DNA from: Sphingobacterium thalpophilum
GTDB lineage: Bacteria > Bacteroidota > Bacteroidia > Sphingobacteriales > Sphingobacteriaceae
Direction of reading: 5' to 3'
DNA: 64,000 bases
NCBI GenBank assembly: GCA_945868825.1
Contig: CAMBMM010000001.1
Location: 806,001-870,000, forward strand
Shown one piece after another: positions 1-64,000 of this stretch. A model generated the notes under the pieces. It saw only the letters and a list, made by a program, of their open reading frames with translations, had not been told where the DNA came from and did not search any database. The position numbers and the translations under genes are program-made. The stretch's first letter is position 1. Each line of letters opens with the position of its first letter.

Positions 1-1203
1 TAAATAAGGTTCATTTGTTTCATTGTCTAATGAGATAAAATCTAACTCATCGTAATCCGTATAATTGTACTTAATTGCATTTATGAATATATCTTTTATG
101 AACGGAACTTTATCTTGAGCCGAATAAATGAACATTTTATTCCTTGCTTTATCCATCTTAATATCTAAGTTGGTTTTATAATCTTGGTAACTTAGCTCTT
201 CTGTATTATATCGTTTCGAAAAAATATGATATATCTCATCAGTATATTTTGTATCACGTATTCTACCTATTATTTGAACTATTTGCATCTCTATATCTAA
301 AAGAGTATGCGTTCTTGCTCCGTCAGTAACTATGATAGTTCTACCTTCAGGGTCATAGATATCACATCCCTCAAATGCACTGCTGGTCAGGAAATTTATT
401 CGTTTAGGAATGTCTGAACTTTTAGACCTCTTTATTCCATTACTCAGGACTCTTTCACTGTGTCGAGAGTAGATAACCCTGGTGTTAGATTCATTTAAAT
501 CACACTCTTTAATAACCTTGTCAATTGTATCTAAACTATTGATAAAAATGTAGGCATTTCCTTCAATCTCGTTCTTTAAAAACTTGTTCACATTGTTTAT
601 GAGTGTAGCATTCAGTGATTTTTCAGCCATTACACCTATAATCTTTGGAAGTCTAAGATTTGTCCAGGAGGCTTCTACCATTTCAATCCCCTTTAGCTCA
701 GTAAATACGAAATCATCTGGAATTGGAGTTGCAGACATAAATGTATAAGACTTAAACTTCTTAAAATTCTTAAGTACAGTATTGCAGGCTGTTGACCTAT
801 AATCAAATGCAGTTAACAAACAATGGTATTCATCAATTAGTAAATTAAACTCTTTGGGGGTTAAACAAGACGTTAGCTTCATTAAACTATCATACGTGAC
901 CATAATCTTAGGAACTACAGCTCTCTTCAAATAGGATGTAACGTCTGAGGGTTTAAAGCCCGCGTAAATACCTAATATTTCATATGGGTAAGTATTTTTA
1001 TCCTTGTTAGATTGATTAATCTTATTGTCAATAAGCTCGGTTAGTGGTACGCATATAATAGTTGGTGAGCTGTCGGTAAGAGCAATTGTTGTTCCCCCAC
1101 ATCCAGTTTTGACTTTATTAAATATGCAGTCTTTAGGTAAGCCGTTCTTAAATTCTTCAACCTCTCCGAGATAAGAAAAATTGCCACAGTCAATTCTTTG
1201 CAT
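1..1203 (-). CDS. SF2 helicase-like protein, C-terminus cut by window edge
   Basis: An open frame of 401 codons reads from an ATG at 1203 to base 1 without a stop; a TAA directly precedes the ATG in frame, so the start is bounded. Superfamily 2 helicase motifs occur in the right order: a Walker-A-like TGCGGTT (res 33-39), motif Ia-like IICVPLTE (49-56), DEYH as motif II (124-127), SATP as motif III (157-160), FLTSSAFEGCDI as motif V (271-282) and QIIGRIRD as motif VI (310-317). The Walker A lacks the usual lysine (GCGGTT instead of GxGKT). The product presumably remodels nucleic acid; the substrate is unknown. Its AT-rich codon use differs from the core genes to the right. Lying beside a tRNA 3' end, it fits the edge of an integrated element. 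I cannot name the family. Confidence 0.72.
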   Translation of the reverse strand, partial: MQRIDCGNFSYLGEVEEFKNGLPKDCIFNKVKTGCGGTTIALTDSSPTIICVPLTELIDNKINQSNKDKNTYPYEILGIYAGFKPSDVTSYLKRAVVPKIMVTYDSLMKLTSCLTPKEFNLLIDEYHCLLTAFDYRSTACNTVLKNFKKFKSYTFMSATPIPDDFVFTELKGIEMVEASWTNLRLPKIIGVMAEKSLNATLINNVNKFLKNEIEGNAYIFINSLDTIDKVIKECDLNESNTRVIYSRHSERVLSNGIKRSKSSDIPKRINFLTSSAFEGCDIYDPEGRTIIVTDGARTHTLLDIEMQIVQIIGRIRDTKYTDEIYHIFSKRYNTEELSYQDYKTNLDIKMDKARNKMFIYSAQDKVPFIKDIFINAIKYNYTDYDELDFISLDNETNEPYL

Positions 1204-1321
1204 TTAGTATAAGCATTTAGGTTTTCTATTATACAGCTCAAAGCTGGGGTTACATTTTTTTAGCTTTTAGTATGTTATATACCCCAGAATCAAATTTTGT
1301 AACTAATTTTATTAGCATAAA

Positions 1322-1348
1322 TTTAGTATTTTAATATTAAATACTAAA
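1322..1348. repeat. 10-bp-arm inverted repeat upstream of helicase gene
   Basis: TTTAGTATTT (1322-1331) and AAATACTAAA (1339-1348) are perfect inverted arms around a 7-bp AT centre. The outer eight bases repeat as direct copies at 1203-1210 and 1266-1273, so the site may be a repressor operator or an iteron-like element for the minus-strand helicase gene. Position and symmetry are seen; function is inferred. Confidence 0.55.
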
Positions 1349-1700
1349 AATTTTACTATATAAGTTTTCCACAAGGCATAGTAAAATCTTAAATATTAGC
1401 TACTTACCCTATATATACAAATAATCAAAGAAAACTTGAGCTAATTATGGAATCTAAAGGTATTTAGCTCACAGAATCAGTTAAAATGAATTACTCTAAT
1501 AGCTAACAAACGCAAATCATTCTAAACAGAAATTATTAATAGTATTGATTTTGACCAAAGTTAATTCTAAAAGTGAGTCACTATATGAGTCAAATTTTAC
1601 TTAAATTAGTAGCTAATCAACCCAAGTGTTAACCAGACCCACTCGAGGGAGAAGTTCTTTAAAAAAGTAAGTAAAGGGAGAAAAAGGGATTAAAACCGCC

Positions 1701-1740
1701 TAAAACAACAAAACCCCAACCATTTCTGATTGAGGTTTTT
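1701..1740 (-). terminator. Intrinsic terminator of tRNA-Phe
   Basis: On the minus strand, arms 1730-1738 and 1711-1719 form a 9-bp stem with one G-T wobble around a 10-nt loop. A T-rich tract (TTTTGTTGTTTT) follows. It starts only a few bases past the tRNA 3' end, as expected for a monocistronic tRNA. Confidence 0.65.
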
Positions 1741-1742
1741 TG

Positions 1743-1815
1743 TGGTACCAGCTGGAATCGAACCAGCGACACAAGGATTTTCAGTCCTTTGCTCTACCAA
1801 CTGAGCTATGGTACC
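1743..1815 (-). tRNA. tRNA-Phe (anticodon GAA)
   Basis: The minus strand folds into a 73-nt cloverleaf: acceptor stem GGTACCA/TGGTACC with discriminator A, D-arm GCTC/GAGC, anticodon stem AAGGA/TCCTT with loop CTGAAAA, a 5-nt variable loop, and T-arm GCTGG-TTCGATT-CCAGC. The GAA anticodon gives phenylalanine. CCA is not encoded. The 3' end faces the AT-rich region on the left, the orientation usual for integration into the 3' end of a tRNA gene. Confidence 0.96.
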
Positions 1816-1833
1816 CCTTCCCATTGGGGACTG

Positions 1834-1841
1834 CAAAAGTA
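1834..1841 (-). promoter_or_regulatory. -7 element of tRNA-Phe promoter
   Basis: TACTTTTG on the minus strand matches the Bacteroidota TAnnTTTG element, 18 bp upstream of the tRNA 5' end. The -33 element is not clearly conserved. Confidence 0.55.
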
Positions 1842-1973
1842 ATCTCTTTTTTCGTTTCAGAAAATATTTTTTGAAAATAAATAGCCATAGGCATGAAATG
1901 CCTGATTTTATGCATTAAACCCCCTTGGCTTACTTAGAAAAATTCTAAATTAAAATTTATACATGCATAGCGA

Positions 1974-2002
1974 TTTGAATTTCGGTTAATTCATTAAATT
2001 CG
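1974..2002 (+). promoter_or_regulatory. Candidate promoter for the Fe-S oxidoreductase pair
   Basis: TTTG (1974-1977), 17 bp, then TAAATTCG (1995-2002), close to the Bacteroidota consensus TTTG-N19-TAnnTTTG. It ends 18 bp before the start codon at 2021. Confidence 0.4.
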
Positions 2003-2020
2003 CTGAGATTATAACCGCTT

Positions 2021-3322
2021 ATGCTTGCACAACTTATTTTCTTAGCCCTGAGCGCCTTTGCCATTTATCTGTTTGGCAAAAACGCAGGTAAAATTGGCAG
2101 AAACATCCATTTGGGGCTACCCGAAAACCGCTCGGACCGTAAATCGGAACGCCTTAAAACCATGTTATGGGTTGCCTTTGGGCAATCTAAAATGCAAACA
2201 CGCCCCGTAGCAGCCATTTTACACTTATTCCTGTACCTGGGTTTCGTCATCATAAACATTGAGGTTTTAGAAATTGTAATCGATGGTTTATTTGGTACGC
2301 ACCGCATATTTGCCCAGCCTTTGGGACAAGTTTATGGCGTTCTCATTGGTGCGTTTGAGGTATTGGCGTTCTTGGTATTGGTAGCCTGCGTCATCTTTTT
2401 AATCCGAAGAAATGTATTAAAACTTCGCCGTTTTAGCGGTGTCGAAATGACCGAGTGGCCAAAATCGGATGCCAATTATATTCTCATCATCGAAATATTA
2501 TTGATGTCAGCTTTTTTAACCATGAATGCCGCCGATAGCAAATTACAACAATTGGGCGTAACACACTACATTCCGGTGGGTACATTTCCGGTAAGCTCTT
2601 GGTTAATGGGCCTTTTGCCTAACTCAACTACAGCTCTGGTATTGATAGAAAGAGGCTGTTGGTGGTTTCACATCGTAGGTATTTTTGCCTTTTTAAATTA
2701 CTTGCCCTATTCTAAACACTTGCATATTTTATTGGCCTTTCCGGCAACCTATTTTAGTAAATTAAGCCCTAAAGGTCAGTTTAACAACATGGACTCGGTT
2801 AGCAACGAAGTAAAAGCCATGCTCGATACCAGCTACACCCCTACTCCAGTTGCAGCGGGAAGCACCTTTGGCGCTAAAGATGTACAAGGTTTAAGTTGGA
2901 AAAATTTGTTAGATGCCTACAGCTGCACCGAATGTGGAAGATGCACCTCCGTGTGTCCGGCCAATTTAACGGGCAAACTTTTATCTCCACGTAAAATAAT
3001 GATGGATACCCGCGATCGCTTAACCGAAGTGGGGAAAGGCATAGATGCGCATGGAGTAGATTTTAAAGACGATAAAAGTTTATTGGACACATACGTTAGC
3101 CGTGAAGAAATTTGGGCCTGTACCACCTGCAATGCCTGTACAGATGCTTGCCCAATTAATTTAGATCCGCTAAATATTATTGTAGAATTACGCCGCTTTG
3201 CGGTGATGGAAGAAGCCCAAGCTGCTGCAAGTGTAAACAGCATGTTTGGCAATTTAGAAAATAACGGTGCCCCTTGGAAATATGCTCCGAGCGACCGATT
3301 TAATTGGGCAACAAAGGAATAA
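2021..3322 (+). CDS. Membrane-bound 4Fe-4S protein, heterodisulfide-reductase C/D-like
   Basis: 433 residues. The first two thirds hold about five membrane segments (near 1-20, 62-85, 105-127, 153-172, 212-236), including a His-containing WWFHIVGIF stretch that could bind haem. The cytoplasmic C-terminal part has two 4Fe-4S motifs, CTECGRCTSVCP near 302 and CTTCNACTDACP near 367. The layout is that of Fe-S oxidoreductases related to HdrC/HdrD, GlpC and DsrK. The next gene begins 4 bp later and supplies the HdrB-like CCG subunit, so the two should form one complex passing electrons between the quinone pool and an unknown soluble substrate. Family-level function is well supported; the physiological substrate is not known. 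Confidence 0.85.
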   Translation: MLAQLIFLALSAFAIYLFGKNAGKIGRNIHLGLPENRSDRKSERLKTMLWVAFGQSKMQTRPVAAILHLFLYLGFVIINIEVLEIVIDGLFGTHRIFAQPLGQVYGVLIGAFEVLAFLVLVACVIFLIRRNVLKLRRFSGVEMTEWPKSDANYILIIEILLMSAFLTMNAADSKLQQLGVTHYIPVGTFPVSSWLMGLLPNSTTALVLIERGCWWFHIVGIFAFLNYLPYSKHLHILLAFPATYFSKLSPKGQFNNMDSVSNEVKAMLDTSYTPTPVAAGSTFGAKDVQGLSWKNLLDAYSCTECGRCTSVCPANLTGKLLSPRKIMMDTRDRLTEVGKGIDAHGVDFKDDKSLLDTYVSREEIWACTTCNACTDACPINLDPLNIIVELRRFAVMEEAQAAASVNSMFGNLENNGAPWKYAPSDRFNWATKE

Positions 3323-3326
3323 AAAA

Positions 3327-4118
3327 ATGAGCGAATTAATTATACCAACCATGGCCGAATTGCTGGCCAAAGGCGAAGAGCCGGAAATTTTATTTTGGGT
3401 AGGCTGTGCAGGTAGCTTTGACGAACGTGCGCAAAAAATTACCCGCGATATTTGTAAAATATTGCAGCATGTGGGCATAAAATTTGCGGTATTGGGTACC
3501 GAGGAGAGTTGTACTGGCGACCCTGCTAAACGGGCCGGAAACGAGTTTTTGTTCCAAATGCAAGCCATGACCAATATTGAGCTCTTAAATGCCTACAACG
3601 TAAAAAAAATAGTTACCGGCTGTCCGCATTGCTTTAACACCTTACGCAACGAATATCCGGGTTTGGGCGGCAACTATGATGTAATTCACCATAGCCAATT
3701 GATTCAAGAATTAATAAACGATGGAAAATTACGTGCAGAAGGAGGCGAATCGTTTAAAGGCAAAAAAATAACCTTCCACGACCCCTGTTATTTAGGCCGA
3801 GCTAACAATGTGTACGAAGCTCCACGTAAAGCTTTAGAAGTATTAGATGCCGATTTGGTAGAATTAAAACGTTGCAAATCGAATGGTTTATGCTGTGGTG
3901 CCGGTGGTGCGCAAATGTTTAAAGAGCCCGAAGCAGGAAACAAAGACATCAATATTGAACGTACGGAAGAAATATTAGCCGTAAAGCCTCAAATTGTAGC
4001 CGCAGGTTGTCCATTTTGCATGACCATGCTTAGCGATGGTATTAAGAATTTTGATAAGGAAAAAGAGGTAGAGGTATTGGATATTGCAGAAATTACGGTC
4101 CGAGCAAACGGTCTTTAA
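3327..4118 (+). CDS. CCG-domain Fe-S oxidoreductase subunit, HdrB/LutA-like
   Basis: 263 residues with two cysteine-rich CCG domains: WVGCAGSFD near 25, TGCPHC near 100, HDPCYLGR near 150, GLCCGAGG near 190 and AGCPFC near 232. In HdrB, GlpC and LutA such motifs hold a non-cubane or cubane Fe-S cluster at the substrate site. No membrane segment, so it is probably the cytoplasmic partner of the preceding membrane protein. I chose ATG 3327 rather than an in-frame ATG at 3267, because 3327 follows the upstream stop by 4 bp, has AAAGGAAT before it, and gives the usual short N-terminus. Confidence 0.85.
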   Translation: MSELIIPTMAELLAKGEEPEILFWVGCAGSFDERAQKITRDICKILQHVGIKFAVLGTEESCTGDPAKRAGNEFLFQMQAMTNIELLNAYNVKKIVTGCPHCFNTLRNEYPGLGGNYDVIHHSQLIQELINDGKLRAEGGESFKGKKITFHDPCYLGRANNVYEAPRKALEVLDADLVELKRCKSNGLCCGAGGAQMFKEPEAGNKDINIERTEEILAVKPQIVAAGCPFCMTMLSDGIKNFDKEKEVEVLDIAEITVRANGL

Positions 4119-4600
4119 TTCCGAAGGTTAAGTTTATCGCGTACCTGCATGAAACAGGTATTTAGTTCAGCTAAGTCGTCTGCCTGCATGCCTTTTAGTG
4201 GTAAACGTAGTTCATTTGCCATCGAATCTATATTCCCTCTACTATCACGAAAGGTTTGCACAATTACACTTTCGGCTCGAGTATGTAGTACTAAATAACC
4301 ACTTTGGGTAGTTCCTAAATAATCTACGTCTTCCAATTGACTCAAATTAAAGGCAAAATATTCTTGTCGGCCACTGGCCAAGGTGCGGCGATACCGAAAA
4401 AAACCTTCTTTCGTAAGCTGGAAATCTACTTTTTTCACCTGAACCCGATCTAATTCTGGTGCATAGTTTAGGTTTAATTTATCTTGACATGCTTGCAAGC
4501 ACTCCAATACATCGGGGCCAGAAAATGCAAACAAAGCAAGCAAAACCAGTAAACTAGCTCCTCTAAAAAGAGTAAAATAGGATGATTTCATAAAATTCAT
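4115..4600 (-). CDS. Secreted protein of unknown function
   Basis: 161 residues starting with a short basic segment and a hydrophobic stretch (about 14-28) that looks like a signal peptide, probably cleaved near residue 28. The mature part is mixed alpha/beta with no motif I recognise. It contains ECLQAC and a lone cysteine near the C-terminus. It converges on the Fe-S gene with a 4-bp overlap of coding ends. An alternative start three codons in (4591) would give MKSSYF. Periplasmic location is inferred from the signal peptide. Confidence 0.6.
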   Translation of the reverse strand: MNFMKSSYFTLFRGASLLVLLALFAFSGPDVLECLQACQDKLNLNYAPELDRVQVKKVDFQLTKEGFFRYRRTLASGRQEYFAFNLSQLEDVDYLGTTQSGYLVLHTRAESVIVQTFRDSRGNIDSMANELRLPLKGMQADDLAELNTCFMQVRDKLNLRN

Positions 4601-4629
4601 CCCAAATTAATAATTTGATACCTTTGTAC

Positions 4630-5112
4630 ATGAACTTTTCTGAAAATTCTAGGGTCTGGATTTATCAAGCGGATAGAAATTTGGCGCCACAAGAGCTTAC
4701 CTCCATTCAAAACCGGTTAAATACTTTTGTCGCTACTTGGGAAGCGCATGGAAAAGTCCTTAAAGCTGCAGCAGAAATTAAATACAATCGATTTATACTG
4801 TTGGTGGTGGATGAGACCCAAGCCCCTGTAACAGGTTGCGCTATCGATAAATCGGTAGCCGTGCTCAAAACCATCGAGCAAGAGTTTAATTTGGGTCTTT
4901 TCAATCGGATGCAAATCGCTTACCGAGACGAACATGGAATTCAGGTTTGTAGTAAAACAGCTTTTGAAGAGTTAATAGCCAAAGGCTTAGTAACTGAAGA
5001 TACGGTGGTGTTTAACAATTTAGCCCAAACCTACGGGGCTTTACAAACAGCCTGGGAAGTACCCGCCAAAAAAAGCTGGCACAGTACATTATTCAGTAAA
5101 TTCTTAATCTAA
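4630..5112 (+). CDS. Conserved Bacteroidota protein often mislabelled 'ABC transporter ATPase'
   Basis: 160 residues beginning MNFSENSRVWIY. The sequence matches from memory a small soluble family conserved across Bacteroidota that databases name ABC transporter ATPase. It has no Walker A, signature or Walker B motif, so the name is not supported; CAIDKSV in mid-protein and the C-terminal KSW are typical of the family. Function unknown. A TTG at 4615 would add five residues, but a TACCTTTG -7 element (4619-4626) overlaps that stretch, favouring ATG 4630 and an almost leaderless mRNA. It overlaps the convergent mtgA by 9 bp. Confidence 0.75.
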   Translation: MNFSENSRVWIYQADRNLAPQELTSIQNRLNTFVATWEAHGKVLKAAAEIKYNRFILLVVDETQAPVTGCAIDKSVAVLKTIEQEFNLGLFNRMQIAYRDEHGIQVCSKTAFEELIAKGLVTEDTVVFNNLAQTYGALQTAWEVPAKKSWHSTLFSKFLI

Positions 5113-5775
5113 AGGCACTTTCCTAAGCCTGCTCATATTGCGTAAAATAAGTGCCTGGCGAAAGTAAACCTTCGAATTTGGTTTTGCCGGACTCCATCGC
5201 AAGGGATTGGGTAATACCGCAACCAACATAGCCGCTTGTCCTTTAGATAAACTCTGGGCCGATTTGCCGTAATAGGCTTGGGTAGCCGCCTCGGCACCAT
5301 AAATGCCATTGCCCATTTCAATTACATTTAAATAAACCTCCAAGGTGCGTTGTTTAGACCAAAGCACTTCTATCAATACGGTAAAATAGGCTTCAAAACC
5401 TTTACGTACCCAGGAACGACCAGGCCATAAAAACACATTTTTAGCCGTTTGTTGCGTAATGGTACTTCCTCCGCTTACCCTACGGCCCCGTTGATTTTTC
5501 TCGTAAGCACGTTGAATAGCCTTAAAATCGAAACCCCAATGATCCATAAAGGCGGCATCTTCTCCAGCCAAAGCGGCCCGTTTTAAATTGGTAGATAATT
5601 GATCGTAATTTAGCCACTTACGCTCCATTTTAAACGATTTGCCATCCGATTGACGCTCCATACTCCGCTGCACCATTAACCAGGTAATGGGCGGATTTAC
5701 GAAGCGATACAAGAATACCCAAGCACTAGTAAGGATAAGAAAACTGAAAATAATTTTTTTTAGGATACTAAACAT
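5104..5775 (-). CDS. mtgA: Monofunctional peptidoglycan glycosyltransferase
   Basis: 223 residues. It polymerises lipid II into glycan strands at the outer face of the inner membrane. A single N-terminal membrane anchor (about 5-25) is followed by a GT51 domain: EDAAFMDHWGFD with catalytic Glu72, then GGSTITQQTAKN (near 107) and KQRTLEVYLN with the second glutamate. There is no transpeptidase domain, and the length fits MtgA rather than a class A PBP. Located downstream of the rpsF operon on the same strand but separated by a strong terminator, so probably transcribed alone. Confidence 0.92.
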   Translation of the reverse strand: MFSILKKIIFSFLILTSAWVFLYRFVNPPITWLMVQRSMERQSDGKSFKMERKWLNYDQLSTNLKRAALAGEDAAFMDHWGFDFKAIQRAYEKNQRGRRVSGGSTITQQTAKNVFLWPGRSWVRKGFEAYFTVLIEVLWSKQRTLEVYLNVIEMGNGIYGAEAATQAYYGKSAQSLSKGQAAMLVAVLPNPLRWSPAKPNSKVYFRQALILRNMSRLRKVPLD

Positions 5776-5818
5776 GGGCCTTTGTTTGGATGTACTAAAG
5801 TAGAAATTCTAAGGGCAT

Positions 5819-5852
5819 AAAAAAAGCGCCCCGAAAATTCGGGGCGCTTTTG
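5819..5852 (-). terminator. Terminator of the rpsF-rpsR-rplI operon
   Basis: Near-perfect GC-rich stem (GCGCCCCGAA/TTCGGGGCGC, 5826-5847) flanked by A and T runs. On the minus strand it follows rplI by about 20 bp and is followed by seven T residues. Confidence 0.85.
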
Positions 5853-5868
5853 TGTTTTTGAGTAAACC

Positions 5869-6312
5869 TTACTCGGCAACTACTTCAAAAGCAACTTGAA
5901 CTTTCACTTCTTTATGTAAGTTTAGGTTTACCAAGTATTCACCTACTTCTTTAGGGTCGGTTTCGAACGTAATTCTACGACGATCTACCTCAAAGCCCGC
6001 TTTTTTCAAAGCATCAGCAATTTGAATCGTGTTTACCGAACCGAAGATTTTACCGGTTTCGCCCGCTTTTGCACCTATAGATAATTTAACTCCGTCCAAA
6101 CGAGTAGCAATTGCTTCTGCGTCTTTCTTGATTTTATCTTGTTTAAAAGCAGCTTGTTTTAAGTTTTCAGCCAATACTTTCTTTGCAGACTCGGTTGCCA
6201 ACATTCCATATCCCTTAGGAATTAAGAAGTTACGGCCATAACCGGGTTTTACATTTACGATATCGTCTTTTTCGCCAAGACTTTTAATATCCTGTTTTAA
6301 GATAATTTCCAT
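5869..6312 (-). CDS. rplI: 50S ribosomal protein L9
   Basis: 147 residues, the normal L9 length. The N-terminal domain has the conserved MEIILKQDIKSLGEKDD opening and the GYGRNFLIPKGYG loop that binds 23S rRNA. A lysine-rich connecting helix (about 40-75) leads to a C-terminal globular domain. Third gene of the rpsF-rpsR-rplI operon, 16 bp after rpsR, followed by an intrinsic terminator. Confidence 0.97.
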   Translation of the reverse strand: MEIILKQDIKSLGEKDDIVNVKPGYGRNFLIPKGYGMLATESAKKVLAENLKQAAFKQDKIKKDAEAIATRLDGVKLSIGAKAGETGKIFGSVNTIQIADALKKAGFEVDRRRITFETDPKEVGEYLVNLNLHKEVKVQVAFEVVAE

Positions 6313-6328
6313 TTCGTGTGTCCCCCTG

Positions 6329-6592
6329 TTATTTTAATGAGTCTGTAACATATGGTAACAAGCCGATGTGACGAGCACGTTTAACAGCTTGGGCTACTTT
6401 ACGTTGAAATTTTAACGACGTACCGGTTAAACGGCGTGGTAATAATTTACCTTGATCGTTAATGAATTTCAACAAGAAGTTAGCGTCTTTGTAATCGATA
6501 TACTGAATTCCGTTCTTTTTAAAACGGCAGTATTTCTTACGATTATCCTCCACTTTGGGAGAAGTAACGTATTGAATTTGTTCTTTAGCCAT
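6329..6592 (-). CDS. rpsR: 30S ribosomal protein S18
   Basis: 87 residues. It contains the S18 core [17 protein letters not shown] followed by the [30 protein letters not shown] signature (in parts: [17 protein letters not shown]). S18 forms a heterodimer with S6 on the platform of the 30S subunit. Its start overlaps the end of rpsF by 8 bp, indicating translational coupling of the two partners. Confidence 0.97.
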
Positions 6593-6959
6593 TGCTTACT
6601 TCCTCCTCTACTTTTTCAGTTTTCTTTTTATTGAAGGCACCACTGCGTTTTTTCTCGTTGTACGCAATAGCATGCTTGTCTAAAGCGGTAGTTAAGAAAC
6701 GCATAACACGCTCGTCACGCTTAAATTCAACCTCCAGTTTGTTAATAAATTCACCCGGAGCCTTAAATTCAGTTAGGTGGTAATACCCAGTCGTTTTCTT
6801 TTGAATTGGGTATGCAAGTTTTTTCAAACCCCAATTATCCTCTTGGATAATTTCGGCTCCATTATCTTTCAGCAGCATGGTAAATTTGGCAATTGCTTCT
6901 TTTACAGCTTCTTCAGACAACAACGGGGTAAGAATGATTACGGTTTCGTACTGTTGCAT
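6585..6959 (-). CDS. rpsF: 30S ribosomal protein S6
   Basis: 124 residues. Typical S6 start [17 protein letters not shown], the [20 protein letters not shown] motif region, and ERVMRFLT near 88-95. The last ~25 residues are a charged Lys/Glu-rich tail common in S6. First gene of the operon with rpsR and rplI. A consensus promoter lies at 6999-7029, and a small hairpin sits in the 5' leader. Confidence 0.97.
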
Positions 6960-6977
6960 AAATGTTTTTTTAATAAT

Positions 6978-7029
6978 CCGCTCTTTTTAAGCGGGACGCA
7001 AATTTAGAGATAATTTCCATAAAATCAAA
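6978..7029 (-). promoter_or_regulatory. rpsF promoter and leader hairpin
   Basis: On the minus strand TTTG (7026-7029), 19 bp, then TAAATTTG (6999-7006): an exact match to the Bacteroidota consensus. Just downstream, CCGCT (6990-6994) and AGCGG (6978-6982) form a 5-bp hairpin with a 7-nt loop in the leader. S6:S18 autoregulatory leaders with a CCG element exist in other bacteria; whether this hairpin is one is not established. Confidence 0.7.
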
Positions 7030-7348
7030 TACTTCGGTAGCCTATAATCAAAGTAATGTAAATACCATAAAAAAAGCGGCGAAGTTTTGGGAACCTCTGC
7101 CGCTTTTTAACACACCAAATTGAAACATTAGAAATATTAAAACCTATATTATAAGTTTAATACCATGGTACTAAGTTGCGGCATTCTGCAAATCATTACC
7201 ATAAAAAAATGACTAACGGTAGCTTTTGGTAGACGAACGAACATAATATCCGATAAACGGTAATTTACAACCTAAATATACCGAAGCATTCAGTGTCAAT
7301 TTGGGAAAATTTTTGTAGAAACAAGATCTTATGGTTAATTTAGGAGCG
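7007..7348. other. Intergenic region between rpsF and dnaX
   Basis: About 340 bp between divergent genes. It contains the rpsF -33 element, a terminator-like hairpin at 7071-7108, a palindrome TACCATGGTA near 7163-7172, and AT-rich sequence with no convincing ORF. A terminator between divergent genes suggests a short transcript ends there. Confidence 0.45.
7066..7110. terminator. Bidirectional terminator-like hairpin in a divergent intergenic region
   Basis: AAAAAGCGGC (7071-7080) pairs with GCCGCTTTTT (7099-7108) around an 18-nt loop, giving T runs on both strands. Neither flanking gene is read towards it: rpsF and dnaX point away. It may end a small RNA or transcripts entering from outside. 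Confidence 0.55.
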
Positions 7349-9166
7349 ATGGATAATTTTATCGTTTCAGCCCGAAAATACCGCCCAGTAACCTTTGAGA
7401 GCGTGGTTGGCCAAAGCCACATTACCAATACGCTTAAAAATGCCATAAAAACCAATCAACTTGCACAAGCTTTTTTGTTTTGTGGACCCCGTGGTGTGGG
7501 TAAAACTACCTGTGCTCGTATTTTGGCTAAAACCATCAATTGTCAACAAAGCGGCCAAACGGCAGAGCCTTGTGGCACCTGCGAATCGTGCCAATCGTTT
7601 CAAAATGGCACTTCGTTTAGCATTCATGAATTAGATGCAGCTTCGAACAACTCGGTAGAAGATATTCGTAACCTCACCGAACAAGTACGCATACCGCCAC
7701 AAACCGGCAAATACAAAATATATATTATTGATGAGGTGCACATGCTCTCTTCGGCGGCTTTTAATGCCTTTTTAAAAACCTTAGAAGAACCGCCAGCTTA
7801 TGCCATTTTTATTTTAGCCACTACCGAAAAGCACAAAATTATTCCAACTATTTTATCGCGTTGTCAAATTTTTGATTTTAACCGCATTAAAGTAGAAGAT
7901 ATGGCCCAACATTTGGCTACTATTGCCCAAAAAGAAGGCATAGCATTTGAGCCGGAAGGTTTACATATTATTGCACAAAAAGCAGATGGAGGTTTGCGTG
8001 ACGCCTTATCGATGTTTGATCAATTGGCTAGTTTTTCTAACCGAAATATCAGCTATAAAGCAGTCATCGAAAACCTAAATATTTTAGATTACGATTATTA
8101 TTTTCAGCTAACCGAAGCTCTTTTAGCCCAACAAGCAGCCAAATCTCTTCTAATTTTTGATGAAATTTTAAATAAAGGATTTGATGGCAACCATTTTATC
8201 ATTGGTTTGGCTAGTCATTTCCGCAATTTATTAGTTGCGCAAGACCCCAGCACTACACAATTATTAGAGGTAAGCGAAAATATCAGAACAAAATACTTGG
8301 CACAAACCCAACAAACCAATGCTTCGTTCTTGGTATCGGCGCTTTCTGTTGCCAACCAATGCGATTTAAACTACCGCAGCAGCAAAAACCAACGCCTGCA
8401 AGTAGAATTGGCACTTATTAAACTGGCGCACCTGCCATCGGTTTTAAACCTAAGCAGCCTCCCCGAAACCGAGGAAGTAAAAAAAAAAATAGTTGAGCCC
8501 ACTCCTGTAACCGAAACGCCTGTTTCTATATCCGAAAAGCAAGAAATTGCCGAAGAAGCAATAAAAGAAATAGTATCAGAAGTTATCACGCCCGAGCCAC
8601 TAGTAGAAATACCCGAAGCAATAGCGCAACCCGAATTTGTTGCTGAAAAACCAAGCCAGGCACCTATTATTGAGCCGGAAGTACCCACCAGTATTAATTT
8701 AGTGGCACCTAGCACCCTTATTCCCAACCTAAACGATTGGGCAAGTGCAACGGTAGTAGAAGAGAAAAAAACTGAATATGTAAGCGGTGAGAGTGCCGAA
8801 AGCGTAACGCAAGAAATGTTGCATAACCGCTGGAGAACCTATGCCGAGCAGGTAAAAAAAGATGGAAAAATTAATTTATTCACCCTATTAAACAGTGGGA
8901 ACCCTACGCTTAGCGCTGGTAATCTTATTGAGTTTACCCTAGAAAACAAAGTTCAAGAAGAACTTTTGCTCCACGAACGGGTAGATTTATTAAACTTTTT
9001 ACGAATTGATCTCAATAATTTCCAACTGGAGCTAAAAACGATCGTTGCCGAGCAAGCTGAAGGCAAACGATTGTATACCAGTACCGAAAAGTACGAATAT
9101 ATGGTAGAAAAGAATCCGGCAGTAGAAGAGTTTCGCAAAACCTTTAACCTCGATTTAGAACTCTAA
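7349..9166 (+). CDS. dnaX: DNA polymerase III subunit gamma/tau
   Basis: 605 residues. Clamp-loader ATPase for the replicative polymerase. Walker A GPRGVGKTT lies near 40-48, a zinc-binding set (CQQSG...CGTCESC) near 60-77, Walker B-like DEVHM near 122, and the SRC motif with the arginine finger near 165. AAA+ lid domains follow, then a low-complexity Glu/Pro/Val-rich linker (about 375-470) and a C-terminal tau-like domain. I start it at ATG 7349, which has TAGGAG six bases upstream and gives MDNFIVSARKYRP, the family N-terminus; ATG 7331 would add six residues. No clear -7 element is visible. Confidence 0.95.
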   Translation: MDNFIVSARKYRPVTFESVVGQSHITNTLKNAIKTNQLAQAFLFCGPRGVGKTTCARILAKTINCQQSGQTAEPCGTCESCQSFQNGTSFSIHELDAASNNSVEDIRNLTEQVRIPPQTGKYKIYIIDEVHMLSSAAFNAFLKTLEEPPAYAIFILATTEKHKIIPTILSRCQIFDFNRIKVEDMAQHLATIAQKEGIAFEPEGLHIIAQKADGGLRDALSMFDQLASFSNRNISYKAVIENLNILDYDYYFQLTEALLAQQAAKSLLIFDEILNKGFDGNHFIIGLASHFRNLLVAQDPSTTQLLEVSENIRTKYLAQTQQTNASFLVSALSVANQCDLNYRSSKNQRLQVELALIKLAHLPSVLNLSSLPETEEVKKKIVEPTPVTETPVSISEKQEIAEEAIKEIVSEVITPEPLVEIPEAIAQPEFVAEKPSQAPIIEPEVPTSINLVAPSTLIPNLNDWASATVVEEKKTEYVSGESAESVTQEMLHNRWRTYAEQVKKDGKINLFTLLNSGNPTLSAGNLIEFTLENKVQEELLLHERVDLLNFLRIDLNNFQLELKTIVAEQAEGKRLYTSTEKYEYMVEKNPAVEEFRKTFNLDLEL

Positions 9167-9189
9167 ATTTAGCGTTTACACAATTTTTA

Positions 9190-9197
9190 TATCTTTG
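9190..9197 (+). promoter_or_regulatory. -7 element of icd promoter
   Basis: TATCTTTG, an exact TAnnTTTG match, 29 bp upstream of the icd start and 23 bp after dnaX ends. icd is therefore probably transcribed on its own. Confidence 0.6.
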
Positions 9198-9226
9198 CCG
9201 CAAGTAAAAAAACACGTTACACCCTC

Positions 9227-10459
9227 ATGAGCATACAAAAAATTAAAGTAGCCAACCCCGTTGTAGAACTAGATGGCGATGAAATGACCCGTATTATTTG
9301 GAAATTCATTAAAGATAAATTGATTTTTCCTTACCTAGACCTAGACATTAAATACTATGATTTAGGTATGGAATACCGCGATGAGACAAACGACCAAGTA
9401 ACCATTGATGCCGCTAACGCCATTAAACAATATGGAGTAGGTATTAAATGTGCTACCATTACGCCCGATGAGGCACGTGTAAAGGAGTTCAATTTAAAAC
9501 AAATGTGGAAATCGCCAAACGGAACCATCCGTAATATTTTAGATGGTACCGTATTCCGCGAACCCATTGTAATGAGCAATGTACCTCGGTTGGTTCCTAA
9601 CTGGACCGCTCCTATTTGCATTGGCCGTCATGCTTTTGGTGATCAATACAAAGCAACTGATTTTGTAACCAAAGGAAAAGGGAAATTGACCGTAAAATTT
9701 GAAGGCGAAGACGGCACCGTACAAGAATTTGAAGTGTACAATTTTAAAGGCGATGGCGTGGCTATGGCCATGTACAATACCGACGAATCTATTCGTGGTT
9801 TTGCACATGCCTGCTTTAACCAGGCATTAATGAAAAAATGGCCTTTATATTTATCTACCAAAAACACCATCCTAAAAAAATACGATGGTCGTTTTAAAGA
9901 TATTTTCGAAGAAATTTACCAAGCAGATTATAAAGCAAAATTTGAACAAAACGGCCTAGTATACGAACACCGCCTAATTGACGACATGGTGGCTTCTGCC
10001 TTAAAATGGCATGGCAACTTTGTTTGGGCGTGTAAAAACTACGATGGCGACGTGCAATCGGATACCGTTGCACAAGGCTTTGGATCTTTGGGCTTAATGA
10101 CGTCTACCTTGGTTACACCCGATGGTAAAACTATGGAGGCCGAAGCTGCTCACGGCACGGTTACCCGCCACTACCGCGATCACCAAGCTGGAAAACCAAC
10201 TTCTACTAACCCTATTGCTTCTATTTTCGCTTGGACCAGAGGTTTAGAGTTCCGTGGTATTTTAGATAATAACACCGAACTCGTTAATTTCTGTAAAACT
10301 TTAGAGCAAGTTTGTGTAGAAACTGTAGAAAGTGGCAAAATGACTAAAGATTTAGCCGTAAACATTCATGGAAACAAAGTAACCCATGGCGAACATTACT
10401 TATATACCGAAGAGTTTTTAGAAGCCATTAACATCAATTTACAAGCTAAATTGGCCTAA
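9227..10459 (+). CDS. icd: NADP-dependent isocitrate dehydrogenase
   Basis: 410 residues. It oxidatively decarboxylates isocitrate to 2-oxoglutarate in the TCA cycle. Its length and motifs ([12 protein letters not shown] at the N-terminus, [20 protein letters not shown] with substrate-binding Ser/Asn/Arg near 93-112, IDDMVA near 250, GTVTRHYR and [11 protein letters not shown] near 310-330) are those of the eukaryote-like homodimeric subfamily, not the E. coli type. It has its own -7 element and a terminator immediately downstream, so it is monocistronic. Confidence 0.95.
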
Positions 10460-10476
10460 TTACCTTTTTAACGTTC

Positions 10477-10508
10477 AAAAAGCCTCCAAAAATCGGGGGC
10501 TTTTTTTT
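10477..10508 (+). terminator. icd terminator
   Basis: GCCTCC and GGGGGC form a stem around AAAAATC, followed by eight T residues, 18 bp after the icd stop. Confidence 0.75.
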
Positions 10509-10552
10509 GCATCATATTATAGGTTTAAACAAATATTTTGTATTTTCAATTA

Positions 10553-11275
10553 ATGAATTGGAGCGCCATACTTTACGAAAACGGACAATTTAAAAGTTAC
10601 ACGCAAGAACACGGTATAGCCGTTGCCGTTTGTGTGGCCATTGCCCTCACACTTGTTTTATTGGCAAAATACCGGTTTACGCAAGAACAGTCGCGAAATG
10701 CCATTACCATTATTTTAGGTATTGGCTTGCTGTTGCAAATTACCAAGCCATTTATTACGCTTGCAGCAGGCAGTTTCGATATTCGGGAAGATTTGCCTTT
10801 TCACCTCTGTAATGCCATGATTATACTCATGCCTTTTATTATGTATTATAAATGGCGAAAATTTTGGGGTATTGCCTTTTTTTGGGTAATTGCCGGAACG
10901 CTGCAGGCCCTATTTACGCCTTCATTAGAAGAATCTTTTCCTCACCACGAATTTTTTAGATATTGGGCCGTGCACGCCTTTTTACCCTTTGCCGGAGTTT
11001 TTGCCATGCAAATTTACGGCTGGCGTATTACCTGGAAAGATATGGTAAACTCCATGATTGGGCTCAATATTTTTGCACTATTGGTAACACCCATTAACTT
11101 ATTTTTGGGTAGTAATTACCTCTTTTTGATGGCGAAGCCGCAAGTAAAAACCATATTTGATTTGTTAGGGCCATGGCCTTATTACATTCTTTCGTTGGAA
11201 GTATTGATGGTTTTTGTGTTCAGCATGTTGGTACTCCTATTTAATGCAGATAAATTGCTAAAACGTGCTAATTAG
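10553..11275 (+). CDS. YwaF/TIGR02206-type integral membrane protein
   Basis: 240 residues with about six to seven hydrophobic membrane segments. The DLPFHLCNAMIIL motif in the middle is characteristic of the YwaF family (TIGR02206), whose function is unknown. PHHEFFRYWAVHAFLPF and GPWPYYIL are further family-like stretches. I prefer ATG 10553; a TTG at 10538 would add five residues and sits in promoter-like AT sequence. It stands between icd and a convergent operon with no obvious functional partner. Confidence 0.75.
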   Translation: MNWSAILYENGQFKSYTQEHGIAVAVCVAIALTLVLLAKYRFTQEQSRNAITIILGIGLLLQITKPFITLAAGSFDIREDLPFHLCNAMIILMPFIMYYKWRKFWGIAFFWVIAGTLQALFTPSLEESFPHHEFFRYWAVHAFLPFAGVFAMQIYGWRITWKDMVNSMIGLNIFALLVTPINLFLGSNYLFLMAKPQVKTIFDLLGPWPYYILSLEVLMVFVFSMLVLLFNADKLLKRAN

Positions 11276-11336
11276 TCAACGCTTAACAATACGAAAACAG
11301 CAGATTTGAATTAAAAAAGGATTTTAAAAAGTATCA

Positions 11337-12023
11337 CTAAAACCCCTCAAACCGCTCCCAAAAACCATCTTGGGGCAAAGAAGCAAAAATGGTTACCGGT
11401 TCTTTTTTTACCGGGTGTATAAATTGCAATTTTTGGGCGTGTAGGCAAATGCTTTTCAGTAAACTACCTCGGGGGTAGCCGTATTTATTATCGCCCACAA
11501 TAGGGCAATCGAGCGTAGAAAGCTGTACCCGTATTTGGTGCGGGCGACCTGTAATCGGGTCAACCTCAATTAAATAATAACCATTTAGCTCCCCAATCAA
11601 TTTATAATTCAATTCGGCACGTTGGCTACCGGCCACTTCCTTATCGTGGGCTTTGGTTACATTTTTCTGCGAATTTTTTACCAACCAATGCACCAAATTC
11701 CCTTCGGTTGGTTGTGGGCGATTGCGCACCACCGCCCAATAGGTTTTTTTCATTTCACGGCTCTTGAACATAAGGTTGATACGTTCTAGCGCCTTGCTGG
11801 TTTTGGCAAACAAAATTACCCCGCTTACCGGTCGATCTAAACGATGCACCACACCTAAAAAAGCGCCATTGGGTTTGTTATACTTCGCAGCAATGTACTT
11901 TTTAACTTGCTCGTCTAAAGGCTCGTCGCCGGTATCGTCTATTTGTACAATATCGCCGGCACGTTTGTTTACAGCAATCAGGTGGTTATCCTCAAATAAA
12001 ATGTCTTTATCAGTAATGGGCAT
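11337..12023 (-). CDS. RluA-family pseudouridine synthase
   Basis: 228 residues. It isomerises uridine to pseudouridine in RNA. The catalytic motif HRLDRPVSG has Asp63. ITGRPHQIRVQLS and GDNKYGYPRG are the family's conserved C-terminal segments. There is no N-terminal S4 domain, so it is one of the short RluA-type enzymes (RluA/TruC/YabO-like); the exact target cannot be told. Its start overlaps the panB stop by one base (TAATG), so the two are co-translated. Confidence 0.88.
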   Translation of the reverse strand: MPITDKDILFEDNHLIAVNKRAGDIVQIDDTGDEPLDEQVKKYIAAKYNKPNGAFLGVVHRLDRPVSGVILFAKTSKALERINLMFKSREMKKTYWAVVRNRPQPTEGNLVHWLVKNSQKNVTKAHDKEVAGSQRAELNYKLIGELNGYYLIEVDPITGRPHQIRVQLSTLDCPIVGDNKYGYPRGSLLKSICLHAQKLQFIHPVKKEPVTIFASLPQDGFWERFEGF

Positions 12024-12838
12024 TAGTATTGTTCCTTTTCGTTCGGAAAATCAACCGCTTTTACATCGCGGATGTAGGATTGTACCGCTCCATTAATTTC
12101 GGTGTATAAGTCTAAATACTGGCGTAAAAAGCGTGGGCGGAAGCCCTTAGTCAGGCCAATCATATCATTTATTACCAAAACTTGACCATCGCAAGCCGAG
12201 CCTGCACCAATACCTATAGTGGGCACCTGCAAGGTTTTGCTTACTTCGGCGGCCAGTTTGGCTGGAATTTTTTCCAATACAATAGAAAAACAACCCGCCT
12301 CTTGCAGCGCTATACAATCTGATTTTAATTTTTCAGCTTCTGCTTCTTCTTTCGCTCGTACGGTATAGGTACCAAATTTATAAATAGATTGAGGCGTTAA
12401 ACCCAAATGCCCCATAACCGGAATACCTGCCGTTACAATACGCTCAATAGATTCTCTCACCTCGGCACCACCCTCTAATTTTACGGCATGCGCACCCGAT
12501 TCTTTCATAATGCGAATGGCCGAATTGAGTGCCTCTTTCGAATTTCCTTGATACGAACCAAAAGGCAAATCGACCACCACCAACGCACGTTTTACCGCTC
12601 GTACCACCGAAGCGGCATGGTAAATCATTTGATCGAGGGTAATGGGTAAAGTAGTTTCGTGGCCCGCCATCACGTTCGAAGCAGAATCGCCCACCAAAAT
12701 CACATCAATACCGGCATCATCCACAATGGTTGCCATCGAAAAATCGTAGGAGGTAAGCATCGCAATTTTTTCGCCACGATCTTTCATTTCTTGCAAGGTA
12801 TGGGTGGTAATTCGCTTAATTTCTTTGTGTATAGACAT
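12023..12838 (-). CDS. panB: 3-methyl-2-oxobutanoate hydroxymethyltransferase
   Basis: 271 residues, the family's usual length. It transfers a hydroxymethyl group from methylene-THF to 2-oxoisovalerate, giving ketopantoate, the first step to pantothenate and CoA. Motifs: [10 protein letters not shown] near 23, LVGDSASNV (metal Asp) near 49, VVDLPFGSY near 88, KLEGG near 119, GHLGLTPQS near 143 and [14 protein letters not shown] near 205. A TACCTTTG promoter element precedes it, and the pseudouridine synthase is its downstream partner. Confidence 0.95.
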
Positions 12839-12869
12839 GGCGCTTGGGTATTTTAAGGCTTGATTTGAA

Positions 12870-12877
12870 CAAAGGTA
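12870..12877 (-). promoter_or_regulatory. -7 element of panB promoter
   Basis: TACCTTTG on the minus strand, 31 bp upstream of the panB start; exact TAnnTTTG match. Confidence 0.55.
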
Positions 12878-12951
12878 AAATTTAAAATGCTAGTGTGGAT
12901 AAAAATAGCTTAAAAAGCAATTCATATTTAAGCATAAAACGAAAAAAATAG

Positions 12952-12959
12952 TATCTTTG
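12952..12959 (+). promoter_or_regulatory. -7 element of carA promoter
   Basis: TATCTTTG, exact TAnnTTTG match. It places the mRNA start near 12965, giving a leader of about 107 nt before carA. Confidence 0.6.
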
Positions 12960-12965
12960 TTTCCC

Positions 12966-13041
12966 GTGAAAGTAAGCGTAAATGCACCTCATTGGGCCAT
13001 TCAACAAGCAGGAAAACTCCTAGCCCATTTCACTTTTTTTT
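12966..13041 (+). promoter_or_regulatory. Structured carA leader ending in a terminator-like hairpin
   Basis: The leader can fold TGGGC (12993-12997) with GCCCA (13023-13027), capped by AGGA/TCCT (13010-13013, 13018-13021). GTGAAA (12966-12971) can also pair with TTTCAC (13028-13033). Eight T residues follow directly (13034-13041), the arrangement of an intrinsic terminator or attenuator before carA. In addition, a GTG-initiated frame of 36 codons (12966-13076) crosses the leader and ends in a TGA overlapping the carA ATG. The sequence is seen; regulation of pyrimidine/arginine supply is inferred. Confidence 0.45.
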
Positions 13042-13072
13042 CTTGTAACACACCTAAATTTGCTCTAAAAAA

Positions 13073-15500
<2,428 letters not shown>

Positions 15501-15522
15501 ATACTAAAGGTCTCAAAACGCT

Positions 15523-15846
15523 ATGAAAAAGATTTTCAACGTAGTTAGCAATAAGTTCTTCTTAGCTAGCGTAGCCTTTTTAGCATGGATGCTTTTTTTC
15601 GATTCAAATGATTTTATCTCACAGTACGAATACCGTACAGAAGTGGCTAAACTACGATCCGAAAAAGATTTTTATGCCCATGAAACTAAATTGGTAAAAA
15701 GAGATCTTTTGGAGTTAAATACCAAACCGGCCACTATGGAAAAGTTTGCCCGTGAAAAGTATTTAATGAAAAAACCCAACGAAGAAATTTTCGTTATTGT
15801 AGAAGAACCAAAAAAAGAGAAGAAGAAACGTTTCTTCTTCTTTTAA
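15523..15846 (+). CDS. FtsB/DivIC-type septum formation initiator
   Basis: 107 residues: one N-terminal transmembrane helix (about 12-27), then a coiled coil (about 33-62) and a short C-terminal region, the layout of FtsB/DivIC proteins, which join FtsL in the divisome. FAREKYLMKKPNEEIFVI near 76-93 matches the family's conserved C-terminal motif. It ends in a Lys-rich stretch followed by four phenylalanines. It follows eno by 22 bp, a neighbour order also seen in other bacteria, and is followed by a bidirectional terminator. Confidence 0.85.
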   Translation: MKKIFNVVSNKFFLASVAFLAWMLFFDSNDFISQYEYRTEVAKLRSEKDFYAHETKLVKRDLLELNTKPATMEKFAREKYLMKKPNEEIFVIVEEPKKEKKKRFFFF

Positions 15847-15883
15847 ACAAAAAAGCCTCTCCAAATTGGAGAGGCTTTTTTTA
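15847..15883. terminator. Bidirectional terminator between divIC-like gene and fabG
   Basis: GCCTCTCC-AAATT-GGAGAGGC with A and T runs on both sides, placed between convergent genes. Confidence 0.8.
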
Positions 15884-15901
15884 TATACTTATTTAAGTTT
15901 G

Positions 15902-16645
15902 TTACAACATTCCTCCACAAACCGACAATACCTGTCCGTTTACATAAGCGCTCATATCCGAAGCCAAAAATACACATACATTGGCTACATCTTCGGTTTC
16001 GCCAGCACGTTTTAACGGGATAGCTTGCGCCCACCCTTCTACTACTTTCGGATCTAACACATCGGTCATTTCGGTACGAATAAAACCCGGTGCCACCACA
16101 TTGGTACGAATATTACGTGAACCCAATTCTTTTGCAATAGATTTCGAAAAGCCAATAATACCGGCTTTAGAAGCCGCATAATTCGATTGGCCTGCATTAC
16201 CTTGTACGCCCACCACCGAACTCATATTTACAAACACGCCCTTGCGGTTTTTCATCATAATTTTAGAAGCTGCTTTGGTTATATTAAAAATTGATTTTAA
16301 GTTGATGTTTAATACATCATCCCAATTTTCTTCAGTCATACGCATTAATAGACCATCTTTAGTGATACCGGCATTGTTTACTACAATATCTAAGGTGCCA
16401 AAATCGGCAACAATAGCTTCAATTAATTTCTCTGCTTCAACAAAATTAGAGGCATCAGAGCGGTAGCCTTTTACTTTAGCCGAACCTTTTTGCAATTCCT
16501 TTTCTAAGGCTTCCCCTTTGTCTACCGATGATAAATAGGTAAAGGCCACTTGGGCACCTTGTTCCACAAATTTTTCGGCAATTTTACGACCAATACCCTT
16601 AGATGCTCCAGTAATTAAGGCCACTTTTCCTTCTAATAATTTCAT
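15902..16645 (-). CDS. fabG: 3-oxoacyl-ACP reductase
   Basis: 247 residues, SDR fold. NADPH-dependent reduction of 3-oxoacyl-ACP in fatty-acid elongation. Motifs: TGASKGIG cofactor loop (near 13-20), NNAGIT (near 89), catalytic Ser in NMSSVVG (near 140), YAASK catalytic Tyr/Lys (near 156-160), and the C-terminal YVNGQVLSVCGGM. SDR enzymes vary in substrate, but the close fit to FabG over the full length makes this call likely. Confidence 0.9.
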   Translation of the reverse strand: MKLLEGKVALITGASKGIGRKIAEKFVEQGAQVAFTYLSSVDKGEALEKELQKGSAKVKGYRSDASNFVEAEKLIEAIVADFGTLDIVVNNAGITKDGLLMRMTEENWDDVLNINLKSIFNITKAASKIMMKNRKGVFVNMSSVVGVQGNAGQSNYAASKAGIIGFSKSIAKELGSRNIRTNVVAPGFIRTEMTDVLDPKVVEGWAQAIPLKRAGETEDVANVCVFLASDMSAYVNGQVLSVCGGML

Positions 16646-16703
16646 GCTTAATAGGTATTATAAAAATTGAAAATAGGTATTTTATTTAAAATTGACTAAC
16701 ATT

Positions 16704-17168
16704 TTACTGCTTTTTGGCAGGCACAAAACTCATAGAAATAGAATTAACACAATGACGGGTATTTTTATCTGTTAGCCCTTCGCCTAAAAAAACATGGCCT
16801 AAGTGACCGCCACATTTGGCACAGGTAATTTCGGTGCGCATACCATCGATATCGGTTGTGCGCTTTACGGCTCCTTTAATCTCGTCATCAAAACTTGGCC
16901 AGCCGCAATGCGAATCAAATTTATCTTCGGAACGGTACAATGGCGCATTGCAACGGCGACACACGTAGGTACCCACTTCCTTATTGGCTAAAAGTTTACC
17001 CGTATATGGGCGCTCGGTACCTTTATTCAGAATAATGTATTCTTCTTCGGGACTTAATTTATTGTATTCCATTTTTTTATTGGTTTGCGTAGTAGCACTT
17101 GGCTTTTGCGCACAAGCGCTAAGTTGAATGCTAAAACAAAGTAGTAAAAGGCTGATATATTTTTTCAT
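16704..17168 (-). CDS. msrB: Peptide-methionine (R)-S-oxide reductase, lipoprotein
   Basis: 154 residues. It reduces methionine-R-sulfoxide in damaged proteins. The N-terminus [19 protein letters not shown] is a lipoprotein signal with a LSAC lipobox, so the enzyme should be anchored in the cell envelope. The MsrB domain starts near residue 35 with two zinc CxxC pairs (CRRC near 70 and CAKC near 117), HCGWPSF near 92, and the catalytic cysteine in RHCVNSISM near 140. A methionine-repair role in the periplasm is inferred from the lipobox. Confidence 0.93.
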
Positions 17169-17186
17169 AATTTGCTGATTATAAAT

Positions 17187-17225
17187 TAAAAAACCTATGC
17201 AGATTAAACGGCATAGGTATTTTTG
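17187..17225 (-). terminator. sucD terminator
   Basis: ACCTATGC (17193-17200) and GCATAGGT (17211-17218) pair around a 10-nt loop; on the minus strand a T run follows, 20 bp after the sucD stop. Confidence 0.75.
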
Positions 17226-17240
17226 TATTATAAATTGAAC

Positions 17241-18125
17241 TTAGAGTTTGCCTGCTTTTTTTAATTCTTCGACCATGGCTACACCAATTTCGGCAGGTGA
17301 GGCTACTACACGAATGCCACACTCGGCCATAATTTTCATTTTAGCAGCTGCCGTATCGTCGGCGCCACCAACAATGGCTCCAGCATGTCCCATTCTACGT
17401 CCGGCTGGAGCTGTTTGGCCGGCAATAAAGCCAACAACAGGTTTGGTACCGTTAGCTTTAATCCAACGAGCAGCCTCTGCTTCCATACCGCCACCAATTT
17501 CACCAATCATAATGATGCCTTCAGTTTCTGGGTCGTTCATTAACAATTCCACGGCTTCTTTGGTTGGGGTACCAATAATCGGGTCGCCACCAATACCAAT
17601 GGCAGTAGAAATGCCCATACCTGCTTTTACTACTTGGTCTACAGCTTCGTAGGTCAAGGTACCCGATTTAGATACCACACCCACTTTTCCTTTTTTAAAG
17701 ATAAAGCCCGGCATGATACCAATTTTTGCTTCATCGGCAGTAATAATGCCTGGGCAATTGGGGCCAATTAAACGGCAATCTCTATCTGAAATATATTCTT
17801 TTACCTGAATCATGTCTTTCGTTGGTATACCCTCGGTAATACAAACAATCACTTTAATTCCTGCTTCGGCAGCTTCCATAATGGCATCTGCAGCAAAAGC
17901 TGGGGGTACAAAAATAATCGATACATCGGCACCGGTTTTATCTACCGCATCTTTTACGGTATTAAAAACGGGTTTTTCTAAATGTTGCTGACCACCTTTG
18001 CCTGGAGTTACACCGCCCACTACATTGGTTCCGTAGGCAATCATTTGGGTAGCATGGTAGGTTCCTTCGTTACCGGTAAAACCTTGAACAATAACTTTAG
18101 AATTTTTATTTACGAGTACGCTCAT
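17241..18125 (-). CDS. sucD: Succinyl-CoA ligase (ADP-forming) subunit alpha
   Basis: 294 residues. It makes succinate and ATP/GTP from succinyl-CoA in the TCA cycle. Conserved parts: [12 protein letters not shown] CoA-binding loop near 14, GVTPGKGG near 38, CITEGIP near 94, GPNCPGI near 120, SKSGTLTYE near 151 and the phosphorylated histidine in GHAGAIVGG near 247. sucC is not adjacent, a split arrangement common in Bacteroidota. It is preceded by a full consensus promoter and followed by a terminator, so it is monocistronic. Confidence 0.96.
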
Positions 18126-18146
18126 TTTGTGTTTTTAATTGTAGTG

Positions 18147-18177
18147 CAAAGCTACTAGAAAGCAAGTGAGAATCAAA
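18147..18177 (-). promoter_or_regulatory. sucD promoter (consensus)
   Basis: On the minus strand TTTG (18174-18177), exactly 19 bp, then TAGCTTTG (18147-18154): a full match to the Bacteroidota housekeeping consensus. The mRNA would begin near 18140, about 15 nt before the ATG. Confidence 0.75.
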
Positions 18178-18238
18178 GTAAGTTCAGAAATAAGACGATT
18201 TTTTTATGCGTTTTTATTCCTGGCATTATGCAAAGCAG

Positions 18239-20038
18239 TTACCCTTTTTTTAAATCGGAAAATTGCAATTGATATAGGGTTTTATAATAGCCTTTCAGCT
18301 TTAATAATTCCTGGTGGGTACCCGATTCTTTAATTTCCCCTGCATCTAGTACTACAATGATATCGGCGTGTTGTATGGTAGATAAACGGTGTGCAATTAC
18401 TACACAGGTTCTACCTTTCATAAGCTTTAACACCGCATCTTGTATTAAGGTTTCAGTGGCCGTATCTACCGAAGAAGTGGCCTCATCTAATACTAAAATA
18501 GCCGGATTATACACCATTGCACGTATAAAAGATAGCAATTGAGCTTGTCCGGTTGATAAGGTAGCGCCACGTTCCATCACCTCATAATCAAAGCCTCCAG
18601 GTAGTTTATCAATAAAAGCTTTAGCACCTACTTGCTCTGCCGCATGCAACATTTGCTCTTTAGTAATGTTTGAATGGTATAAGCTGATATTATTGGCAAT
18701 GGTATCGGAAAACAAGAACACATCTTGCAAAACCGTAGCCACTTTGGCACGCAAATAGCCCAAGTCGTAGCTTCGGATATCTATGCCATCTACCAAAATA
18801 CTGCCTTTATTAATTTCGTAAAAGCGATTTAATAAATTAATGATGGATGATTTACCTGCACCAGTTGCCCCTACCAAAGCCAAGGTTTGCCCGGGTTCTA
18901 TGCTAAACGAAATATTCTTAAGCACCCAATCTTCGTCTTGGTAGGCAAACCAAACTTCTTTAAATTCAATTTTTCCGGTAAATACCGTCGGCATGTAGGT
19001 TCCAGAATTATCGGTACTTTCTTGAATATCTAAAACCGAGAAAATACGTTCGGCTCCTACCATACCCATTTGCAGGGTATTAAACTTGTCGGCAAGTTCT
19101 CTAATGGGTCTAAATAACATATTAATAAACAGCAAAAAAGCTACTATTAAACCCGGACCTGCTTTTTCTACCTTAAAGAACTGCAATAAATTAGTCACCT
19201 CTGCTTCTCCCAAAATGAGTTTTGCTCCGTACCATACCAATAAACCCATAGATAGCGCCGATATAATTTCTACAACCGGAAAAAAGACTGAGTATGACCA
19301 ATTGGAACTGATATGCGCATCGCGATGTTTGGCATTAATGGTTTTAAACTTTTCAAACTCTTGGCTTTCGCGGCCAAAAAACTGAATGATAGACATGCCG
19401 GTAATATGCTCTTGCAAAAAGGTGTTTAATTGCGATACTTGCTTGCGAACCTCTTGAAATGCCGTTTTAATGGCCTCTTTAAACACATAGGTAGCCAGTA
19501 AAAGTATGGGCATGGGCGCCAATACTACTAGTGTTAATTGCCAGCTATAAATAAGCATGCAGGTAATAATGGTCACGATTTGCAGCACATCGCCTACAAT
19601 AGAAATTAAGCCTTCGGAAAAAATATCGGCAATGGTTTCTAAATCAGATACCGTTCTGGTAATTAGTTGGCCAATGGGCGTGCGATCGAAATAACGTAAG
19701 CGTAGATTAGAAATGTGGGTAAAAATATCCATACGCAAATCGTGAATAACCGATTGGCCGAGCGAATTGGTAATAAAGGTATGGTAATATTGAATGCCTG
19801 TTTGCGTCAATAAAAGGCCAACCATGAGCAAAGTCATATCCAACAAACCTTGCGCATCGTTTAACACAATGTATTTATCTATCGTTCTTTCAATTAGTAA
19901 AGGACGTAAGGGAGCCAAAACAGCCAATAAAATGGTGCATACTATGGCCCAAAGCAGCCTTTTCTTATAGGGCCTTACATAGGCAAACACTCTGCTTAAG
20001 AGCTTAATATCAACTGCTTTTCCGGTAATGGCGGCCAT
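18239..20038 (-). CDS. ABC exporter half-transporter, MsbA/LmrA-like
   Basis: 599 residues: an N-terminal six-helix membrane domain (about 25-345), then a nucleotide-binding domain with Walker A GATGAGKSS (near 391), a signature LSTGQAQ (near 493, Q in place of the more usual LSGGQ), Walker B ILVLDEATSS and switch IAHRLST. It is a homodimeric exporter, and an MsbA-like lipid flippase role is possible because Bacteroidota make lipid A, but the substrate cannot be read from sequence. It follows truA by 2 bp and is probably co-transcribed with it. Confidence 0.88.
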   Translation of the reverse strand: MAAITGKAVDIKLLSRVFAYVRPYKKRLLWAIVCTILLAVLAPLRPLLIERTIDKYIVLNDAQGLLDMTLLMVGLLLTQTGIQYYHTFITNSLGQSVIHDLRMDIFTHISNLRLRYFDRTPIGQLITRTVSDLETIADIFSEGLISIVGDVLQIVTIITCMLIYSWQLTLVVLAPMPILLLATYVFKEAIKTAFQEVRKQVSQLNTFLQEHITGMSIIQFFGRESQEFEKFKTINAKHRDAHISSNWSYSVFFPVVEIISALSMGLLVWYGAKLILGEAEVTNLLQFFKVEKAGPGLIVAFLLFINMLFRPIRELADKFNTLQMGMVGAERIFSVLDIQESTDNSGTYMPTVFTGKIEFKEVWFAYQDEDWVLKNISFSIEPGQTLALVGATGAGKSSIINLLNRFYEINKGSILVDGIDIRSYDLGYLRAKVATVLQDVFLFSDTIANNISLYHSNITKEQMLHAAEQVGAKAFIDKLPGGFDYEVMERGATLSTGQAQLLSFIRAMVYNPAILVLDEATSSVDTATETLIQDAVLKLMKGRTCVVIAHRLSTIQHADIIVVLDAGEIKESGTHQELLKLKGYYKTLYQLQFSDLKKG

Positions 20039-20040
20039 GC

Positions 20041-20778
20041 TTAAATATAAGGGTAATGAACTTCTGTTAATACTAGGCCACAGGCCGGTACTGAAACGCC
20101 AGCATTCGATCTGTTTTTACTCTCAATAATTTCGCGAATAGCCGATGGTGACAGTTTCCCTTGACCAATATCAACCAATGTGCCCACTATGGCTCTAACC
20201 ATATTGCGCAAAAAACGATCAGCTGAAATACAAAACACCAAACCAAACTCAGTTTCTTGCCAATATGCCGACTCAATGTTGCAATTATTGGTAAAAGTTT
20301 GGGTATTGGATTTACTAAAGCAGGAAAAATCGGTATACTCTAACAAGAAAGCTGCCGCTTCATTCATCAAGGCTATATCTAGGTTTTCTTTTACCAACCA
20401 CGAAAAATCGGCTCTAAAGGGATTTTTCTGTGCATGAATATGGTATTCATACGCTCGTAAAGTAGCATCGAAACGGGCATGAGCCTCGGGAGCTACGGGT
20501 AAGAAACGCTTTAGGGCAATATCATCAGGCAAAATGGCATTCAGACTGTGGAGATGGCGTTCATTCAGCTCCAATTCGGTATCTAAATGTACGAAATGCT
20601 GGCTGGCATGCACACCTGTATCGGTACGGCCGCAACCCATGGTTTCTACTGGATGGCGCAAAATAGTTTCTAAGGCTTGGTTGAGTACGGCTTGTACGGT
20701 TAGGGCATTTTCTTGTACTTGCCAACCGTGGTAAGCGGTGCCCTTATAAGCTATTTCTAAAAAATACCGTTGTGCCAT
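20041..20778 (-). CDS. truA: tRNA pseudouridine(38-40) synthase
   Basis: 245 residues, normal TruA length. It modifies uridines 38-40 in the tRNA anticodon arm. The catalytic Asp lies in GCGRTDTGVHASQH near residue 52; YKGTAYHGWQVQ near the N-terminus and FLRNMVRAIVGTLVDIGQGK near 190 are family signatures (in parts: YHGWQVQ, RNMVRAIVGTL). It heads a two-gene unit with the ABC exporter. The -7 element ends only 7 bp before the ATG, so the mRNA has almost no leader. Confidence 0.96.
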   Translation of the reverse strand: MAQRYFLEIAYKGTAYHGWQVQENALTVQAVLNQALETILRHPVETMGCGRTDTGVHASQHFVHLDTELELNERHLHSLNAILPDDIALKRFLPVAPEAHARFDATLRAYEYHIHAQKNPFRADFSWLVKENLDIALMNEAAAFLLEYTDFSCFSKSNTQTFTNNCNIESAYWQETEFGLVFCISADRFLRNMVRAIVGTLVDIGQGKLSPSAIREIIESKNRSNAGVSVPACGLVLTEVHYPYI

Positions 20779-20785
20779 ATGGGGG

Positions 20786-20816
20786 CAAAGGTACGCTATG
20801 CCGATGGAAAGACCAA
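20786..20816 (-). promoter_or_regulatory. truA promoter giving a near-leaderless mRNA
   Basis: On the minus strand TTGG (20813-20816), 19 bp, then TACCTTTG (20786-20793). The start codon lies 7 bp beyond the -7 element, so transcription would begin at or next to the ATG. Confidence 0.65.
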
Positions 20817-20943
20817 CGGCATCCCGCTTACAAAAAAAAGTTTCTGTTTTTTTAAATTATTTGATCAAGATGCCATTTTTGGTTTAAAAAAAATGGGTGT
20901 AAGCTCAACGACATGGTGTTAAAAGAGATTATAATTTGGATAA

Positions 20944-21711
20944 TTACTCATTTAGCCATTTAGGAACTCTTTTTTCAAAGAATGCCGACATCCCTTCTTT
21001 TGCATCCTTTGTTTGTTTTAAGTTTTCCAAAGATTGTAGTAAAAAGGGGATTTTTTGCGTTTCAGACAATTCGCTAAGTTTTTTTATTGCTTCAAAACCT
21101 GAATAAATTGCTTTTGGGGCATTTACGATAATACTGTTTATTAATTCATTAATATTACTTTCTTCTAAAAAATCATAAACTATTCCCAAATCCTTTGCTT
21201 CGATGGCCGAGATAACTTTGGCAGTTATACATAAATCAAGAGCTTTATTTTGAGGTATATACTTTATTAAAGAAGCCAATACTTGAAATGGGAAAATACC
21301 CCTTTTTACTTCCGGTAAAGAAAACTTGGCTTCTTTATTTGCAAAAATATAAGTACATTCTAAAACAATTAAGAAACCACCAGCTATCACATTACCCTCT
21401 ACAATTGCAATACTGGGTTTATTTAATTGACTTATTGCTGTTGCTAAAGAAATATTTTGATTCTGAATTTCTGGATTTAACGTATCAAATTCCGGATTTT
21501 CAAAAGTTTTCATATCCATCCCAGCACAAAACACCGGCCCTTCTGCATTTATCAAAACCAACCGCACCGTTTTGTTAACGTTAGCTTCGTTAATAGCGTG
21601 ACTTATTTCATTTACCATTGTTGGCGTAAAGGCATTCCTTTTTTCAGGCCTAGCTAAAGTCAGCTTAAAAACGTGGTGATCTATACTTGTTTTGATAAAA
21701 TTGTATTTCAT
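20944..21711 (-). CDS. Enoyl-CoA hydratase/isomerase (possible methylglutaconyl-CoA hydratase)
   Basis: 255 residues of the crotonase family. The CoA/oxyanion-hole segments are RPEKRNAFTP near 20, FCAGMDMKTF near 62, EGNVIAGGFLIVLEC near 107, and the acidic residue of LPEVKRGIFP near 137. The chain lacks the second glutamate in the usual AxGGG context (here IAGGFLIVLEC), so activity is less certain. Neighbours (HMG-CoA lyase, acyl-CoA dehydrogenase, carboxyltransferase) point to 3-methylglutaconyl-CoA hydration in leucine breakdown (LiuC). Its stop-proximal start overlaps the lyase gene by ATGA. Codon use is more AT- and AGA-rich than in truA. Confidence 0.75.
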   Translation of the reverse strand: MKYNFIKTSIDHHVFKLTLARPEKRNAFTPTMVNEISHAINEANVNKTVRLVLINAEGPVFCAGMDMKTFENPEFDTLNPEIQNQNISLATAISQLNKPSIAIVEGNVIAGGFLIVLECTYIFANKEAKFSLPEVKRGIFPFQVLASLIKYIPQNKALDLCITAKVISAIEAKDLGIVYDFLEESNINELINSIIVNAPKAIYSGFEAIKKLSELSETQKIPFLLQSLENLKQTKDAKEGMSAFFEKRVPKWLNE

Positions 21712-22550
21712 GCTATCATATTTTGAAAACTAGTTTGTAATTCTAAAATTTGTTGGTCACTTCCTCTTTTAAAATAGCGTAACAAATCTTCCGTTGGAAT
21801 ATTGCCTACTAAATCATTGTTTGCAAAAGGGCAACCTCCAAAGCCTAAAATAGCACCATCAAACTTCCTACAACCCGCTTCAAAAGCAGTTTTGATTTTA
21901 TCCAAACTACTGGTTTTTTCTGAATGAAAGTGAGCGCCAATTCGAATGCTAGGATATTTTTTTATACAAGCCTCAAACAGTTCTTTAATTTGCACCTTAT
22001 TTGCTTCTCCTGTAGTGTCAGCCAAAGAAAATTCAACAACACCCAATGCAGCTATCTTTTTTATCCATTCAAAAACCAATTCTTTATTCCAAACTTCCCC
22101 ATATGGATTTCCGAAAGCCATCGAAATGTACACCACTGGAATCTTAGCATGCTTTGTTGAAATTTCAACGATGTTTTTCAGTTTCTCAAACGACTCTTCT
22201 ATAGTGGATTGGGTATTTCGCTTTTGAAATACTTCTGAAATAGAAAAAGGATATCCCAAATACGTAATTTTGTCGAAATTGCAGGCTTCTAGTGCCCCTC
22301 TTTCATTTACTACAATAGCCAAAAGCTTTGTGCTATTAAGTACTATTCTATCCAATACTTCCTTTGTGTCGGCCATTTGAGGAACCGCTAGTGGCGAAAC
22401 AAAACTTCCAAAATCTATCCAATCAAAAAGATTACTTTTTAAAAGATTATTAATATGCATAGCTTTTTTTTCAGCCGAAATCATTTCTTTCATGCCTTGA
22501 ATTGCATCTCTTGGACAATCCACTACAACTATTTCCTCTCTATTTAACAT
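21708..22550 (-). CDS. Hydroxymethylglutaryl-CoA lyase-like enzyme
   Basis: 280 residues, DRE-TIM metallolyase fold. HMG-CoA lyase cleaves HMG-CoA to acetyl-CoA and acetoacetate. Seen: VVDCPRDAIQ (catalytic Arg/Asp) near 8-17, metal ligand pair HFH in IGAHFHSE near 222, and the active-site cysteine loop GFGGCPFA near 252-259. PRDAIQ replaces the common PRDGLQ. It is slightly shorter than the usual ~300 residues. It overlaps the acyl-CoA dehydrogenase by 11 bp upstream and the enoyl-CoA hydratase by 4 bp downstream, so the three are one tight operon. Confidence 0.82.
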   Translation of the reverse strand: MLNREEIVVVDCPRDAIQGMKEMISAEKKAMHINNLLKSNLFDWIDFGSFVSPLAVPQMADTKEVLDRIVLNSTKLLAIVVNERGALEACNFDKITYLGYPFSISEVFQKRNTQSTIEESFEKLKNIVEISTKHAKIPVVYISMAFGNPYGEVWNKELVFEWIKKIAALGVVEFSLADTTGEANKVQIKELFEACIKKYPSIRIGAHFHSEKTSSLDKIKTAFEAGCRKFDGAILGFGGCPFANNDLVGNIPTEDLLRYFKRGSDQQILELQTSFQNMIA

Positions 22551-23676
22551 CTTTCTTAATTTCTCTAGAAATCACCATTTTTTGAATGCTTGATGTTCCT
22601 TCCCCAATCGTACATAACTTCGCGTCTCTAAAATATTTTTCGGCAGGAAAGTCTTTGGTAAAACCATAACCACCAAAAATTTGGACACTTTCATTAGAAA
22701 CCTCCACTGCGGTTTCTGAAGCAAAAAGTTTGGCCATAGCACCCATCTTGGTAACTTTTTCTCCATTATCTTTCATCATTCCTGCTTTTCTTGTTAAAAG
22801 CTCTGCTGCTTCAATATCAGTGGCCATTTCTGCCAGTTTAAAACCGACTGACTGAAAATCAAATATTTTTTGATTAAATTGTTCTCTTTCGTTGGCATAA
22901 TTTAAAGCACATTCATAAGCTCCTTTTGCAATTCCCAATGACAAAGCGGCAATTGAAATCCTTCCACCATCCAATAATTTTAAAGCTTGAATAAATCCAT
23001 CACCTTCTTCACCTATTACTTGGTCTTTATGTATTCTACAATTATCAAAAAATAAACAAGCGGTTTCAGATGCTCTCATACCCAATTTATTTTCTTTTTT
23101 CCCAGAAGAAAAACCAGCAGTTCCTTTTTCAATAATAAAAGTAGTCATCCCGTGACTATCTCCTTTTTCTCCGGTTCTTGCTATTACTACGGCCACTTGT
23201 GAACTTATGGCATGGGTAATAAAATTTTTGGACCCGTTTAAAATATAATAATCTCCTTCTTTTTGAGCCACAGTTGCCAAGCCTCCTGCGTCAGAGCCCG
23301 AACCTGTTTCGGTTAGTCCCCAAGCACCTATCCATTCACCTGTTGCCAATTTAGGAAGATATTTCTGCTTTTGTGATTCGTTTGCAAAACTCAGAATGTG
23401 ATTGGTGCAAAGTGAGTTATGGGCAGCTACCGACAAACCGATAGAGCCGCAAACTTTAGATATTTCGTCTAAAATGGTTATATATTCTTGATAGCCCAAT
23501 CCAGATCCTTGGTACTGCTCTGGCACTAAAATCCCCATGAAACCTTGCTCTCCTAATTTCTTAAAAAGATCTAATGGAAACGTTTGATCCTCATCCCAAA
23601 CCATTACCATAGGCCTTATGTGTGTTTCAGCAAAGTCTTTAGCACTCTGTCTTATTAAATTCATATCCTGTTCCAT
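22540..23676 (-). CDS. Acyl-CoA dehydrogenase, short-chain type
   Basis: 378 residues, full-length FAD-dependent acyl-CoA dehydrogenase that passes electrons to ETF. Seen: WGLTETGSGSDAGG near 120-133, FITHA near 152, LGMRASET near 197, REQFNQ near 264 and QIFGGYGFTKDFPAE near 333. The catalytic glutamate is in the short-chain position (IGEGTSS near 357), while the IVD-type glutamate position reads LDGGR with glycine. Isovaleryl-CoA dehydrogenase is therefore less likely than a butyryl- or 2-methylacyl-type enzyme, despite the leucine-like context. First gene of the three-gene unit. Confidence 0.85.
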   Translation of the reverse strand: MEQDMNLIRQSAKDFAETHIRPMVMVWDEDQTFPLDLFKKLGEQGFMGILVPEQYQGSGLGYQEYITILDEISKVCGSIGLSVAAHNSLCTNHILSFANESQKQKYLPKLATGEWIGAWGLTETGSGSDAGGLATVAQKEGDYYILNGSKNFITHAISSQVAVVIARTGEKGDSHGMTTFIIEKGTAGFSSGKKENKLGMRASETACLFFDNCRIHKDQVIGEEGDGFIQALKLLDGGRISIAALSLGIAKGAYECALNYANEREQFNQKIFDFQSVGFKLAEMATDIEAAELLTRKAGMMKDNGEKVTKMGAMAKLFASETAVEVSNESVQIFGGYGFTKDFPAEKYFRDAKLCTIGEGTSSIQKMVISREIKKDVK

Positions 23677-23890
23677 TCTTATTATTATTAAATGTTGTAC
23701 TAGTTATAATGTAAATAAATATCACTTATAATTTTATACTATTTACAATTTTAACCATACTTGAGGAATAATTAGATTAAATCAAATACTTTTAATAATT
23801 ATAGTTTGTAAAATAAAAAAAATCCTTACCAATCTATTCTAGAATGAGGATTATAGTACAAACGGTTTCACATTTGAAAAAACAAATTAC
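23677..23890. other. AT-rich divergent intergenic region of the acyl-CoA island
   Basis: 214 bp separating the minus-strand dehydrogenase operon from the plus-strand carboxyltransferase. Strongly AT-rich. I see no exact TAnnTTTG element, ORF or strong hairpin. Presumably both promoters are here in divergent form. Confidence 0.4.
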
Positions 23891-25498
23891 ATGAATGAGT
23901 TATTAGAACTTCTACAAAAGAAAACTGAAGCATTAAAGCTTGGCGGGGGTATTGAAAAAATAAAAAAACATAAGGAAAAAGGGAAATTAACTGCTTGGGA
24001 ACGCATATTTTATCTTTTGGATTTAAATACAGAATATGTAGAAATAGGCAAGTTTGCAGGCGATGGCCTTTATGAAGCCGAAGGTGGCTGTCCAAATGGA
24101 GGAGCGATTTGCGTTCTTGGGTATGTAAAAGGTAGGCTGTGTGTCATTGTTTCTAACGATGCCACAGTAAAGGCTGGGGCATGGTTTCCAATTTCAGGAA
24201 AGAAAAATCTAAGAGCCCAAGAAATAGCAATGGAAAATAGACTTCCAATAATTTATTTAGTTGATTCAGCAGGAGTTTATTTGCCCATGCAGGATGAAAT
24301 TTTCCCTGACAAAGAGCACTTTGGACGCATGTTCAGGAATAATGCTCGAATGTCTTCCATGGGAATTCCCCAATTGGCAGCAATAATGGGAAGTTGTGTT
24401 GCTGGAGGAGCTTATTTGCCGATTATGTCAGATTATGCGTTTATTGTGGAAGGAACTGGCTCAGTTTATTTAGCAGGCCCCTATTTGGTAAAATCATCCA
24501 TTGGCGAAGACGTGGATGCTGAAACTTTAGGGGGAGCATCTACCCATTCTGAAATATCAGGAGTTACAGACAACAAATATCCAAACGACAAAGCATGTTT
24601 AGATGCAATAAAAAATGTAATGGATAAAATTGGGCATAATTTAAAGGCCGGTTTTGATAGAAAAGAAGCGGTTTCTCCCAAATTAAACCCTGAAGAAGTA
24701 TACAGTATAGTACCCTTGGATAGAACAAAACCATACAATATGCTTTCAGTATTAGAAACTATTGTTGACGAAGGCAGCCTAGAAGAATATAAAAAAGAGT
24801 ATGGAAAAAGCATTATTTGTGGGCTGGCTCGAATAGACGGTTGGGCCGTGGGTATTATTGCCAACCAAAGAGAAATGGTAAAAGCCAAAAAGCCGGGTGG
24901 CAAGCCAGAACTACAAATGGGAGGCGTTATTTATAGTGATTCGGCCGATAAAACGGCTCGATTTATTATGAATTGTAACCAACAGAAAATCCCTTTGGTG
25001 TTTTTTCAAGATGTAACAGGCTTTATGGTTGGAAGTAGATCAGAACAAGGCGGAATTATAAAAGACGGGGCTAAAATGGTAAACGCTATGGCCAACTCAG
25101 TAGTGCCAAAGTTTACTTTTATTGTTGGCAATAGCTATGGAGCAGGCAACTACGCCATGTGCGGAAAGGCTTATGACCCTAGATTAATTTATGCTTGGCC
25201 AACCGCTCAAATGGCCGTGATGAGTGGTGCGGCGGCGGGTAATACCTTATTGCAAATACAAGAAGCCGCATTAAAATCTAAAGGATTCGCAATCGGTGCG
25301 GAAGAGAAGAAAGAGCTTTTAGATAAAATTTTGAAGCAATATAACGAACAATTAAGTCCTTATTATGCAGCTGCCAGACTTTGGGTAGATGGTGTTATTG
25401 ATCCCACCGAAACTCGTAAAATAGTTAGCATGGGAATAGAGGCTGCTAATCATGCTCCTATTACAGAACGGTACAATGTGGGTGTTATTCAGACTTAG
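23891..25498 (+). CDS. Acyl-CoA carboxylase carboxyltransferase, methylcrotonyl-CoA type
   Basis: 535 residues, the length of MCC beta subunits. It transfers CO2 from carboxybiotin to an acyl-CoA. KLTAWERIFYLLD near 32, the oxyanion region GGAYLPIMSDYAFIVEGTGSV near 176, GGASTHSEISGV near 215, FFQDVTGFMVG near 374 and SYGAGNYAMCGKAYDPR near 416 fit 3-methylcrotonyl-CoA carboxylase (LiuB) or geranyl-CoA carboxylase. The biotin carboxylase/BCCP subunit is absent from the window, so the partner must be elsewhere. Codon use (AGA, GGA, many A/T third bases) matches the neighbouring island genes and not the flanks. Confidence 0.88.
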   Translation: MNELLELLQKKTEALKLGGGIEKIKKHKEKGKLTAWERIFYLLDLNTEYVEIGKFAGDGLYEAEGGCPNGGAICVLGYVKGRLCVIVSNDATVKAGAWFPISGKKNLRAQEIAMENRLPIIYLVDSAGVYLPMQDEIFPDKEHFGRMFRNNARMSSMGIPQLAAIMGSCVAGGAYLPIMSDYAFIVEGTGSVYLAGPYLVKSSIGEDVDAETLGGASTHSEISGVTDNKYPNDKACLDAIKNVMDKIGHNLKAGFDRKEAVSPKLNPEEVYSIVPLDRTKPYNMLSVLETIVDEGSLEEYKKEYGKSIICGLARIDGWAVGIIANQREMVKAKKPGGKPELQMGGVIYSDSADKTARFIMNCNQQKIPLVFFQDVTGFMVGSRSEQGGIIKDGAKMVNAMANSVVPKFTFIVGNSYGAGNYAMCGKAYDPRLIYAWPTAQMAVMSGAAAGNTLLQIQEAALKSKGFAIGAEEKKELLDKILKQYNEQLSPYYAAARLWVDGVIDPTETRKIVSMGIEAANHAPITERYNVGVIQT

Positions 25499-25629
25499 TG
25501 AAATCATTATTTTTAAGGTGTTTTAAATCTCATTAGATGGATTTAATATTCTTTTACACAAGTCAATATCAAATCACCAATAGGATGTAGCTAAGTCGTT
25601 TACTGAAAGCATATTTTGAAACAAAGCCG

Positions 25630-25637
25630 TATATTTG
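25630..25637 (+). promoter_or_regulatory. -7 element before the DUF4293 gene
   Basis: TATATTTG, exact TAnnTTTG match, 16 bp before the start codon at 25654. Confidence 0.5.
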
Positions 25638-25653
25638 ATAAAATACCACTAAG

Positions 25654-26121
25654 ATGCTCCAACGTATTCAAACCATTTGGCTTTTTTTAGCAAGCACTGT
25701 ATTGTTTGCGCTTTTCTTATTTCCTACTGTACAATGGTTGGGCATAGATGGCAAGGCACATGCCGCCAAAGTAACCGGAGTATACGAAGGGCTACAACAG
25801 CAAGTGGTACAAACCCAGCCCTTTACCTTATTAACCATTTTCTGCGTACTATTGGCCGTATTTCCTTTTGTCATTATCTTTTTCTACCAAAACCGTCCCT
25901 TGCAAATTAAGTTATGTTATTTGGGAATTGTAGCTATTTTAGGCTTCAGCTTTTGGTTGGCTAAAACCATTCAACAAGTAGCCGATACACCTAGTTTTAC
26001 GAGCGATAATTACGGCATTGGCGCCATGCTTCCATCCATCGCTGTATTGCTGTTTATTTTGGCCATTCGGGGTATCCGAAAAGATGAAAACCTCATCCGC
26101 TCGGCCGACCGTTTGCGCTAA
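25654..26121 (+). CDS. DUF4293 family membrane protein
   Basis: 155 residues starting MLQRIQTIWLFLAS, the opening typical of the Bacteroidota-specific DUF4293 family. Four hydrophobic helices (about 8-28, 58-78, 85-105, 122-142), with the first loop outside after helix 1. Function unknown. It has its own -7 element and lies 73 bp upstream of the DEAD-box helicase gene, which also has its own promoter. Core-type codon use resumes here after the acyl-CoA island. Confidence 0.8.
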   Translation: MLQRIQTIWLFLASTVLFALFLFPTVQWLGIDGKAHAAKVTGVYEGLQQQVVQTQPFTLLTIFCVLLAVFPFVIIFFYQNRPLQIKLCYLGIVAILGFSFWLAKTIQQVADTPSFTSDNYGIGAMLPSIAVLLFILAIRGIRKDENLIRSADRLR

Positions 26122-26147
26122 GTGCTTAAAAATCCAATAATTAACCA

Positions 26148-26181
26148 TATCTTTGCAGCAATTCCGGCAATGAGGCCGGAA
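26148..26181 (+). promoter_or_regulatory. Promoter element and leader hairpin of the DEAD-box helicase gene
   Basis: TATCTTTG (26148-26155) matches TAnnTTTG. Just inside the predicted leader, TTCCGGC (26162-26168) and GCCGGAA (26175-26181) form a perfect 7-bp hairpin with loop AATGAG, 13 bp before the ATG. A leader hairpin before an RNA helicase gene could serve autoregulation or cold response; that is inference. Confidence 0.55.
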
Positions 26182-26194
26182 CTTATATATTATC

Positions 26195-28117
26195 ATGAAC
26201 CCATTTAGTACCTTGGGTATCCGTCATGATATTGTTAATGCCATTACTGAACTAGGGTTTGAAAACCCTACACCGATCCAGGAACAAGCCATCCCGGTAT
26301 TACTTTCAGGCAGCAACGATTTTGTCGGATTAGCTCAAACCGGAACCGGAAAGACCGCAGCATTTGGTCTTCCTTTGTTAGAATTACTGGACTTTTCTCA
26401 AAACTACCCTCAGGCATTAATATTATGCCCAACTAGGGAGCTTTGTTTACAAATTACCAACGATTTAAAAAATTACTCTAAAAACGTACCCGATGTACAC
26501 GTAGTTGCCGTTTACGGTGGCGCCGCCATATCCGATCAATTACGCCAAATTAAACGTGGTGTACAAATTGTAGTGGCTACACCGGGCCGTATGTTAGATA
26601 TTATTAACCGCAAAGCGGTTGATTTTACCAAAGTAAAATATGTAGTGTTAGATGAGGCTGATGAAATGCTTAATATGGGCTTTCAGGAAGACATCGACCA
26701 GATTTTATTTACCACACCAGAAGATAAAAAAACCTGGTTATTTTCGGCTACCATGCCGGGCGAAGTACGTCGTATAGCAAAAAAGTATATGACCGACCCT
26801 TTCGAATTAACGATGGGAACGAAAAATACCGGTAACGTAAATATTGAACACGAATATTATGTGGTTAAAGCCCGCGATAAATATGCGGCCTTTAAACGTA
26901 TTGTAGATTTTAACCCCGAAATTTTTGGTATCGTATTTTGCCGTACCAAAATAGAAACACAAGAAATTGCCGAGGCTTTAATGAAAGATGGCTATAATGC
27001 CGATTCATTGCATGGCGATTTATCCCAACAACAACGCGACCGAGTAATGAAACGCTACCGCGACCGTAGTTTGCAGTTATTAATTGCAACCGACGTAGCG
27101 GCTCGTGGTATCGATGTAAACGACGTAACTCACGTAATTAATTACTCTTTACCTGATGAGATTGAAAACTATACCCACCGAAGCGGCCGTACGGCCCGTG
27201 CTGGTAAATCAGGTATTTCAATTGCCATTATCAATTCGAAAGAATCAGGTAAAATTCGTCAGATTGAACGTGTAATTGGTAAGCAATTTACCAAAGCTGA
27301 AATCCCTAGTGGTTTTGATGTATGTGAAAAACAATTGTTTGGCTTGGTACACAAAGTGCATAATGTTGCGGTAAGTGAAGATCAAATTGAACAATACTTA
27401 CCTCGTATTATGGAGGAGTTTAAAGATTTAGATAAAGAAGAAATTATTAAACGCTTTGCATCTTTAGAATTCAACCGTTTCTTAGACTATTATAAAAACG
27501 CTCCAGATTTAAATGCTTCAGCTGAAGATAGTGGTAGAGGCGAACGTGGCGATAAATTTGGTAGAACCGCATTTAAGAGTGATTTCACTAGATTGTTTAT
27601 CAACTTAGGTTCGGTAGATGATTTTAGGCGTGGTGATATGCTCGGATTTATTTGCAACCAAGCTAAAATTAGTGGCAAAACAATTGGTAAAATTGATTTG
27701 AAGGGTGTTTATACCTTCTTTGAAGTTGAAAACGAATTTGCTGATAAAGTGCAGCAAGAATTTAGTAAAAATATAGAATTCCAAGGCCGTCCTGTACGTA
27801 TAGAACTAGCCGGAGATCGTGGCCTAGAAGGTGGCGGTGGTGGTGGCAATCGTCCTCGTGGCGGTGGCGGCTATGGCGGCAAACGTGATGGCGGCGGCGG
27901 CGGTTACCGTGGAAACAGCGGTGGCGGTGGCGGCTATCGTGGAAACAGCGGCGGCAGTGGCGGTGGCGGTTATCGTGGAAACAGTGGCGGCGGTGGTGGA
28001 AGACGTGAGGGAGGCAGCAGCAACAGCGGTGGCAATCGCGAAGGCGGTAGCGGCGGTGGTTTCCGCGATTTCTCTGGTAAAACCCGAGAAGAACGCTCTA
28101 GCAGAAAAAGACGCTAA
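26195..28117 (+). CDS. DEAD-box RNA helicase with DbpA-type RNA-binding domain and Gly-rich tail
   Basis: 640 residues. It unwinds RNA, probably in ribosome assembly, mRNA turnover or cold adaptation. Motif Q (GFENPTPIQEQAIPVL near 20), AQTGTGKT near 47, PTRELCLQI, TPGRMLDI, DEADEM near 155, SAT, and the second RecA domain with ATDVAARGIDV near 300 and HRSGRTARAG near 327. A DbpA-like RNA-binding domain (about 455-545: RLFINLG, then GKIDLKGVYTFFEV) follows. The last ~90 residues are Gly-rich with three GGxYRGNSGG units, encoded by near-identical GGC/GGT repeats. The architecture is that of DeaD/CsdA proteins. Confidence 0.93.
   Translation: MNPFSTLGIRHDIVNAITELGFENPTPIQEQAIPVLLSGSNDFVGLAQTGTGKTAAFGLPLLELLDFSQNYPQALILCPTRELCLQITNDLKNYSKNVPDVHVVAVYGGAAISDQLRQIKRGVQIVVATPGRMLDIINRKAVDFTKVKYVVLDEADEMLNMGFQEDIDQILFTTPEDKKTWLFSATMPGEVRRIAKKYMTDPFELTMGTKNTGNVNIEHEYYVVKARDKYAAFKRIVDFNPEIFGIVFCRTKIETQEIAEALMKDGYNADSLHGDLSQQQRDRVMKRYRDRSLQLLIATDVAARGIDVNDVTHVINYSLPDEIENYTHRSGRTARAGKSGISIAIINSKESGKIRQIERVIGKQFTKAEIPSGFDVCEKQLFGLVHKVHNVAVSEDQIEQYLPRIMEEFKDLDKEEIIKRFASLEFNRFLDYYKNAPDLNASAEDSGRGERGDKFGRTAFKSDFTRLFINLGSVDDFRRGDMLGFICNQAKISGKTIGKIDLKGVYTFFEVENEFADKVQQEFSKNIEFQGRPVRIELAGDRGLEGGGGGGNRPRGGGGYGGKRDGGGGGYRGNSGGGGGYRGNSGGSGGGGYRGNSGGGGGRREGGSSNSGGNREGGSGGGFRDFSGKTREERSSRKRR
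27895..28000 (+). repeat. In-frame tandem repeats coding the YRGNSGG tail
   Basis: Three closely similar copies of a unit coding for YRGNSGG, each reading TAxCGTGGAAACAG followed by GGC/GGT runs. They are inside the helicase tail and could vary in number by slippage. Confidence 0.6.
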
Positions 28118-28118
28118 T

Positions 28119-28154
28119 AAAAAATCCCCTCGAAATTCGAGGGGATTTTTTTTG
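28119..28154. terminator. Bidirectional terminator after the DEAD-box gene
   Basis: AATCCCCTCG and CGAGGGGATT stem with a short loop, flanked by A and T runs, between convergent genes. Confidence 0.82.
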
Positions 28155-28155
28155 T

Positions 28156-28470
28156 TTAGTTGGGTAGCAATTTAAAATAAGTGGCTTTAAATCGCCCTTT
28201 TACAATTTTTCCTTTTACTTCTGCTTTGCGTATAGCTTGGCAAAACCCATCTTTTGAATGGGAATCGCCATGTTCATCAATAGAAGTACCATCTACAAAA
28301 TAGGCCTTTCCATTAATTCGTACTGCTAAGTCGCAGCTTTTCCCTTTTAGGCCAAAATTACATTCGCCACAAGAGGCTTCTACAATTATTGGCTTAGGGT
28401 TAGACTTTTTTTCTTGTGCTTGTAGCGATAAAGCTGCGGCAAAAAAGAATAGTGTGAAAATATATCTCAT
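28156..28470 (-). CDS. Small secreted cysteine-containing protein, DUF6370-like
   Basis: 104 residues with a signal peptide (about 1-18, cut after LQAQ). The mature protein has ASCGECNFGLKGKSCDLAVRI (four cysteines close together, in parts CGEC and SCDLAV), then HGDSHSKDGFCQAIRKA. From memory this resembles the DUF6370 family of small Bacteroidota envelope proteins; function unknown. The C/H/D-rich pattern could bind a metal, which is inference. It stands alone between convergent and tandem neighbours. Confidence 0.7.
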   Translation of the reverse strand: MRYIFTLFFFAAALSLQAQEKKSNPKPIIVEASCGECNFGLKGKSCDLAVRINGKAYFVDGTSIDEHGDSHSKDGFCQAIRKAEVKGKIVKGRFKATYFKLLPN

Positions 28471-28496
28471 AAGTTTAGGTTAATTTTTAAGTAAAT

Positions 28497-29495
28497 TTAA
28501 GTTAATTCCTCGGTAAGTAAGCGCATTTCTAAAAAGGCAGAATGTCCTTCGTATAAAATAGCATATACGGCACGGCAAATAGGCATATTTACTTTGTATT
28601 GTTTATTAATTTGATGCAAGCAACTCACTGCATAATAGCCTTCGGCAATCATATTCATTTCTAGTTGGGCCGATTTTACGGTATAACCCTTCCCTATCAT
28701 GGTACCAAAAGTGCGGTTACGGCTAAATTGCGAATAGGCTGTTACCAGTAAATCGCCTAAATAAGCTGATTCATTAATATCGCGATCGATGGGATGTACC
28801 ACATCTACAAAGCGACTAATTTCTCGAATAGCATTGGCAATTAATACCGCTTGAAAGTTATCTCCATATCCCAAACCATGACAAATGCCACTGGCTATGG
28901 CATAAATATTTTTTAATACTGCGGCATATTCGGTACCATAAATATCTTCCGATACATTGGTTTTAATAGAACGTGTAGCCAACATAGCCGCAAATTGTTC
29001 AGCTAATGTGATGTTAGGAGAAGCGATGGTAAGGTAGGATAACTTTTCTAGCGCCACCTCTTCGGCATGGCATGGACCACTAATGACCAAAATATCTTGT
29101 AAATGTACATGATAGTGTTGGTTCAAAAATTCTGCAATAATTTGGTTCTCCTCTGGCACAATACCTTTAATGGCCGAGATGACTTTTTTGCCTTTAAAAT
29201 CCTCAGGATTGATATCGCTTAGAGCCTCTTTTAAAAAAGCAGCTGGTACACACAGTACTACAAAATCTGCTTGTGCTATAGTCGCTTTTAAATCGGTACT
29301 TACATTAGCTTCGGGCAACTGAATGGCCACGGAACTTAAATAGCGTGGGTTGTGCTTATACTTTTGTACGTGTGCCACAGAATCGGGACAACGCATCCAC
29401 CAAAAAATTTCTTTCGGCACGGGGTTATCCGACAGCATTTTAATAATGGCTGTTGCCCAACTTCCTCCGCCTACGACCGCAATTTTAGGTTTCAT
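28497..29495 (-). CDS. gpsA: NAD(P)-dependent glycerol-3-phosphate dehydrogenase
   Basis: 332 residues. It reduces dihydroxyacetone phosphate to sn-glycerol-3-phosphate for phospholipid synthesis. Cofactor loop GGGSWATAI near 9-17, KGIVPEENQ near 114, ISGPCHAEEV near 138, the catalytic-lysine segment YAAVLKNIYAIASGI near 190 and NARREISR-like NAIREISRF near 222. The protein ends near the normal GpsA length. It lies downstream of the terminator of the efflux genes, so it has separate transcription. Confidence 0.94.
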   Translation of the reverse strand: MKPKIAVVGGGSWATAIIKMLSDNPVPKEIFWWMRCPDSVAHVQKYKHNPRYLSSVAIQLPEANVSTDLKATIAQADFVVLCVPAAFLKEALSDINPEDFKGKKVISAIKGIVPEENQIIAEFLNQHYHVHLQDILVISGPCHAEEVALEKLSYLTIASPNITLAEQFAAMLATRSIKTNVSEDIYGTEYAAVLKNIYAIASGICHGLGYGDNFQAVLIANAIREISRFVDVVHPIDRDINESAYLGDLLVTAYSQFSRNRTFGTMIGKGYTVKSAQLEMNMIAEGYYAVSCLHQINKQYKVNMPICRAVYAILYEGHSAFLEMRLLTEELT

Positions 29496-29502
29496 GTATT
29501 TG

Positions 29503-29544
29503 TAAAAAAAATCCCCCTTTAGAAGATATACTCTGTAAAGGGGG
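29503..29544 (-). terminator. Terminator of the efflux adaptor gene
   Basis: CCCCCTTTA (29513-29521) pairs with TAAAGGGGG (29536-29544) and is followed on the minus strand by a T run at 29512-29503. It sits 24 bp after the adaptor stop codon. Confidence 0.8.
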
Positions 29545-29567
29545 ACAAGTTACGTAATTTTTAAAAA

Positions 29568-30920
29568 TTACTCTTTCTTAGTGCCGGTTAGTAGTTTTTC
29601 TTTATCTACTTTCTTAACGGTCATTTTATCTTTTAATGTTTTAGAAATGGCTGTAAACGGACGAGAAACAATTTCTTCGCCTGCCTTTAATCCACTCAAT
29701 ACTTGAATGTATGTATCGTCTTGAATACCAGTTTTCACTTCTACTTGTTTTACCTTACCATCTTTGTAAACAAAGACATATTCTTTAATAGGTGCATCAA
29801 AAGTTGCTTTTTTCTCCTCGGTATCACTAGTACTGCTACTTTCGGCATTTGCTTTTTTCTTATCCTCTTCGCGGGTGGTAACCGATTGTATAGGAACCGT
29901 TAGTCCTTTTACCTCATTGGTTTTAATGTCAACTGTTGCCGATAAACCCGGACGAAATGGAGATGCTTTTTGATTGCCGGCAACTAGGCTAGCATAGGAT
30001 TCGGGTAGGATACGTACCTTTACAGTAAAATTAGTTACCTGATCGGCACTTCCACCCAATACATTGGCAGAACTAGCAATCTCGGTTACTACTCCTTTAA
30101 ATTTCTGACCTTGAAAAGCATCCACTTCAATATCAGCCGGATCATTTAGACTTACTCGGTTGATATCACTCTCGTTTACATCCACACTTACTTCCATAGA
30201 CGAGAGGTTAGAAATACGCATAATTTCGGTACCGGCCATTTGTGCGGTTCCTACTACACGTTCCCCCAACTCTACCGATAGTTTAGACACTACACCGTCT
30301 ACTGGTGCATAAATTGTAGTTCTAGCCAAGTTATCGCCAGCTTCTTTTACAATGGCTGATGATTGTTGCACACCATAACCGGAACCAACCACATTTTGTC
30401 GGGCCGATTCTAAGTTAGCACGTGCACTTTCGTAATCGGCATTGGCTGCATCAAACTCCGATGCGGAAATTACTTTTTTCTGAAACAATTCTTGATTGCG
30501 TTTAAAACGAGCTTCGGTGTTTTTAAAATTAGCTTCGGCTTGTTTTAATTGTTGTTTTACTGAGGCTAAACTTGCTTTTTGGCTGTTTAATGATGCTACT
30601 GCACGATCATAGCCCGATTTTAAAATATCTGGGCGCACTTTACAAAGCAATTGGCCTTTCTTTACCACATCGCCTTCTTTCACCAATAATTCAACTATCT
30701 CTCCCGATACTTCGGAGCTTAATTTAACCTCAATTTCTGGTTGTACTTTACCACTAGCCGAAACAGTTTCGGTAATGATACGATCTTCTGCTTTGTCTAC
30801 CGCTACTTCGGTTACATCGCCTTTACCAAAAAAGCCTAATTTATTTCCGGCTACGGCAATTACCAATAAGACCCCAAGGCCTATTAATACATATTTTAAC
30901 GTGTTTTTTTTCTGTGCCAT
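29568..30920 (-). CDS. Efflux periplasmic adaptor (HlyD/MacA/RND type)
   Basis: 450 residues. An N-terminal membrane anchor (about 8-27) is followed by a barrel-sandwich lipoyl-like domain split by a long alpha-helical hairpin (about 95-185, coiled coil), a beta-barrel domain and a membrane-proximal domain. VSASGKVQPEIEVKLSSEVSGE near 53 and APVDGVVSKLSVELGERV near 205 are typical of MacA-like membrane-fusion proteins. It links an inner-membrane pump to the TolC-like channel coded just upstream. No pump gene (MacB or RND) follows, so the pump must be elsewhere. Confidence 0.88.
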   Translation of the reverse strand: MAQKKNTLKYVLIGLGVLLVIAVAGNKLGFFGKGDVTEVAVDKAEDRIITETVSASGKVQPEIEVKLSSEVSGEIVELLVKEGDVVKKGQLLCKVRPDILKSGYDRAVASLNSQKASLASVKQQLKQAEANFKNTEARFKRNQELFQKKVISASEFDAANADYESARANLESARQNVVGSGYGVQQSSAIVKEAGDNLARTTIYAPVDGVVSKLSVELGERVVGTAQMAGTEIMRISNLSSMEVSVDVNESDINRVSLNDPADIEVDAFQGQKFKGVVTEIASSANVLGGSADQVTNFTVKVRILPESYASLVAGNQKASPFRPGLSATVDIKTNEVKGLTVPIQSVTTREEDKKKANAESSSTSDTEEKKATFDAPIKEYVFVYKDGKVKQVEVKTGIQDDTYIQVLSGLKAGEEIVSRPFTAISKTLKDKMTVKKVDKEKLLTGTKKE

Positions 30921-30941
30921 GTTGTATGGATGTTGGTGTTA

Positions 30942-32306
30942 TTAAAAATTAATGGGTTTACCTAAGTAGAAATCTATCACCTTAGTTTTAAATAGTAAGT
31001 CGTATTTAGCCTGAATGACATCAAAAGCTGCTTTGTTTAAATTTACTTGTGTTTGGTAATAATCTAGAGTATTTACTAAGCCCACAGTATAGCGCTGTTC
31101 TACTACATTAAAAGCTTCTTTTGATGAATTATAGGCGCTCTGAGTAGACTCGAAGCGCTTTTGAGCGGCTTTTAAATCATACAAAGCTTGGTTAATTACT
31201 TTATTTAAGTTGTTTTTGGCCAATTGCTCAGAAAGAGTAGCATTTTGATACGAGATTTTAGCTCTATTGACCACACTACGAGCTTGGTTACCATTCCAAA
31301 TAGGAATGCTTAAGCTCATACCCACACCTCGGCTATAGTTGCTGCTTAGTTGGTCGTTTAAAGGTATCTTTTCAAATGCAGGCGGATTACTGCCAGATAT
31401 TAACTGGATTCTTCCGCTAGAATAACCCGTACTTAAATTACCTCCGAAACTGATACGTGGAGAAAATCCACCTCTAGCCACTGAAACTCCTTTTTTGGCA
31501 GCTAAGGTTCGGTATTCAGCTAATTTAATATCCGGATAAGTTGCCAAAGCCGTTTGGTAAACCGCATTGGCTTCGTAGGTATTTTCAGATGCTTTAAGTG
31601 CATCAACTAGTGGTTTTTCTACCTCAAATGGGCTACCCGGATCACGTTCTAAGAGTTGCGCCAAATTCAAAAACGCTAAATCCGATTGGTTTTGGGCATT
31701 GGTTAAGTTTAAATCAGCAGTGGCAAATTGTGCCTTTGCTTGCGATAAATCGGCAAGGGTTTTATTGCCTACATCAAATAATTTTTGTTCACGATCTAGT
31801 TGCATACTAGCAAAGGTTACTTGCTGCTTAGCAGTTTCTACCAAATCTTGGGCATTTAATACTTGTAAATACGTACTTACAACGTTCAGAATTAAATCAT
31901 TTTTGGCCTTTTCTGCATTGCTTTTATCGGCAGCCAATAAATATTTGTTTTGCGAAATTTGGTTGATACGCTGAAAACCCTGAAATAACACAACCGATGA
32001 ACTTAAACTTCCGTTACCCGAAGTTACACTCTGATCGAAGGCTTGGCCAGAAAGCTGATCGAAGCTACGGCCTAAACTGTAGTTTAAATTACTATTCGCA
32101 TTTAAGCTGGGCGTGAGGGCCCACTTAGATTGTTTATATTCTTCTGCAGTTAAGGCTACATTTAACTTAGCTTGCTTTAGTTGGATATTATTGGTGAGCG
32201 CCAAATTTATCGCTTGCTCTAAGGTAATTTTCTCTTGTGCTTGGCCCCTACTAAGCCCGCAGACTAGCATGAAAACCAAAAACAAGGAACTAGATTTTAA
32301 ATTCAT
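30942..32306 (-). CDS. TolC-family outer-membrane efflux protein
   Basis: 454 residues from ATG 32306, which gives a proper signal peptide MNLKSSSLFLVFMLVCGLSRGQAQ; upstream in-frame starts to 32414 would add 36 non-signal residues and overlap the divergent gene. Two repeated alpha-helical OEP halves (ITLEQAINLALTNN near 27; TLDYYQTQVNLNKAAF near 410) form the periplasmic tunnel and outer-membrane barrel. It precedes the adaptor gene by 21 bp in the same operon, so both should assemble into one export channel. Confidence 0.9.
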   Translation of the reverse strand: MNLKSSSLFLVFMLVCGLSRGQAQEKITLEQAINLALTNNIQLKQAKLNVALTAEEYKQSKWALTPSLNANSNLNYSLGRSFDQLSGQAFDQSVTSGNGSLSSSVVLFQGFQRINQISQNKYLLAADKSNAEKAKNDLILNVVSTYLQVLNAQDLVETAKQQVTFASMQLDREQKLFDVGNKTLADLSQAKAQFATADLNLTNAQNQSDLAFLNLAQLLERDPGSPFEVEKPLVDALKASENTYEANAVYQTALATYPDIKLAEYRTLAAKKGVSVARGGFSPRISFGGNLSTGYSSGRIQLISGSNPPAFEKIPLNDQLSSNYSRGVGMSLSIPIWNGNQARSVVNRAKISYQNATLSEQLAKNNLNKVINQALYDLKAAQKRFESTQSAYNSSKEAFNVVEQRYTVGLVNTLDYYQTQVNLNKAAFDVIQAKYDLLFKTKVIDFYLGKPINF

Positions 32307-32368
32307 AGTGGGTGCTTCTAAAAAATTAGCAATACATGTTTTATCTTCGTACGCAAATTGAACAAAGA

Positions 32369-32986
32369 ATGTATCCGGTAAAAACACCATCTTGGTTTTC
32401 CTATCTCTATCCAAGTTTAACTTGGCACGAAAACCGTACGGATAAATGCATTTACCTCACCTTTGACGACGGGCCTATACCTATTGTTACACCTTTTGTT
32501 TTAAATACCTTAAAAAAGTTCGAAGCTAAAGCCACATTTTTTTGCATTGGCGATAATGTGCGTAAATATTCCGAAATTTTTGAACAGATTCTAGCTGATG
32601 GGCATGCCGTGGGGAACCATACGTTCCATCATGTAAATGGTTGGAAAACAGATAGTAAAACCTATTTAGAAGAATTTAAACAATGTGAACAGTTAGTGCC
32701 ATCTAATTTGTTTAGGCCACCATATGGCAGAATTACGAACGCTCAAATAAAACAATTACGAGCATATAACCCAGCCATAAAAATTATTATGTGGGATATT
32801 TTAAGCCACGATTATCACCCAAATTTAAAACCCGAAACGTGTTTAAAAAGAGTGATAAACGCTGCCGATAATGGTGCTATTGTGGTATTTCACGATAGTT
32901 TAAAAGCGCAAGAACGATTAGAATATTCCTTACCTCGTGCTTTGGAATACTGGACAAAAAAAGGCTACCAGTTTTGCACCTGGTAG
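32369..32986 (+). CDS. Polysaccharide deacetylase (NodB domain)
   Basis: 205 residues, CE4 fold. Motif 1 TFDDGP (catalytic and metal Asp) near 30, motif 2 HTFHH near 83, motif 3 RPPYGR near 120, motif 4 DILSHDY near 145, and motif 5 FHDS near 179. It removes N-acetyl or N-formyl groups from a glycan or related substrate; no signal peptide is seen, so location is uncertain. I start it at ATG 32369, leaving room for a TATCTTCG element at 32342-32349. The last codons and the stop lie inside a hairpin that serves as terminator for the opposite gene. Confidence 0.88.
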   Translation: MYPVKTPSWFSYLYPSLTWHENRTDKCIYLTFDDGPIPIVTPFVLNTLKKFEAKATFFCIGDNVRKYSEIFEQILADGHAVGNHTFHHVNGWKTDSKTYLEEFKQCEQLVPSNLFRPPYGRITNAQIKQLRAYNPAIKIIMWDILSHDYHPNLKPETCLKRVINAADNGAIVVFHDSLKAQERLEYSLPRALEYWTKKGYQFCTW

Positions 32987-32990
32987 CCTT
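32956..32990 (-). terminator. Terminator of the TonB-dependent receptor gene inside the deacetylase 3' end
   Basis: AAGGCTACCAG (32961-32971) and CTGGTAGCCTT (32980-32990) form an 11-bp stem with an 8-nt loop. On the minus strand a run of T follows at 32962-32956. It includes the stop codon (32984-32986) of the plus-strand gene, so one sequence serves as coding end and terminator. Confidence 0.75.
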
Positions 32991-33011
32991 CTCTCTGTTG
33001 ATAGGAATTGT

Positions 33012-35582
33012 TTAGAAAGTCATGCCTAAGCGGGCAAAGAAACGACGTCCGTTGTAATTCATTTGTACCGAATCCCAAGAGCCCCCGGCTTCGGTAGCAC
33101 TTTGATTTTGTCTATCAGGGTATACATCCAATACATTATCTGCACCTAAATTCAGGCTCAGGCTTTTACTCAACTTATAGCCTAAAGAAACATCGGTAGT
33201 TATTTTAGGCGTATAAAACTGAGCTACATCATCATAACCAATAAGCTTAATCTCTCCAAAGCGCACCAAACGCACAGAACCGGTAAAATTTTTGTTAGAA
33301 TAATCGAAGCTCATATTCATTTTGCTCGGTGGAGCCGATGCTTTTACGAAAGCTTGCTCTCTAGGGCCAAAATAAATAGCTTCTTTACCGGCCAACTTGG
33401 TATTGGTTTTAATTTTCTGAATGTCCATTTCACTGAAGTTGGCAGCAAAAGTGGTTACCAATCTTCCAGTACCTAAAGTGGCATCATGGCTTAGGTTGAT
33501 ATCTATCCCGCGATTACGGCTATCGATTGCATTGGTAAAAAATTGGGCTTGCGTTACACCCAAATTCTGCAAATCTAAACCAATAACTGGATCACTATCC
33601 GTAAAATAACCCGTTAATACGATACGGTTCTTTATACTAATTTGATACGCATCTACAGTTAAAGTCAAGTTATTAAGTGGTTTCAAAGTAAAACCTAAAC
33701 TGCTATTTACTGCATTTTCTTGGGTTAATTTAGGAATACCCAGGGTACGGGTAAGGCTACTCAAGTTACCTGCCAACAATACCTCTTTAGGCTGACCAGC
33801 CACAAAGTTTGTAAAGGTGGTATTAAAATAGGTTTGCTGTAATGATGGCGCACGGAAACCCGTACTTACCGATCCACGCAAGTTGAAGGCATCAGAAAAT
33901 TTATAACGCATGGCTAATTTACCATTGAGTGTACTACCGAAATCTGAGTAATTTTCAAAACGCAGTGCCGCGGTAACCAAATACTGTTTAGTTACATCCA
34001 ATTCCACATCAGTATAAGCTGCCAAATTACTACGACTCACATTGACTTCATTACGGGGTTGGAAACCCGGAAAACCCTGAGAACCTCCTGGAGTGTTACC
34101 TGCTGGAGTATAATCTTTATACGAACCCTCTTCGCCAGCAAAAATCTCGTACCGATCTATCCGGTACTCTGTTCCAAAAGCTACGTTTAAACCTGAAGCC
34201 ACTTTATCAAAGGGTTTACTAAAGTTTAAACCCGTAGTGTTTTGAGTGAACTGAAAACCACCTGCATCAAAAAAAGTAGGGGTTTGTACACCTAAACTTG
34301 CATTGTTAGTGCCATCTACAAAATAGTGCATGCGGTTACTGCCAAAGGTATTATTGAAATCTATATCCCACCCATTTGACTTGGTACGAATACCTGTTGA
34401 GATGGATTTATCATCAATCTGCGATTGAATATGCGGATCGAATCCGTTAGGATAAATGGCATCAACGTTATTAGGAGCACCTGCATAGCGGCTCCAGGCA
34501 AAGGCATCGGTAAAACGATTGCTATATCCGCCAAAAGCATAAACCTCCGTCTCTTTGCTCACCGGTAAAGAAGCGTTCACAAAAGTACCGAAATCACGAC
34601 CAGAGGCATCGCCAAACTGACGACGGTAAATATCTGGAGTAGCCGGATCGGGTGTAGGCACTCTTCTGGTTTTTTGCGCATTTAAATAATTCATGGAGAA
34701 ATTCACGAAGCCCTTTTCACCAACCTGAATGCCATAATTTCCACCAAATTGAGAACTAATGCCATCAAATTTCTTTTCGCCAAATTTGGGCGAACTATAA
34801 GCACCCGTATTTACAAAGCCAGTAAACTCATTTACATTCTTTTTTAACACAATATTTACTACGCCGGCAATGGCATCAGAACCATATTGGGCCGAGGCAC
34901 CATCACGCAATATCTCCACATGATCTATGGTAGAAACCGGAATAGCATTTAAATCGGTACCGGTATTTCCACGGCCACGGGTACCAAATAAATTAATTAA
35001 TGAAGATTGATGGCGACGTTTCCCGTTGATTAACACCAAAGTTTGATCGGGACCTAAACCGCGAATAGTAGCCGGATCAATATGATCGGCACCATCAGAA
35101 CCGGTTTGCTTATTGGCATTAAAAGAAGGAGCCGCATATTCTAATAAGCGGTTTAATTCTAATTTACCGGTTTGTTTAATCACACTTTTCATGTCGATAA
35201 TATCTATCGGCACGGCGGTTTCGGTAGCGCTTCTACGTAAACTACGAGAGCCCACCACCACAACTTCGGATAGCGAAGTAGAATTTTCTTTTAAGCTAAC
35301 GGATAATTCATACAGTCCGTTGCTGGCTTCAGGCACACCTAACTCTTGCGCTTGGTATCCCAGCATAAAAAACCGGATAATGGCCGATTTACCACTTAAC
35401 TCGAGGCTAAAAATCCCATTAGCATTGGTTGCCGTACCTTTACCCGAACCTTTTTCAGATACACTCACGCCAGGCAATGGCTGACCTTGTGCATCATTTA
35501 CTTTTCCTTGAACTCTCAACTGAGCGTATAATCCACTGAAGGAAATACATACCAAAAAGAGAGCGATAGTAACTTTTTTCAT
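33012..35582 (-). CDS. TonB-dependent outer-membrane receptor
   Basis: 856 residues from ATG 35582 (MKKVTIALFLVCISF signal peptide, cut near LYAQ). An N-terminal carboxypeptidase-regulatory-like domain (about 22-95, GKVNDAQGQPLPGVSV), a plug domain (about 120-240 with RGLGPDQTLVLINGKRR and VEILRDGASAQYGSDAIAGVVNIVLKK in parts), and a 22-strand barrel ending in RRFFARLGMTF. It takes up a large ligand using TonB energy; the substrate is unknown. There is no SusD partner beside it, so it is not a standard polysaccharide locus. An upstream in-frame start at 35696 would overlap its promoter. Confidence 0.92.
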   Translation of the reverse strand: MKKVTIALFLVCISFSGLYAQLRVQGKVNDAQGQPLPGVSVSEKGSGKGTATNANGIFSLELSGKSAIIRFFMLGYQAQELGVPEASNGLYELSVSLKENSTSLSEVVVVGSRSLRRSATETAVPIDIIDMKSVIKQTGKLELNRLLEYAAPSFNANKQTGSDGADHIDPATIRGLGPDQTLVLINGKRRHQSSLINLFGTRGRGNTGTDLNAIPVSTIDHVEILRDGASAQYGSDAIAGVVNIVLKKNVNEFTGFVNTGAYSSPKFGEKKFDGISSQFGGNYGIQVGEKGFVNFSMNYLNAQKTRRVPTPDPATPDIYRRQFGDASGRDFGTFVNASLPVSKETEVYAFGGYSNRFTDAFAWSRYAGAPNNVDAIYPNGFDPHIQSQIDDKSISTGIRTKSNGWDIDFNNTFGSNRMHYFVDGTNNASLGVQTPTFFDAGGFQFTQNTTGLNFSKPFDKVASGLNVAFGTEYRIDRYEIFAGEEGSYKDYTPAGNTPGGSQGFPGFQPRNEVNVSRSNLAAYTDVELDVTKQYLVTAALRFENYSDFGSTLNGKLAMRYKFSDAFNLRGSVSTGFRAPSLQQTYFNTTFTNFVAGQPKEVLLAGNLSSLTRTLGIPKLTQENAVNSSLGFTLKPLNNLTLTVDAYQISIKNRIVLTGYFTDSDPVIGLDLQNLGVTQAQFFTNAIDSRNRGIDINLSHDATLGTGRLVTTFAANFSEMDIQKIKTNTKLAGKEAIYFGPREQAFVKASAPPSKMNMSFDYSNKNFTGSVRLVRFGEIKLIGYDDVAQFYTPKITTDVSLGYKLSKSLSLNLGADNVLDVYPDRQNQSATEAGGSWDSVQMNYNGRRFFARLGMTF

Positions 35583-35612
35583 AGTTTTTATTTTTGTTTT
35601 TGGACTAAAGAA

Positions 35613-35643
35613 CGAAGATAAAAAGTTTTTTGTATCTCCAAAA
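35613..35643 (-). promoter_or_regulatory. Promoter of the TonB-dependent receptor gene
   Basis: On the minus strand TTTTGG (35638-35643) with about 18 bp to TATCTTCG (35613-35620), close to the Bacteroidota consensus. Confidence 0.55.
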
Positions 35644-35650
35644 CAATTAG

Positions 35651-35699
35651 CGTGTGCCAAAGGTGGAAGAAAAAAGGTTTTTTTGTACCTTAGCACACG
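35651..35699. promoter_or_regulatory. Inverted repeat over the aconitase promoter
   Basis: CGTGTGC (35651-35657) and GCACACG (35693-35699) are perfect inverted arms, extended inwards by AAGGT/ACCTT (35660-35664, 35687-35691). The right arm overlaps a -7-like TACCTTAG (35686-35693). This could be an operator controlling aconitase; arms are seen, the regulator is unknown. Confidence 0.5.
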
Positions 35700-35729
35700 T
35701 CTATTTTAGAACTAAAAAAAGAAATAAAC

Positions 35730-37985
35730 ATGGCATTTGATATCCAGATGATTAAAAAAGTTTACCAAAACTTCGAGAGCCGAGTAAATGCTGCCCGTAC
35801 CGTTGTGGGCAAACCTTTAACACTTACCGAGAAAATTTTATATGCCCACTTGTGGGACGAAAAAACCGATATAGCCTTTAAACGTGGGCACGATTACGTT
35901 GATTTTGCACCCGACCGAGTAGCCATGCAAGATGCAACCGCACAAATGGCTCTTTTGCAATTTATGCAAGCTGGGCGCCCGAAAGTAGCGGTACCTTCTA
36001 CGGTTCACTGCGATCACTTAATTACAGCTAAAGACGGTGCCGATATAGATTTGCCACATGCCCGTAGCGAAAGCAAAGAAGTTTTCGACTTCCTATCATC
36101 TGTATCAAATAAATATGGTATTGGTTTCTGGAAACCAGGTGCAGGTATTATCCACCAAGTGGTATTAGAAAATTATGCTTTTCCAGGTGGAATGATGATT
36201 GGAACCGATTCGCACACCGTAAATGCGGGTGGTTTAGGTATGGTGGCTATTGGCGTTGGCGGTGCCGATGCCTGCGATGTAATGGCAGGCTTAGCTTGGG
36301 AGCTTAAATTCCCGAAATTAATTGGCGTAAAACTAACCGGCAAATTAAGTGGCTGGACAGCCCCTAAAGATGTGATTTTAAAAGTAGCCGGCATTTTAAC
36401 TGTAAAAGGTGGTACCGGTGCTATTGTTGAATATTTTGGCGAAGGTGCTATCGCAATGTCTTGTACCGGTAAAGGTACTATTTGTAATATGGGTGCCGAG
36501 ATTGGCGCAACGACGTCAACTTTTGGTTACGATGAATCCATGGAGCGTTACCTACGTTCTACCAACCGTAATGATATTGCTGATGCTGCAAATGCAGTTA
36601 AAGAACATTTAACGGGTGATGATGAAGTTTACGCAAACCCAGAATTATATTTTGATCAAGTTATTGAAATTGATTTATCAACACTTGAACCGCACTTAAA
36701 CGGTCCGTTTACACCAGATTTAGCTACCCCAGTTTCAGAAATGAAAGCGGCGGCTGCAACACATGACTGGCCTTTAACTGTAGAATGGGGTTTAATCGGT
36801 TCTTGCACAAACTCTTCTTACGAAGATTTATCAAGAGCAGCTTCTATAGCTAAACAAGCAATTGATAAAGGTTTAGGTACAAAATCATCTTTTGGTATCA
36901 ACCCAGGATCTGAGCAAGTTCGTTACACTGCAGACAGAGATGGTTTATTAGGTGTTTTTGAAGACTTAAACGCTACAATTTTCACTAATGCTTGTGGCCC
37001 ATGTATTGGTATGTGGGACAGAGTAGGTGCCGAAAAACAAGAAAGAAATACCATTGTGCATTCGTTTAACAGAAATTTTGCTAAACGTGCCGATGGTAAT
37101 CCAAATACATGTGCATTTGTTGCATCGCCAGAAATGGTTGCAGCTATTGCAATAGCTGGAAGGTTAGATTTTAACCCACTAACCGATACGTTAACCAACA
37201 ATAAAGGCGAACAAGTAAAATTAGATCCACCGGTTGGCGACGAATTGCCTACTAAAGGCTTTGCCGTAGAGGATGCAGGCTTCCAAGCTCCTGCTGCCGA
37301 TGGCTCTGGCGTACAAGTATTGGTTTCTACAACTTCGCACCGTTTGCAATTGCTAGATCCGTTTAAAGCATGGGAAGGCAGCGACCTTATAGGCCTTAAA
37401 TTATTAATTAAAGCCAAAGGAAAATGTACTACCGACCACATTTCGATGGCAGGCCCCTGGTTAAAATTCCGTGGCCACTTGGATAACATTTCGAACAACA
37501 TGCTTATTGGGGCGGTAAACTATTTTAACGAAAAAACCGATACCGTTAAAAACCAATTAACAGGCGAATACGGACCGGTTCCAGCTACGCAACGTGAGTA
37601 CAAAGCAGCTGGCATTGGTAGTATTGTTGTGGGCGATGAAAACTATGGCGAAGGCTCTTCTCGTGAGCATGCGGCCATGGAACCACGTCACTTAGGTGTA
37701 CGTGCGGTATTGGTAAAATCTTTTGCCCGTATCCACGAAACCAATTTGAAAAAACAAGGCATGTTGGCCTTAACTTTTGCCAACACCGCCGATTACAATA
37801 AAATTTTAGAAGATGATCAAATCGATATTGTAGGGTTAACTGCTTTTGCTCCAGAAAAACCATTAACCTTGGTATTACACCACCAAGATGGTTCTAAAGA
37901 GGAAATTAGTGTAAACCATACCTACAACGCTCAACAAATTGAGTGGTTTAAAGCAGGTGGTGCCTTAAATATGATGAGAGCCTAA
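35730..37985 (+). CDS. Aconitate hydratase, mitochondrial-type
   Basis: 751 residues. It isomerises citrate to isocitrate in the TCA cycle. The three 4Fe-4S ligands are Cys359 (GSCTNSS), Cys422 and Cys425 (NACGPCIG), one residue off the numbering of pig mitochondrial aconitase, which shows that subfamily. [13 protein letters not shown] lies near 155, and the C-terminal swivel domain has [10 protein letters not shown] near 640. Codon preference is not even: about 36580-37140 is richer in ACA, GTT and AGA than both ends of the gene. A perfect palindromic terminator follows, so it is monocistronic. Confidence 0.95.
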
Positions 37986-38000
37986 TTTCTCAACATACAT

Positions 38001-38029
38001 AGCGGCACGCATGCGTGCCGCTATTTTTT
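38001..38029 (+). terminator. Aconitase terminator (perfect palindrome)
   Basis: A 22-bp perfect palindrome of 11-bp GC-rich arms (38001-38022), then ATTTTTTA, 15 bp after the stop codon. Confidence 0.8.
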
Positions 38030-38042
38030 ATACCTCTTAACC

Positions 38043-38516
38043 ATGAAAATCAGCCTTCTTTGCATCAGTAAAACCACCGAAGCATATTTGCAAGAAGGCA
38101 TTCGTATTTACGAAAATCGTTTGCAACACTATTGCAAATACCAACGCACAGAAATTCCCGATTTAAAGAACAGCAAAAACCTCTCTTTTGACCAACAAAA
38201 ACAAAAAGAGGCCGAGCTTATTTTGGCAAAAATTAGCCCGAGTGATTTTGTGGTTTTACTTGATGAAAACGGCAAAGAACTAGATTCGGTTCAGTTTAGC
38301 AAAGAACTAAACAAATGGATGAACCAAAGTACCGCACACGTGGTTTTTGTAATTGGTGGCCCTTATGGCTTTCATGCCAGCGTATACGATCGGGCAAATC
38401 TTAAATTATCCCTTTCTAAACTCACCTTTTCGCATCAAATGGTGCGCCTGTTCTTTACCGAACAGCTTTACCGAGCCTTTAGCATTCTCCGAGGCGAACC
38501 TTACCACCACCTATAA
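38043..38516 (+). CDS. rlmH: 23S rRNA (pseudouridine-1915-N3)-methyltransferase
   Basis: 157 residues, SPOUT fold with the trefoil knot at the C-terminus. It methylates pseudouridine 1915 in helix 69 of 23S rRNA using SAM. LLDENGKELDS near 77, VIGGPYGF (SAM-binding loop) near 104-111, LSLSKLTFSHQMVRLFFTEQLYRAFSILRGEPYHH (in parts: LTFSHQMVR, EQLYRAF, GEPYHH) near 123-156. The length is the family norm. It follows the aconitase terminator by 13 bp, so a promoter may lie inside that gene or the gap. Confidence 0.96.
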   Translation: MKISLLCISKTTEAYLQEGIRIYENRLQHYCKYQRTEIPDLKNSKNLSFDQQKQKEAELILAKISPSDFVVLLDENGKELDSVQFSKELNKWMNQSTAHVVFVIGGPYGFHASVYDRANLKLSLSKLTFSHQMVRLFFTEQLYRAFSILRGEPYHHL

Positions 38517-38521
38517 AAAAC

Positions 38522-38557
38522 AAAAAAAGCCCTCCCGAAATTCAAGAGGGCTTTTTA
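38522..38557. terminator. Bidirectional terminator after rlmH
   Basis: GCCCTC and GAGGGC arms around an A-rich loop with A and T runs, between convergent genes. Confidence 0.75.
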
Positions 38558-38572
38558 CAAAGATGTAGAAAT

Positions 38573-39088
38573 CTATTTCGCTTTAGACGAAGTACGTTTG
38601 GTAGTAGCTACCGCCTTGCTTGGCTTTTTAGTCTCTACTGGCTTGGCTTCTGCTTTTTTGGCTACTTCTTTAACCGCAGGAGCCTCTTGGTCTAGTGGTT
38701 CGGGTGCTTTTTCGTTAAAAATGGGTAGGCCTTTAATGATGCTAAACCAATTGATAATTTTCTTGATATCTGAACTGTACACTCGTTCGTCGTCGTGTTT
38801 TGGAGCGGCTTCTTTAAAAAAAGTTTTCAAGGCTTGACCATCTGCTTTGGCATCCGGAATGGCCGTAATTTTTTTCATGCGCTCAAAAATGTCAATCAAT
38901 TTCAAATCATCGTCTTCACCAAAAATAGTAATATCTTCTAAAGACGCTAATTTGGCGTTGGCCATATTTACAATGGCTTTTGTTTTTAATCCGTCTAGGC
39001 TTTCTAAAATAAAACCTGTTTTATTCTGACCAATTAGCTTAAACAAGCCTGGTTTGCCCGATACGGAAACTATTCCTCTTAAGTTCAT
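38573..39088 (-). CDS. DUF5606 family protein
   Basis: 171 residues. The N-terminal ~125 residues (MNLRGIVSVSGKPGLFKLIGQNKTG opening, in parts GIVSVSGKPGLFKLIGQ, then SLEDITIF and RVYSSDIKKIINWF) match the DUF5606 family of Bacteroidota from memory, whose function is unknown. The tail from about 130 is Ala/Lys/Glu/Pro-rich and low in complexity. It lies 7 bp after the cyclophilin gene and is probably co-transcribed with it. The N-terminal fold may be a small RNA- or protein-binding barrel, but nothing in the sequence proves it. Confidence 0.75.
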   Translation of the reverse strand: MNLRGIVSVSGKPGLFKLIGQNKTGFILESLDGLKTKAIVNMANAKLASLEDITIFGEDDDLKLIDIFERMKKITAIPDAKADGQALKTFFKEAAPKHDDERVYSSDIKKIINWFSIIKGLPIFNEKAPEPLDQEAPAVKEVAKKAEAKPVETKKPSKAVATTKRTSSKAK

Positions 39089-39095
39089 ACGCTCT

Positions 39096-39533
39096 TTATT
39101 CTGCTATAATCTCTATTCCTAATATTTTATCGCCTTCGCGGATATCATCAACCACATCTACCCCATCTACCACTTTACCAAAGCAAGTGTGGTTGCGGTC
39201 TAGGTGGGCGGTGTTATCGCGGCTATGGCAGATGAAAAACTGCGAACCACCGGTATTTCTACCTGCATGGGCCATAGACAATACACCTCTATCGTGGTAC
39301 TGGTTTTCGCCATCCAACTCACAGTCGATTTTGTAGCCTGGGCCACCGGCACCGGTACCAGTTGGATCGCCACCCTGAACCACGAAATTCGGAAGTACAC
39401 GGTGGAAAGTTACGTTGTTATAAAATCCTGATTCGGCCAATTTTAAAAAATTAGCTACAGTGTTTGGGGCGTCTTGATCGTAGAACGCTACGGTCATATC
39501 GCCTTTTTCGGTTTTAATTATTGCTTTACTCAT
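39096..39533 (-). CDS. Cyclophilin-type peptidyl-prolyl isomerase
   Basis: 145 residues, single cyclophilin domain without a signal peptide, so probably cytoplasmic. It speeds cis-trans isomerisation at proline. FHRVLPNFVVQGGDPTGTGAGGPG (in parts FHRVLP, VQGGDPTGTG) near 43-65 holds the catalytic Arg. SMAHAGRNTGGSQFFI near 86 and HLDRNHTCFGKVVDG near 110 are the other conserved blocks. A TATCTTAG-like element lies at 39547-39554. The DUF5606 gene follows closely. Confidence 0.94.
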   Translation of the reverse strand: MSKAIIKTEKGDMTVAFYDQDAPNTVANFLKLAESGFYNNVTFHRVLPNFVVQGGDPTGTGAGGPGYKIDCELDGENQYHDRGVLSMAHAGRNTGGSQFFICHSRDNTAHLDRNHTCFGKVVDGVDVVDDIREGDKILGIEIIAE

Positions 39534-39571
39534 AATATTTAGGTCGCTAAGATACTATTTTGATTGATATG

Positions 39572-41572
39572 CTAGTTGTAGAATTTCCAACTCAAGCCAA
39601 ACTTCATCATTCTGTCTTGCATCGGGTAATTTTGTACGGTATAATAGCCGTCGGCCGACCAGCCTTGGCTCATGTGATCCATTTTTAAGAATAAATTGGC
39701 TCTACGCAAATTGGCTCTAATAAATACATCTACCACCGGATAGGTTTTATATTGAATAGGGGTATTCAATTGATAAAACTGACTCACATTAGGCGCATAT
39801 CCTGGATTATTGAAGGCCGTATGGTACTTCACATCAAAGCCAATATTGGCGTGTAACACCTTAAAAATACGGCAATCGTAATAAAAACTGGTATTCGAAT
39901 ACCAGGCTGGTGTTTGCAAAATGGCTTCGGATGTTGTTTTTTGATAGACCACCAATTGCTCTAAATTAAATTTACCAAGCGTAATTTGTTTGCCAACAGA
40001 TAATTTAAGCAATGGAATAGCCGCAGAATTTTGCACGGGTTCAATGAGTCGTGGGGTAGCTGTTTCTCGGTAATATAAATAATCGGTCAGGCTATAAAAA
40101 GCCGCTTGTGCTACAAAACGTAAGGGCGTATTTTCGTACCTAAAAGCCAAATTGGTGGTACCGGTACGCTTAAAATTGTTAGACCATTGGTGGTATTGGT
40201 AGTTCACCTGGTTATATAACTGTTCCGGAGATTTGTTTTGCAAATAGGCAGATGCCGTAATTTTACCTACTTTTTTACTCAATAAAATGGCCAATTGGGC
40301 ATCGTATAAATAATCGCCGGCTTGGCTACCTTGTATAATTTGGTTAAGCTGTCCGCTAAGTAATAAACGCTCGTTAAAGCGATAACCCAAGCCACCTTTT
40401 AGGGTTACATTCTGATTTTTTTGCTCCGCTCCCATTTGGGTATAGGTATACGAATAGTGCTGGGCCGCCAATGTTAAACGCAACTCGTTGCGCAAAAAAC
40501 TTACCGATCGGCCTCTTAAGTAAAAACTATAACTAAATTCTTGGCTCAAGTGTTTCAACTCGGTCGTATCGTTAGTCGTGGTAATGGTTTCGGGCTGCAG
40601 GTGTGGAAATACATTCAGCTCATCGGCTTCGTTTCTAAAAAACTTGACCCTGTTTTTGCTGTAACTAAACGAATAAGCAAAACGCTGGGTAGGTAAGCCT
40701 CCGGATTTTAAACTATCTTTTTTACCCAAATCGTAAATTTGTTTTACAAACAAGGTGTTCTCTCTCCAAATTTGTTGCGGCCTGTTTGCACCTTCGGCAC
40801 TTAAACGCACAAATTCGGCATCTCTAGAAAAAGCCGCAGGGGTATCAAATATATCTTCACGTTCCGGCGAACCGTTTTCGCCAGAGGTAATGTTGTTAAA
40901 TAAGGCATGAGCCATTACTTGGTAATGGTTTTTAGGACCTCTGTACCAGGTAAAAATGGCTGCATTTAAATGGCTTACATCTTGATTTTTATACAATCCG
41001 GTTCCGCCAATGCGGTTGTAATTAAAACCTACATTCCAGTTAGGTTTAATATTTTGTGTGTGGGTTACCCGAAAGGTTTGCTCTATATCTTTTCCGCTTA
41101 CATAATACAATTCGGTGTAGGGTGCTCGGGCAATGTAATAACGTACCGAATCGCTTCGCAACATAAATCTATCTAGTGAATGAAATCCGGTTTGAAAGCC
41201 AATGGTTTTGGTAGGTTCAAAAAGTAAATCACGTGCAGCCAAACCTGCACCGCCCAAATGAATGGCTGGTTTATCGGGTTTATCGGTGGGACTATAATGC
41301 TGAAAATTCACCAAACTAGTGTCTAATTGTTCGGTACGTAAACTATCGTTTAGCATTCGCAAATTGGTAAAACGGATATATTTAGCGGTGAACACCACGC
41401 TATCTTTTCTAGATTCTTCTCGTTTACGCAGGGAATCTAAACTGACACTTGCCCCCGATTTTTGTGGACCACCACCCGTACCGTTCCCGATTGCATTTTT
41501 TAATGTTTGCGCACGCAAACCAAGCATGGAAAAAGTACATAGAAAGATGAAGAGAATCCGAATTTTGATCAT
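39572..41572 (-). CDS. Putative outer-membrane porin (Porin_10-like)
   Basis: 666 residues with a signal peptide (about 1-21, cut after LRAQ), a Ser/Arg/Glu-rich N-terminal region, and a long beta-strand-rich part. It ends in an aromatic strand (MKFGLSWKFYN), as expected of a beta-barrel. Sequence blocks such as HLGGAGLAARDLLFE and GFNYNRIGGTGLYKNQD fit the 'putative porin' family PF14121 of Bacteroidota. Function as a diffusion channel is not shown. It follows PNP with a 4-bp overlap, so it is the last gene of an lpxK-PNP-porin unit. Confidence 0.75.
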   Translation of the reverse strand: MIKIRILFIFLCTFSMLGLRAQTLKNAIGNGTGGGPQKSGASVSLDSLRKREESRKDSVVFTAKYIRFTNLRMLNDSLRTEQLDTSLVNFQHYSPTDKPDKPAIHLGGAGLAARDLLFEPTKTIGFQTGFHSLDRFMLRSDSVRYYIARAPYTELYYVSGKDIEQTFRVTHTQNIKPNWNVGFNYNRIGGTGLYKNQDVSHLNAAIFTWYRGPKNHYQVMAHALFNNITSGENGSPEREDIFDTPAAFSRDAEFVRLSAEGANRPQQIWRENTLFVKQIYDLGKKDSLKSGGLPTQRFAYSFSYSKNRVKFFRNEADELNVFPHLQPETITTTNDTTELKHLSQEFSYSFYLRGRSVSFLRNELRLTLAAQHYSYTYTQMGAEQKNQNVTLKGGLGYRFNERLLLSGQLNQIIQGSQAGDYLYDAQLAILLSKKVGKITASAYLQNKSPEQLYNQVNYQYHQWSNNFKRTGTTNLAFRYENTPLRFVAQAAFYSLTDYLYYRETATPRLIEPVQNSAAIPLLKLSVGKQITLGKFNLEQLVVYQKTTSEAILQTPAWYSNTSFYYDCRIFKVLHANIGFDVKYHTAFNNPGYAPNVSQFYQLNTPIQYKTYPVVDVFIRANLRRANLFLKMDHMSQGWSADGYYTVQNYPMQDRMMKFGLSWKFYN

Positions 41573-42384
41573 AACCGGCTTAACATTTCTTTAAATATTA
41601 CCGTTAAATTCGGCTCGGCTTTGGCGGCAGTTTGAATAATTTCTTCTAAAGATACGGGATGTAAATTCTCAGGAAAACCCTCATCGGTTAATACCGAAAT
41701 AGCAAAAACTGGTAAGCCCATATGGTTGGCCACAATAACCTCGGGTACGGTACTCATACCAACAGCATCGCCACCAATTAAACGCAAGTACTTATACTCT
41801 GCTTTGGTTTCTAAATTAGGTCCAGCTACCGAAACGTATACCCCTTCGTGGCAAGTAACTCCTTTTTGCTTCGCAATTTCTAAAGCCATGGATCTTAATT
41901 TCGGATGATAGGGTTCGCTCATATCCGGGAATCTCGGACCAAAATGGTCTTCGTTACGCCCTCTTAATGGATTATCGGGTTGTTTATTAATATGGTCGGC
42001 TATTACCATTAAACTGCCTTTTTTAAAATCGGGGTTTAAAGAGCCACTAGCATTTGAAACAAACAAATACGCTATGCCCAATAATTTCATTACCCGAATT
42101 GGAAAGGTAATCCGTTTCATATCGTAGCCTTCATAATAGTGTAAGCGGCCTTGCATGGCTACCACTTTCTTACCTGCTAGCGTTCCAAATATGAGTTTTC
42201 CTGAATGAAACTCTAAGGTAGAAATTGGAAAATCGGGGATATTGGCATATGGGAATTGGAAAGCAATTTCTATATCGTTTACCAAAGCACCTAAACCAGT
42301 GCCTAGCACAATGCCAATCTCTGGCTTAAAATCGCCTATTTTTTTCTGCAAAAAGGCTGCCGTACGCTCACTATTGTCTGACAT
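41569..42384 (-). CDS. Purine nucleoside phosphorylase
   Basis: 271 residues, trimeric PNP-I family. It splits purine nucleosides with phosphate to base and ribose-1-phosphate. VLGTGLGAL near 27, the phosphate-binding GRLHYYEGY near 79-87, SNASGSLNP near 111, GPNLETKAEYKYLR near 188 and MSTVPEVIVA near 208 are present. Overlaps lpxK by 14 bp and the porin gene by 4 bp, so it belongs to the same transcript. It is unrelated in function to its neighbours. Confidence 0.93.
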   Translation of the reverse strand: MSDNSERTAAFLQKKIGDFKPEIGIVLGTGLGALVNDIEIAFQFPYANIPDFPISTLEFHSGKLIFGTLAGKKVVAMQGRLHYYEGYDMKRITFPIRVMKLLGIAYLFVSNASGSLNPDFKKGSLMVIADHINKQPDNPLRGRNEDHFGPRFPDMSEPYHPKLRSMALEIAKQKGVTCHEGVYVSVAGPNLETKAEYKYLRLIGGDAVGMSTVPEVIVANHMGLPVFAISVLTDEGFPENLHPVSLEEIIQTAAKAEPNLTVIFKEMLSRL

Positions 42385-43423
42385 GGGTGTATATTAAATG
42401 GTCGAAATTCATTTTATCTTCTTCGGCAAAAGCCGTTTCTACCGGTAATACATATAAAGCGGTATTGGCTAAAGAAGATGCAAAAATACAGCTTTTTAAC
42501 CTTTGTGCATCTTTTTCGGTAGTAATAATGAGCTTATCGGCAGCTTCACAGTCCTGATATTCTTGAGTGATTTTTTCTATATCTGCTACACTAAAATTAT
42601 AATGATCTGGATATTCATAGTGCTTTACTTGTACCGTATACCGTTTTAACTCGGCTAAAAGTGGCTTGGCATTGGCAATACCCGTAAGCAAAAATATCTG
42701 CGTATATTCATTAATACTAGTTAAAACTCGTGCACTTCCATCTGCAACATATAGTAAATTGTCATAGCTTAAATATGAGAAAAATATGGCTTGGTGTACT
42801 TGAGGTTTTATGCGTTTAACCAGTTCGGCTTTTTCTGCAGATGTTAAGTTTTGAGGGGCTTTGGTCACAACGAGTATATCAGCCCGTTTAGTGGCTGAAC
42901 GGGGCTCTCTTAAATTACCCGTAGGCAATAAAAAATCTACTTTTTGCAGAGCGCTATATTCTAAAAGCAAAATACTCAAACTTGCTTTCAGCCAGCGGTG
43001 TTGATAGGCATCGTCTAATATAACCACGTCATGATCTGCTACCAATTGGTGCATTCCCACTACTCGATCTTCGCAAACGGCTACCGTTAATGCCGGGAAA
43101 TGTTGTTTAAACTGCATAGGCTCGTCGCCTACTTCAGCAGCTGTACTATCCGTTTCTACTAATTTAAAACCTGTTGTTTTTCTGCCATATCCTCTACTTA
43201 ATACAGCAACTCTCCGCTCATTTTTCAAAAGTTTAAGCAAGTATTCAGTCATTGGGCTTTTGCCCGATCCTCCCACAGTAATATTGCCAATAACAAGTAC
43301 CGGAATAGTAAATTTGGTAGATTTAAACAAGCCACAATCAAATAAGAGATTACGCAAATAAACCCCTACCCCGTATAGGATAGAAATAGGAAAAAGTAGC
43401 AATCGGATAAGCTTCAGTAGCAT
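42371..43423 (-). CDS. lpxK: Tetraacyldisaccharide 4'-kinase
   Basis: 350 residues. It phosphorylates the lipid A disaccharide at the 4' position in the inner membrane, so the organism makes lipopolysaccharide-type lipid A. A hydrophobic N-terminal segment (1-20) anchors it. Walker A lies in VIGNITVGGSGKSPM near 45-58, SRGYGRKT near 76, and DDAYQHRWL near 140. The order lpxK, then PNP is common in Bacteroidota. The start at 43423 gives the classic MLLKLIRLLLFP opening. Confidence 0.92.
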   Translation of the reverse strand: MLLKLIRLLLFPISILYGVGVYLRNLLFDCGLFKSTKFTIPVLVIGNITVGGSGKSPMTEYLLKLLKNERRVAVLSRGYGRKTTGFKLVETDSTAAEVGDEPMQFKQHFPALTVAVCEDRVVGMHQLVADHDVVILDDAYQHRWLKASLSILLLEYSALQKVDFLLPTGNLREPRSATKRADILVVTKAPQNLTSAEKAELVKRIKPQVHQAIFFSYLSYDNLLYVADGSARVLTSINEYTQIFLLTGIANAKPLLAELKRYTVQVKHYEYPDHYNFSVADIEKITQEYQDCEAADKLIITTEKDAQRLKSCIFASSLANTALYVLPVETAFAEEDKMNFDHLIYTHVRQ

Positions 43424-43502
43424 AAAGGGCTAATTTACAATTTACAAAACAAAAACCCTGCGAATGCCTTAGATATCGACTCGAAATTAGACTACAAAAT
43501 CA

Positions 43503-43525
43503 TATCTTTGGTTATATCAATAACC
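43503..43525 (+). promoter_or_regulatory. pruA promoter element and leader hairpin
   Basis: TATCTTTG (43503-43510) matches TAnnTTTG. GGTTAT and ATAACC (43510-43525) form a 6-bp hairpin with loop ATCA at the predicted 5' end of the mRNA. Confidence 0.5.
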
Positions 43526-43530
43526 ACATT

Positions 43531-45165
43531 ATGCTAAAAGGATTTTTTAATGTTCCTACTCCGGTAAACGAGGCTATTCTGCCCTATGCCCCAGGCAGTA
43601 CCGAACGTACCCAACTAAAAAAAGCATTGGCCGATGCCCGTGCTACCACTGTAGACGTACCCATGTTTATTGGTGGAAAAGAAGTACATACGGATAAAAA
43701 AGTGACTATGCGTCCGCCGCATGACCACCAACATATTTTAGGCCATTTTAGCCAAGGCGATAAAAGCCATGTAGAAGCAGCTATAAAGGCAGCTTTAGCG
43801 GCCAAAGCTAATTGGGAGCGTTTGGCTTGGGAGCAACGTGCTGCTATTTTCTTAAAAGCAGCCGATTTAATTGCAGGCCCATACCGTGCAAAATTGAATG
43901 CAGCCACCATGTTGGCGCAATCTAAAAATGCATTTCAAGCAGAAATTGATGCTTCTTGCGAATTAATCGACTTTTTACGTTTCAACGTAAAATACATGGC
44001 AGAAATTTACCAGCAACAACCTCCGGTTTCCTCTAGAGGAACCTGGAATAGATTAGAGCAACGTCCATTAGAGGGATTTGTATTTGCCTTAACACCATTC
44101 AACTTTACCGCTATTGCAGCCAATTTGCCGGCATCAGCCGCCATGATGGGTAATGTGGTGGTGTGGAAACCGGCCAATACCCAAATTTATTCGGCCAACG
44201 TGTTAATGGAAATTTTCCGTGAAGCAGGCTTACCCGATGGTGTTATCAATATGGTATTCGTTTCGGGCCCCGATGCAGGCGATGTTATTTTTAAACACCC
44301 CGATTTTGCAGGCATCCACTTTACCGGCTCTACATCCGTATTTCAAAATATCTGGAAAACTATCGGAAACAATATTCATCAATATAAAACCTACCCACGT
44401 ATTGTAGGCGAAACCGGTGGTAAAGATTTCATTTTAGTACATGGCTCTGCCGATGTAGAAGCAGCCAATACGGCCCTTGTTCGTGGTGCTTTTGAATATC
44501 AAGGTCAAAAATGTTCGGCTGCATCGAGAGCATACATAGCCAAATCTGTTTGGCCTGAATTAAAAAAACTACTCGTTTGCGATTTGGCTACCTTAAAAGT
44601 TGGTCCTACCGAAGACTTTAGCAATTTCGTTAATGCCGTTATCGATGAAAAATCGTTCGATAAATTGGCTGCTTACATTGATGCTGCTAAAAAAGACAAC
44701 AATGTAGAAATTATTTCTGGCGGCAACTACGATAAATCTAAAGGCTACTTTATTGAACCAACCATTATTGTAGCTAAAGATCCAAAATATGTAACCATGT
44801 GCGAAGAACTCTTCGGGCCGGTACTTACTCTTTTTGTATATGAGGATAGCGATTTCGAAAAAACATTGGAACTGATTGATACCACCTCTAGTTATGCCCT
44901 AACTGGAGCGATATTGGCACAAGACCGTTATGTACTGGAACAAGCCACCATTGCTTTACGCAATGCAGCAGGTAACTTCTACCTTAACGATAAATGTACT
45001 GGAGCTGTAGTAGGTCAGCAACCTTTTGGAGGTGCTAGAGGTTCGGGCACCAACGATAAAGCAGGCTCGATGATTAACCTATTGCGTTGGGTATCTCCAC
45101 GAACTATTAAAGAAACCTTCGATCCACCGAAAGATTACCGCTATCCATTTTTAGCTGAAGAATAA
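43531..45165 (+). CDS. pruA: L-glutamate gamma-semialdehyde dehydrogenase
   Basis: 544 residues. It oxidises glutamate semialdehyde (from proline or ornithine) to glutamate with NAD. Motifs: FALTPFNFTAIAANLP near 185, FTGSTSVF near 269, the catalytic Glu in GETGGKD near 294, the nucleophile Cys in QGQKCSAASR near 328, and EELFGPVLT near 430. It is the stand-alone P5CDH form, as in mitochondria, without a PutA proline dehydrogenase domain. Flanked by its own promoter and a terminator, so it is monocistronic. Confidence 0.93.
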   Translation: MLKGFFNVPTPVNEAILPYAPGSTERTQLKKALADARATTVDVPMFIGGKEVHTDKKVTMRPPHDHQHILGHFSQGDKSHVEAAIKAALAAKANWERLAWEQRAAIFLKAADLIAGPYRAKLNAATMLAQSKNAFQAEIDASCELIDFLRFNVKYMAEIYQQQPPVSSRGTWNRLEQRPLEGFVFALTPFNFTAIAANLPASAAMMGNVVVWKPANTQIYSANVLMEIFREAGLPDGVINMVFVSGPDAGDVIFKHPDFAGIHFTGSTSVFQNIWKTIGNNIHQYKTYPRIVGETGGKDFILVHGSADVEAANTALVRGAFEYQGQKCSAASRAYIAKSVWPELKKLLVCDLATLKVGPTEDFSNFVNAVIDEKSFDKLAAYIDAAKKDNNVEIISGGNYDKSKGYFIEPTIIVAKDPKYVTMCEELFGPVLTLFVYEDSDFEKTLELIDTTSSYALTGAILAQDRYVLEQATIALRNAAGNFYLNDKCTGAVVGQQPFGGARGSGTNDKAGSMINLLRWVSPRTIKETFDPPKDYRYPFLAEE

Positions 45166-45170
45166 TCAAC

Positions 45171-45207
45171 AAAAAAGCCCTCCCGAAATTACGGGAGGGC
45201 TTTTTTA
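45171..45207. terminator. Bidirectional terminator between pruA and carbonic anhydrase
   Basis: GCCCTCCCG and CGGGAGGGC arms with AAATTA loop and A/T runs on both sides; convergent genes. Confidence 0.85.
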
Positions 45208-45224
45208 TAGACTAAAGATTACAC

Positions 45225-45878
45225 TCATTCATCTAACTTATTTAAGGAAAATACTTTACCCAAATTATCGGCATTACTCACCGATACGTTTAAATCTTTT
45301 ACAAAGCCGCTATCCAATTGAATTACCCAACCATGTACTTCTAAATCGGCACGTTTTTTCCAAGCATTTTGCACAATGGTAGTTTTGCATAAATTGTATA
45401 CTTGTTCTACCACGTTTAGTTCTACCAAGCGGTTAATTTTATCTGCTTCATTTTCAATTTTATCCAATTCATCGCTGTGCATACGGTACACATCTTTTAT
45501 ATGACGCAACCAATTATCAATTAAGCCAAATTGTTGACTACTTAATGCAGCGGCAATACCCCCACAATTATAGTGTCCGGCTACAATTACGTGTTTTACT
45601 TTTAACACATTCACCGCATAATCGAGCACACTCAACATATTCATATCCGAGTGCACACACATATTGGCAATGTTACGGTGTACAAAAACCTCTCCAGGCT
45701 TAGAATTGGTAACTTCGTTTGCCGGCACCCGACTATCGGAACAACCAATCCACAATACATCTGGATTTTGCCCTTTCGCCAATTTGGTAAAAAAATCAGG
45801 ATCGGCTGCCATTTGTTTAGCTACCCAATCTCTATTTCCTTGCAAAAGCTCCTCGTAGGTATGTTGTGGTTTTTTCAT
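45225..45878 (-). CDS. can: Beta-class carbonic anhydrase
   Basis: 217 residues from ATG 45878 (MKKPQHTYEELL); nine extra residues would come from an upstream ATG at 45905. It hydrates CO2 to bicarbonate. Zinc ligands lie in IGCSDSRVP near 43-51 (Cys, Asp/Arg dyad) and in AGHYNCGG near 99-106 (His, Cys). HRNIANM near 67 is a further family block. Lies beside a biotin-dependent carboxylase subunit gene; bicarbonate supply for carboxylation is a plausible but unproven link. Confidence 0.93.
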   Translation of the reverse strand: MKKPQHTYEELLQGNRDWVAKQMAADPDFFTKLAKGQNPDVLWIGCSDSRVPANEVTNSKPGEVFVHRNIANMCVHSDMNMLSVLDYAVNVLKVKHVIVAGHYNCGGIAAALSSQQFGLIDNWLRHIKDVYRMHSDELDKIENEADKINRLVELNVVEQVYNLCKTTIVQNAWKKRADLEVHGWVIQLDSGFVKDLNVSVSNADNLGKVFSLNKLDE

Positions 45879-46020
45879 CGTTATTCTATAACAAGAATTA
45901 AGCAAATTTGTGGATTATTTATGGGAATTGAACATTAATTTTTCAAAAAGATAAGATGCATTCTATGTTCAATACATCCCATACATTTTGTATTTTTAAC
46001 CACTTAAACATAATACTACT

Positions 46021-47562
46021 TTGAACAATAAGATAAAACACTTATACCAAAAACGAGAAAAAGCCAAATTAGGTGGTGGAGAGGCCCGTTTAGAAAGTCA
46101 GCATAAAAAAGGGAAACTTACTGCCCGCGAACGCTTACATTTCTTATTAGACGAAGGCTCTTTTGAAGAAATTGGCCTATTTGTAAGCCACCGTTCCACC
46201 GATTTTGGAATGGAAAAAGAAAAATACGATGGCGATGGTGTGGTAACTGGCTATGGGAACATTAATGGACGCTTGGTGTATGTATATTCTCAAGATTTTA
46301 CCGTTTTTGGCGGATCTTTATCGGAAACCCAATCGGAGAAAATTTGCAAAATAATGGAAATGGCTATGACCAATGGAGCTCCAATAATTGGTTTAAACGA
46401 TTCGGGCGGTGCCCGTATACAAGAAGGTGTAGTTTCCTTAGGTGGTTATGCCGATATATTTTACCGTAATACTCAAGCTTCGGGCGTAGTGCCGCAACTA
46501 TCGGCAATTATGGGCCCTTGTGCTGGCGGTGCGGTATATTCTCCGGCCATTACCGATTTTATTTTGATGGTAGAAAATACTTCGTACATGTTTGTAACAG
46601 GCCCCAACGTGGTAAAAACCGTTACCCACGAAGAAGTTAGCGCCGAAGAATTGGGTGGAGCAGCTACGCATGCCAGCAAATCGGGGGTTACCCATTTTGC
46701 TTGTGCCAATGAGTTGGATGCCATTAATCACGTTAAAAAATTGCTGAGCTACATGCCGCAAAATTGCGAAGAGCAAGCACCGGCCATTCCTTACGAGGCA
46801 GGTAATGAAAATCGCCCTAGCTTAAATGAGTTGATGCCCGAAAACGCTTTTCAGCCTTATGATGTACGGGATATTATTAGCGAATTAGCCGACGAAGACT
46901 CTTTCCTAGAAATACATAAAGAATACGCCGAAAATATTGTAGTGGGCTTTGCCCGATTGGCCGGCAAGAGTATTGGCATTGTAGCCAATCAACCTGCCTT
47001 TTTAGCCGGCGTGTTAGATAACCATGCCTCTGTAAAAAGTGCTCGTTTTGTGCGTTTTTGCGATAGTTTCAATATTCCGCTATTGGTTTTAGAAGATGTT
47101 CCAGGCTTTTTACCGGGCACCGACCAAGAATGGAACGGCATTATTACCAATGGCGCTAAGTTATTATACGCCTTTTGCGAAGCCACTGTGCCCAAAATTA
47201 CCGTAATTACCCGCAAGGCTTATGGCGGTGCCTATTGCGTAATGAATTCTAAACACATTGGAGCCGATATGAATTACGCTTGGCCTAGTGCCGAAATTGC
47301 CGTAATGGGCGCAAAAGGAGCAGCAGAAATTATTTTCAAAAAGGAGATTAACTCGGCCGAAAATCCTTCAGACAAATGGTTGGAGAAAGAAAAAGAGTAT
47401 TCCGATTTATTTGCAAACCCTTACCGAGCTGCCGAACGTGGTTTTGTTGACGAAGTTATTGCACCATCAGAAACACGCAGCAAATTAATTAAGGCCTTTG
47501 CCATGCTAGAAAACAAAGTGGTAAACAATCCGCGTAAAAAACACGGCAACATTCCTTTATAA
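46021..47562 (+). CDS. Acyl-CoA carboxylase carboxyltransferase, propionyl-CoA type
   Basis: 513 residues starting at TTG 46021 ([20 protein letters not shown]), which gives the standard PccB opening. It transfers CO2 from carboxybiotin to propionyl-CoA or acetyl-CoA. [20 protein letters not shown] near 33, [14 protein letters not shown] near 122, [16 protein letters not shown] near 163, and [11 protein letters not shown] near 397 are family motifs. It differs from the island carboxyltransferase (23891-25498), with which it shares the fold. No biotin carboxylase subunit is in the window. A GNAT-like gene follows after 4 bp. Confidence 0.88.
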
Positions 47563-47566
47563 ACCA

Positions 47567-47974
47567 TTGGCAAGCATAGAGCAAATAACTCCCGAGCTCA
47601 CTTGGCCTCTACGCCAAGTGGTCATGTACCCCAATTGGAGCTTAGAAGATGTAAAATTGGCCAATGATTTTGAGGGCATTCACTTCGGATTATTTGATAA
47701 AAATGCCTTAATCAGTGTAGTATCTACCTTTATTACAGAAGATACTATGCAATTCCGGAAATTTGCCACGCTAAACTCCGAGCAGGGAAAAGGCTATGGC
47801 AGCTTGCTAATGGCCCATATCATTCAATTTGCAACAGATGAAAACTGTAAACGTATGTGGTGCAATGCCCGTTGCAATGCATCGGCATTTTATGCTAAAT
47901 TTGGCTTTACAGAAACTGAACAAAAATTCCATCAAAACGAGCACAATTTCGTGATTATGGAAATCTATTTATAA
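47567..47974 (+). CDS. GNAT-family N-acetyltransferase
   Basis: 135 residues. It presumably transfers an acetyl group from acetyl-CoA to an amine. The acetyl-CoA loop is QGKGYGSLLMAHI near 73-85, preceded by FRKFATL and followed by CNARCNASAFYAKFGF near 99-114. Starts with TTG at 47567, since no ATG is nearby and the frame opens 4 bp after the upstream stop. Substrate unknown. It is between the carboxyltransferase and an M42 peptidase gene, 4 bp from each. Confidence 0.75.
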   Translation: MASIEQITPELTWPLRQVVMYPNWSLEDVKLANDFEGIHFGLFDKNALISVVSTFITEDTMQFRKFATLNSEQGKGYGSLLMAHIIQFATDENCKRMWCNARCNASAFYAKFGFTETEQKFHQNEHNFVIMEIYL

Positions 47975-47978
47975 GAAC

Positions 47979-49082
47979 ATGGCAAAAAAAGAAGTAAAAC
48001 ACAAATCCGTAGTAACCAAAAAATCAGTAGAATTTTTTGAAAAATACATCAACAATGCCTCCCCTACCGGCTACGAATGGGAAGGCCAGAAAGTATGGTT
48101 AGATTACCTAAAACCATATATTGATGAACATTTTGTAGATAATTATGGTACCGCCGTAGGTGTTATCAATCCGAAAGCCGAGTATAAAGTGGTTATTGAA
48201 GCACATGCCGATGAAATTTCATGGTATGTAAACTACATTACCAAAGACGGCTTAATTTATGTAATTCGTAATGGTGGTTCCGACCATCAAATTGCGCCAT
48301 CTAAACGAGTAAATATCCACACCGATAAAGGTATTGTAAAGGCCGTATTCGGCTGGCCGGCCATTCATACCCGTAGTGGCGAAAAAGAAGAAGCACCTAC
48401 ACTAAAAAACATCTTTTTAGATTGTGGTTGCACCAGCCAAGAAGAGGTAGAAAAATTAGGCATACACGTAGGTTGTGTAATTACTTACGAAGATGAATTT
48501 ATGATTTTAAACGACCGCTATTATGTAGGTCGTGCGCTAGATAACCGTGCCGGTGGCTTTATGATTGCCGAAGTGGCTCGTTTATTAAAAGAAAACAAGG
48601 TGAAATTACCTTTTGGCTTATACATTGTAAACTCGGTACAAGAAGAGATTGGCTTACGTGGTGCCGAAATGATAGCCCACCGCATTAAACCCAATGTGGC
48701 CATTGTAACCGATGTTACCCACGATACGCAAACGCCCATGATTAGCAAAATTACTCAAGGCGATTTGGCTTGTGGAAAAGGTCCTGTAGTTTCTTATGCT
48801 CCGGCAGTGCAAAGCAATTTGAATAAATTATTGATTAAAGCGGCAGAAGAAAATAACATTCCATTCCAGCGTCAAGCTTCTTCACGTTCTACCGGCACCG
48901 ATACCGATGCCTTTGCCTATTCCAATGATGGGGTAGTTTCGGCCTTAATTTCCTTGCCTTTGCGCTACATGCACACCACGGTAGAAATGGTGCACAAAGA
49001 AGATGTAGATAATGTGATTCGCTTAATTTACGAAGCCTTGCTAGATATTAAAGCCGGTCAGGATTTTAGATCGCTCAAATAA
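47979..49082 (+). CDS. M42-family glutamyl aminopeptidase / endoglucanase M-like peptidase
   Basis: 367 residues. A cocatalytic metallopeptidase of the M42 family, removing N-terminal residues from peptides in the cytoplasm. Metal ligand HAD in VIEAHADEISW near 72, the second Asp in GRALDNRAGG near 187, catalytic Glu pair in VQEEIGLRGA near 217, Asp in VTDVTHDTQ near 246, and His in RYMHTTVEMVHKED near 330. Some members form large tetrahedral shells; that is family knowledge. Last gene in the PccB-GNAT-M42 run and closed by a terminator. Confidence 0.85.
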   Translation: MAKKEVKHKSVVTKKSVEFFEKYINNASPTGYEWEGQKVWLDYLKPYIDEHFVDNYGTAVGVINPKAEYKVVIEAHADEISWYVNYITKDGLIYVIRNGGSDHQIAPSKRVNIHTDKGIVKAVFGWPAIHTRSGEKEEAPTLKNIFLDCGCTSQEEVEKLGIHVGCVITYEDEFMILNDRYYVGRALDNRAGGFMIAEVARLLKENKVKLPFGLYIVNSVQEEIGLRGAEMIAHRIKPNVAIVTDVTHDTQTPMISKITQGDLACGKGPVVSYAPAVQSNLNKLLIKAAEENNIPFQRQASSRSTGTDTDAFAYSNDGVVSALISLPLRYMHTTVEMVHKEDVDNVIRLIYEALLDIKAGQDFRSLK

Positions 49083-49116
49083 AAAAAGCCCCGAACAAAT
49101 GTTCGGGGCTTTTTTG
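49081..49116. terminator. Bidirectional terminator between M42 peptidase and GH109-like genes
   Basis: GCCCCGAAC and GTTCGGGGC arms with AAAT loop flanked by A and T runs. It overlaps the M42 stop codon by two bases. Confidence 0.85.
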
Positions 49117-50472
<1,356 letters not shown>

Positions 50473-50581
50473 TTAATTTGGTTGTTCAAATTAATTAAGA
50501 CAGCATAACCATTCTATGGGATACATTCTTAATTTTGTATCAAGTATAAAAATTTGAACTCAATAATCCTATACAATATAA

Positions 50582-51481
50582 ATGAAACCCACTCTAGTAA
50601 TTTTGGCCGCAGGCATGGCTAGTCGGTATGGCAGCATGAAACAAATCGATGGCTTCGGCCCTAATGGCGAAACCATCATCGATTATTCTATTTACGATGC
50701 CATTAAGGCCGGTTTTGGGAAAGTAGTGTTTATTATTAGAGAAGAGTTTGCCGAGAACTTTAAAGCCATTTTTGAACCAAAATTAGCAGACAAAATTGCG
50801 ACCGAGTATGTGTACCAATCGTACGACTTAAGCCCATTTAGTATTAGCGAAGAAATTGAACGAGCAAAACCATGGGGTACTGCCCACGCTGTGTTAGCCG
50901 CAAAAAATGCCGTAAAAGAGCCTTTTTGTGTCATCAATGCCGATGATTTTTATAGTCGTGATTCGTATGAGCAAATGGCTAAATTTTTAACCAGCGAAGT
51001 AAACGACGAAACCTACTCTTTAATGGGCTTCCAAATCAATAAAACCTTATCCGATTACGGTTCGGTATCTCGTGGTGTGTGCCAAGTAAATGATGCGGGA
51101 TTATTAACCGATATTCACGAACGCACCCAAGTCTATTTCAAAGGTAGCGATGTAGTGTATGAGGAAAACGGAGTAGAATTCCCTTTAGCTAGCAACACGC
51201 CCGTTTCGATGAATTTCTGGGGCTTTACCCCCAAAGTATTTGAAGATTCGGTGGCGATGTTTGTAGCATTTGCATTGGCCAATAAAGACAATCCGAAAGC
51301 TGAATTCTTCATCCCTCTGGTAGCCGAAAAATTAATTAAAGAAGGCAAAGCGAAATTCAAAGTACTTCCAACCGATAGCAAATGGTTCGGGGTGACGTAC
51401 AAAGAAGATAAGCCGATTGTACAAGCCAGCATCGATGCCTTGGTAACTGCGGGTATGTATCCTTCAAATCTATGGAAATAG
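50582..51481 (+). CDS. Sugar-phosphate nucleotidyltransferase
   Basis: 299 residues. NTP transferase fold: the nucleotide loop reads LAAGMASRYGSMKQ near 7-20, and a metal-binding NADDF near 118. PLASNTPVSMNFWGF near 205 is a further conserved block. It would join a sugar-1-phosphate with a nucleotide. Its coding end overlaps the kinase gene by 10 bp, so the enzymes are co-expressed and likely act in sequence: kinase first (hexosamine-1-phosphate), then this enzyme (UDP-sugar). The exact sugar and nucleotide are inferred from the neighbour. Confidence 0.8.
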   Translation: MKPTLVILAAGMASRYGSMKQIDGFGPNGETIIDYSIYDAIKAGFGKVVFIIREEFAENFKAIFEPKLADKIATEYVYQSYDLSPFSISEEIERAKPWGTAHAVLAAKNAVKEPFCVINADDFYSRDSYEQMAKFLTSEVNDETYSLMGFQINKTLSDYGSVSRGVCQVNDAGLLTDIHERTQVYFKGSDVVYEENGVEFPLASNTPVSMNFWGFTPKVFEDSVAMFVAFALANKDNPKAEFFIPLVAEKLIKEGKAKFKVLPTDSKWFGVTYKEDKPIVQASIDALVTAGMYPSNLWK

Positions 51482-52536
51482 CCATTCCTAGCGGTCTATG
51501 GGAACTTTACAATCTTCCCGTACTGGGCTGGAAAATAGAACCCGTCGGTTCTGGGCACATTAACGATACCTATATTGCTACAGGAAACAAGCAAAGTTGG
51601 ATTGTGCAAAAACTTAACCATCGGGTTTTTACCCAACCCGAGGCCATTGAACAAAATATTGAACTCTGCCAAGCCTATTTACAGGAAAAAGATCCCAATT
51701 ATCTTTTTTTGGCACCCATTACCAATCAAAAAGGTGCTTATACCACTAAAATAGCCGATTCCTATTGGCGAATTTTTCCTTTCATTAGCGAAGGAATAAC
51801 CTTTGATACCCTTAGCGACCCCAAACAAGCTTACGAGGCAGCCAAAAAATTCGGGGAATTAAGTAGACTTTTGGATGGTATTCCTTTAGGCAATTTCAAA
51901 GAAACCATTCCTGCTTTTCACGATTTAAACCTTCGTTTTAAGCAATTTGAACAGGCTTTAACCAAAGCTCCCAAACAGGTAAAAGGAGCAGCAGCGAAAG
52001 CGATTGCCTTAGCTTTAGCACACCGAGAACTAGTAAACACTTTCGAGAATCTAAAAAAAACCTTACCTCTTCGGATACAACACCACGACACCAAAATAAG
52101 CAATGTACTTTTACACCATGAAAGCTATTCGGGAGTTTGCGTAATTGATTTAGACACTTTAATGCCCGGTTACTATCTCTCGGATCTGGGCGATATGATG
52201 CGCACCTACCTATGCGCCTACGATGAAAATGAAGCCGATTTATCTAAAATCACCCTTCGGGAGGAATATTTTAAGGCCCTGATGCGTGGTTACCTTTCAG
52301 AAATGGCAGAAATATTAACTGCAGAAGAAAAAACCCAGCTCTTATTTGCAGGGAAATTTATACTCTACATGCAAGCGCTGCGCTTTTTAAGTGATTATTT
52401 GCGAGGAAATACCTATTACCGCATCTCCTATCCCGAGCAAAATTTAGTTCGAAGTTTGAATCAATTTAAATTACTAGGCAGTATTGTAGAAAAGGAAAAA
52501 AATCTAGAACAGATTATTCGCGAATACTTAACTTAA
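51472..52536 (+). CDS. N-acetylhexosamine 1-kinase-like (APH fold)
   Basis: 354 residues, close in length to Bifidobacterium NahK. It resembles NahK in block order and content: GSGHINDTYI near 26, HHDTKISNVL with the catalytic Asp near 205, IDLDTLMPGYYLSDLGD with the metal Asp near 225, and LRFLSDYLRGNTYY plus YPEQNLVRSLNQFKL near 303-335. NahK phosphorylates GlcNAc/GalNAc at C1. Together with the adjacent nucleotidyltransferase and GH109 gene, a salvage route to UDP-GlcNAc/GalNAc is likely. Similarity is judged by memory, and an AmgK-type role for MurNAc recycling is the alternative. Confidence 0.78.
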   Translation: MEIAIPSGLWELYNLPVLGWKIEPVGSGHINDTYIATGNKQSWIVQKLNHRVFTQPEAIEQNIELCQAYLQEKDPNYLFLAPITNQKGAYTTKIADSYWRIFPFISEGITFDTLSDPKQAYEAAKKFGELSRLLDGIPLGNFKETIPAFHDLNLRFKQFEQALTKAPKQVKGAAAKAIALALAHRELVNTFENLKKTLPLRIQHHDTKISNVLLHHESYSGVCVIDLDTLMPGYYLSDLGDMMRTYLCAYDENEADLSKITLREEYFKALMRGYLSEMAEILTAEEKTQLLFAGKFILYMQALRFLSDYLRGNTYYRISYPEQNLVRSLNQFKLLGSIVEKEKNLEQIIREYLT

Positions 52537-52557
52537 ACTTATATTTTAACCAAAAAC

Positions 52558-54966
52558 ATGATTAAACGTAAATTTTTAAGCCTTTGCATGGCATTCCTTG
52601 CGGGCAGCATCAGCCTATCGGCACAAACCGGCACATTAAGTACCCAATTAGGTAAACTACAAAGTACCACGCAAACAGCACAGGGTTTATTAATTAGAGC
52701 CGAAAATGGTCAAGTATTTTTATCGGTGTATCAGCCTAGCATTATCCGTTTACGAGCGGTAAACCAAACCTTTAAGCCCGATAGCTCCCAAGCCGTTATT
52801 CGCACGGCAAGCGGCGGCTTTAGCAAATTAACTGAATCGAGCACTGAAATTTTAGTGAATACCGATTCCATTCAAGTACGCATATCTAAAAGTCCAGTTC
52901 GGTTTTCATTTTATAATAGTAAAACTGGCGCTTTTTTAAGTGGAGATGATGAACGTATTGGTCTTTCGTGGAATGGCACCCAGGTAAGCAATTACCGTAA
53001 ACTTTTACCCAACGAACGTTTTATTGGCTTGGGGGAGAAAACAGGAAATTTAGACCGCAGAGGAAGCACTTACGTAAACTGGAACAGCGATGTACCAGCC
53101 TACGCCCTTAATGCAGATCCGCTTTACAAAACCATTCCTTTTTATATTGGCATACACGATAAGGCAACCTATGGTATCTTTTTCGACAATACCCATAAAA
53201 GTTTTTTCAATTTTGGCGCCTCTACCGATGATAGCATGAGCTATTTTGGTGCAGAGGGTGGTGAACTCAATTATTATTTCTTTGGGGCTAGCTCGGTAAG
53301 TAGACTTATTGAAGATTATACCTGGTTAACCGGCCGAATGAATATGCCTCCGCTTTGGAGTTTGGGCTACCAGCAATGCCGTTGGAGCTATAAACCCGAT
53401 ACTCAGGTATTGGAAATTGCCAAAACCTTTCGCGATAAAAAAATACCTGTAGATGCCATCTATTTAGACATCGATTATATGGATGCCTATAAAATATTTA
53501 CGTGGAGCCCTAAAAACTTCCCAAATCCTAAAAATACAATCGACCAGTTAAAGGGCATGGGCTTTCATGTGGTAACCATTGTAGACCCGGGTATTAAAGT
53601 AGAAAAAGGCTACAAGCAATACGAAGAGGGCGTACAAAAAGGTTATTTTGCCACCTACCCCAACGGCGATTTTTACACCGGTACGGTTTGGCCGGGTCCT
53701 TGCCACTTCCCCGATTTTTACCGCCCAGAAGTTCGTAACTGGTGGGGAAAATCATTTAGCGCACTAACCGAAAAAGGAATTGATGGTTTTTGGAACGACA
53801 TGAATGAGCCCGCAGTTTGGGGGCAAAATATCCCTGAAATCATTCAATTTGGTGCCAAAGGAAAACAAATGACCTTGCGTGAAGCACGGAATGGTTATGG
53901 TTTACAAATGTCGAGAGCAACCTATGAGGGCACCCAAGATATTTTAGGTCGCCGAGCTTTTGTACTTACCCGAGCAGCCTATGCCGGTATTCAGCGTTAT
54001 TCGGCTGTTTGGACTGGTGATAATGCCTCGAGCGATGCACACATGCTTTTGGGCCAGCGTCTGGTAAATAGTTTAGGCTTAAGTGGTGTGTCGTATACTG
54101 GCGTTGATATTGGTGGCTTTATTGGAAACCCATCGGCAGAATTAATGATGCGTTGGAATTCTTTAGGCGTATACACGCCTATGTTTCGCAACCATGCCGA
54201 AATTAACGCCCCCATGAGAGAGCCTTGGCGCTTTGGCCCCGAGGCCGAAGCCGTAATGCGTAAAGATATTGAGCAGCGCTACCGTTTGTTGCCTTACATT
54301 TATTCGGCTTTTTACAAGAGTACCCAAATGGGCCTACCGGTAGCACGTAGTTTAGCTATTGAATATACCACCGATGCGGAAGTGTATAAAGAAGCGAATC
54401 AAAATGAGTTCTTATTTGGCGATAATATTTTGGTGGCTCCCGTTGAAAGCAACAAAACCAGCACCTCGGTGTACTTGCCGGCCGGCGACTGGTATCGCTT
54501 AAGTAGCGATGTAAGTTTTGCTGGAAATAGCACCATTGAGGCAGCTGCACCGCTAAGCGATTTACCGGTATTTGTACGAGCAGGAGGCATTATCCCGATG
54601 CAGGCCGTGGTACAAAACACTTCCGAAAAAGGCGATGGAATTTTAAGTATACACGTTTGGAATGGCAAAAAAGGCAGCACTTATGTGTATTATGAAGATG
54701 ACGGTAGCTCTTTTGATAACGAGAAAGGTAACTATTACAAACGCAACATCAGCTTTTTACCTGCAAAAAAACAAGTATTAGTTGAAAAAGTTGTAGGTAA
54801 CTTTAGCTCACGCTTTACACAATTAAACATCGTATTGCATGGTTTTGATACCAAAGTCAAAAATATAGTGGTAAATGGAAAAAGAATGGCCATTAGTCGT
54901 GCTGCCAATGGCACTGCTTCTGCCAGTATCGCGAATCAATCAAGTAGCATCAGCATAGGCTACTAA
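52558..54966 (+). CDS. GH31 alpha-glucosidase family enzyme
   Basis: 802 residues with a signal peptide (about 1-22, cut after LSAQ). An N-terminal beta-sandwich (about 25-250) precedes a (beta/alpha)8 barrel. The catalytic nucleophile is Asp414 in FWNDMNEPAVW, and the acid/base is in WTGDNASSD near 488; C-terminal beta domains follow. The canonical nucleophile motif suggests alpha-glucosidase or alpha-xylosidase rather than the GH31 alpha-GalNAcase subgroup. It acts in the periplasm or at the surface. Follows the kinase gene by 21 bp and ends in a bidirectional terminator. Confidence 0.9.
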   Translation: MIKRKFLSLCMAFLAGSISLSAQTGTLSTQLGKLQSTTQTAQGLLIRAENGQVFLSVYQPSIIRLRAVNQTFKPDSSQAVIRTASGGFSKLTESSTEILVNTDSIQVRISKSPVRFSFYNSKTGAFLSGDDERIGLSWNGTQVSNYRKLLPNERFIGLGEKTGNLDRRGSTYVNWNSDVPAYALNADPLYKTIPFYIGIHDKATYGIFFDNTHKSFFNFGASTDDSMSYFGAEGGELNYYFFGASSVSRLIEDYTWLTGRMNMPPLWSLGYQQCRWSYKPDTQVLEIAKTFRDKKIPVDAIYLDIDYMDAYKIFTWSPKNFPNPKNTIDQLKGMGFHVVTIVDPGIKVEKGYKQYEEGVQKGYFATYPNGDFYTGTVWPGPCHFPDFYRPEVRNWWGKSFSALTEKGIDGFWNDMNEPAVWGQNIPEIIQFGAKGKQMTLREARNGYGLQMSRATYEGTQDILGRRAFVLTRAAYAGIQRYSAVWTGDNASSDAHMLLGQRLVNSLGLSGVSYTGVDIGGFIGNPSAELMMRWNSLGVYTPMFRNHAEINAPMREPWRFGPEAEAVMRKDIEQRYRLLPYIYSAFYKSTQMGLPVARSLAIEYTTDAEVYKEANQNEFLFGDNILVAPVESNKTSTSVYLPAGDWYRLSSDVSFAGNSTIEAAAPLSDLPVFVRAGGIIPMQAVVQNTSEKGDGILSIHVWNGKKGSTYVYYEDDGSSFDNEKGNYYKRNISFLPAKKQVLVEKVVGNFSSRFTQLNIVLHGFDTKVKNIVVNGKRMAISRAANGTASASIANQSSSISIGY

Positions 54967-54983
54967 ACAAACATAAATACCAT

Positions 54984-55020
54984 AAAAAAAGCCCTCCCGA
55001 ATTTCGGGAGGGCTTTTTTG
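54984..55020. terminator. Bidirectional terminator between GH31 and dnaK
   Basis: GCCCTCCCGAA and TTCGGGAGGGC perfect arms with A and T runs; almost the same sequence as the terminator at 45171-45207. Confidence 0.87.
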
Positions 55021-55040
55021 TATTAGAGACTAATTACGAC

Positions 55041-56945
55041 TTATTTCTTATCGTCGTCTTTTACTTCTTCGAAATCTACATCCGTTACTTGGTCGCTGTT
55101 ATCAGCCGGGCCTTCAGAAGGAGCACCTTGGGCACCTGCTTCTTGCGTAGCTTTGTACATTTCTTCAGAAGCGGCATTCCATGCTTCTTGCAATTCAGTT
55201 TGTGCGGTTTCCATATCTTCTAAATTTTTAGCAGCAAACGCATCTTGTAGTTTTTTCAAACCTGTTTCAATAGGCGTTTTCTTATCTGCCGAGATTTTAT
55301 CACCGTACTCTTTCAATTGCTTTTCGGTAGAGAAAATCAAGGCATCGGCTGCATTTAATTTATCTACTTCTTCTTTTGCTTTTTTATCCGCTTCGGCATT
55401 TGCTTCGGCTTCGTCTTTCATTTTCTTAATTTCTTCATCGGTTAAGCCAGAAGAAGCTTCGATACGGATTTTTTGCTCTTTACCGGTGGCTTTATCTTGA
55501 GCGCTTACGTGTAAAATACCGTTAGCATCAATATCAAAAGTCACTTCAATTTGTGGAACTCCACGAGGTGAAGGCGGTAATCCGTCTAGGTGGAAACGAC
55601 CAATGGTACGGTTTTGATTGGCCATAGGGCGCTCACCTTGTAAAATATGAATTTCTACCGATGGCTGGTTATCTGATGCGGTAGAGAATGTTTCCGATTT
55701 TTTTGTTGGAATGGTGGTGTTCGACTCAATTAATCGGGTCATTACACTGCCCATAGTTTCTATACCTAAAGAAAGTGGGGTAACGTCTAATAACAGTACA
55801 TCTTTAACTTCTCCGGTTAATACACCACCTTGAATAGCAGCACCAATAGCTACTACTTCATCTGGGTTTACCCCTTTTGAAGGCTCTTTTCCGAAGAAAG
55901 CTTTTACCGCTTCTTGAATAGCTGGAATACGAGTAGAACCACCAACTAAAATAATTTCATCAATATCACTGGTTTTTAAGCCGGCATTTTTTAAGGCTGA
56001 TTTACATGGATCGATGGTACGTTTAATTAAACTCTCGGCCAATTGCTCAAATTTTGCACGGCTTAGAGTACGCACCAAGTGTTTCGGTCCACTTTTATCG
56101 GCAGTGATGTAGGGTAAGTTAATTTCAGTTTGATTGCTGCTCGATAATTCAATCTTCGCTTTTTCGGCAGCTTCTTTTAAGCGTTGCAAAGCCATTGGAT
56201 CTTGATGTAAATCCATGCCATTTTCTGCTTTAAACTCTTGGGCTAGCCATTCAATAATGATATGATCGAAATCATCGCCACCTAAATGGGTGTCGCCATC
56301 GGTAGCTTTTACTTCAAATACGCCATCGCCAAGTTCCAAAACAGAAACGTCGTGGGTACCGCCACCGCAATCGAACACTACGATTTTCATTTCTTTGCCT
56401 GCTTTATCTAAACCATAGGCTAAGGCAGCAGCAGTAGGCTCGTTTATAATACGTTTTACGGTTAAACCGGCAATCTCACCTGCTTCTTTCGTTGCTTGGC
56501 GTTGGGCATCGTTAAAATAGGCCGGAACGGTAATTACCGCTTCGGTAACTTCTTGGCCTAAAAAGTCTTCTGCAGTTTTTTTCATTTTCTGCAAAATCAT
56601 GGCCGATAATTCTTGAGGGGTATAGTTACGGCCGTCTATTTCTACACGTGGCGTATTGTTATCGCCTTTTACTACCTTATACGGTACACGGCTGGTTTCT
56701 TTTTTTACTTCATCAAAGCTATTGCCCATAAAGCGCTTAATAGATGAGATGGTTTTTTCGGGATTGGTAATGGCTTGACGCTTGGCAGGATCGCCCACTT
56801 TACGTTCTCCATTTTCTACAAAGGCCACTACCGATGGGGTAGTACGTTTACCTTCGCTGTTGGCAATTACTACCGGTTCGTTACCTTCCATTACGGCAAC
56901 ACATGAGTTGGTAGTTCCTAAATCGATTCCAATAATTTTTGACAT
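55041..56945 (-). CDS. dnaK: Chaperone DnaK (Hsp70)
   Basis: 634 residues. ATP-driven folding chaperone in the cytoplasm. The ATPase domain starts [14 protein letters not shown] near 4, includes [12 protein letters not shown] near 166 and [16 protein letters not shown] near 192 (here Cys replaces the usual Leu of FDLGGGT), and [10 protein letters not shown] near 339. The substrate-binding domain ([13 protein letters not shown] near 388) and a lid with an acidic EE/DD tail follow ([12 protein letters not shown]). No grpE or dnaJ is adjacent. The upstream region contains a duplicated motif with a possible heat-shock operator (57018-57093). Confidence 0.97.
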
Positions 56946-57017
56946 AATTTTCTTTTCTTAATGTATTCAATGATCTATTGAATTACTAGCTTAGTAACAA
57001 GCAACATGCCAAGCCTT

Positions 57018-57093
57018 AAAAGCCACCGAATTGGCAGAAATGGATTTTTTTAGACCTGAAAAAGCCACCCCACTTATGACAGGATGGCAGAAA
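57018..57093. repeat. Duplicated module in the dnaK upstream region
   Basis: AAAAGCCACC (57018-57027) is followed by TGGCAGAAA (57032-57040). The same pair recurs at 57060-57069 and 57085-57093, spaced 42 bp for the left half. The second copy contains the near-palindrome TGACAGGATGGCA (57077-57089). It sits between the rplQ terminator and dnaK and may be a stress-response operator or promoter; this role is inferred. Confidence 0.5.
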
Positions 57094-57123
57094 AAAAGCC
57101 CCGAACGGTTGTTCGGGGCTTTT
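57091..57123 (-). terminator. Terminator of the rplQ (alpha) operon
   Basis: GCCCCGAAC and GTTCGGGGC arms, 57098-57119, followed by TTTTTTT on the minus strand, about 20 bp after the rplQ stop. Confidence 0.82.
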
Positions 57124-57143
57124 AAATGTGTATGTTTTGCTTA

Positions 57144-57812
57144 TTAAGCAGCAGGGTCTTCAGGAGCTTTTTCATCAGCATCGGCTGCTGGTGCTTCTTC
57201 TGCAACTTCAGCAACTGGAGTTTCTGCAACTTCCTCTGCAATTGGCGTTTCATCTGCAACTACTTCTACTGGAGTTTCTACAACCTCTTCAACAATTGGT
57301 GCCTCTTCGGCTACTTCTTCAGCTACAGGGGCAGTTTCTATTACTTCTTTAGCTACTACAGGAGCATCTGCAACTTTAGCTTTGCCTGTTGCAGCACCAC
57401 CTCTACGGCTTTTCTTTTTAGCAGCACCGGCTTCGGCACCCTGGGTAAAGGTTGTATTGTAATCAACCAACTCAATGATAGACATTTCTGCATTATCACC
57501 TAAACGGTTGGCCAATTTTAAAATACGAGTGTATCCACCAGGACGGGTAGCTACTTTCTCTGCTATTTCGCGGAATAAAATAGTTACCGCTTCTTTATCT
57601 TTTAAATAGCTAAATACAGTACGACGTGAGTGTGTAGTATCGCTTTTAGATTTGGTAATTAAAGGTTCTACATATTGGCGTAACGCTTTTGCTTTAGCCA
57701 AGGTAGTGGTAATGCGCTTGTGTAAAATAAGCGAAGAGGCCATATTGGCCAGCATAGCCTTGCGATGGGTATCGGTGCGGCCTAAGTGATTGATTTTTTT
57801 TCCGTGTCTCAT
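57144..57812 (-). CDS. rplQ: 50S ribosomal protein L17 with long acidic tail
   Basis: 222 residues, against about 120-130 in most bacteria. The first ~125 match L17: [20 protein letters not shown] opening (in parts [12 protein letters not shown]), [21 protein letters not shown] near 34, and [24 protein letters not shown] near 92. Residues from about 128 form a low-complexity Ala/Val/Glu/Pro repeat (units like APVAEEVAE). Extensions like this occur in Bacteroidota L17; their role is unknown. Last gene of the spc/alpha superoperon, after rpoA, ending at a terminator. Confidence 0.94.
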
Positions 57813-57884
57813 TGTTCTTCGTTTTTCGTGATCGTACCGTCTCTAGTGAGGGAATTACGAACACGTCGCTTATAAATTGTTGTA

Positions 57885-58877
57885 TTATTCTTCGTCTAAT
57901 TTAAATTTAGACAGGTTCATGCCGAATGATAAGCCTTTAGATTTTACTAAGTCTTGAATTTCGGTTAATGATTTTTTACCAAAGTTTCTGAATTTAAGCA
58001 TATCCGCTACGTCGTAAGAAACTAACTCAGCAAGCGAACGAATGTCGGCTGCTTTTAAGCAGTTTAGGGCACGTACAGATAAATCTAGATCTACCAATTC
58101 GGTTTTCAAGATTTTACGCATGTGTAAAATTTCTTCGTCAACTTCTTTGGTTTCTTCTTTAGCTTGAGATTCTAACATGATGTTCTCATCAGAGAATAAC
58201 ATGAAATGGTGAATCAAAATTTTAGCTGCTTCTTTCAATGCTTCTTCCGGGTGGATAGAACCATCGGTAGAAATATCTAATACCAATTTCTCGTAGTCAG
58301 TTTTTTGTTCTACACGAAAGTTTTCGATGGTATATTTAACATTTTTAATCGGGGTATAAATAGAGTCGATAGCAATTACACCTACTAAAGCGTCGGCATT
58401 TTTGTTTTCTTCTGCAGAGATATATCCACGACCTTTATTTACAGTTAACTCAATTTCTAAAGTAACTGATGATTCCATATTGCAAACCACTAAATCGGGG
58501 TTTAATACGGTAAAGTTATTCGAGAATTTAGTGATATCACCGGCTTTAAATTGATCTTGGCCATTGATAATTACAAAGATTTTTTCTGAATCACCAGAAT
58601 CGCCAGTTTTGCTGAAACGAACTTGTTTCAGGTTCAAAATGATCTCGGTTACATCTTCTACTACACCTTTAATGGTAGAAAACTCATGAGATACACCAGA
58701 GAAACGTACAGAAGTAATTGCGTATCCTTCTAATGAAGAAAGCAAAATTCTGCGTAAAGCATTACCAATGGTAACACCGAAACCAGGTTCTAAGGGACGA
58801 AATTCAAACGTACCATCGAAATCTGTTGATTTCTGCATAATTACCTTATCTGGTTTTTGAAATGCTAATATTGCCAT
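57885..58877 (-). CDS. rpoA: RNA polymerase subunit alpha
   Basis: 330 residues from ATG 58877 ([14 protein letters not shown]), the Bacteroidota N-terminus; the upstream in-frame ATG at 58919 lies inside an intergenic hairpin and would add 14 unlikely residues. The N-terminal dimerisation domain has [18 protein letters not shown] near 41, and the C-terminal domain (about 255-325) has [23 protein letters not shown] (in parts [11 protein letters not shown]). Assembles RNA polymerase and contacts activators. In order after rpsD as in other bacteria. Confidence 0.96.
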
Positions 58878-58918
58878 TATATCGTTTAATTTAAATGTTA
58901 GTTTAACATAAATGAACA

Positions 58919-58942
58919 ATCCTGAGCATAAAAACTCAGGAT
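58919..58942. other. Hairpin between rpsD and rpoA
   Basis: ATCCTGAG (58919-58926) and CTCAGGAT (58935-58942) form an 8-bp stem with an 8-nt loop in the 72-bp gap. There is no T run, so it is not a normal terminator. It may be a processing site or part of S4 feedback control; unproven. Confidence 0.45.
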
Positions 58943-58949
58943 GATCAGC

Positions 58950-59558
58950 TTATTTAGAGTATAATTCGACGATTAAGTTTTCCTTAATATTTTCTGGAAT
59001 TTCGTCGCGATTAGGTAAGTTTAAAAACTTACCTGTAAGGTTTTTTGCATCCCACTCTAACCAACTGAATTTGTTGATGGTACGGCCAGCTACCGATTGG
59101 GTAATGGCTTCTAAAGTTTGTGAACGCTCACGAACGGCTACCACATCACCAGAACGTACGCTGTACGATGCGATGTTTACCACTTCACCATTCACGGTAA
59201 TGTGTTTGTGACAAACCAATTGGCGGGCTCCAGAACGGGTTGGGGCAATGCCTAAACGATAAACCACGTTATCTAAACGGGCTTCTAAGAATTTTAATAA
59301 GTTTTCACCCGTAATACCATCTTTAGAAGATGCTTTGTGGAACAAGTTTTCGAACTGACGTTCTAAAACTCCGTAGGTGTATTTAACTTTTTGTTTTTCT
59401 TGTAACTGAACAGCGTATTCAGATTGTTTACCTCTACGCTTGTTTGGTCCGTGCATACCAGGACCGTAATTTTTTCTTTCTAGTGCCTTATCAGGGCCAA
59501 AAATTGGCTCTCTGAATCTACGGGCGATTTTGGACTTAGGTCCGGTGTATCTTGCCAT
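58950..59558 (-). CDS. rpsD: 30S ribosomal protein S4
   Basis: 202 residues, usual length. [18 protein letters not shown] opening, [30 protein letters not shown] (in parts [13 protein letters not shown]), and an S4 RNA-binding domain from about 95 ([21 protein letters not shown] in parts: [13 protein letters not shown]). S4 starts 30S assembly and often represses its own operon. No zinc-binding cysteines. Upstream is a short CCCG/CGGG hairpin (59583-59595). Followed by rpoA after a hairpin-bearing gap. Confidence 0.97.
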
Positions 59559-59582
59559 GTTTGTGTGTTTTAAAGTATCGTT

Positions 59583-59595
59583 CCCGCTATACGGG
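59583..59595 (-). promoter_or_regulatory. Small GC hairpin in the rpsD leader
   Basis: CCCG-CTATA-CGGG (plus-strand reading), 25 bp upstream of rpsD. The same kind of hairpin (CCCG-N6-CGGG) lies upstream of infA. Possible regulatory or processing site; low certainty. Confidence 0.35.
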
Positions 59596-59624
59596 GCGAA
59601 TCTTAGCTTTAAAAAATTGGTTGA

Positions 59625-60014
59625 TTAAACTCTTCTACGTTTCGGAGGACGACAGCCATTGTGTGGCATCGGGGTGATGTCTTTAATTAATAAGACATCA
59701 ATTCCTACTGTTTGTAATGTACGGATAGCTGATTCGCGACCAGAACCCGGACCTTTTACAAATACTTCTACTTTACGCAAGCCTAAATCGTGGGCTACTT
59801 TTCCGCAATCGGAAGCAGCTTGACCGGCAGCATACGGGGTATTCTTTTTAGAACCCTTAAAACCCATTTTACCAGCAGATGACCAAGAAATAGTTTGTCC
59901 TTGGTTGTTGGTAAGGGTTACAATAATATTGTTAAAAGTAGCATTGATGTGTGCCTGACCAACAGGCTCGATAACAACAATACGTTTTTTGGTTACTTTT
60001 TTAGTTTTTGCCAT
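59625..60014 (-). CDS. rpsK: 30S ribosomal protein S11
   Basis: 129 residues. [31 protein letters not shown] (in parts [26 protein letters not shown]) near 24 and [11 protein letters not shown] near 93, ending [13 protein letters not shown], are the S11 signature set. It sits on the 30S platform near S7 and S18. Preceded by an unusually long 149-bp gap after rpsM. Confidence 0.97.
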
Positions 60015-60163
60015 GTTCTTTTTAGATTTCAGATAAGAGACTTGAGGTAGTAACTTTTTCTACCCCGGCACTCTTATGCTAATTTTTATCTTGTTATTCC
60101 AGATTTGAGCGGATTAAACGATATGATTCTCATATCTACAATCTCACAACTCGTATCTATCTA
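60015..60163. other. Long gap between rpsM and rpsK with a palindrome
   Basis: 149 bp where such genes are usually close together. It contains GATATGA-ttc-TCATATC (60120-60136), a perfect 7-bp inverted repeat. No ORF or TAnnTTTG element is seen. Confidence 0.4.
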
Positions 60164-60541
60164 TTATTTAGTAGCTTTTTTCTTGTTAGCAACTGTTTTA
60201 CGTTTTCCTTTACGGGTACGTGAGTTGTTTTTGGTACGCTGTCCACGAGTAGGCAAGCCTTTACGGTGACGTAAGCCGCGGTAGCAACCAATATCCATTA
60301 AGCGTTTGATATTCAATTGAACTTCAGAACGTAGAGCACCTTCTACTTTAACCTCATCGTTGATGAAGTTACGAATCAGTGTTAACTGGGCATCTGTCCA
60401 GTCTTGCACCTTTACATCGTAGCTAATACCGGCTTTATCTAAAATGCCTTGCGCTGTAGATCTGCCAATACCATAAATGTAGGTTAGCCCTATTTCTCCT
60501 CTTTTGTTTCTTGGTAAATCAATACCTGATATCCTTGCCAT
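60164..60541 (-). CDS. rpsM: 30S ribosomal protein S13
   Basis: 125 residues. [26 protein letters not shown] (in parts [18 protein letters not shown]) at the N-terminus and [24 protein letters not shown] (in parts [16 protein letters not shown]) near 92 are the S13 signatures. It lies in the head of the 30S subunit and contacts the P-site tRNA. Preceded by rpmJ after 18 bp. Confidence 0.97.
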
Positions 60542-60559
60542 ATTTTTTAGCGAATTTTA

Positions 60560-60676
60560 TTATCCTTGACGTTGTTTATACTTCGGATTCTTTTTGTTAA
60601 TCACAAAAAGTTTTCCTTTACGGCGAATGATTTTACAATCAACACTACGCTTTTTAATGGATGCTCTAACTTTCAT
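60560..60676 (-). CDS. rpmJ: 50S ribosomal protein L36
   Basis: 38 codons: [10 protein letters not shown] at the start, then [16 protein letters not shown] and a KYKQRQG end, all as in L36. A short protein easily missed by length filters. The usual zinc-binding set is reduced: one cysteine (residue 14) is seen, and no CxxC pair, which marks the zinc-free (C-minus) paralogue type. Located between infA and rpsM, its normal place. Confidence 0.94.
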
Positions 60677-60744
60677 CTCTATTGGTTTTTTTATCTTTCG
60701 TAAGATGGAGCGCACATGCTACACGCAGCATGTTTGGTTCATCT

Positions 60745-60963
60745 TTATTTATATCTATACGTTATTCTGCCTTTTGATAAATCATAAGGCGACATTTCTA
60801 GTTTTACTTTATCGCCAGGTAAAATTTTAATGTAATGCATCCGCATTTTACCTGATATATGCGCAATAATTTCGTGTCCGTTTTCTAATTCTACACGAAA
60901 CATTGCGTTTGATAACGCTTCTTTAATTATGCCGTCTTGTTCAATCGAAGCCTGTTTGGCCAT
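60745..60963 (-). CDS. infA: Translation initiation factor IF-1
   Basis: 72 residues, a single OB-fold. [26 protein letters not shown] (in parts [14 protein letters not shown]), [19 protein letters not shown] (in parts SGKMRMHYI) near 35 and [15 protein letters not shown] at the end match IF-1. It binds the 30S A site during initiation. An internal promoter-like element and GC hairpin precede it (60990-61015), which would allow separate expression from the upstream operon. Confidence 0.97.
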
Positions 60964-60989
60964 ATTTTATTGATTACTACTCAATTAAA

Positions 60990-61015
60990 CCCGTATTATC
61001 GGGGACGCAAAATTA
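60990..61015 (-). promoter_or_regulatory. Internal promoter-like element and hairpin before infA
   Basis: On the minus strand TAATTTTG (61008-61015) matches TAnnTTTG and is followed by CGTCCC, then the hairpin CCCG-ATAATA-CGGG (60990-61003). The same TTTGCGTCCC string occurs at the rpsF promoter. No -33 element is evident. Confidence 0.5.
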
Positions 61016-61042
61016 AATAAAATTTTCTGAATTTTTAAATAT

Positions 61043-61819
61043 TTAATCTAAAACTTCTTCTATAAATTGGAAAGTAGTTAAAACTTCTGCTTTTCCTTTC
61101 TTTATTGCTACTGTATGCTCATAATGAGCTGATGCTTTCGCATCCATAGTACTTACGGTCCAGCCATCTTCCCAAAACTTAACCCCAGCTTTACCCAGGT
61201 TAATCATGGGCTCTATGGCTATTACCATACCTTCTTCCAATTTAACACCACTGCCTCGTTTACCATAGTTAGGTACTTCTGGTTTTTCGTGAAGCTTTAC
61301 GCCCACCCCGTGACCTACCAATTCTCTTACCACGCCATATCCATGCTTTTCAGCATGCTCTTGAATAGCAAAACCTATATCACCAGTTCTATTGCCAACT
61401 ACCGCTTTTTCAATACCTAATGCTAAACACTCTTTGGTTACTTTAAGCAGTTGGGCATGTTCTGCCGATATTTCTCCAATTGGATAAGTAAAGGCCGAAT
61501 CGGAGTAAAAATCATTTAAAATTACGCCGCAATCAACCGAGACTAAATCACCCTCTTTAAGCACATAAGCACTCGGAAATCCGTGCACCACCTGATCATT
61601 AATAGAGATGCATAAAGAATATGGGAAACCACCATAATTTAAAAAGGCTGGAATTCCACCATGATCTTTGATATACGTTTCCGCTAATTCATTTAGCGAA
61701 GCGGTAGTTACTCCCCGGGCAATTGCCTTGGCAATTTCTCCGTGAGTTTTTGAAAGAAGCAAAGAACTCTCTTTTATGAGTGCTATCTCTTCGATAGACT
61801 TATAATAGATTTTTGACAT
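61043..61819 (-). CDS. map: Methionine aminopeptidase, type I
   Basis: 258 residues. It removes the N-terminal methionine from new proteins. The metal ligands are in SVDCGVILNDFYSDSAFT (two Asp, near 94-105), GHGVGVKLHEKPEVPNYG (His near 168), IEPMINLG (Glu near 200) and YEHTVAI (Glu near 232). His78 in DQVVHGFPS is the catalytic imidazole. Follows secY by 6 bp, as in most bacteria. Monomeric and without zinc-finger extension. Confidence 0.96.
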   Translation of the reverse strand: MSKIYYKSIEEIALIKESSLLLSKTHGEIAKAIARGVTTASLNELAETYIKDHGGIPAFLNYGGFPYSLCISINDQVVHGFPSAYVLKEGDLVSVDCGVILNDFYSDSAFTYPIGEISAEHAQLLKVTKECLALGIEKAVVGNRTGDIGFAIQEHAEKHGYGVVRELVGHGVGVKLHEKPEVPNYGKRGSGVKLEEGMVIAIEPMINLGKAGVKFWEDGWTVSTMDAKASAHYEHTVAIKKGKAEVLTTFQFIEEVLD

Positions 61820-61825
61820 GGAACA

Positions 61826-63145
61826 TTAAATTGCTCCAGCTGAACCTGGGTTACGACCCTTAATTCTACCTGATTGCATTAACCCGTCGTAATGACGCAT
61901 TAATAAGTGACTTTCAATTTGTTGCAAGGTATCTAATACTACTCCTACTAAAATTAATAGAGAAGTACCACCATAGAAATGGGCAAATTGGCTATTTACC
62001 CCAAGCTTATTCGCAAAGGATGGAAGAATAGCAATAATGGCCAAAAATACAGCACCCGGTAAGGTTACTTTAGATACAATTGCATCAATATAATCTCCGG
62101 TGGTTTTACCAGGTTTAATTCCAGGTACAAAGCCGCCGTTTTTCTTCATATCGTCAGACATTTGAGTTGGATTAACTGTAATGGCTGTATAGAAAAATGT
62201 AAATACAATAATTAACAAGGCAAAGGTCAGGTTATAGGCCAATGAGGTATAATCACTAAACGAAGCCAAAATAGAAGACTGTGAATTCGGAAAGAACTGC
62301 ATCATGGTTGCCGGAATAAACATAATCGCCTGAGCAAAAATGATAGGCATTACACCCACTGCATTTACTTTTAAAGGGATATACTGACGAACTCCGCCTA
62401 ACTGTTTAGAACCTACTTGTTTTTTAGCATACTGTACAGGTATTTTACGCACCCCTTGTACAATTAAAATAGTAAACATCACCACAAAAAACAAAGCAGC
62501 AATCTCAACAATAAATGGAATTAAACCTCCATTGCCCTCCATGCGGGTAGCAAATTCGGCGAAAATACCGTAAGGCAATTGCGCAATAATACCCACCATA
62601 ATGATTAATGAGATACCATTACCAATACCTTTATCGGTAATTTTTTCTCCTAACCACATTACAAATAAGGTGCCTGCAGTTAAAATAAACATGGAAGAAA
62701 TAGTAAATAACGGCTCAGACATAATTTTAGCATCGGCCTCAATTTGAGAACTCACATAAGCTGTAGCCTGTAATGCCGTAATAATAATAGTTAAATAGCG
62801 GGTGAATTGATTGATGGTTTTACGACCAGTTTCACCGTCTTTTTGTAATTTTTGAAAATATGGAACTACAATGCCTAACAATTGCATCACAATAGAAGCA
62901 GAAATATACGGCATTACACCCAAGGCGAATATAGAAGCTCTAGAGAAAGATCCACCAGCAAACATATTCAAAAGGCCTAATAGACCTTCTTTTTCTTCGG
63001 TGTTTAACGATGCTGGGTTTACCCCTGGCAATACAATAAACGAACCTATACGGTATATTAAAAGACATAAGAGCGTGAATAAAATTCTCGCTCTTAAATC
63101 TTCAATTTTCCAAATGTTGGATAGTGTGGTGAACAGCTTTTTCAT
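61826..63145 (-). CDS. secY: Protein translocase subunit SecY
   Basis: 439 residues with ten membrane segments. The channel of the Sec translocon in the inner membrane. Start MKKLFTTLSNIWKIEDLRARILFTL, GVMPYISASIVMQLL near 76 (plug and TM2), the cytoplasmic FTRYLTI loop near 112, GNGISLIIMVGI near 176 and the TM10 region with RGTSLLILVGVVLDT-like GTSLLILVGVVLDTL near 393. Lies between rplO and map in the spc operon. Confidence 0.97.
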   Translation of the reverse strand: MKKLFTTLSNIWKIEDLRARILFTLLCLLIYRIGSFIVLPGVNPASLNTEEKEGLLGLLNMFAGGSFSRASIFALGVMPYISASIVMQLLGIVVPYFQKLQKDGETGRKTINQFTRYLTIIITALQATAYVSSQIEADAKIMSEPLFTISSMFILTAGTLFVMWLGEKITDKGIGNGISLIIMVGIIAQLPYGIFAEFATRMEGNGGLIPFIVEIAALFFVVMFTILIVQGVRKIPVQYAKKQVGSKQLGGVRQYIPLKVNAVGVMPIIFAQAIMFIPATMMQFFPNSQSSILASFSDYTSLAYNLTFALLIIVFTFFYTAITVNPTQMSDDMKKNGGFVPGIKPGKTTGDYIDAIVSKVTLPGAVFLAIIAILPSFANKLGVNSQFAHFYGGTSLLILVGVVLDTLQQIESHLLMRHYDGLMQSGRIKGRNPGSAGAI

Positions 63146-63147
63146 GC

Positions 63148-63594
63148 TTACAATTTAACGCTGGTTCCGCCTGCTGCTTCAATTGCTTTTTGAGCGGTAG
63201 CAGTAAAAGCGTGAGCCTTAACTTCTAATTTAGATTTTACTTCGCCACGACCTAGGATTTTTACCAAGTCGTTTTTAGAAGCCAAACCGTGAGCTTTTAA
63301 CACATCAAAATCAATAGCTGATAGTTTAAATTTATCAGCCAACGTTTGTAAAGTATCTAAGTTGATACCCACATACTCAATGCGGTTTACGTTTTTGAAC
63401 CCTACTTTAGGTACACGACGTTGCAATGGCATTTGACCACCCTCAAAACCTACTTTACTTTTGTAGCCTGAACGTGAGCCCGCACCTTTGTGTCCACGGG
63501 TTGACGTACCACCACGGCCCGATCCGGTACCACGGCCAATACGTTTTCTATTTTTTGTTGAACCTTCTGCAGGTTTTAAATTACTTAAGTTCAT
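63148..63594 (-). CDS. rplO: 50S ribosomal protein L15
   Basis: 148 residues. [37 protein letters not shown] (in parts [26 protein letters not shown]) near 18-45, [17 protein letters not shown] (in parts [12 protein letters not shown]) near 52, and a C-terminal globular domain with KAIEAAGG near the end. Late-assembling 50S protein. It starts 2 bp after rpmD and ends 2 bp before secY. Confidence 0.97.
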
Positions 63595-63596
63595 AA

Positions 63597-63776
63597 TTAA
63601 ATGCTTTCTACGGCTACTAAATGATTAACTTTTCTCACCATCCCGATAATGGCCGGGGTAGCTTCTACTTCAACAGACTGGCTAATTTTACTTAAACCTA
63701 AAGCCTGCATGGTTTTTTTCTGGCGTTCGCTTCTATCGATTACGCTCTTAATTTGGGTAATTTTAATCTTAGCCAT
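63597..63776 (-). CDS. rpmD: 50S ribosomal protein L30
   Basis: 59 residues from ATG 63776 ([11 protein letters not shown]), the family start. An ATG at 63782 overlaps the rpsE stop as TAATG and would add Met-Ile; coupling might use it. [23 protein letters not shown] (in parts [14 protein letters not shown]) and [13 protein letters not shown] are L30 signatures. Binds 5S/23S rRNA. Confidence 0.95.
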
Positions 63777-63781
63777 GATCA

Positions 63782-64000
63782 TTATCCGTTAAATACTTTA
63801 TTCAAATCTACTCCACGTTGTTGAGCCACAGTATACGCATCACGCAATTGCGATAAAGCAGATACAGTTGCTTTTACCACGTTGTGTGGGTTAGACGACC
63901 CTTTTGATTTTGCCAATACGTTGTGTACGCCTGCACTTTCTAATACTGCACGCATGGCACCACCAGCAATTACACCGGTACCGTTTGCAGCAGGTTTAAG
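63782..64000 (-). CDS. rpsE: 30S ribosomal protein S5, C-terminal part only
   Basis: Only the last 72 codons are in the window; the 5' part lies beyond 64000. [21 protein letters not shown] (in parts [25 protein letters not shown]) and [19 protein letters not shown] (in parts [12 protein letters not shown]) are the S5 C-terminal domain. The stop TAA at 63784-63782 overlaps a possible rpmD start. The gene order (rpsE, rpmD, rplO, secY) is that of the spc operon. Confidence 0.95.

Follow-up and report, generated by a model that had tools for sequence, protein, structure and literature searches.

A divergent SF2 helicase-like family of integrative elements, phages and plasmids that lacks the Walker A lysine and conserves a lysine upstream of it

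The window analysed here is a stretch of 64,000 nucleotides (G000:C1:806001-870000) from a Sphingobacterium thalpophilum genome of 1.66 Mb assembled in four contigs. Its left edge cuts a helicase-like gene, the first 401 codons of which fill positions 1-1203. An earlier note on this DNA had reported the frame without giving a strand and had called the gene truncated. The frame was confirmed, on the minus strand, and the truncation is an effect of the window edge only: extended leftwards in the assembly, the gene runs uninterrupted to G000:C1:805365 and encodes a product of 613 amino acids. The features of the gene and its surroundings are given below in window coordinates unless a contig or locus is named, with residues numbered as in the helicase-like protein.

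1..1203, minus strand: 5′ part of the SF2 helicase-like gene (401 of 613 codons), ATG at 1203
G000:C1:805365-806000, left of the window edge: 3′ part of the same gene (212 codons)
1114..1116, minus strand: codon of Lys30, invariant in the helicase family and the residue that may stand in for the Walker A Lys
1087..1107, minus strand: motif I (Walker A), TGCGGTT, residues 33-39, with Gly37 at the canonical Lys position
823..834, minus strand: motif II, DEYH, residues 124-127, with D and E invariant
724..735, minus strand: motif III, SATP, residues 157-160
256..276, minus strand: motif VI, QIIGRIR, residues 310-316, with Q, G and both R (nearly) invariant
1204..1707: AT-rich non-coding DNA that separates the start of the helicase gene from the right attachment site
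1708..1801: right copy (attachment site) of a 94-bp perfect direct repeat, overlapping the intact tRNA-Phe
1742..1815, minus strand: intact tRNA-Phe (GAA), the integration target
G000:C1:798458-798551 (L004:2458-2551): left copy of the 94-bp perfect direct repeat
L002:12620-13741: tyrosine integrase of the 9,250-bp element
L003:312-989: short N6-methyltransferase-like ORF
L003:961-2490: Eco57I-type methyltransferase
L003:2471-5032: T5orf172-helicase protein, 853 aa

The proposal that the gene belongs to a mobile element was borne out. The element spans 9,250 bp from repeat start to repeat start and has a GC content of 0.35, against about 0.41 outside. As is characteristic of tRNA-integrated tyrosine-integrase elements, the repeat lies in a tRNA gene, the integrase sits near one end and a relative retains the empty site: in the congener G446 the two flanks are 90% and 93% identical, with exactly one identical 94-bp copy between them. 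The search for adjacent integrase or defence genes that had been advised found both within the same element. Since the 853-aa protein and the Eco57I-type methyltransferase align to adjoining portions of a single PADLOC Type IIG model, the region L003:312-5032 (G000:C1:800312-805032) is suggestive of a split Type IIG-like restriction-modification module. The helicase-like gene lies on the strand opposite to these restriction-modification genes.

Motifs II, III and VI of the helicase-like protein occur in the order expected of an SF2 helicase, as originally described, and motif I indeed lacks its Lys. Pfam gave only a weak DEAD match that begins at residue 43, i.e. downstream of motif I; PHROGs, NCBIfam and PADLOC hold no family for the 613-aa protein, a profile search of PDB sequences with the helicase family returned no significant match, and the C-terminal region of about 210 aa matched no family. 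In order to place the altered loop in register, the family was compared by hhalign with nine ordinary SF2 helicases encoded in this genome, all of which have GK[ST] motif I loops. The alignment (probability 98.2, E 2e-13) sets Gly37 precisely against the Lys of their motif I, and none of the nine has a Lys at the position equivalent to Lys30.

AlphaFold models of the window's own 401 aa (mean pLDDT 87, pTM 0.80) and of a full-length relative of 578 aa (pLDDT 88) both show a core of two RecA domains. In these models residues 26-29 make up strand beta-1, the loop begins with Lys30, and Gly37, at the usual Lys site, is the first residue of the helix. The C-terminal 210 aa or so are modelled as helices that end in a helix-turn-helix/beta-hairpin-like part. 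The best Foldseek matches in the PDB are DbpA, eIF4A and BLM (E 5e-10 to 1e-7 for DEAD-box proteins and BLM), and the herpes simplex virus (HSV) origin-binding protein (OBP) is matched as well; BFVD gave many hits to viral proteins named as replication origin-binding proteins. With these DEAD-box and RecQ-type enzymes the family shares the two RecA-like domains and the ordered motifs II (DExx), III (SAT) and VI (QxxGRxR); it differs from them in the replaced motif I Lys, the additional invariant Lys30 and the unmatched C-terminal region. Because the Walker A GK[ST] lacks its Lys at the usual position, in all 81 family members described below, we file the family as a divergent SF2-like family and not as a canonical member.

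Homologues were collected by protein searches of genomes, phages and plasmids, by a profile search of 396 genomes and by scans of genome and viral contigs; the scan of viral contigs with a single-protein query gave no match, and the family alignment is too diverse to serve for pattern scans. A DNA-pattern scan supplied further loci; as the pattern itself imposes AAR at residue 30 and G/A at residue 37, these were excluded from the unbiased count. Among 84 aligned sequences, 81 have Lys30 without Lys37 and three have Lys37 without Lys30; none has both and none has neither. The three exceptions (L012, L130 and L135) are low-score catches of ordinary GKT helicases with A or V at position 30, and as L012 and L130 are one protein they amount to two distinct relatives. 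The search for homologues with an ordinary loop therefore found none within the family. Removal of the loci found by pattern leaves 62 rows with the same split, and filtering at 60% redundancy leaves 50 Lys30 rows against two Lys37 rows. It had been asked whether GCGGTT is conserved: the absence of Lys is kept throughout, but position 37 itself varies, being G in 53 members, A in 18, C in six, L in three and M in one. The family motif can be written K-x3-G-x-G-[GA]-T, in which Lys30 precedes the usual Lys site by seven residues.

The 81 members span Bacteroidota, Chlorobiota, Acinetobacter plasmids, prophages and phages, share about 30% identity and fall into deep, well separated branches of the family tree. 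At this distance Lys30 is conserved on par with the residues of motifs II, III and VI, while Lys61 and Lys99 follow closely at 92-99%. An independent route started from the island's integrase, which was searched in 121 genomes of the same family; of the 14 loci fetched, some cut by contig ends, seven hold the helicase, and all seven copies have Lys30 with G, A or M at position 37. G002 is one more such case that was already known. The Lys-less loop is a real family trait, due neither to chance nor to a frameshift or assembly error, and of the two possibilities first raised, a rebuilt ATP loop or another mode of nucleotide binding, the former agrees with all 81 aligned and seven independent members. 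Divergence is also seen within single contigs, as three viral contigs of 146-226 kb hold two divergent copies each (L083/L086, L096/L105 and L099/L102).

The Walker A lysine is regarded as the hallmark of P-loop ATPases, and its exchange for Ala as the standard inactivating mutation. In this family the ATPase site is apparently under strong selection, because the residues of motifs II, III and VI (D124, E125, A158, T159, Q310, G313, R314 and R316) are nearly invariant. With the other ATPase motifs (DE, SAT, QxxGRxR) kept in this way, the pattern is best explained by a lysine that has moved to another place in the loop. We put a probability of roughly 0.55 on the proteins being active SF2 helicase-like ATPases of a distinct and widespread family, with a relocated Walker A lysine, that belong to the backbone of their elements. 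Gly or Ala would then occupy the canonical Lys position, Lys30 at the loop start would bring positive charge to the phosphates, and the D-E pair of motif II and the arginines of motif VI would act in the usual way. It is quite likely that the enzymes hydrolyse ATP, and on balance Lys30 probably contacts the nucleotide.

In ATPases of other classes, upstream residues are known, or have been proposed, to replace or assist the P-loop Lys, and the present family would be an SF2 variant of this theme. In Mu gp28, L70 occupies the usual Lys site and K64 is proposed to complement it (PMC7363723), and in HK97 TerL the upstream Lys is K57 (PMC9410871); the Lys is thus missing in the former and supplemented in the latter by an upstream loop Lys. 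Phage terminases with an upstream Lys are cited as a precedent in the paper on the SAMD9 family, in which GG[TS] replaces GK[TS] and a conserved upstream His is the proposed substitute (PMC5445408). These systems differ from ours in class, SAMD9 being a STAND-type NTPase and not a helicase and the terminases Mu gp28 and, as a related case, HK97 TerL belonging to another ATPase class, and the substitute Lys of gp28 lies six residues before the usual site as opposed to seven here. By this analogy we infer that Lys30 would be the relocated lysine, at loop position 0, one residue before the substitute position of Mu gp28. That it falls one residue outside the gp28 position, and that Lys61 and Lys99 are nearly as conserved, weighs against this assignment. 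No report of a Lys at loop position 0 as a substitute was found in the open-licence literature examined.

One alternative is that catalysis has been lost, leaving a nucleotide-binding or nucleotide-free pseudo-helicase that serves as a DNA-binding scaffold. P-loop ATPases are usually inactive once the Walker A Lys is gone, and the authors of the SAMD9 study did not exclude the same for the GG[TS] loop (PMC5445408). We regard this as unlikely, as a scaffold would not need the near-invariant residues D124, E125, A158-T159, Q310, G313, R314 and R316, and a new invariant Lys has appeared within the very same loop. It is also rather unlikely that Lys61 at the end of the motif Ia segment, Lys99 or, acting in trans, a partner subunit provides the charge in place of Lys30. 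The conservation of the two lysines would allow it, and an arginine of motif Ia contacts the gamma-phosphate in HSV OBP (PMC12543377). Lys30, however, lies within the loop itself, the two ordinary GKT relatives lack it, and takeover by an upstream Lys has precedents in Mu gp28, the terminases and HK97. The Lys61 column moreover aligns near the end of motif Ia, which in SF2 helicases is usually a nucleic-acid contact.

The genomic context of the relatives indicates what kind of DNA the gene belongs to. Att-like repeats in tRNA genes bound six further loci, in which integrases lie close to the family helicase:

L057: repeat in tRNA-Phe, 12.2 kb, helicase-carrying
L139: repeat in tRNA-Thr, 6.5 kb, helicase-carrying
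L069: repeat in tRNA-Met, 10.9 kb, helicase-carrying
L136: repeat in tRNA-Lys, 11.0 kb, helicase-carrying
L143: repeat in tRNA-Ser, 10.5 kb, helicase-carrying
L144: repeat in tRNA-Ser, 12.1 kb, helicase-carrying, its repeat running off the edge of the locus

The helicase gene is probably a backbone part of tRNA-integrated tyrosine-integrase elements; its linkage to the integrase is shown by computation, as are the boundaries and empty site of the element. Defence genes are among the cargo of three helicase-carrying elements examined, and the cargo of L057 and L136 matches the PADLOC models PDC-S73 and NsnA/PD-T4-2_A. At L057:2840-5125 the cargo consists of an Mrr nuclease and an nSTAND3 protein (PADLOC candidate PDC-S73, E 7.5e-160). 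Phages carry the helicase too, as do prophages that have terminase and portal genes (L051), and on Acinetobacter plasmids it lies beside or near ParA. These plasmids are of two types (L017, L018 and L107), a phage-plasmid with terminase and portal genes and a MOBP plasmid, to which helicase and ParA are common.

The island's split Type IIG-like module and the defence-model cargo of two related elements could be taken to mean that the helicase itself acts in anti-phage defence or restriction, together with the island's methyltransferase and helicase genes. This we consider improbable: the protein matches no PADLOC model, its gene lies on the opposite strand, its relatives adjoin integrase, phage and plasmid genes but not consistently restriction genes, and the family is found in phages themselves. 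Membership of the helicase in the restriction-modification module was accordingly rejected on genomic context. A sequencing or assembly error, which had been named as a possibility for residues 33-39, or an isolated degenerate copy has a negligible probability and is refuted by the intact 613-aa frame and by the recurrence of this loop class in 81 aligned sequences, drawn from numerous independent records, and in seven others.

The best guess at what the active helicase-like ATPase does is that it binds or unwinds an origin and so opens or replicates the DNA of the element, although the odds are slightly against a replication role. The proposal was made because the predicted fold is OBP-like, a primase adjoins the gene at some loci, and some of the plasmids have no recognised Rep. 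At the Prevotellaceae loci L072, L073, L074 and L075 the helicase gene overlaps by about 6 bp a downstream gene with a BT4734-like_N domain, which we take to be a primase-type domain, and this overlap of a few bases suggests a helicase-primase pair. In the helicase-bearing Acinetobacter plasmids no annotated Rep was seen, and Rep_3 was absent in a search with a working control; searches for Replicase (PF03090) and Rep_1 (PF01446) matched no control genome and therefore have no bearing on absence. Element-borne replicative helicases have a precedent in Cch/Cch2 of SCCmec, which likewise lie beside a recombinase in an integrated element and are thought to replicate it after excision (PMC7581432). 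They are, however, MCM-like or SaPI-Rep-like proteins that accompany Ccr recombinases, whereas here an SF2 protein accompanies a tyrosine integrase.

The family shares with HSV UL9/OBP and giant-virus OBP the core fold and the arrangement of an SF2 core with a C-terminal extension, but the likeness of the core is that of SF2 cores generally and is not specific, no sequence-level family match to OBP was found, and HSV OBP retains the motif I Lys (K87; PMC12543377) that is missing here. Several observations speak against a role in replication. Three of the helicase-carrying phages also encode a DnaB-type helicase, some large viral contigs hold two family copies, and a search of the stretch at 1204..1707 beside the gene found no iteron array. 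A Rep-less lineage of Acinetobacter plasmids is also known to replicate via small peptides (PMC11142715). In its broadest form, in which the catalytic lysine has moved to the P-loop start and the active enzyme serves as initiator for tRNA-integrated defence-carrying elements, Rep-less plasmids and phages, the proposal is doubtful.

To our knowledge this is the first SF2 family in which an upstream residue would take the place of the P-loop Lys. We found no description of it in the open-licence papers searched, and the full-length family is in none of the profile libraries used. Annotation pipelines call its members ‘DEAD/DEAH box helicase’ or ‘hypothetical’, and Pfam matches them only past motif I. 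A large natural SF2 family with a perfectly reciprocal upstream Lys bears on which parts of the P-loop are truly required, a matter that can be tested by a two-residue swap. The family is also a marker for a class of integrative elements, of which some carry defence genes, and for some Acinetobacter plasmids without a recognised Rep. Two minor observations concern its members and neighbours: a DUF5131-like gene (radical-SAM-type CxxxCxxC) often adjoins the helicase, as at L021, L048, L065, L067, L071 and L074, and one member lies in an unusually long frame of 1013 aa (L021:4116-7154), possibly a fusion.
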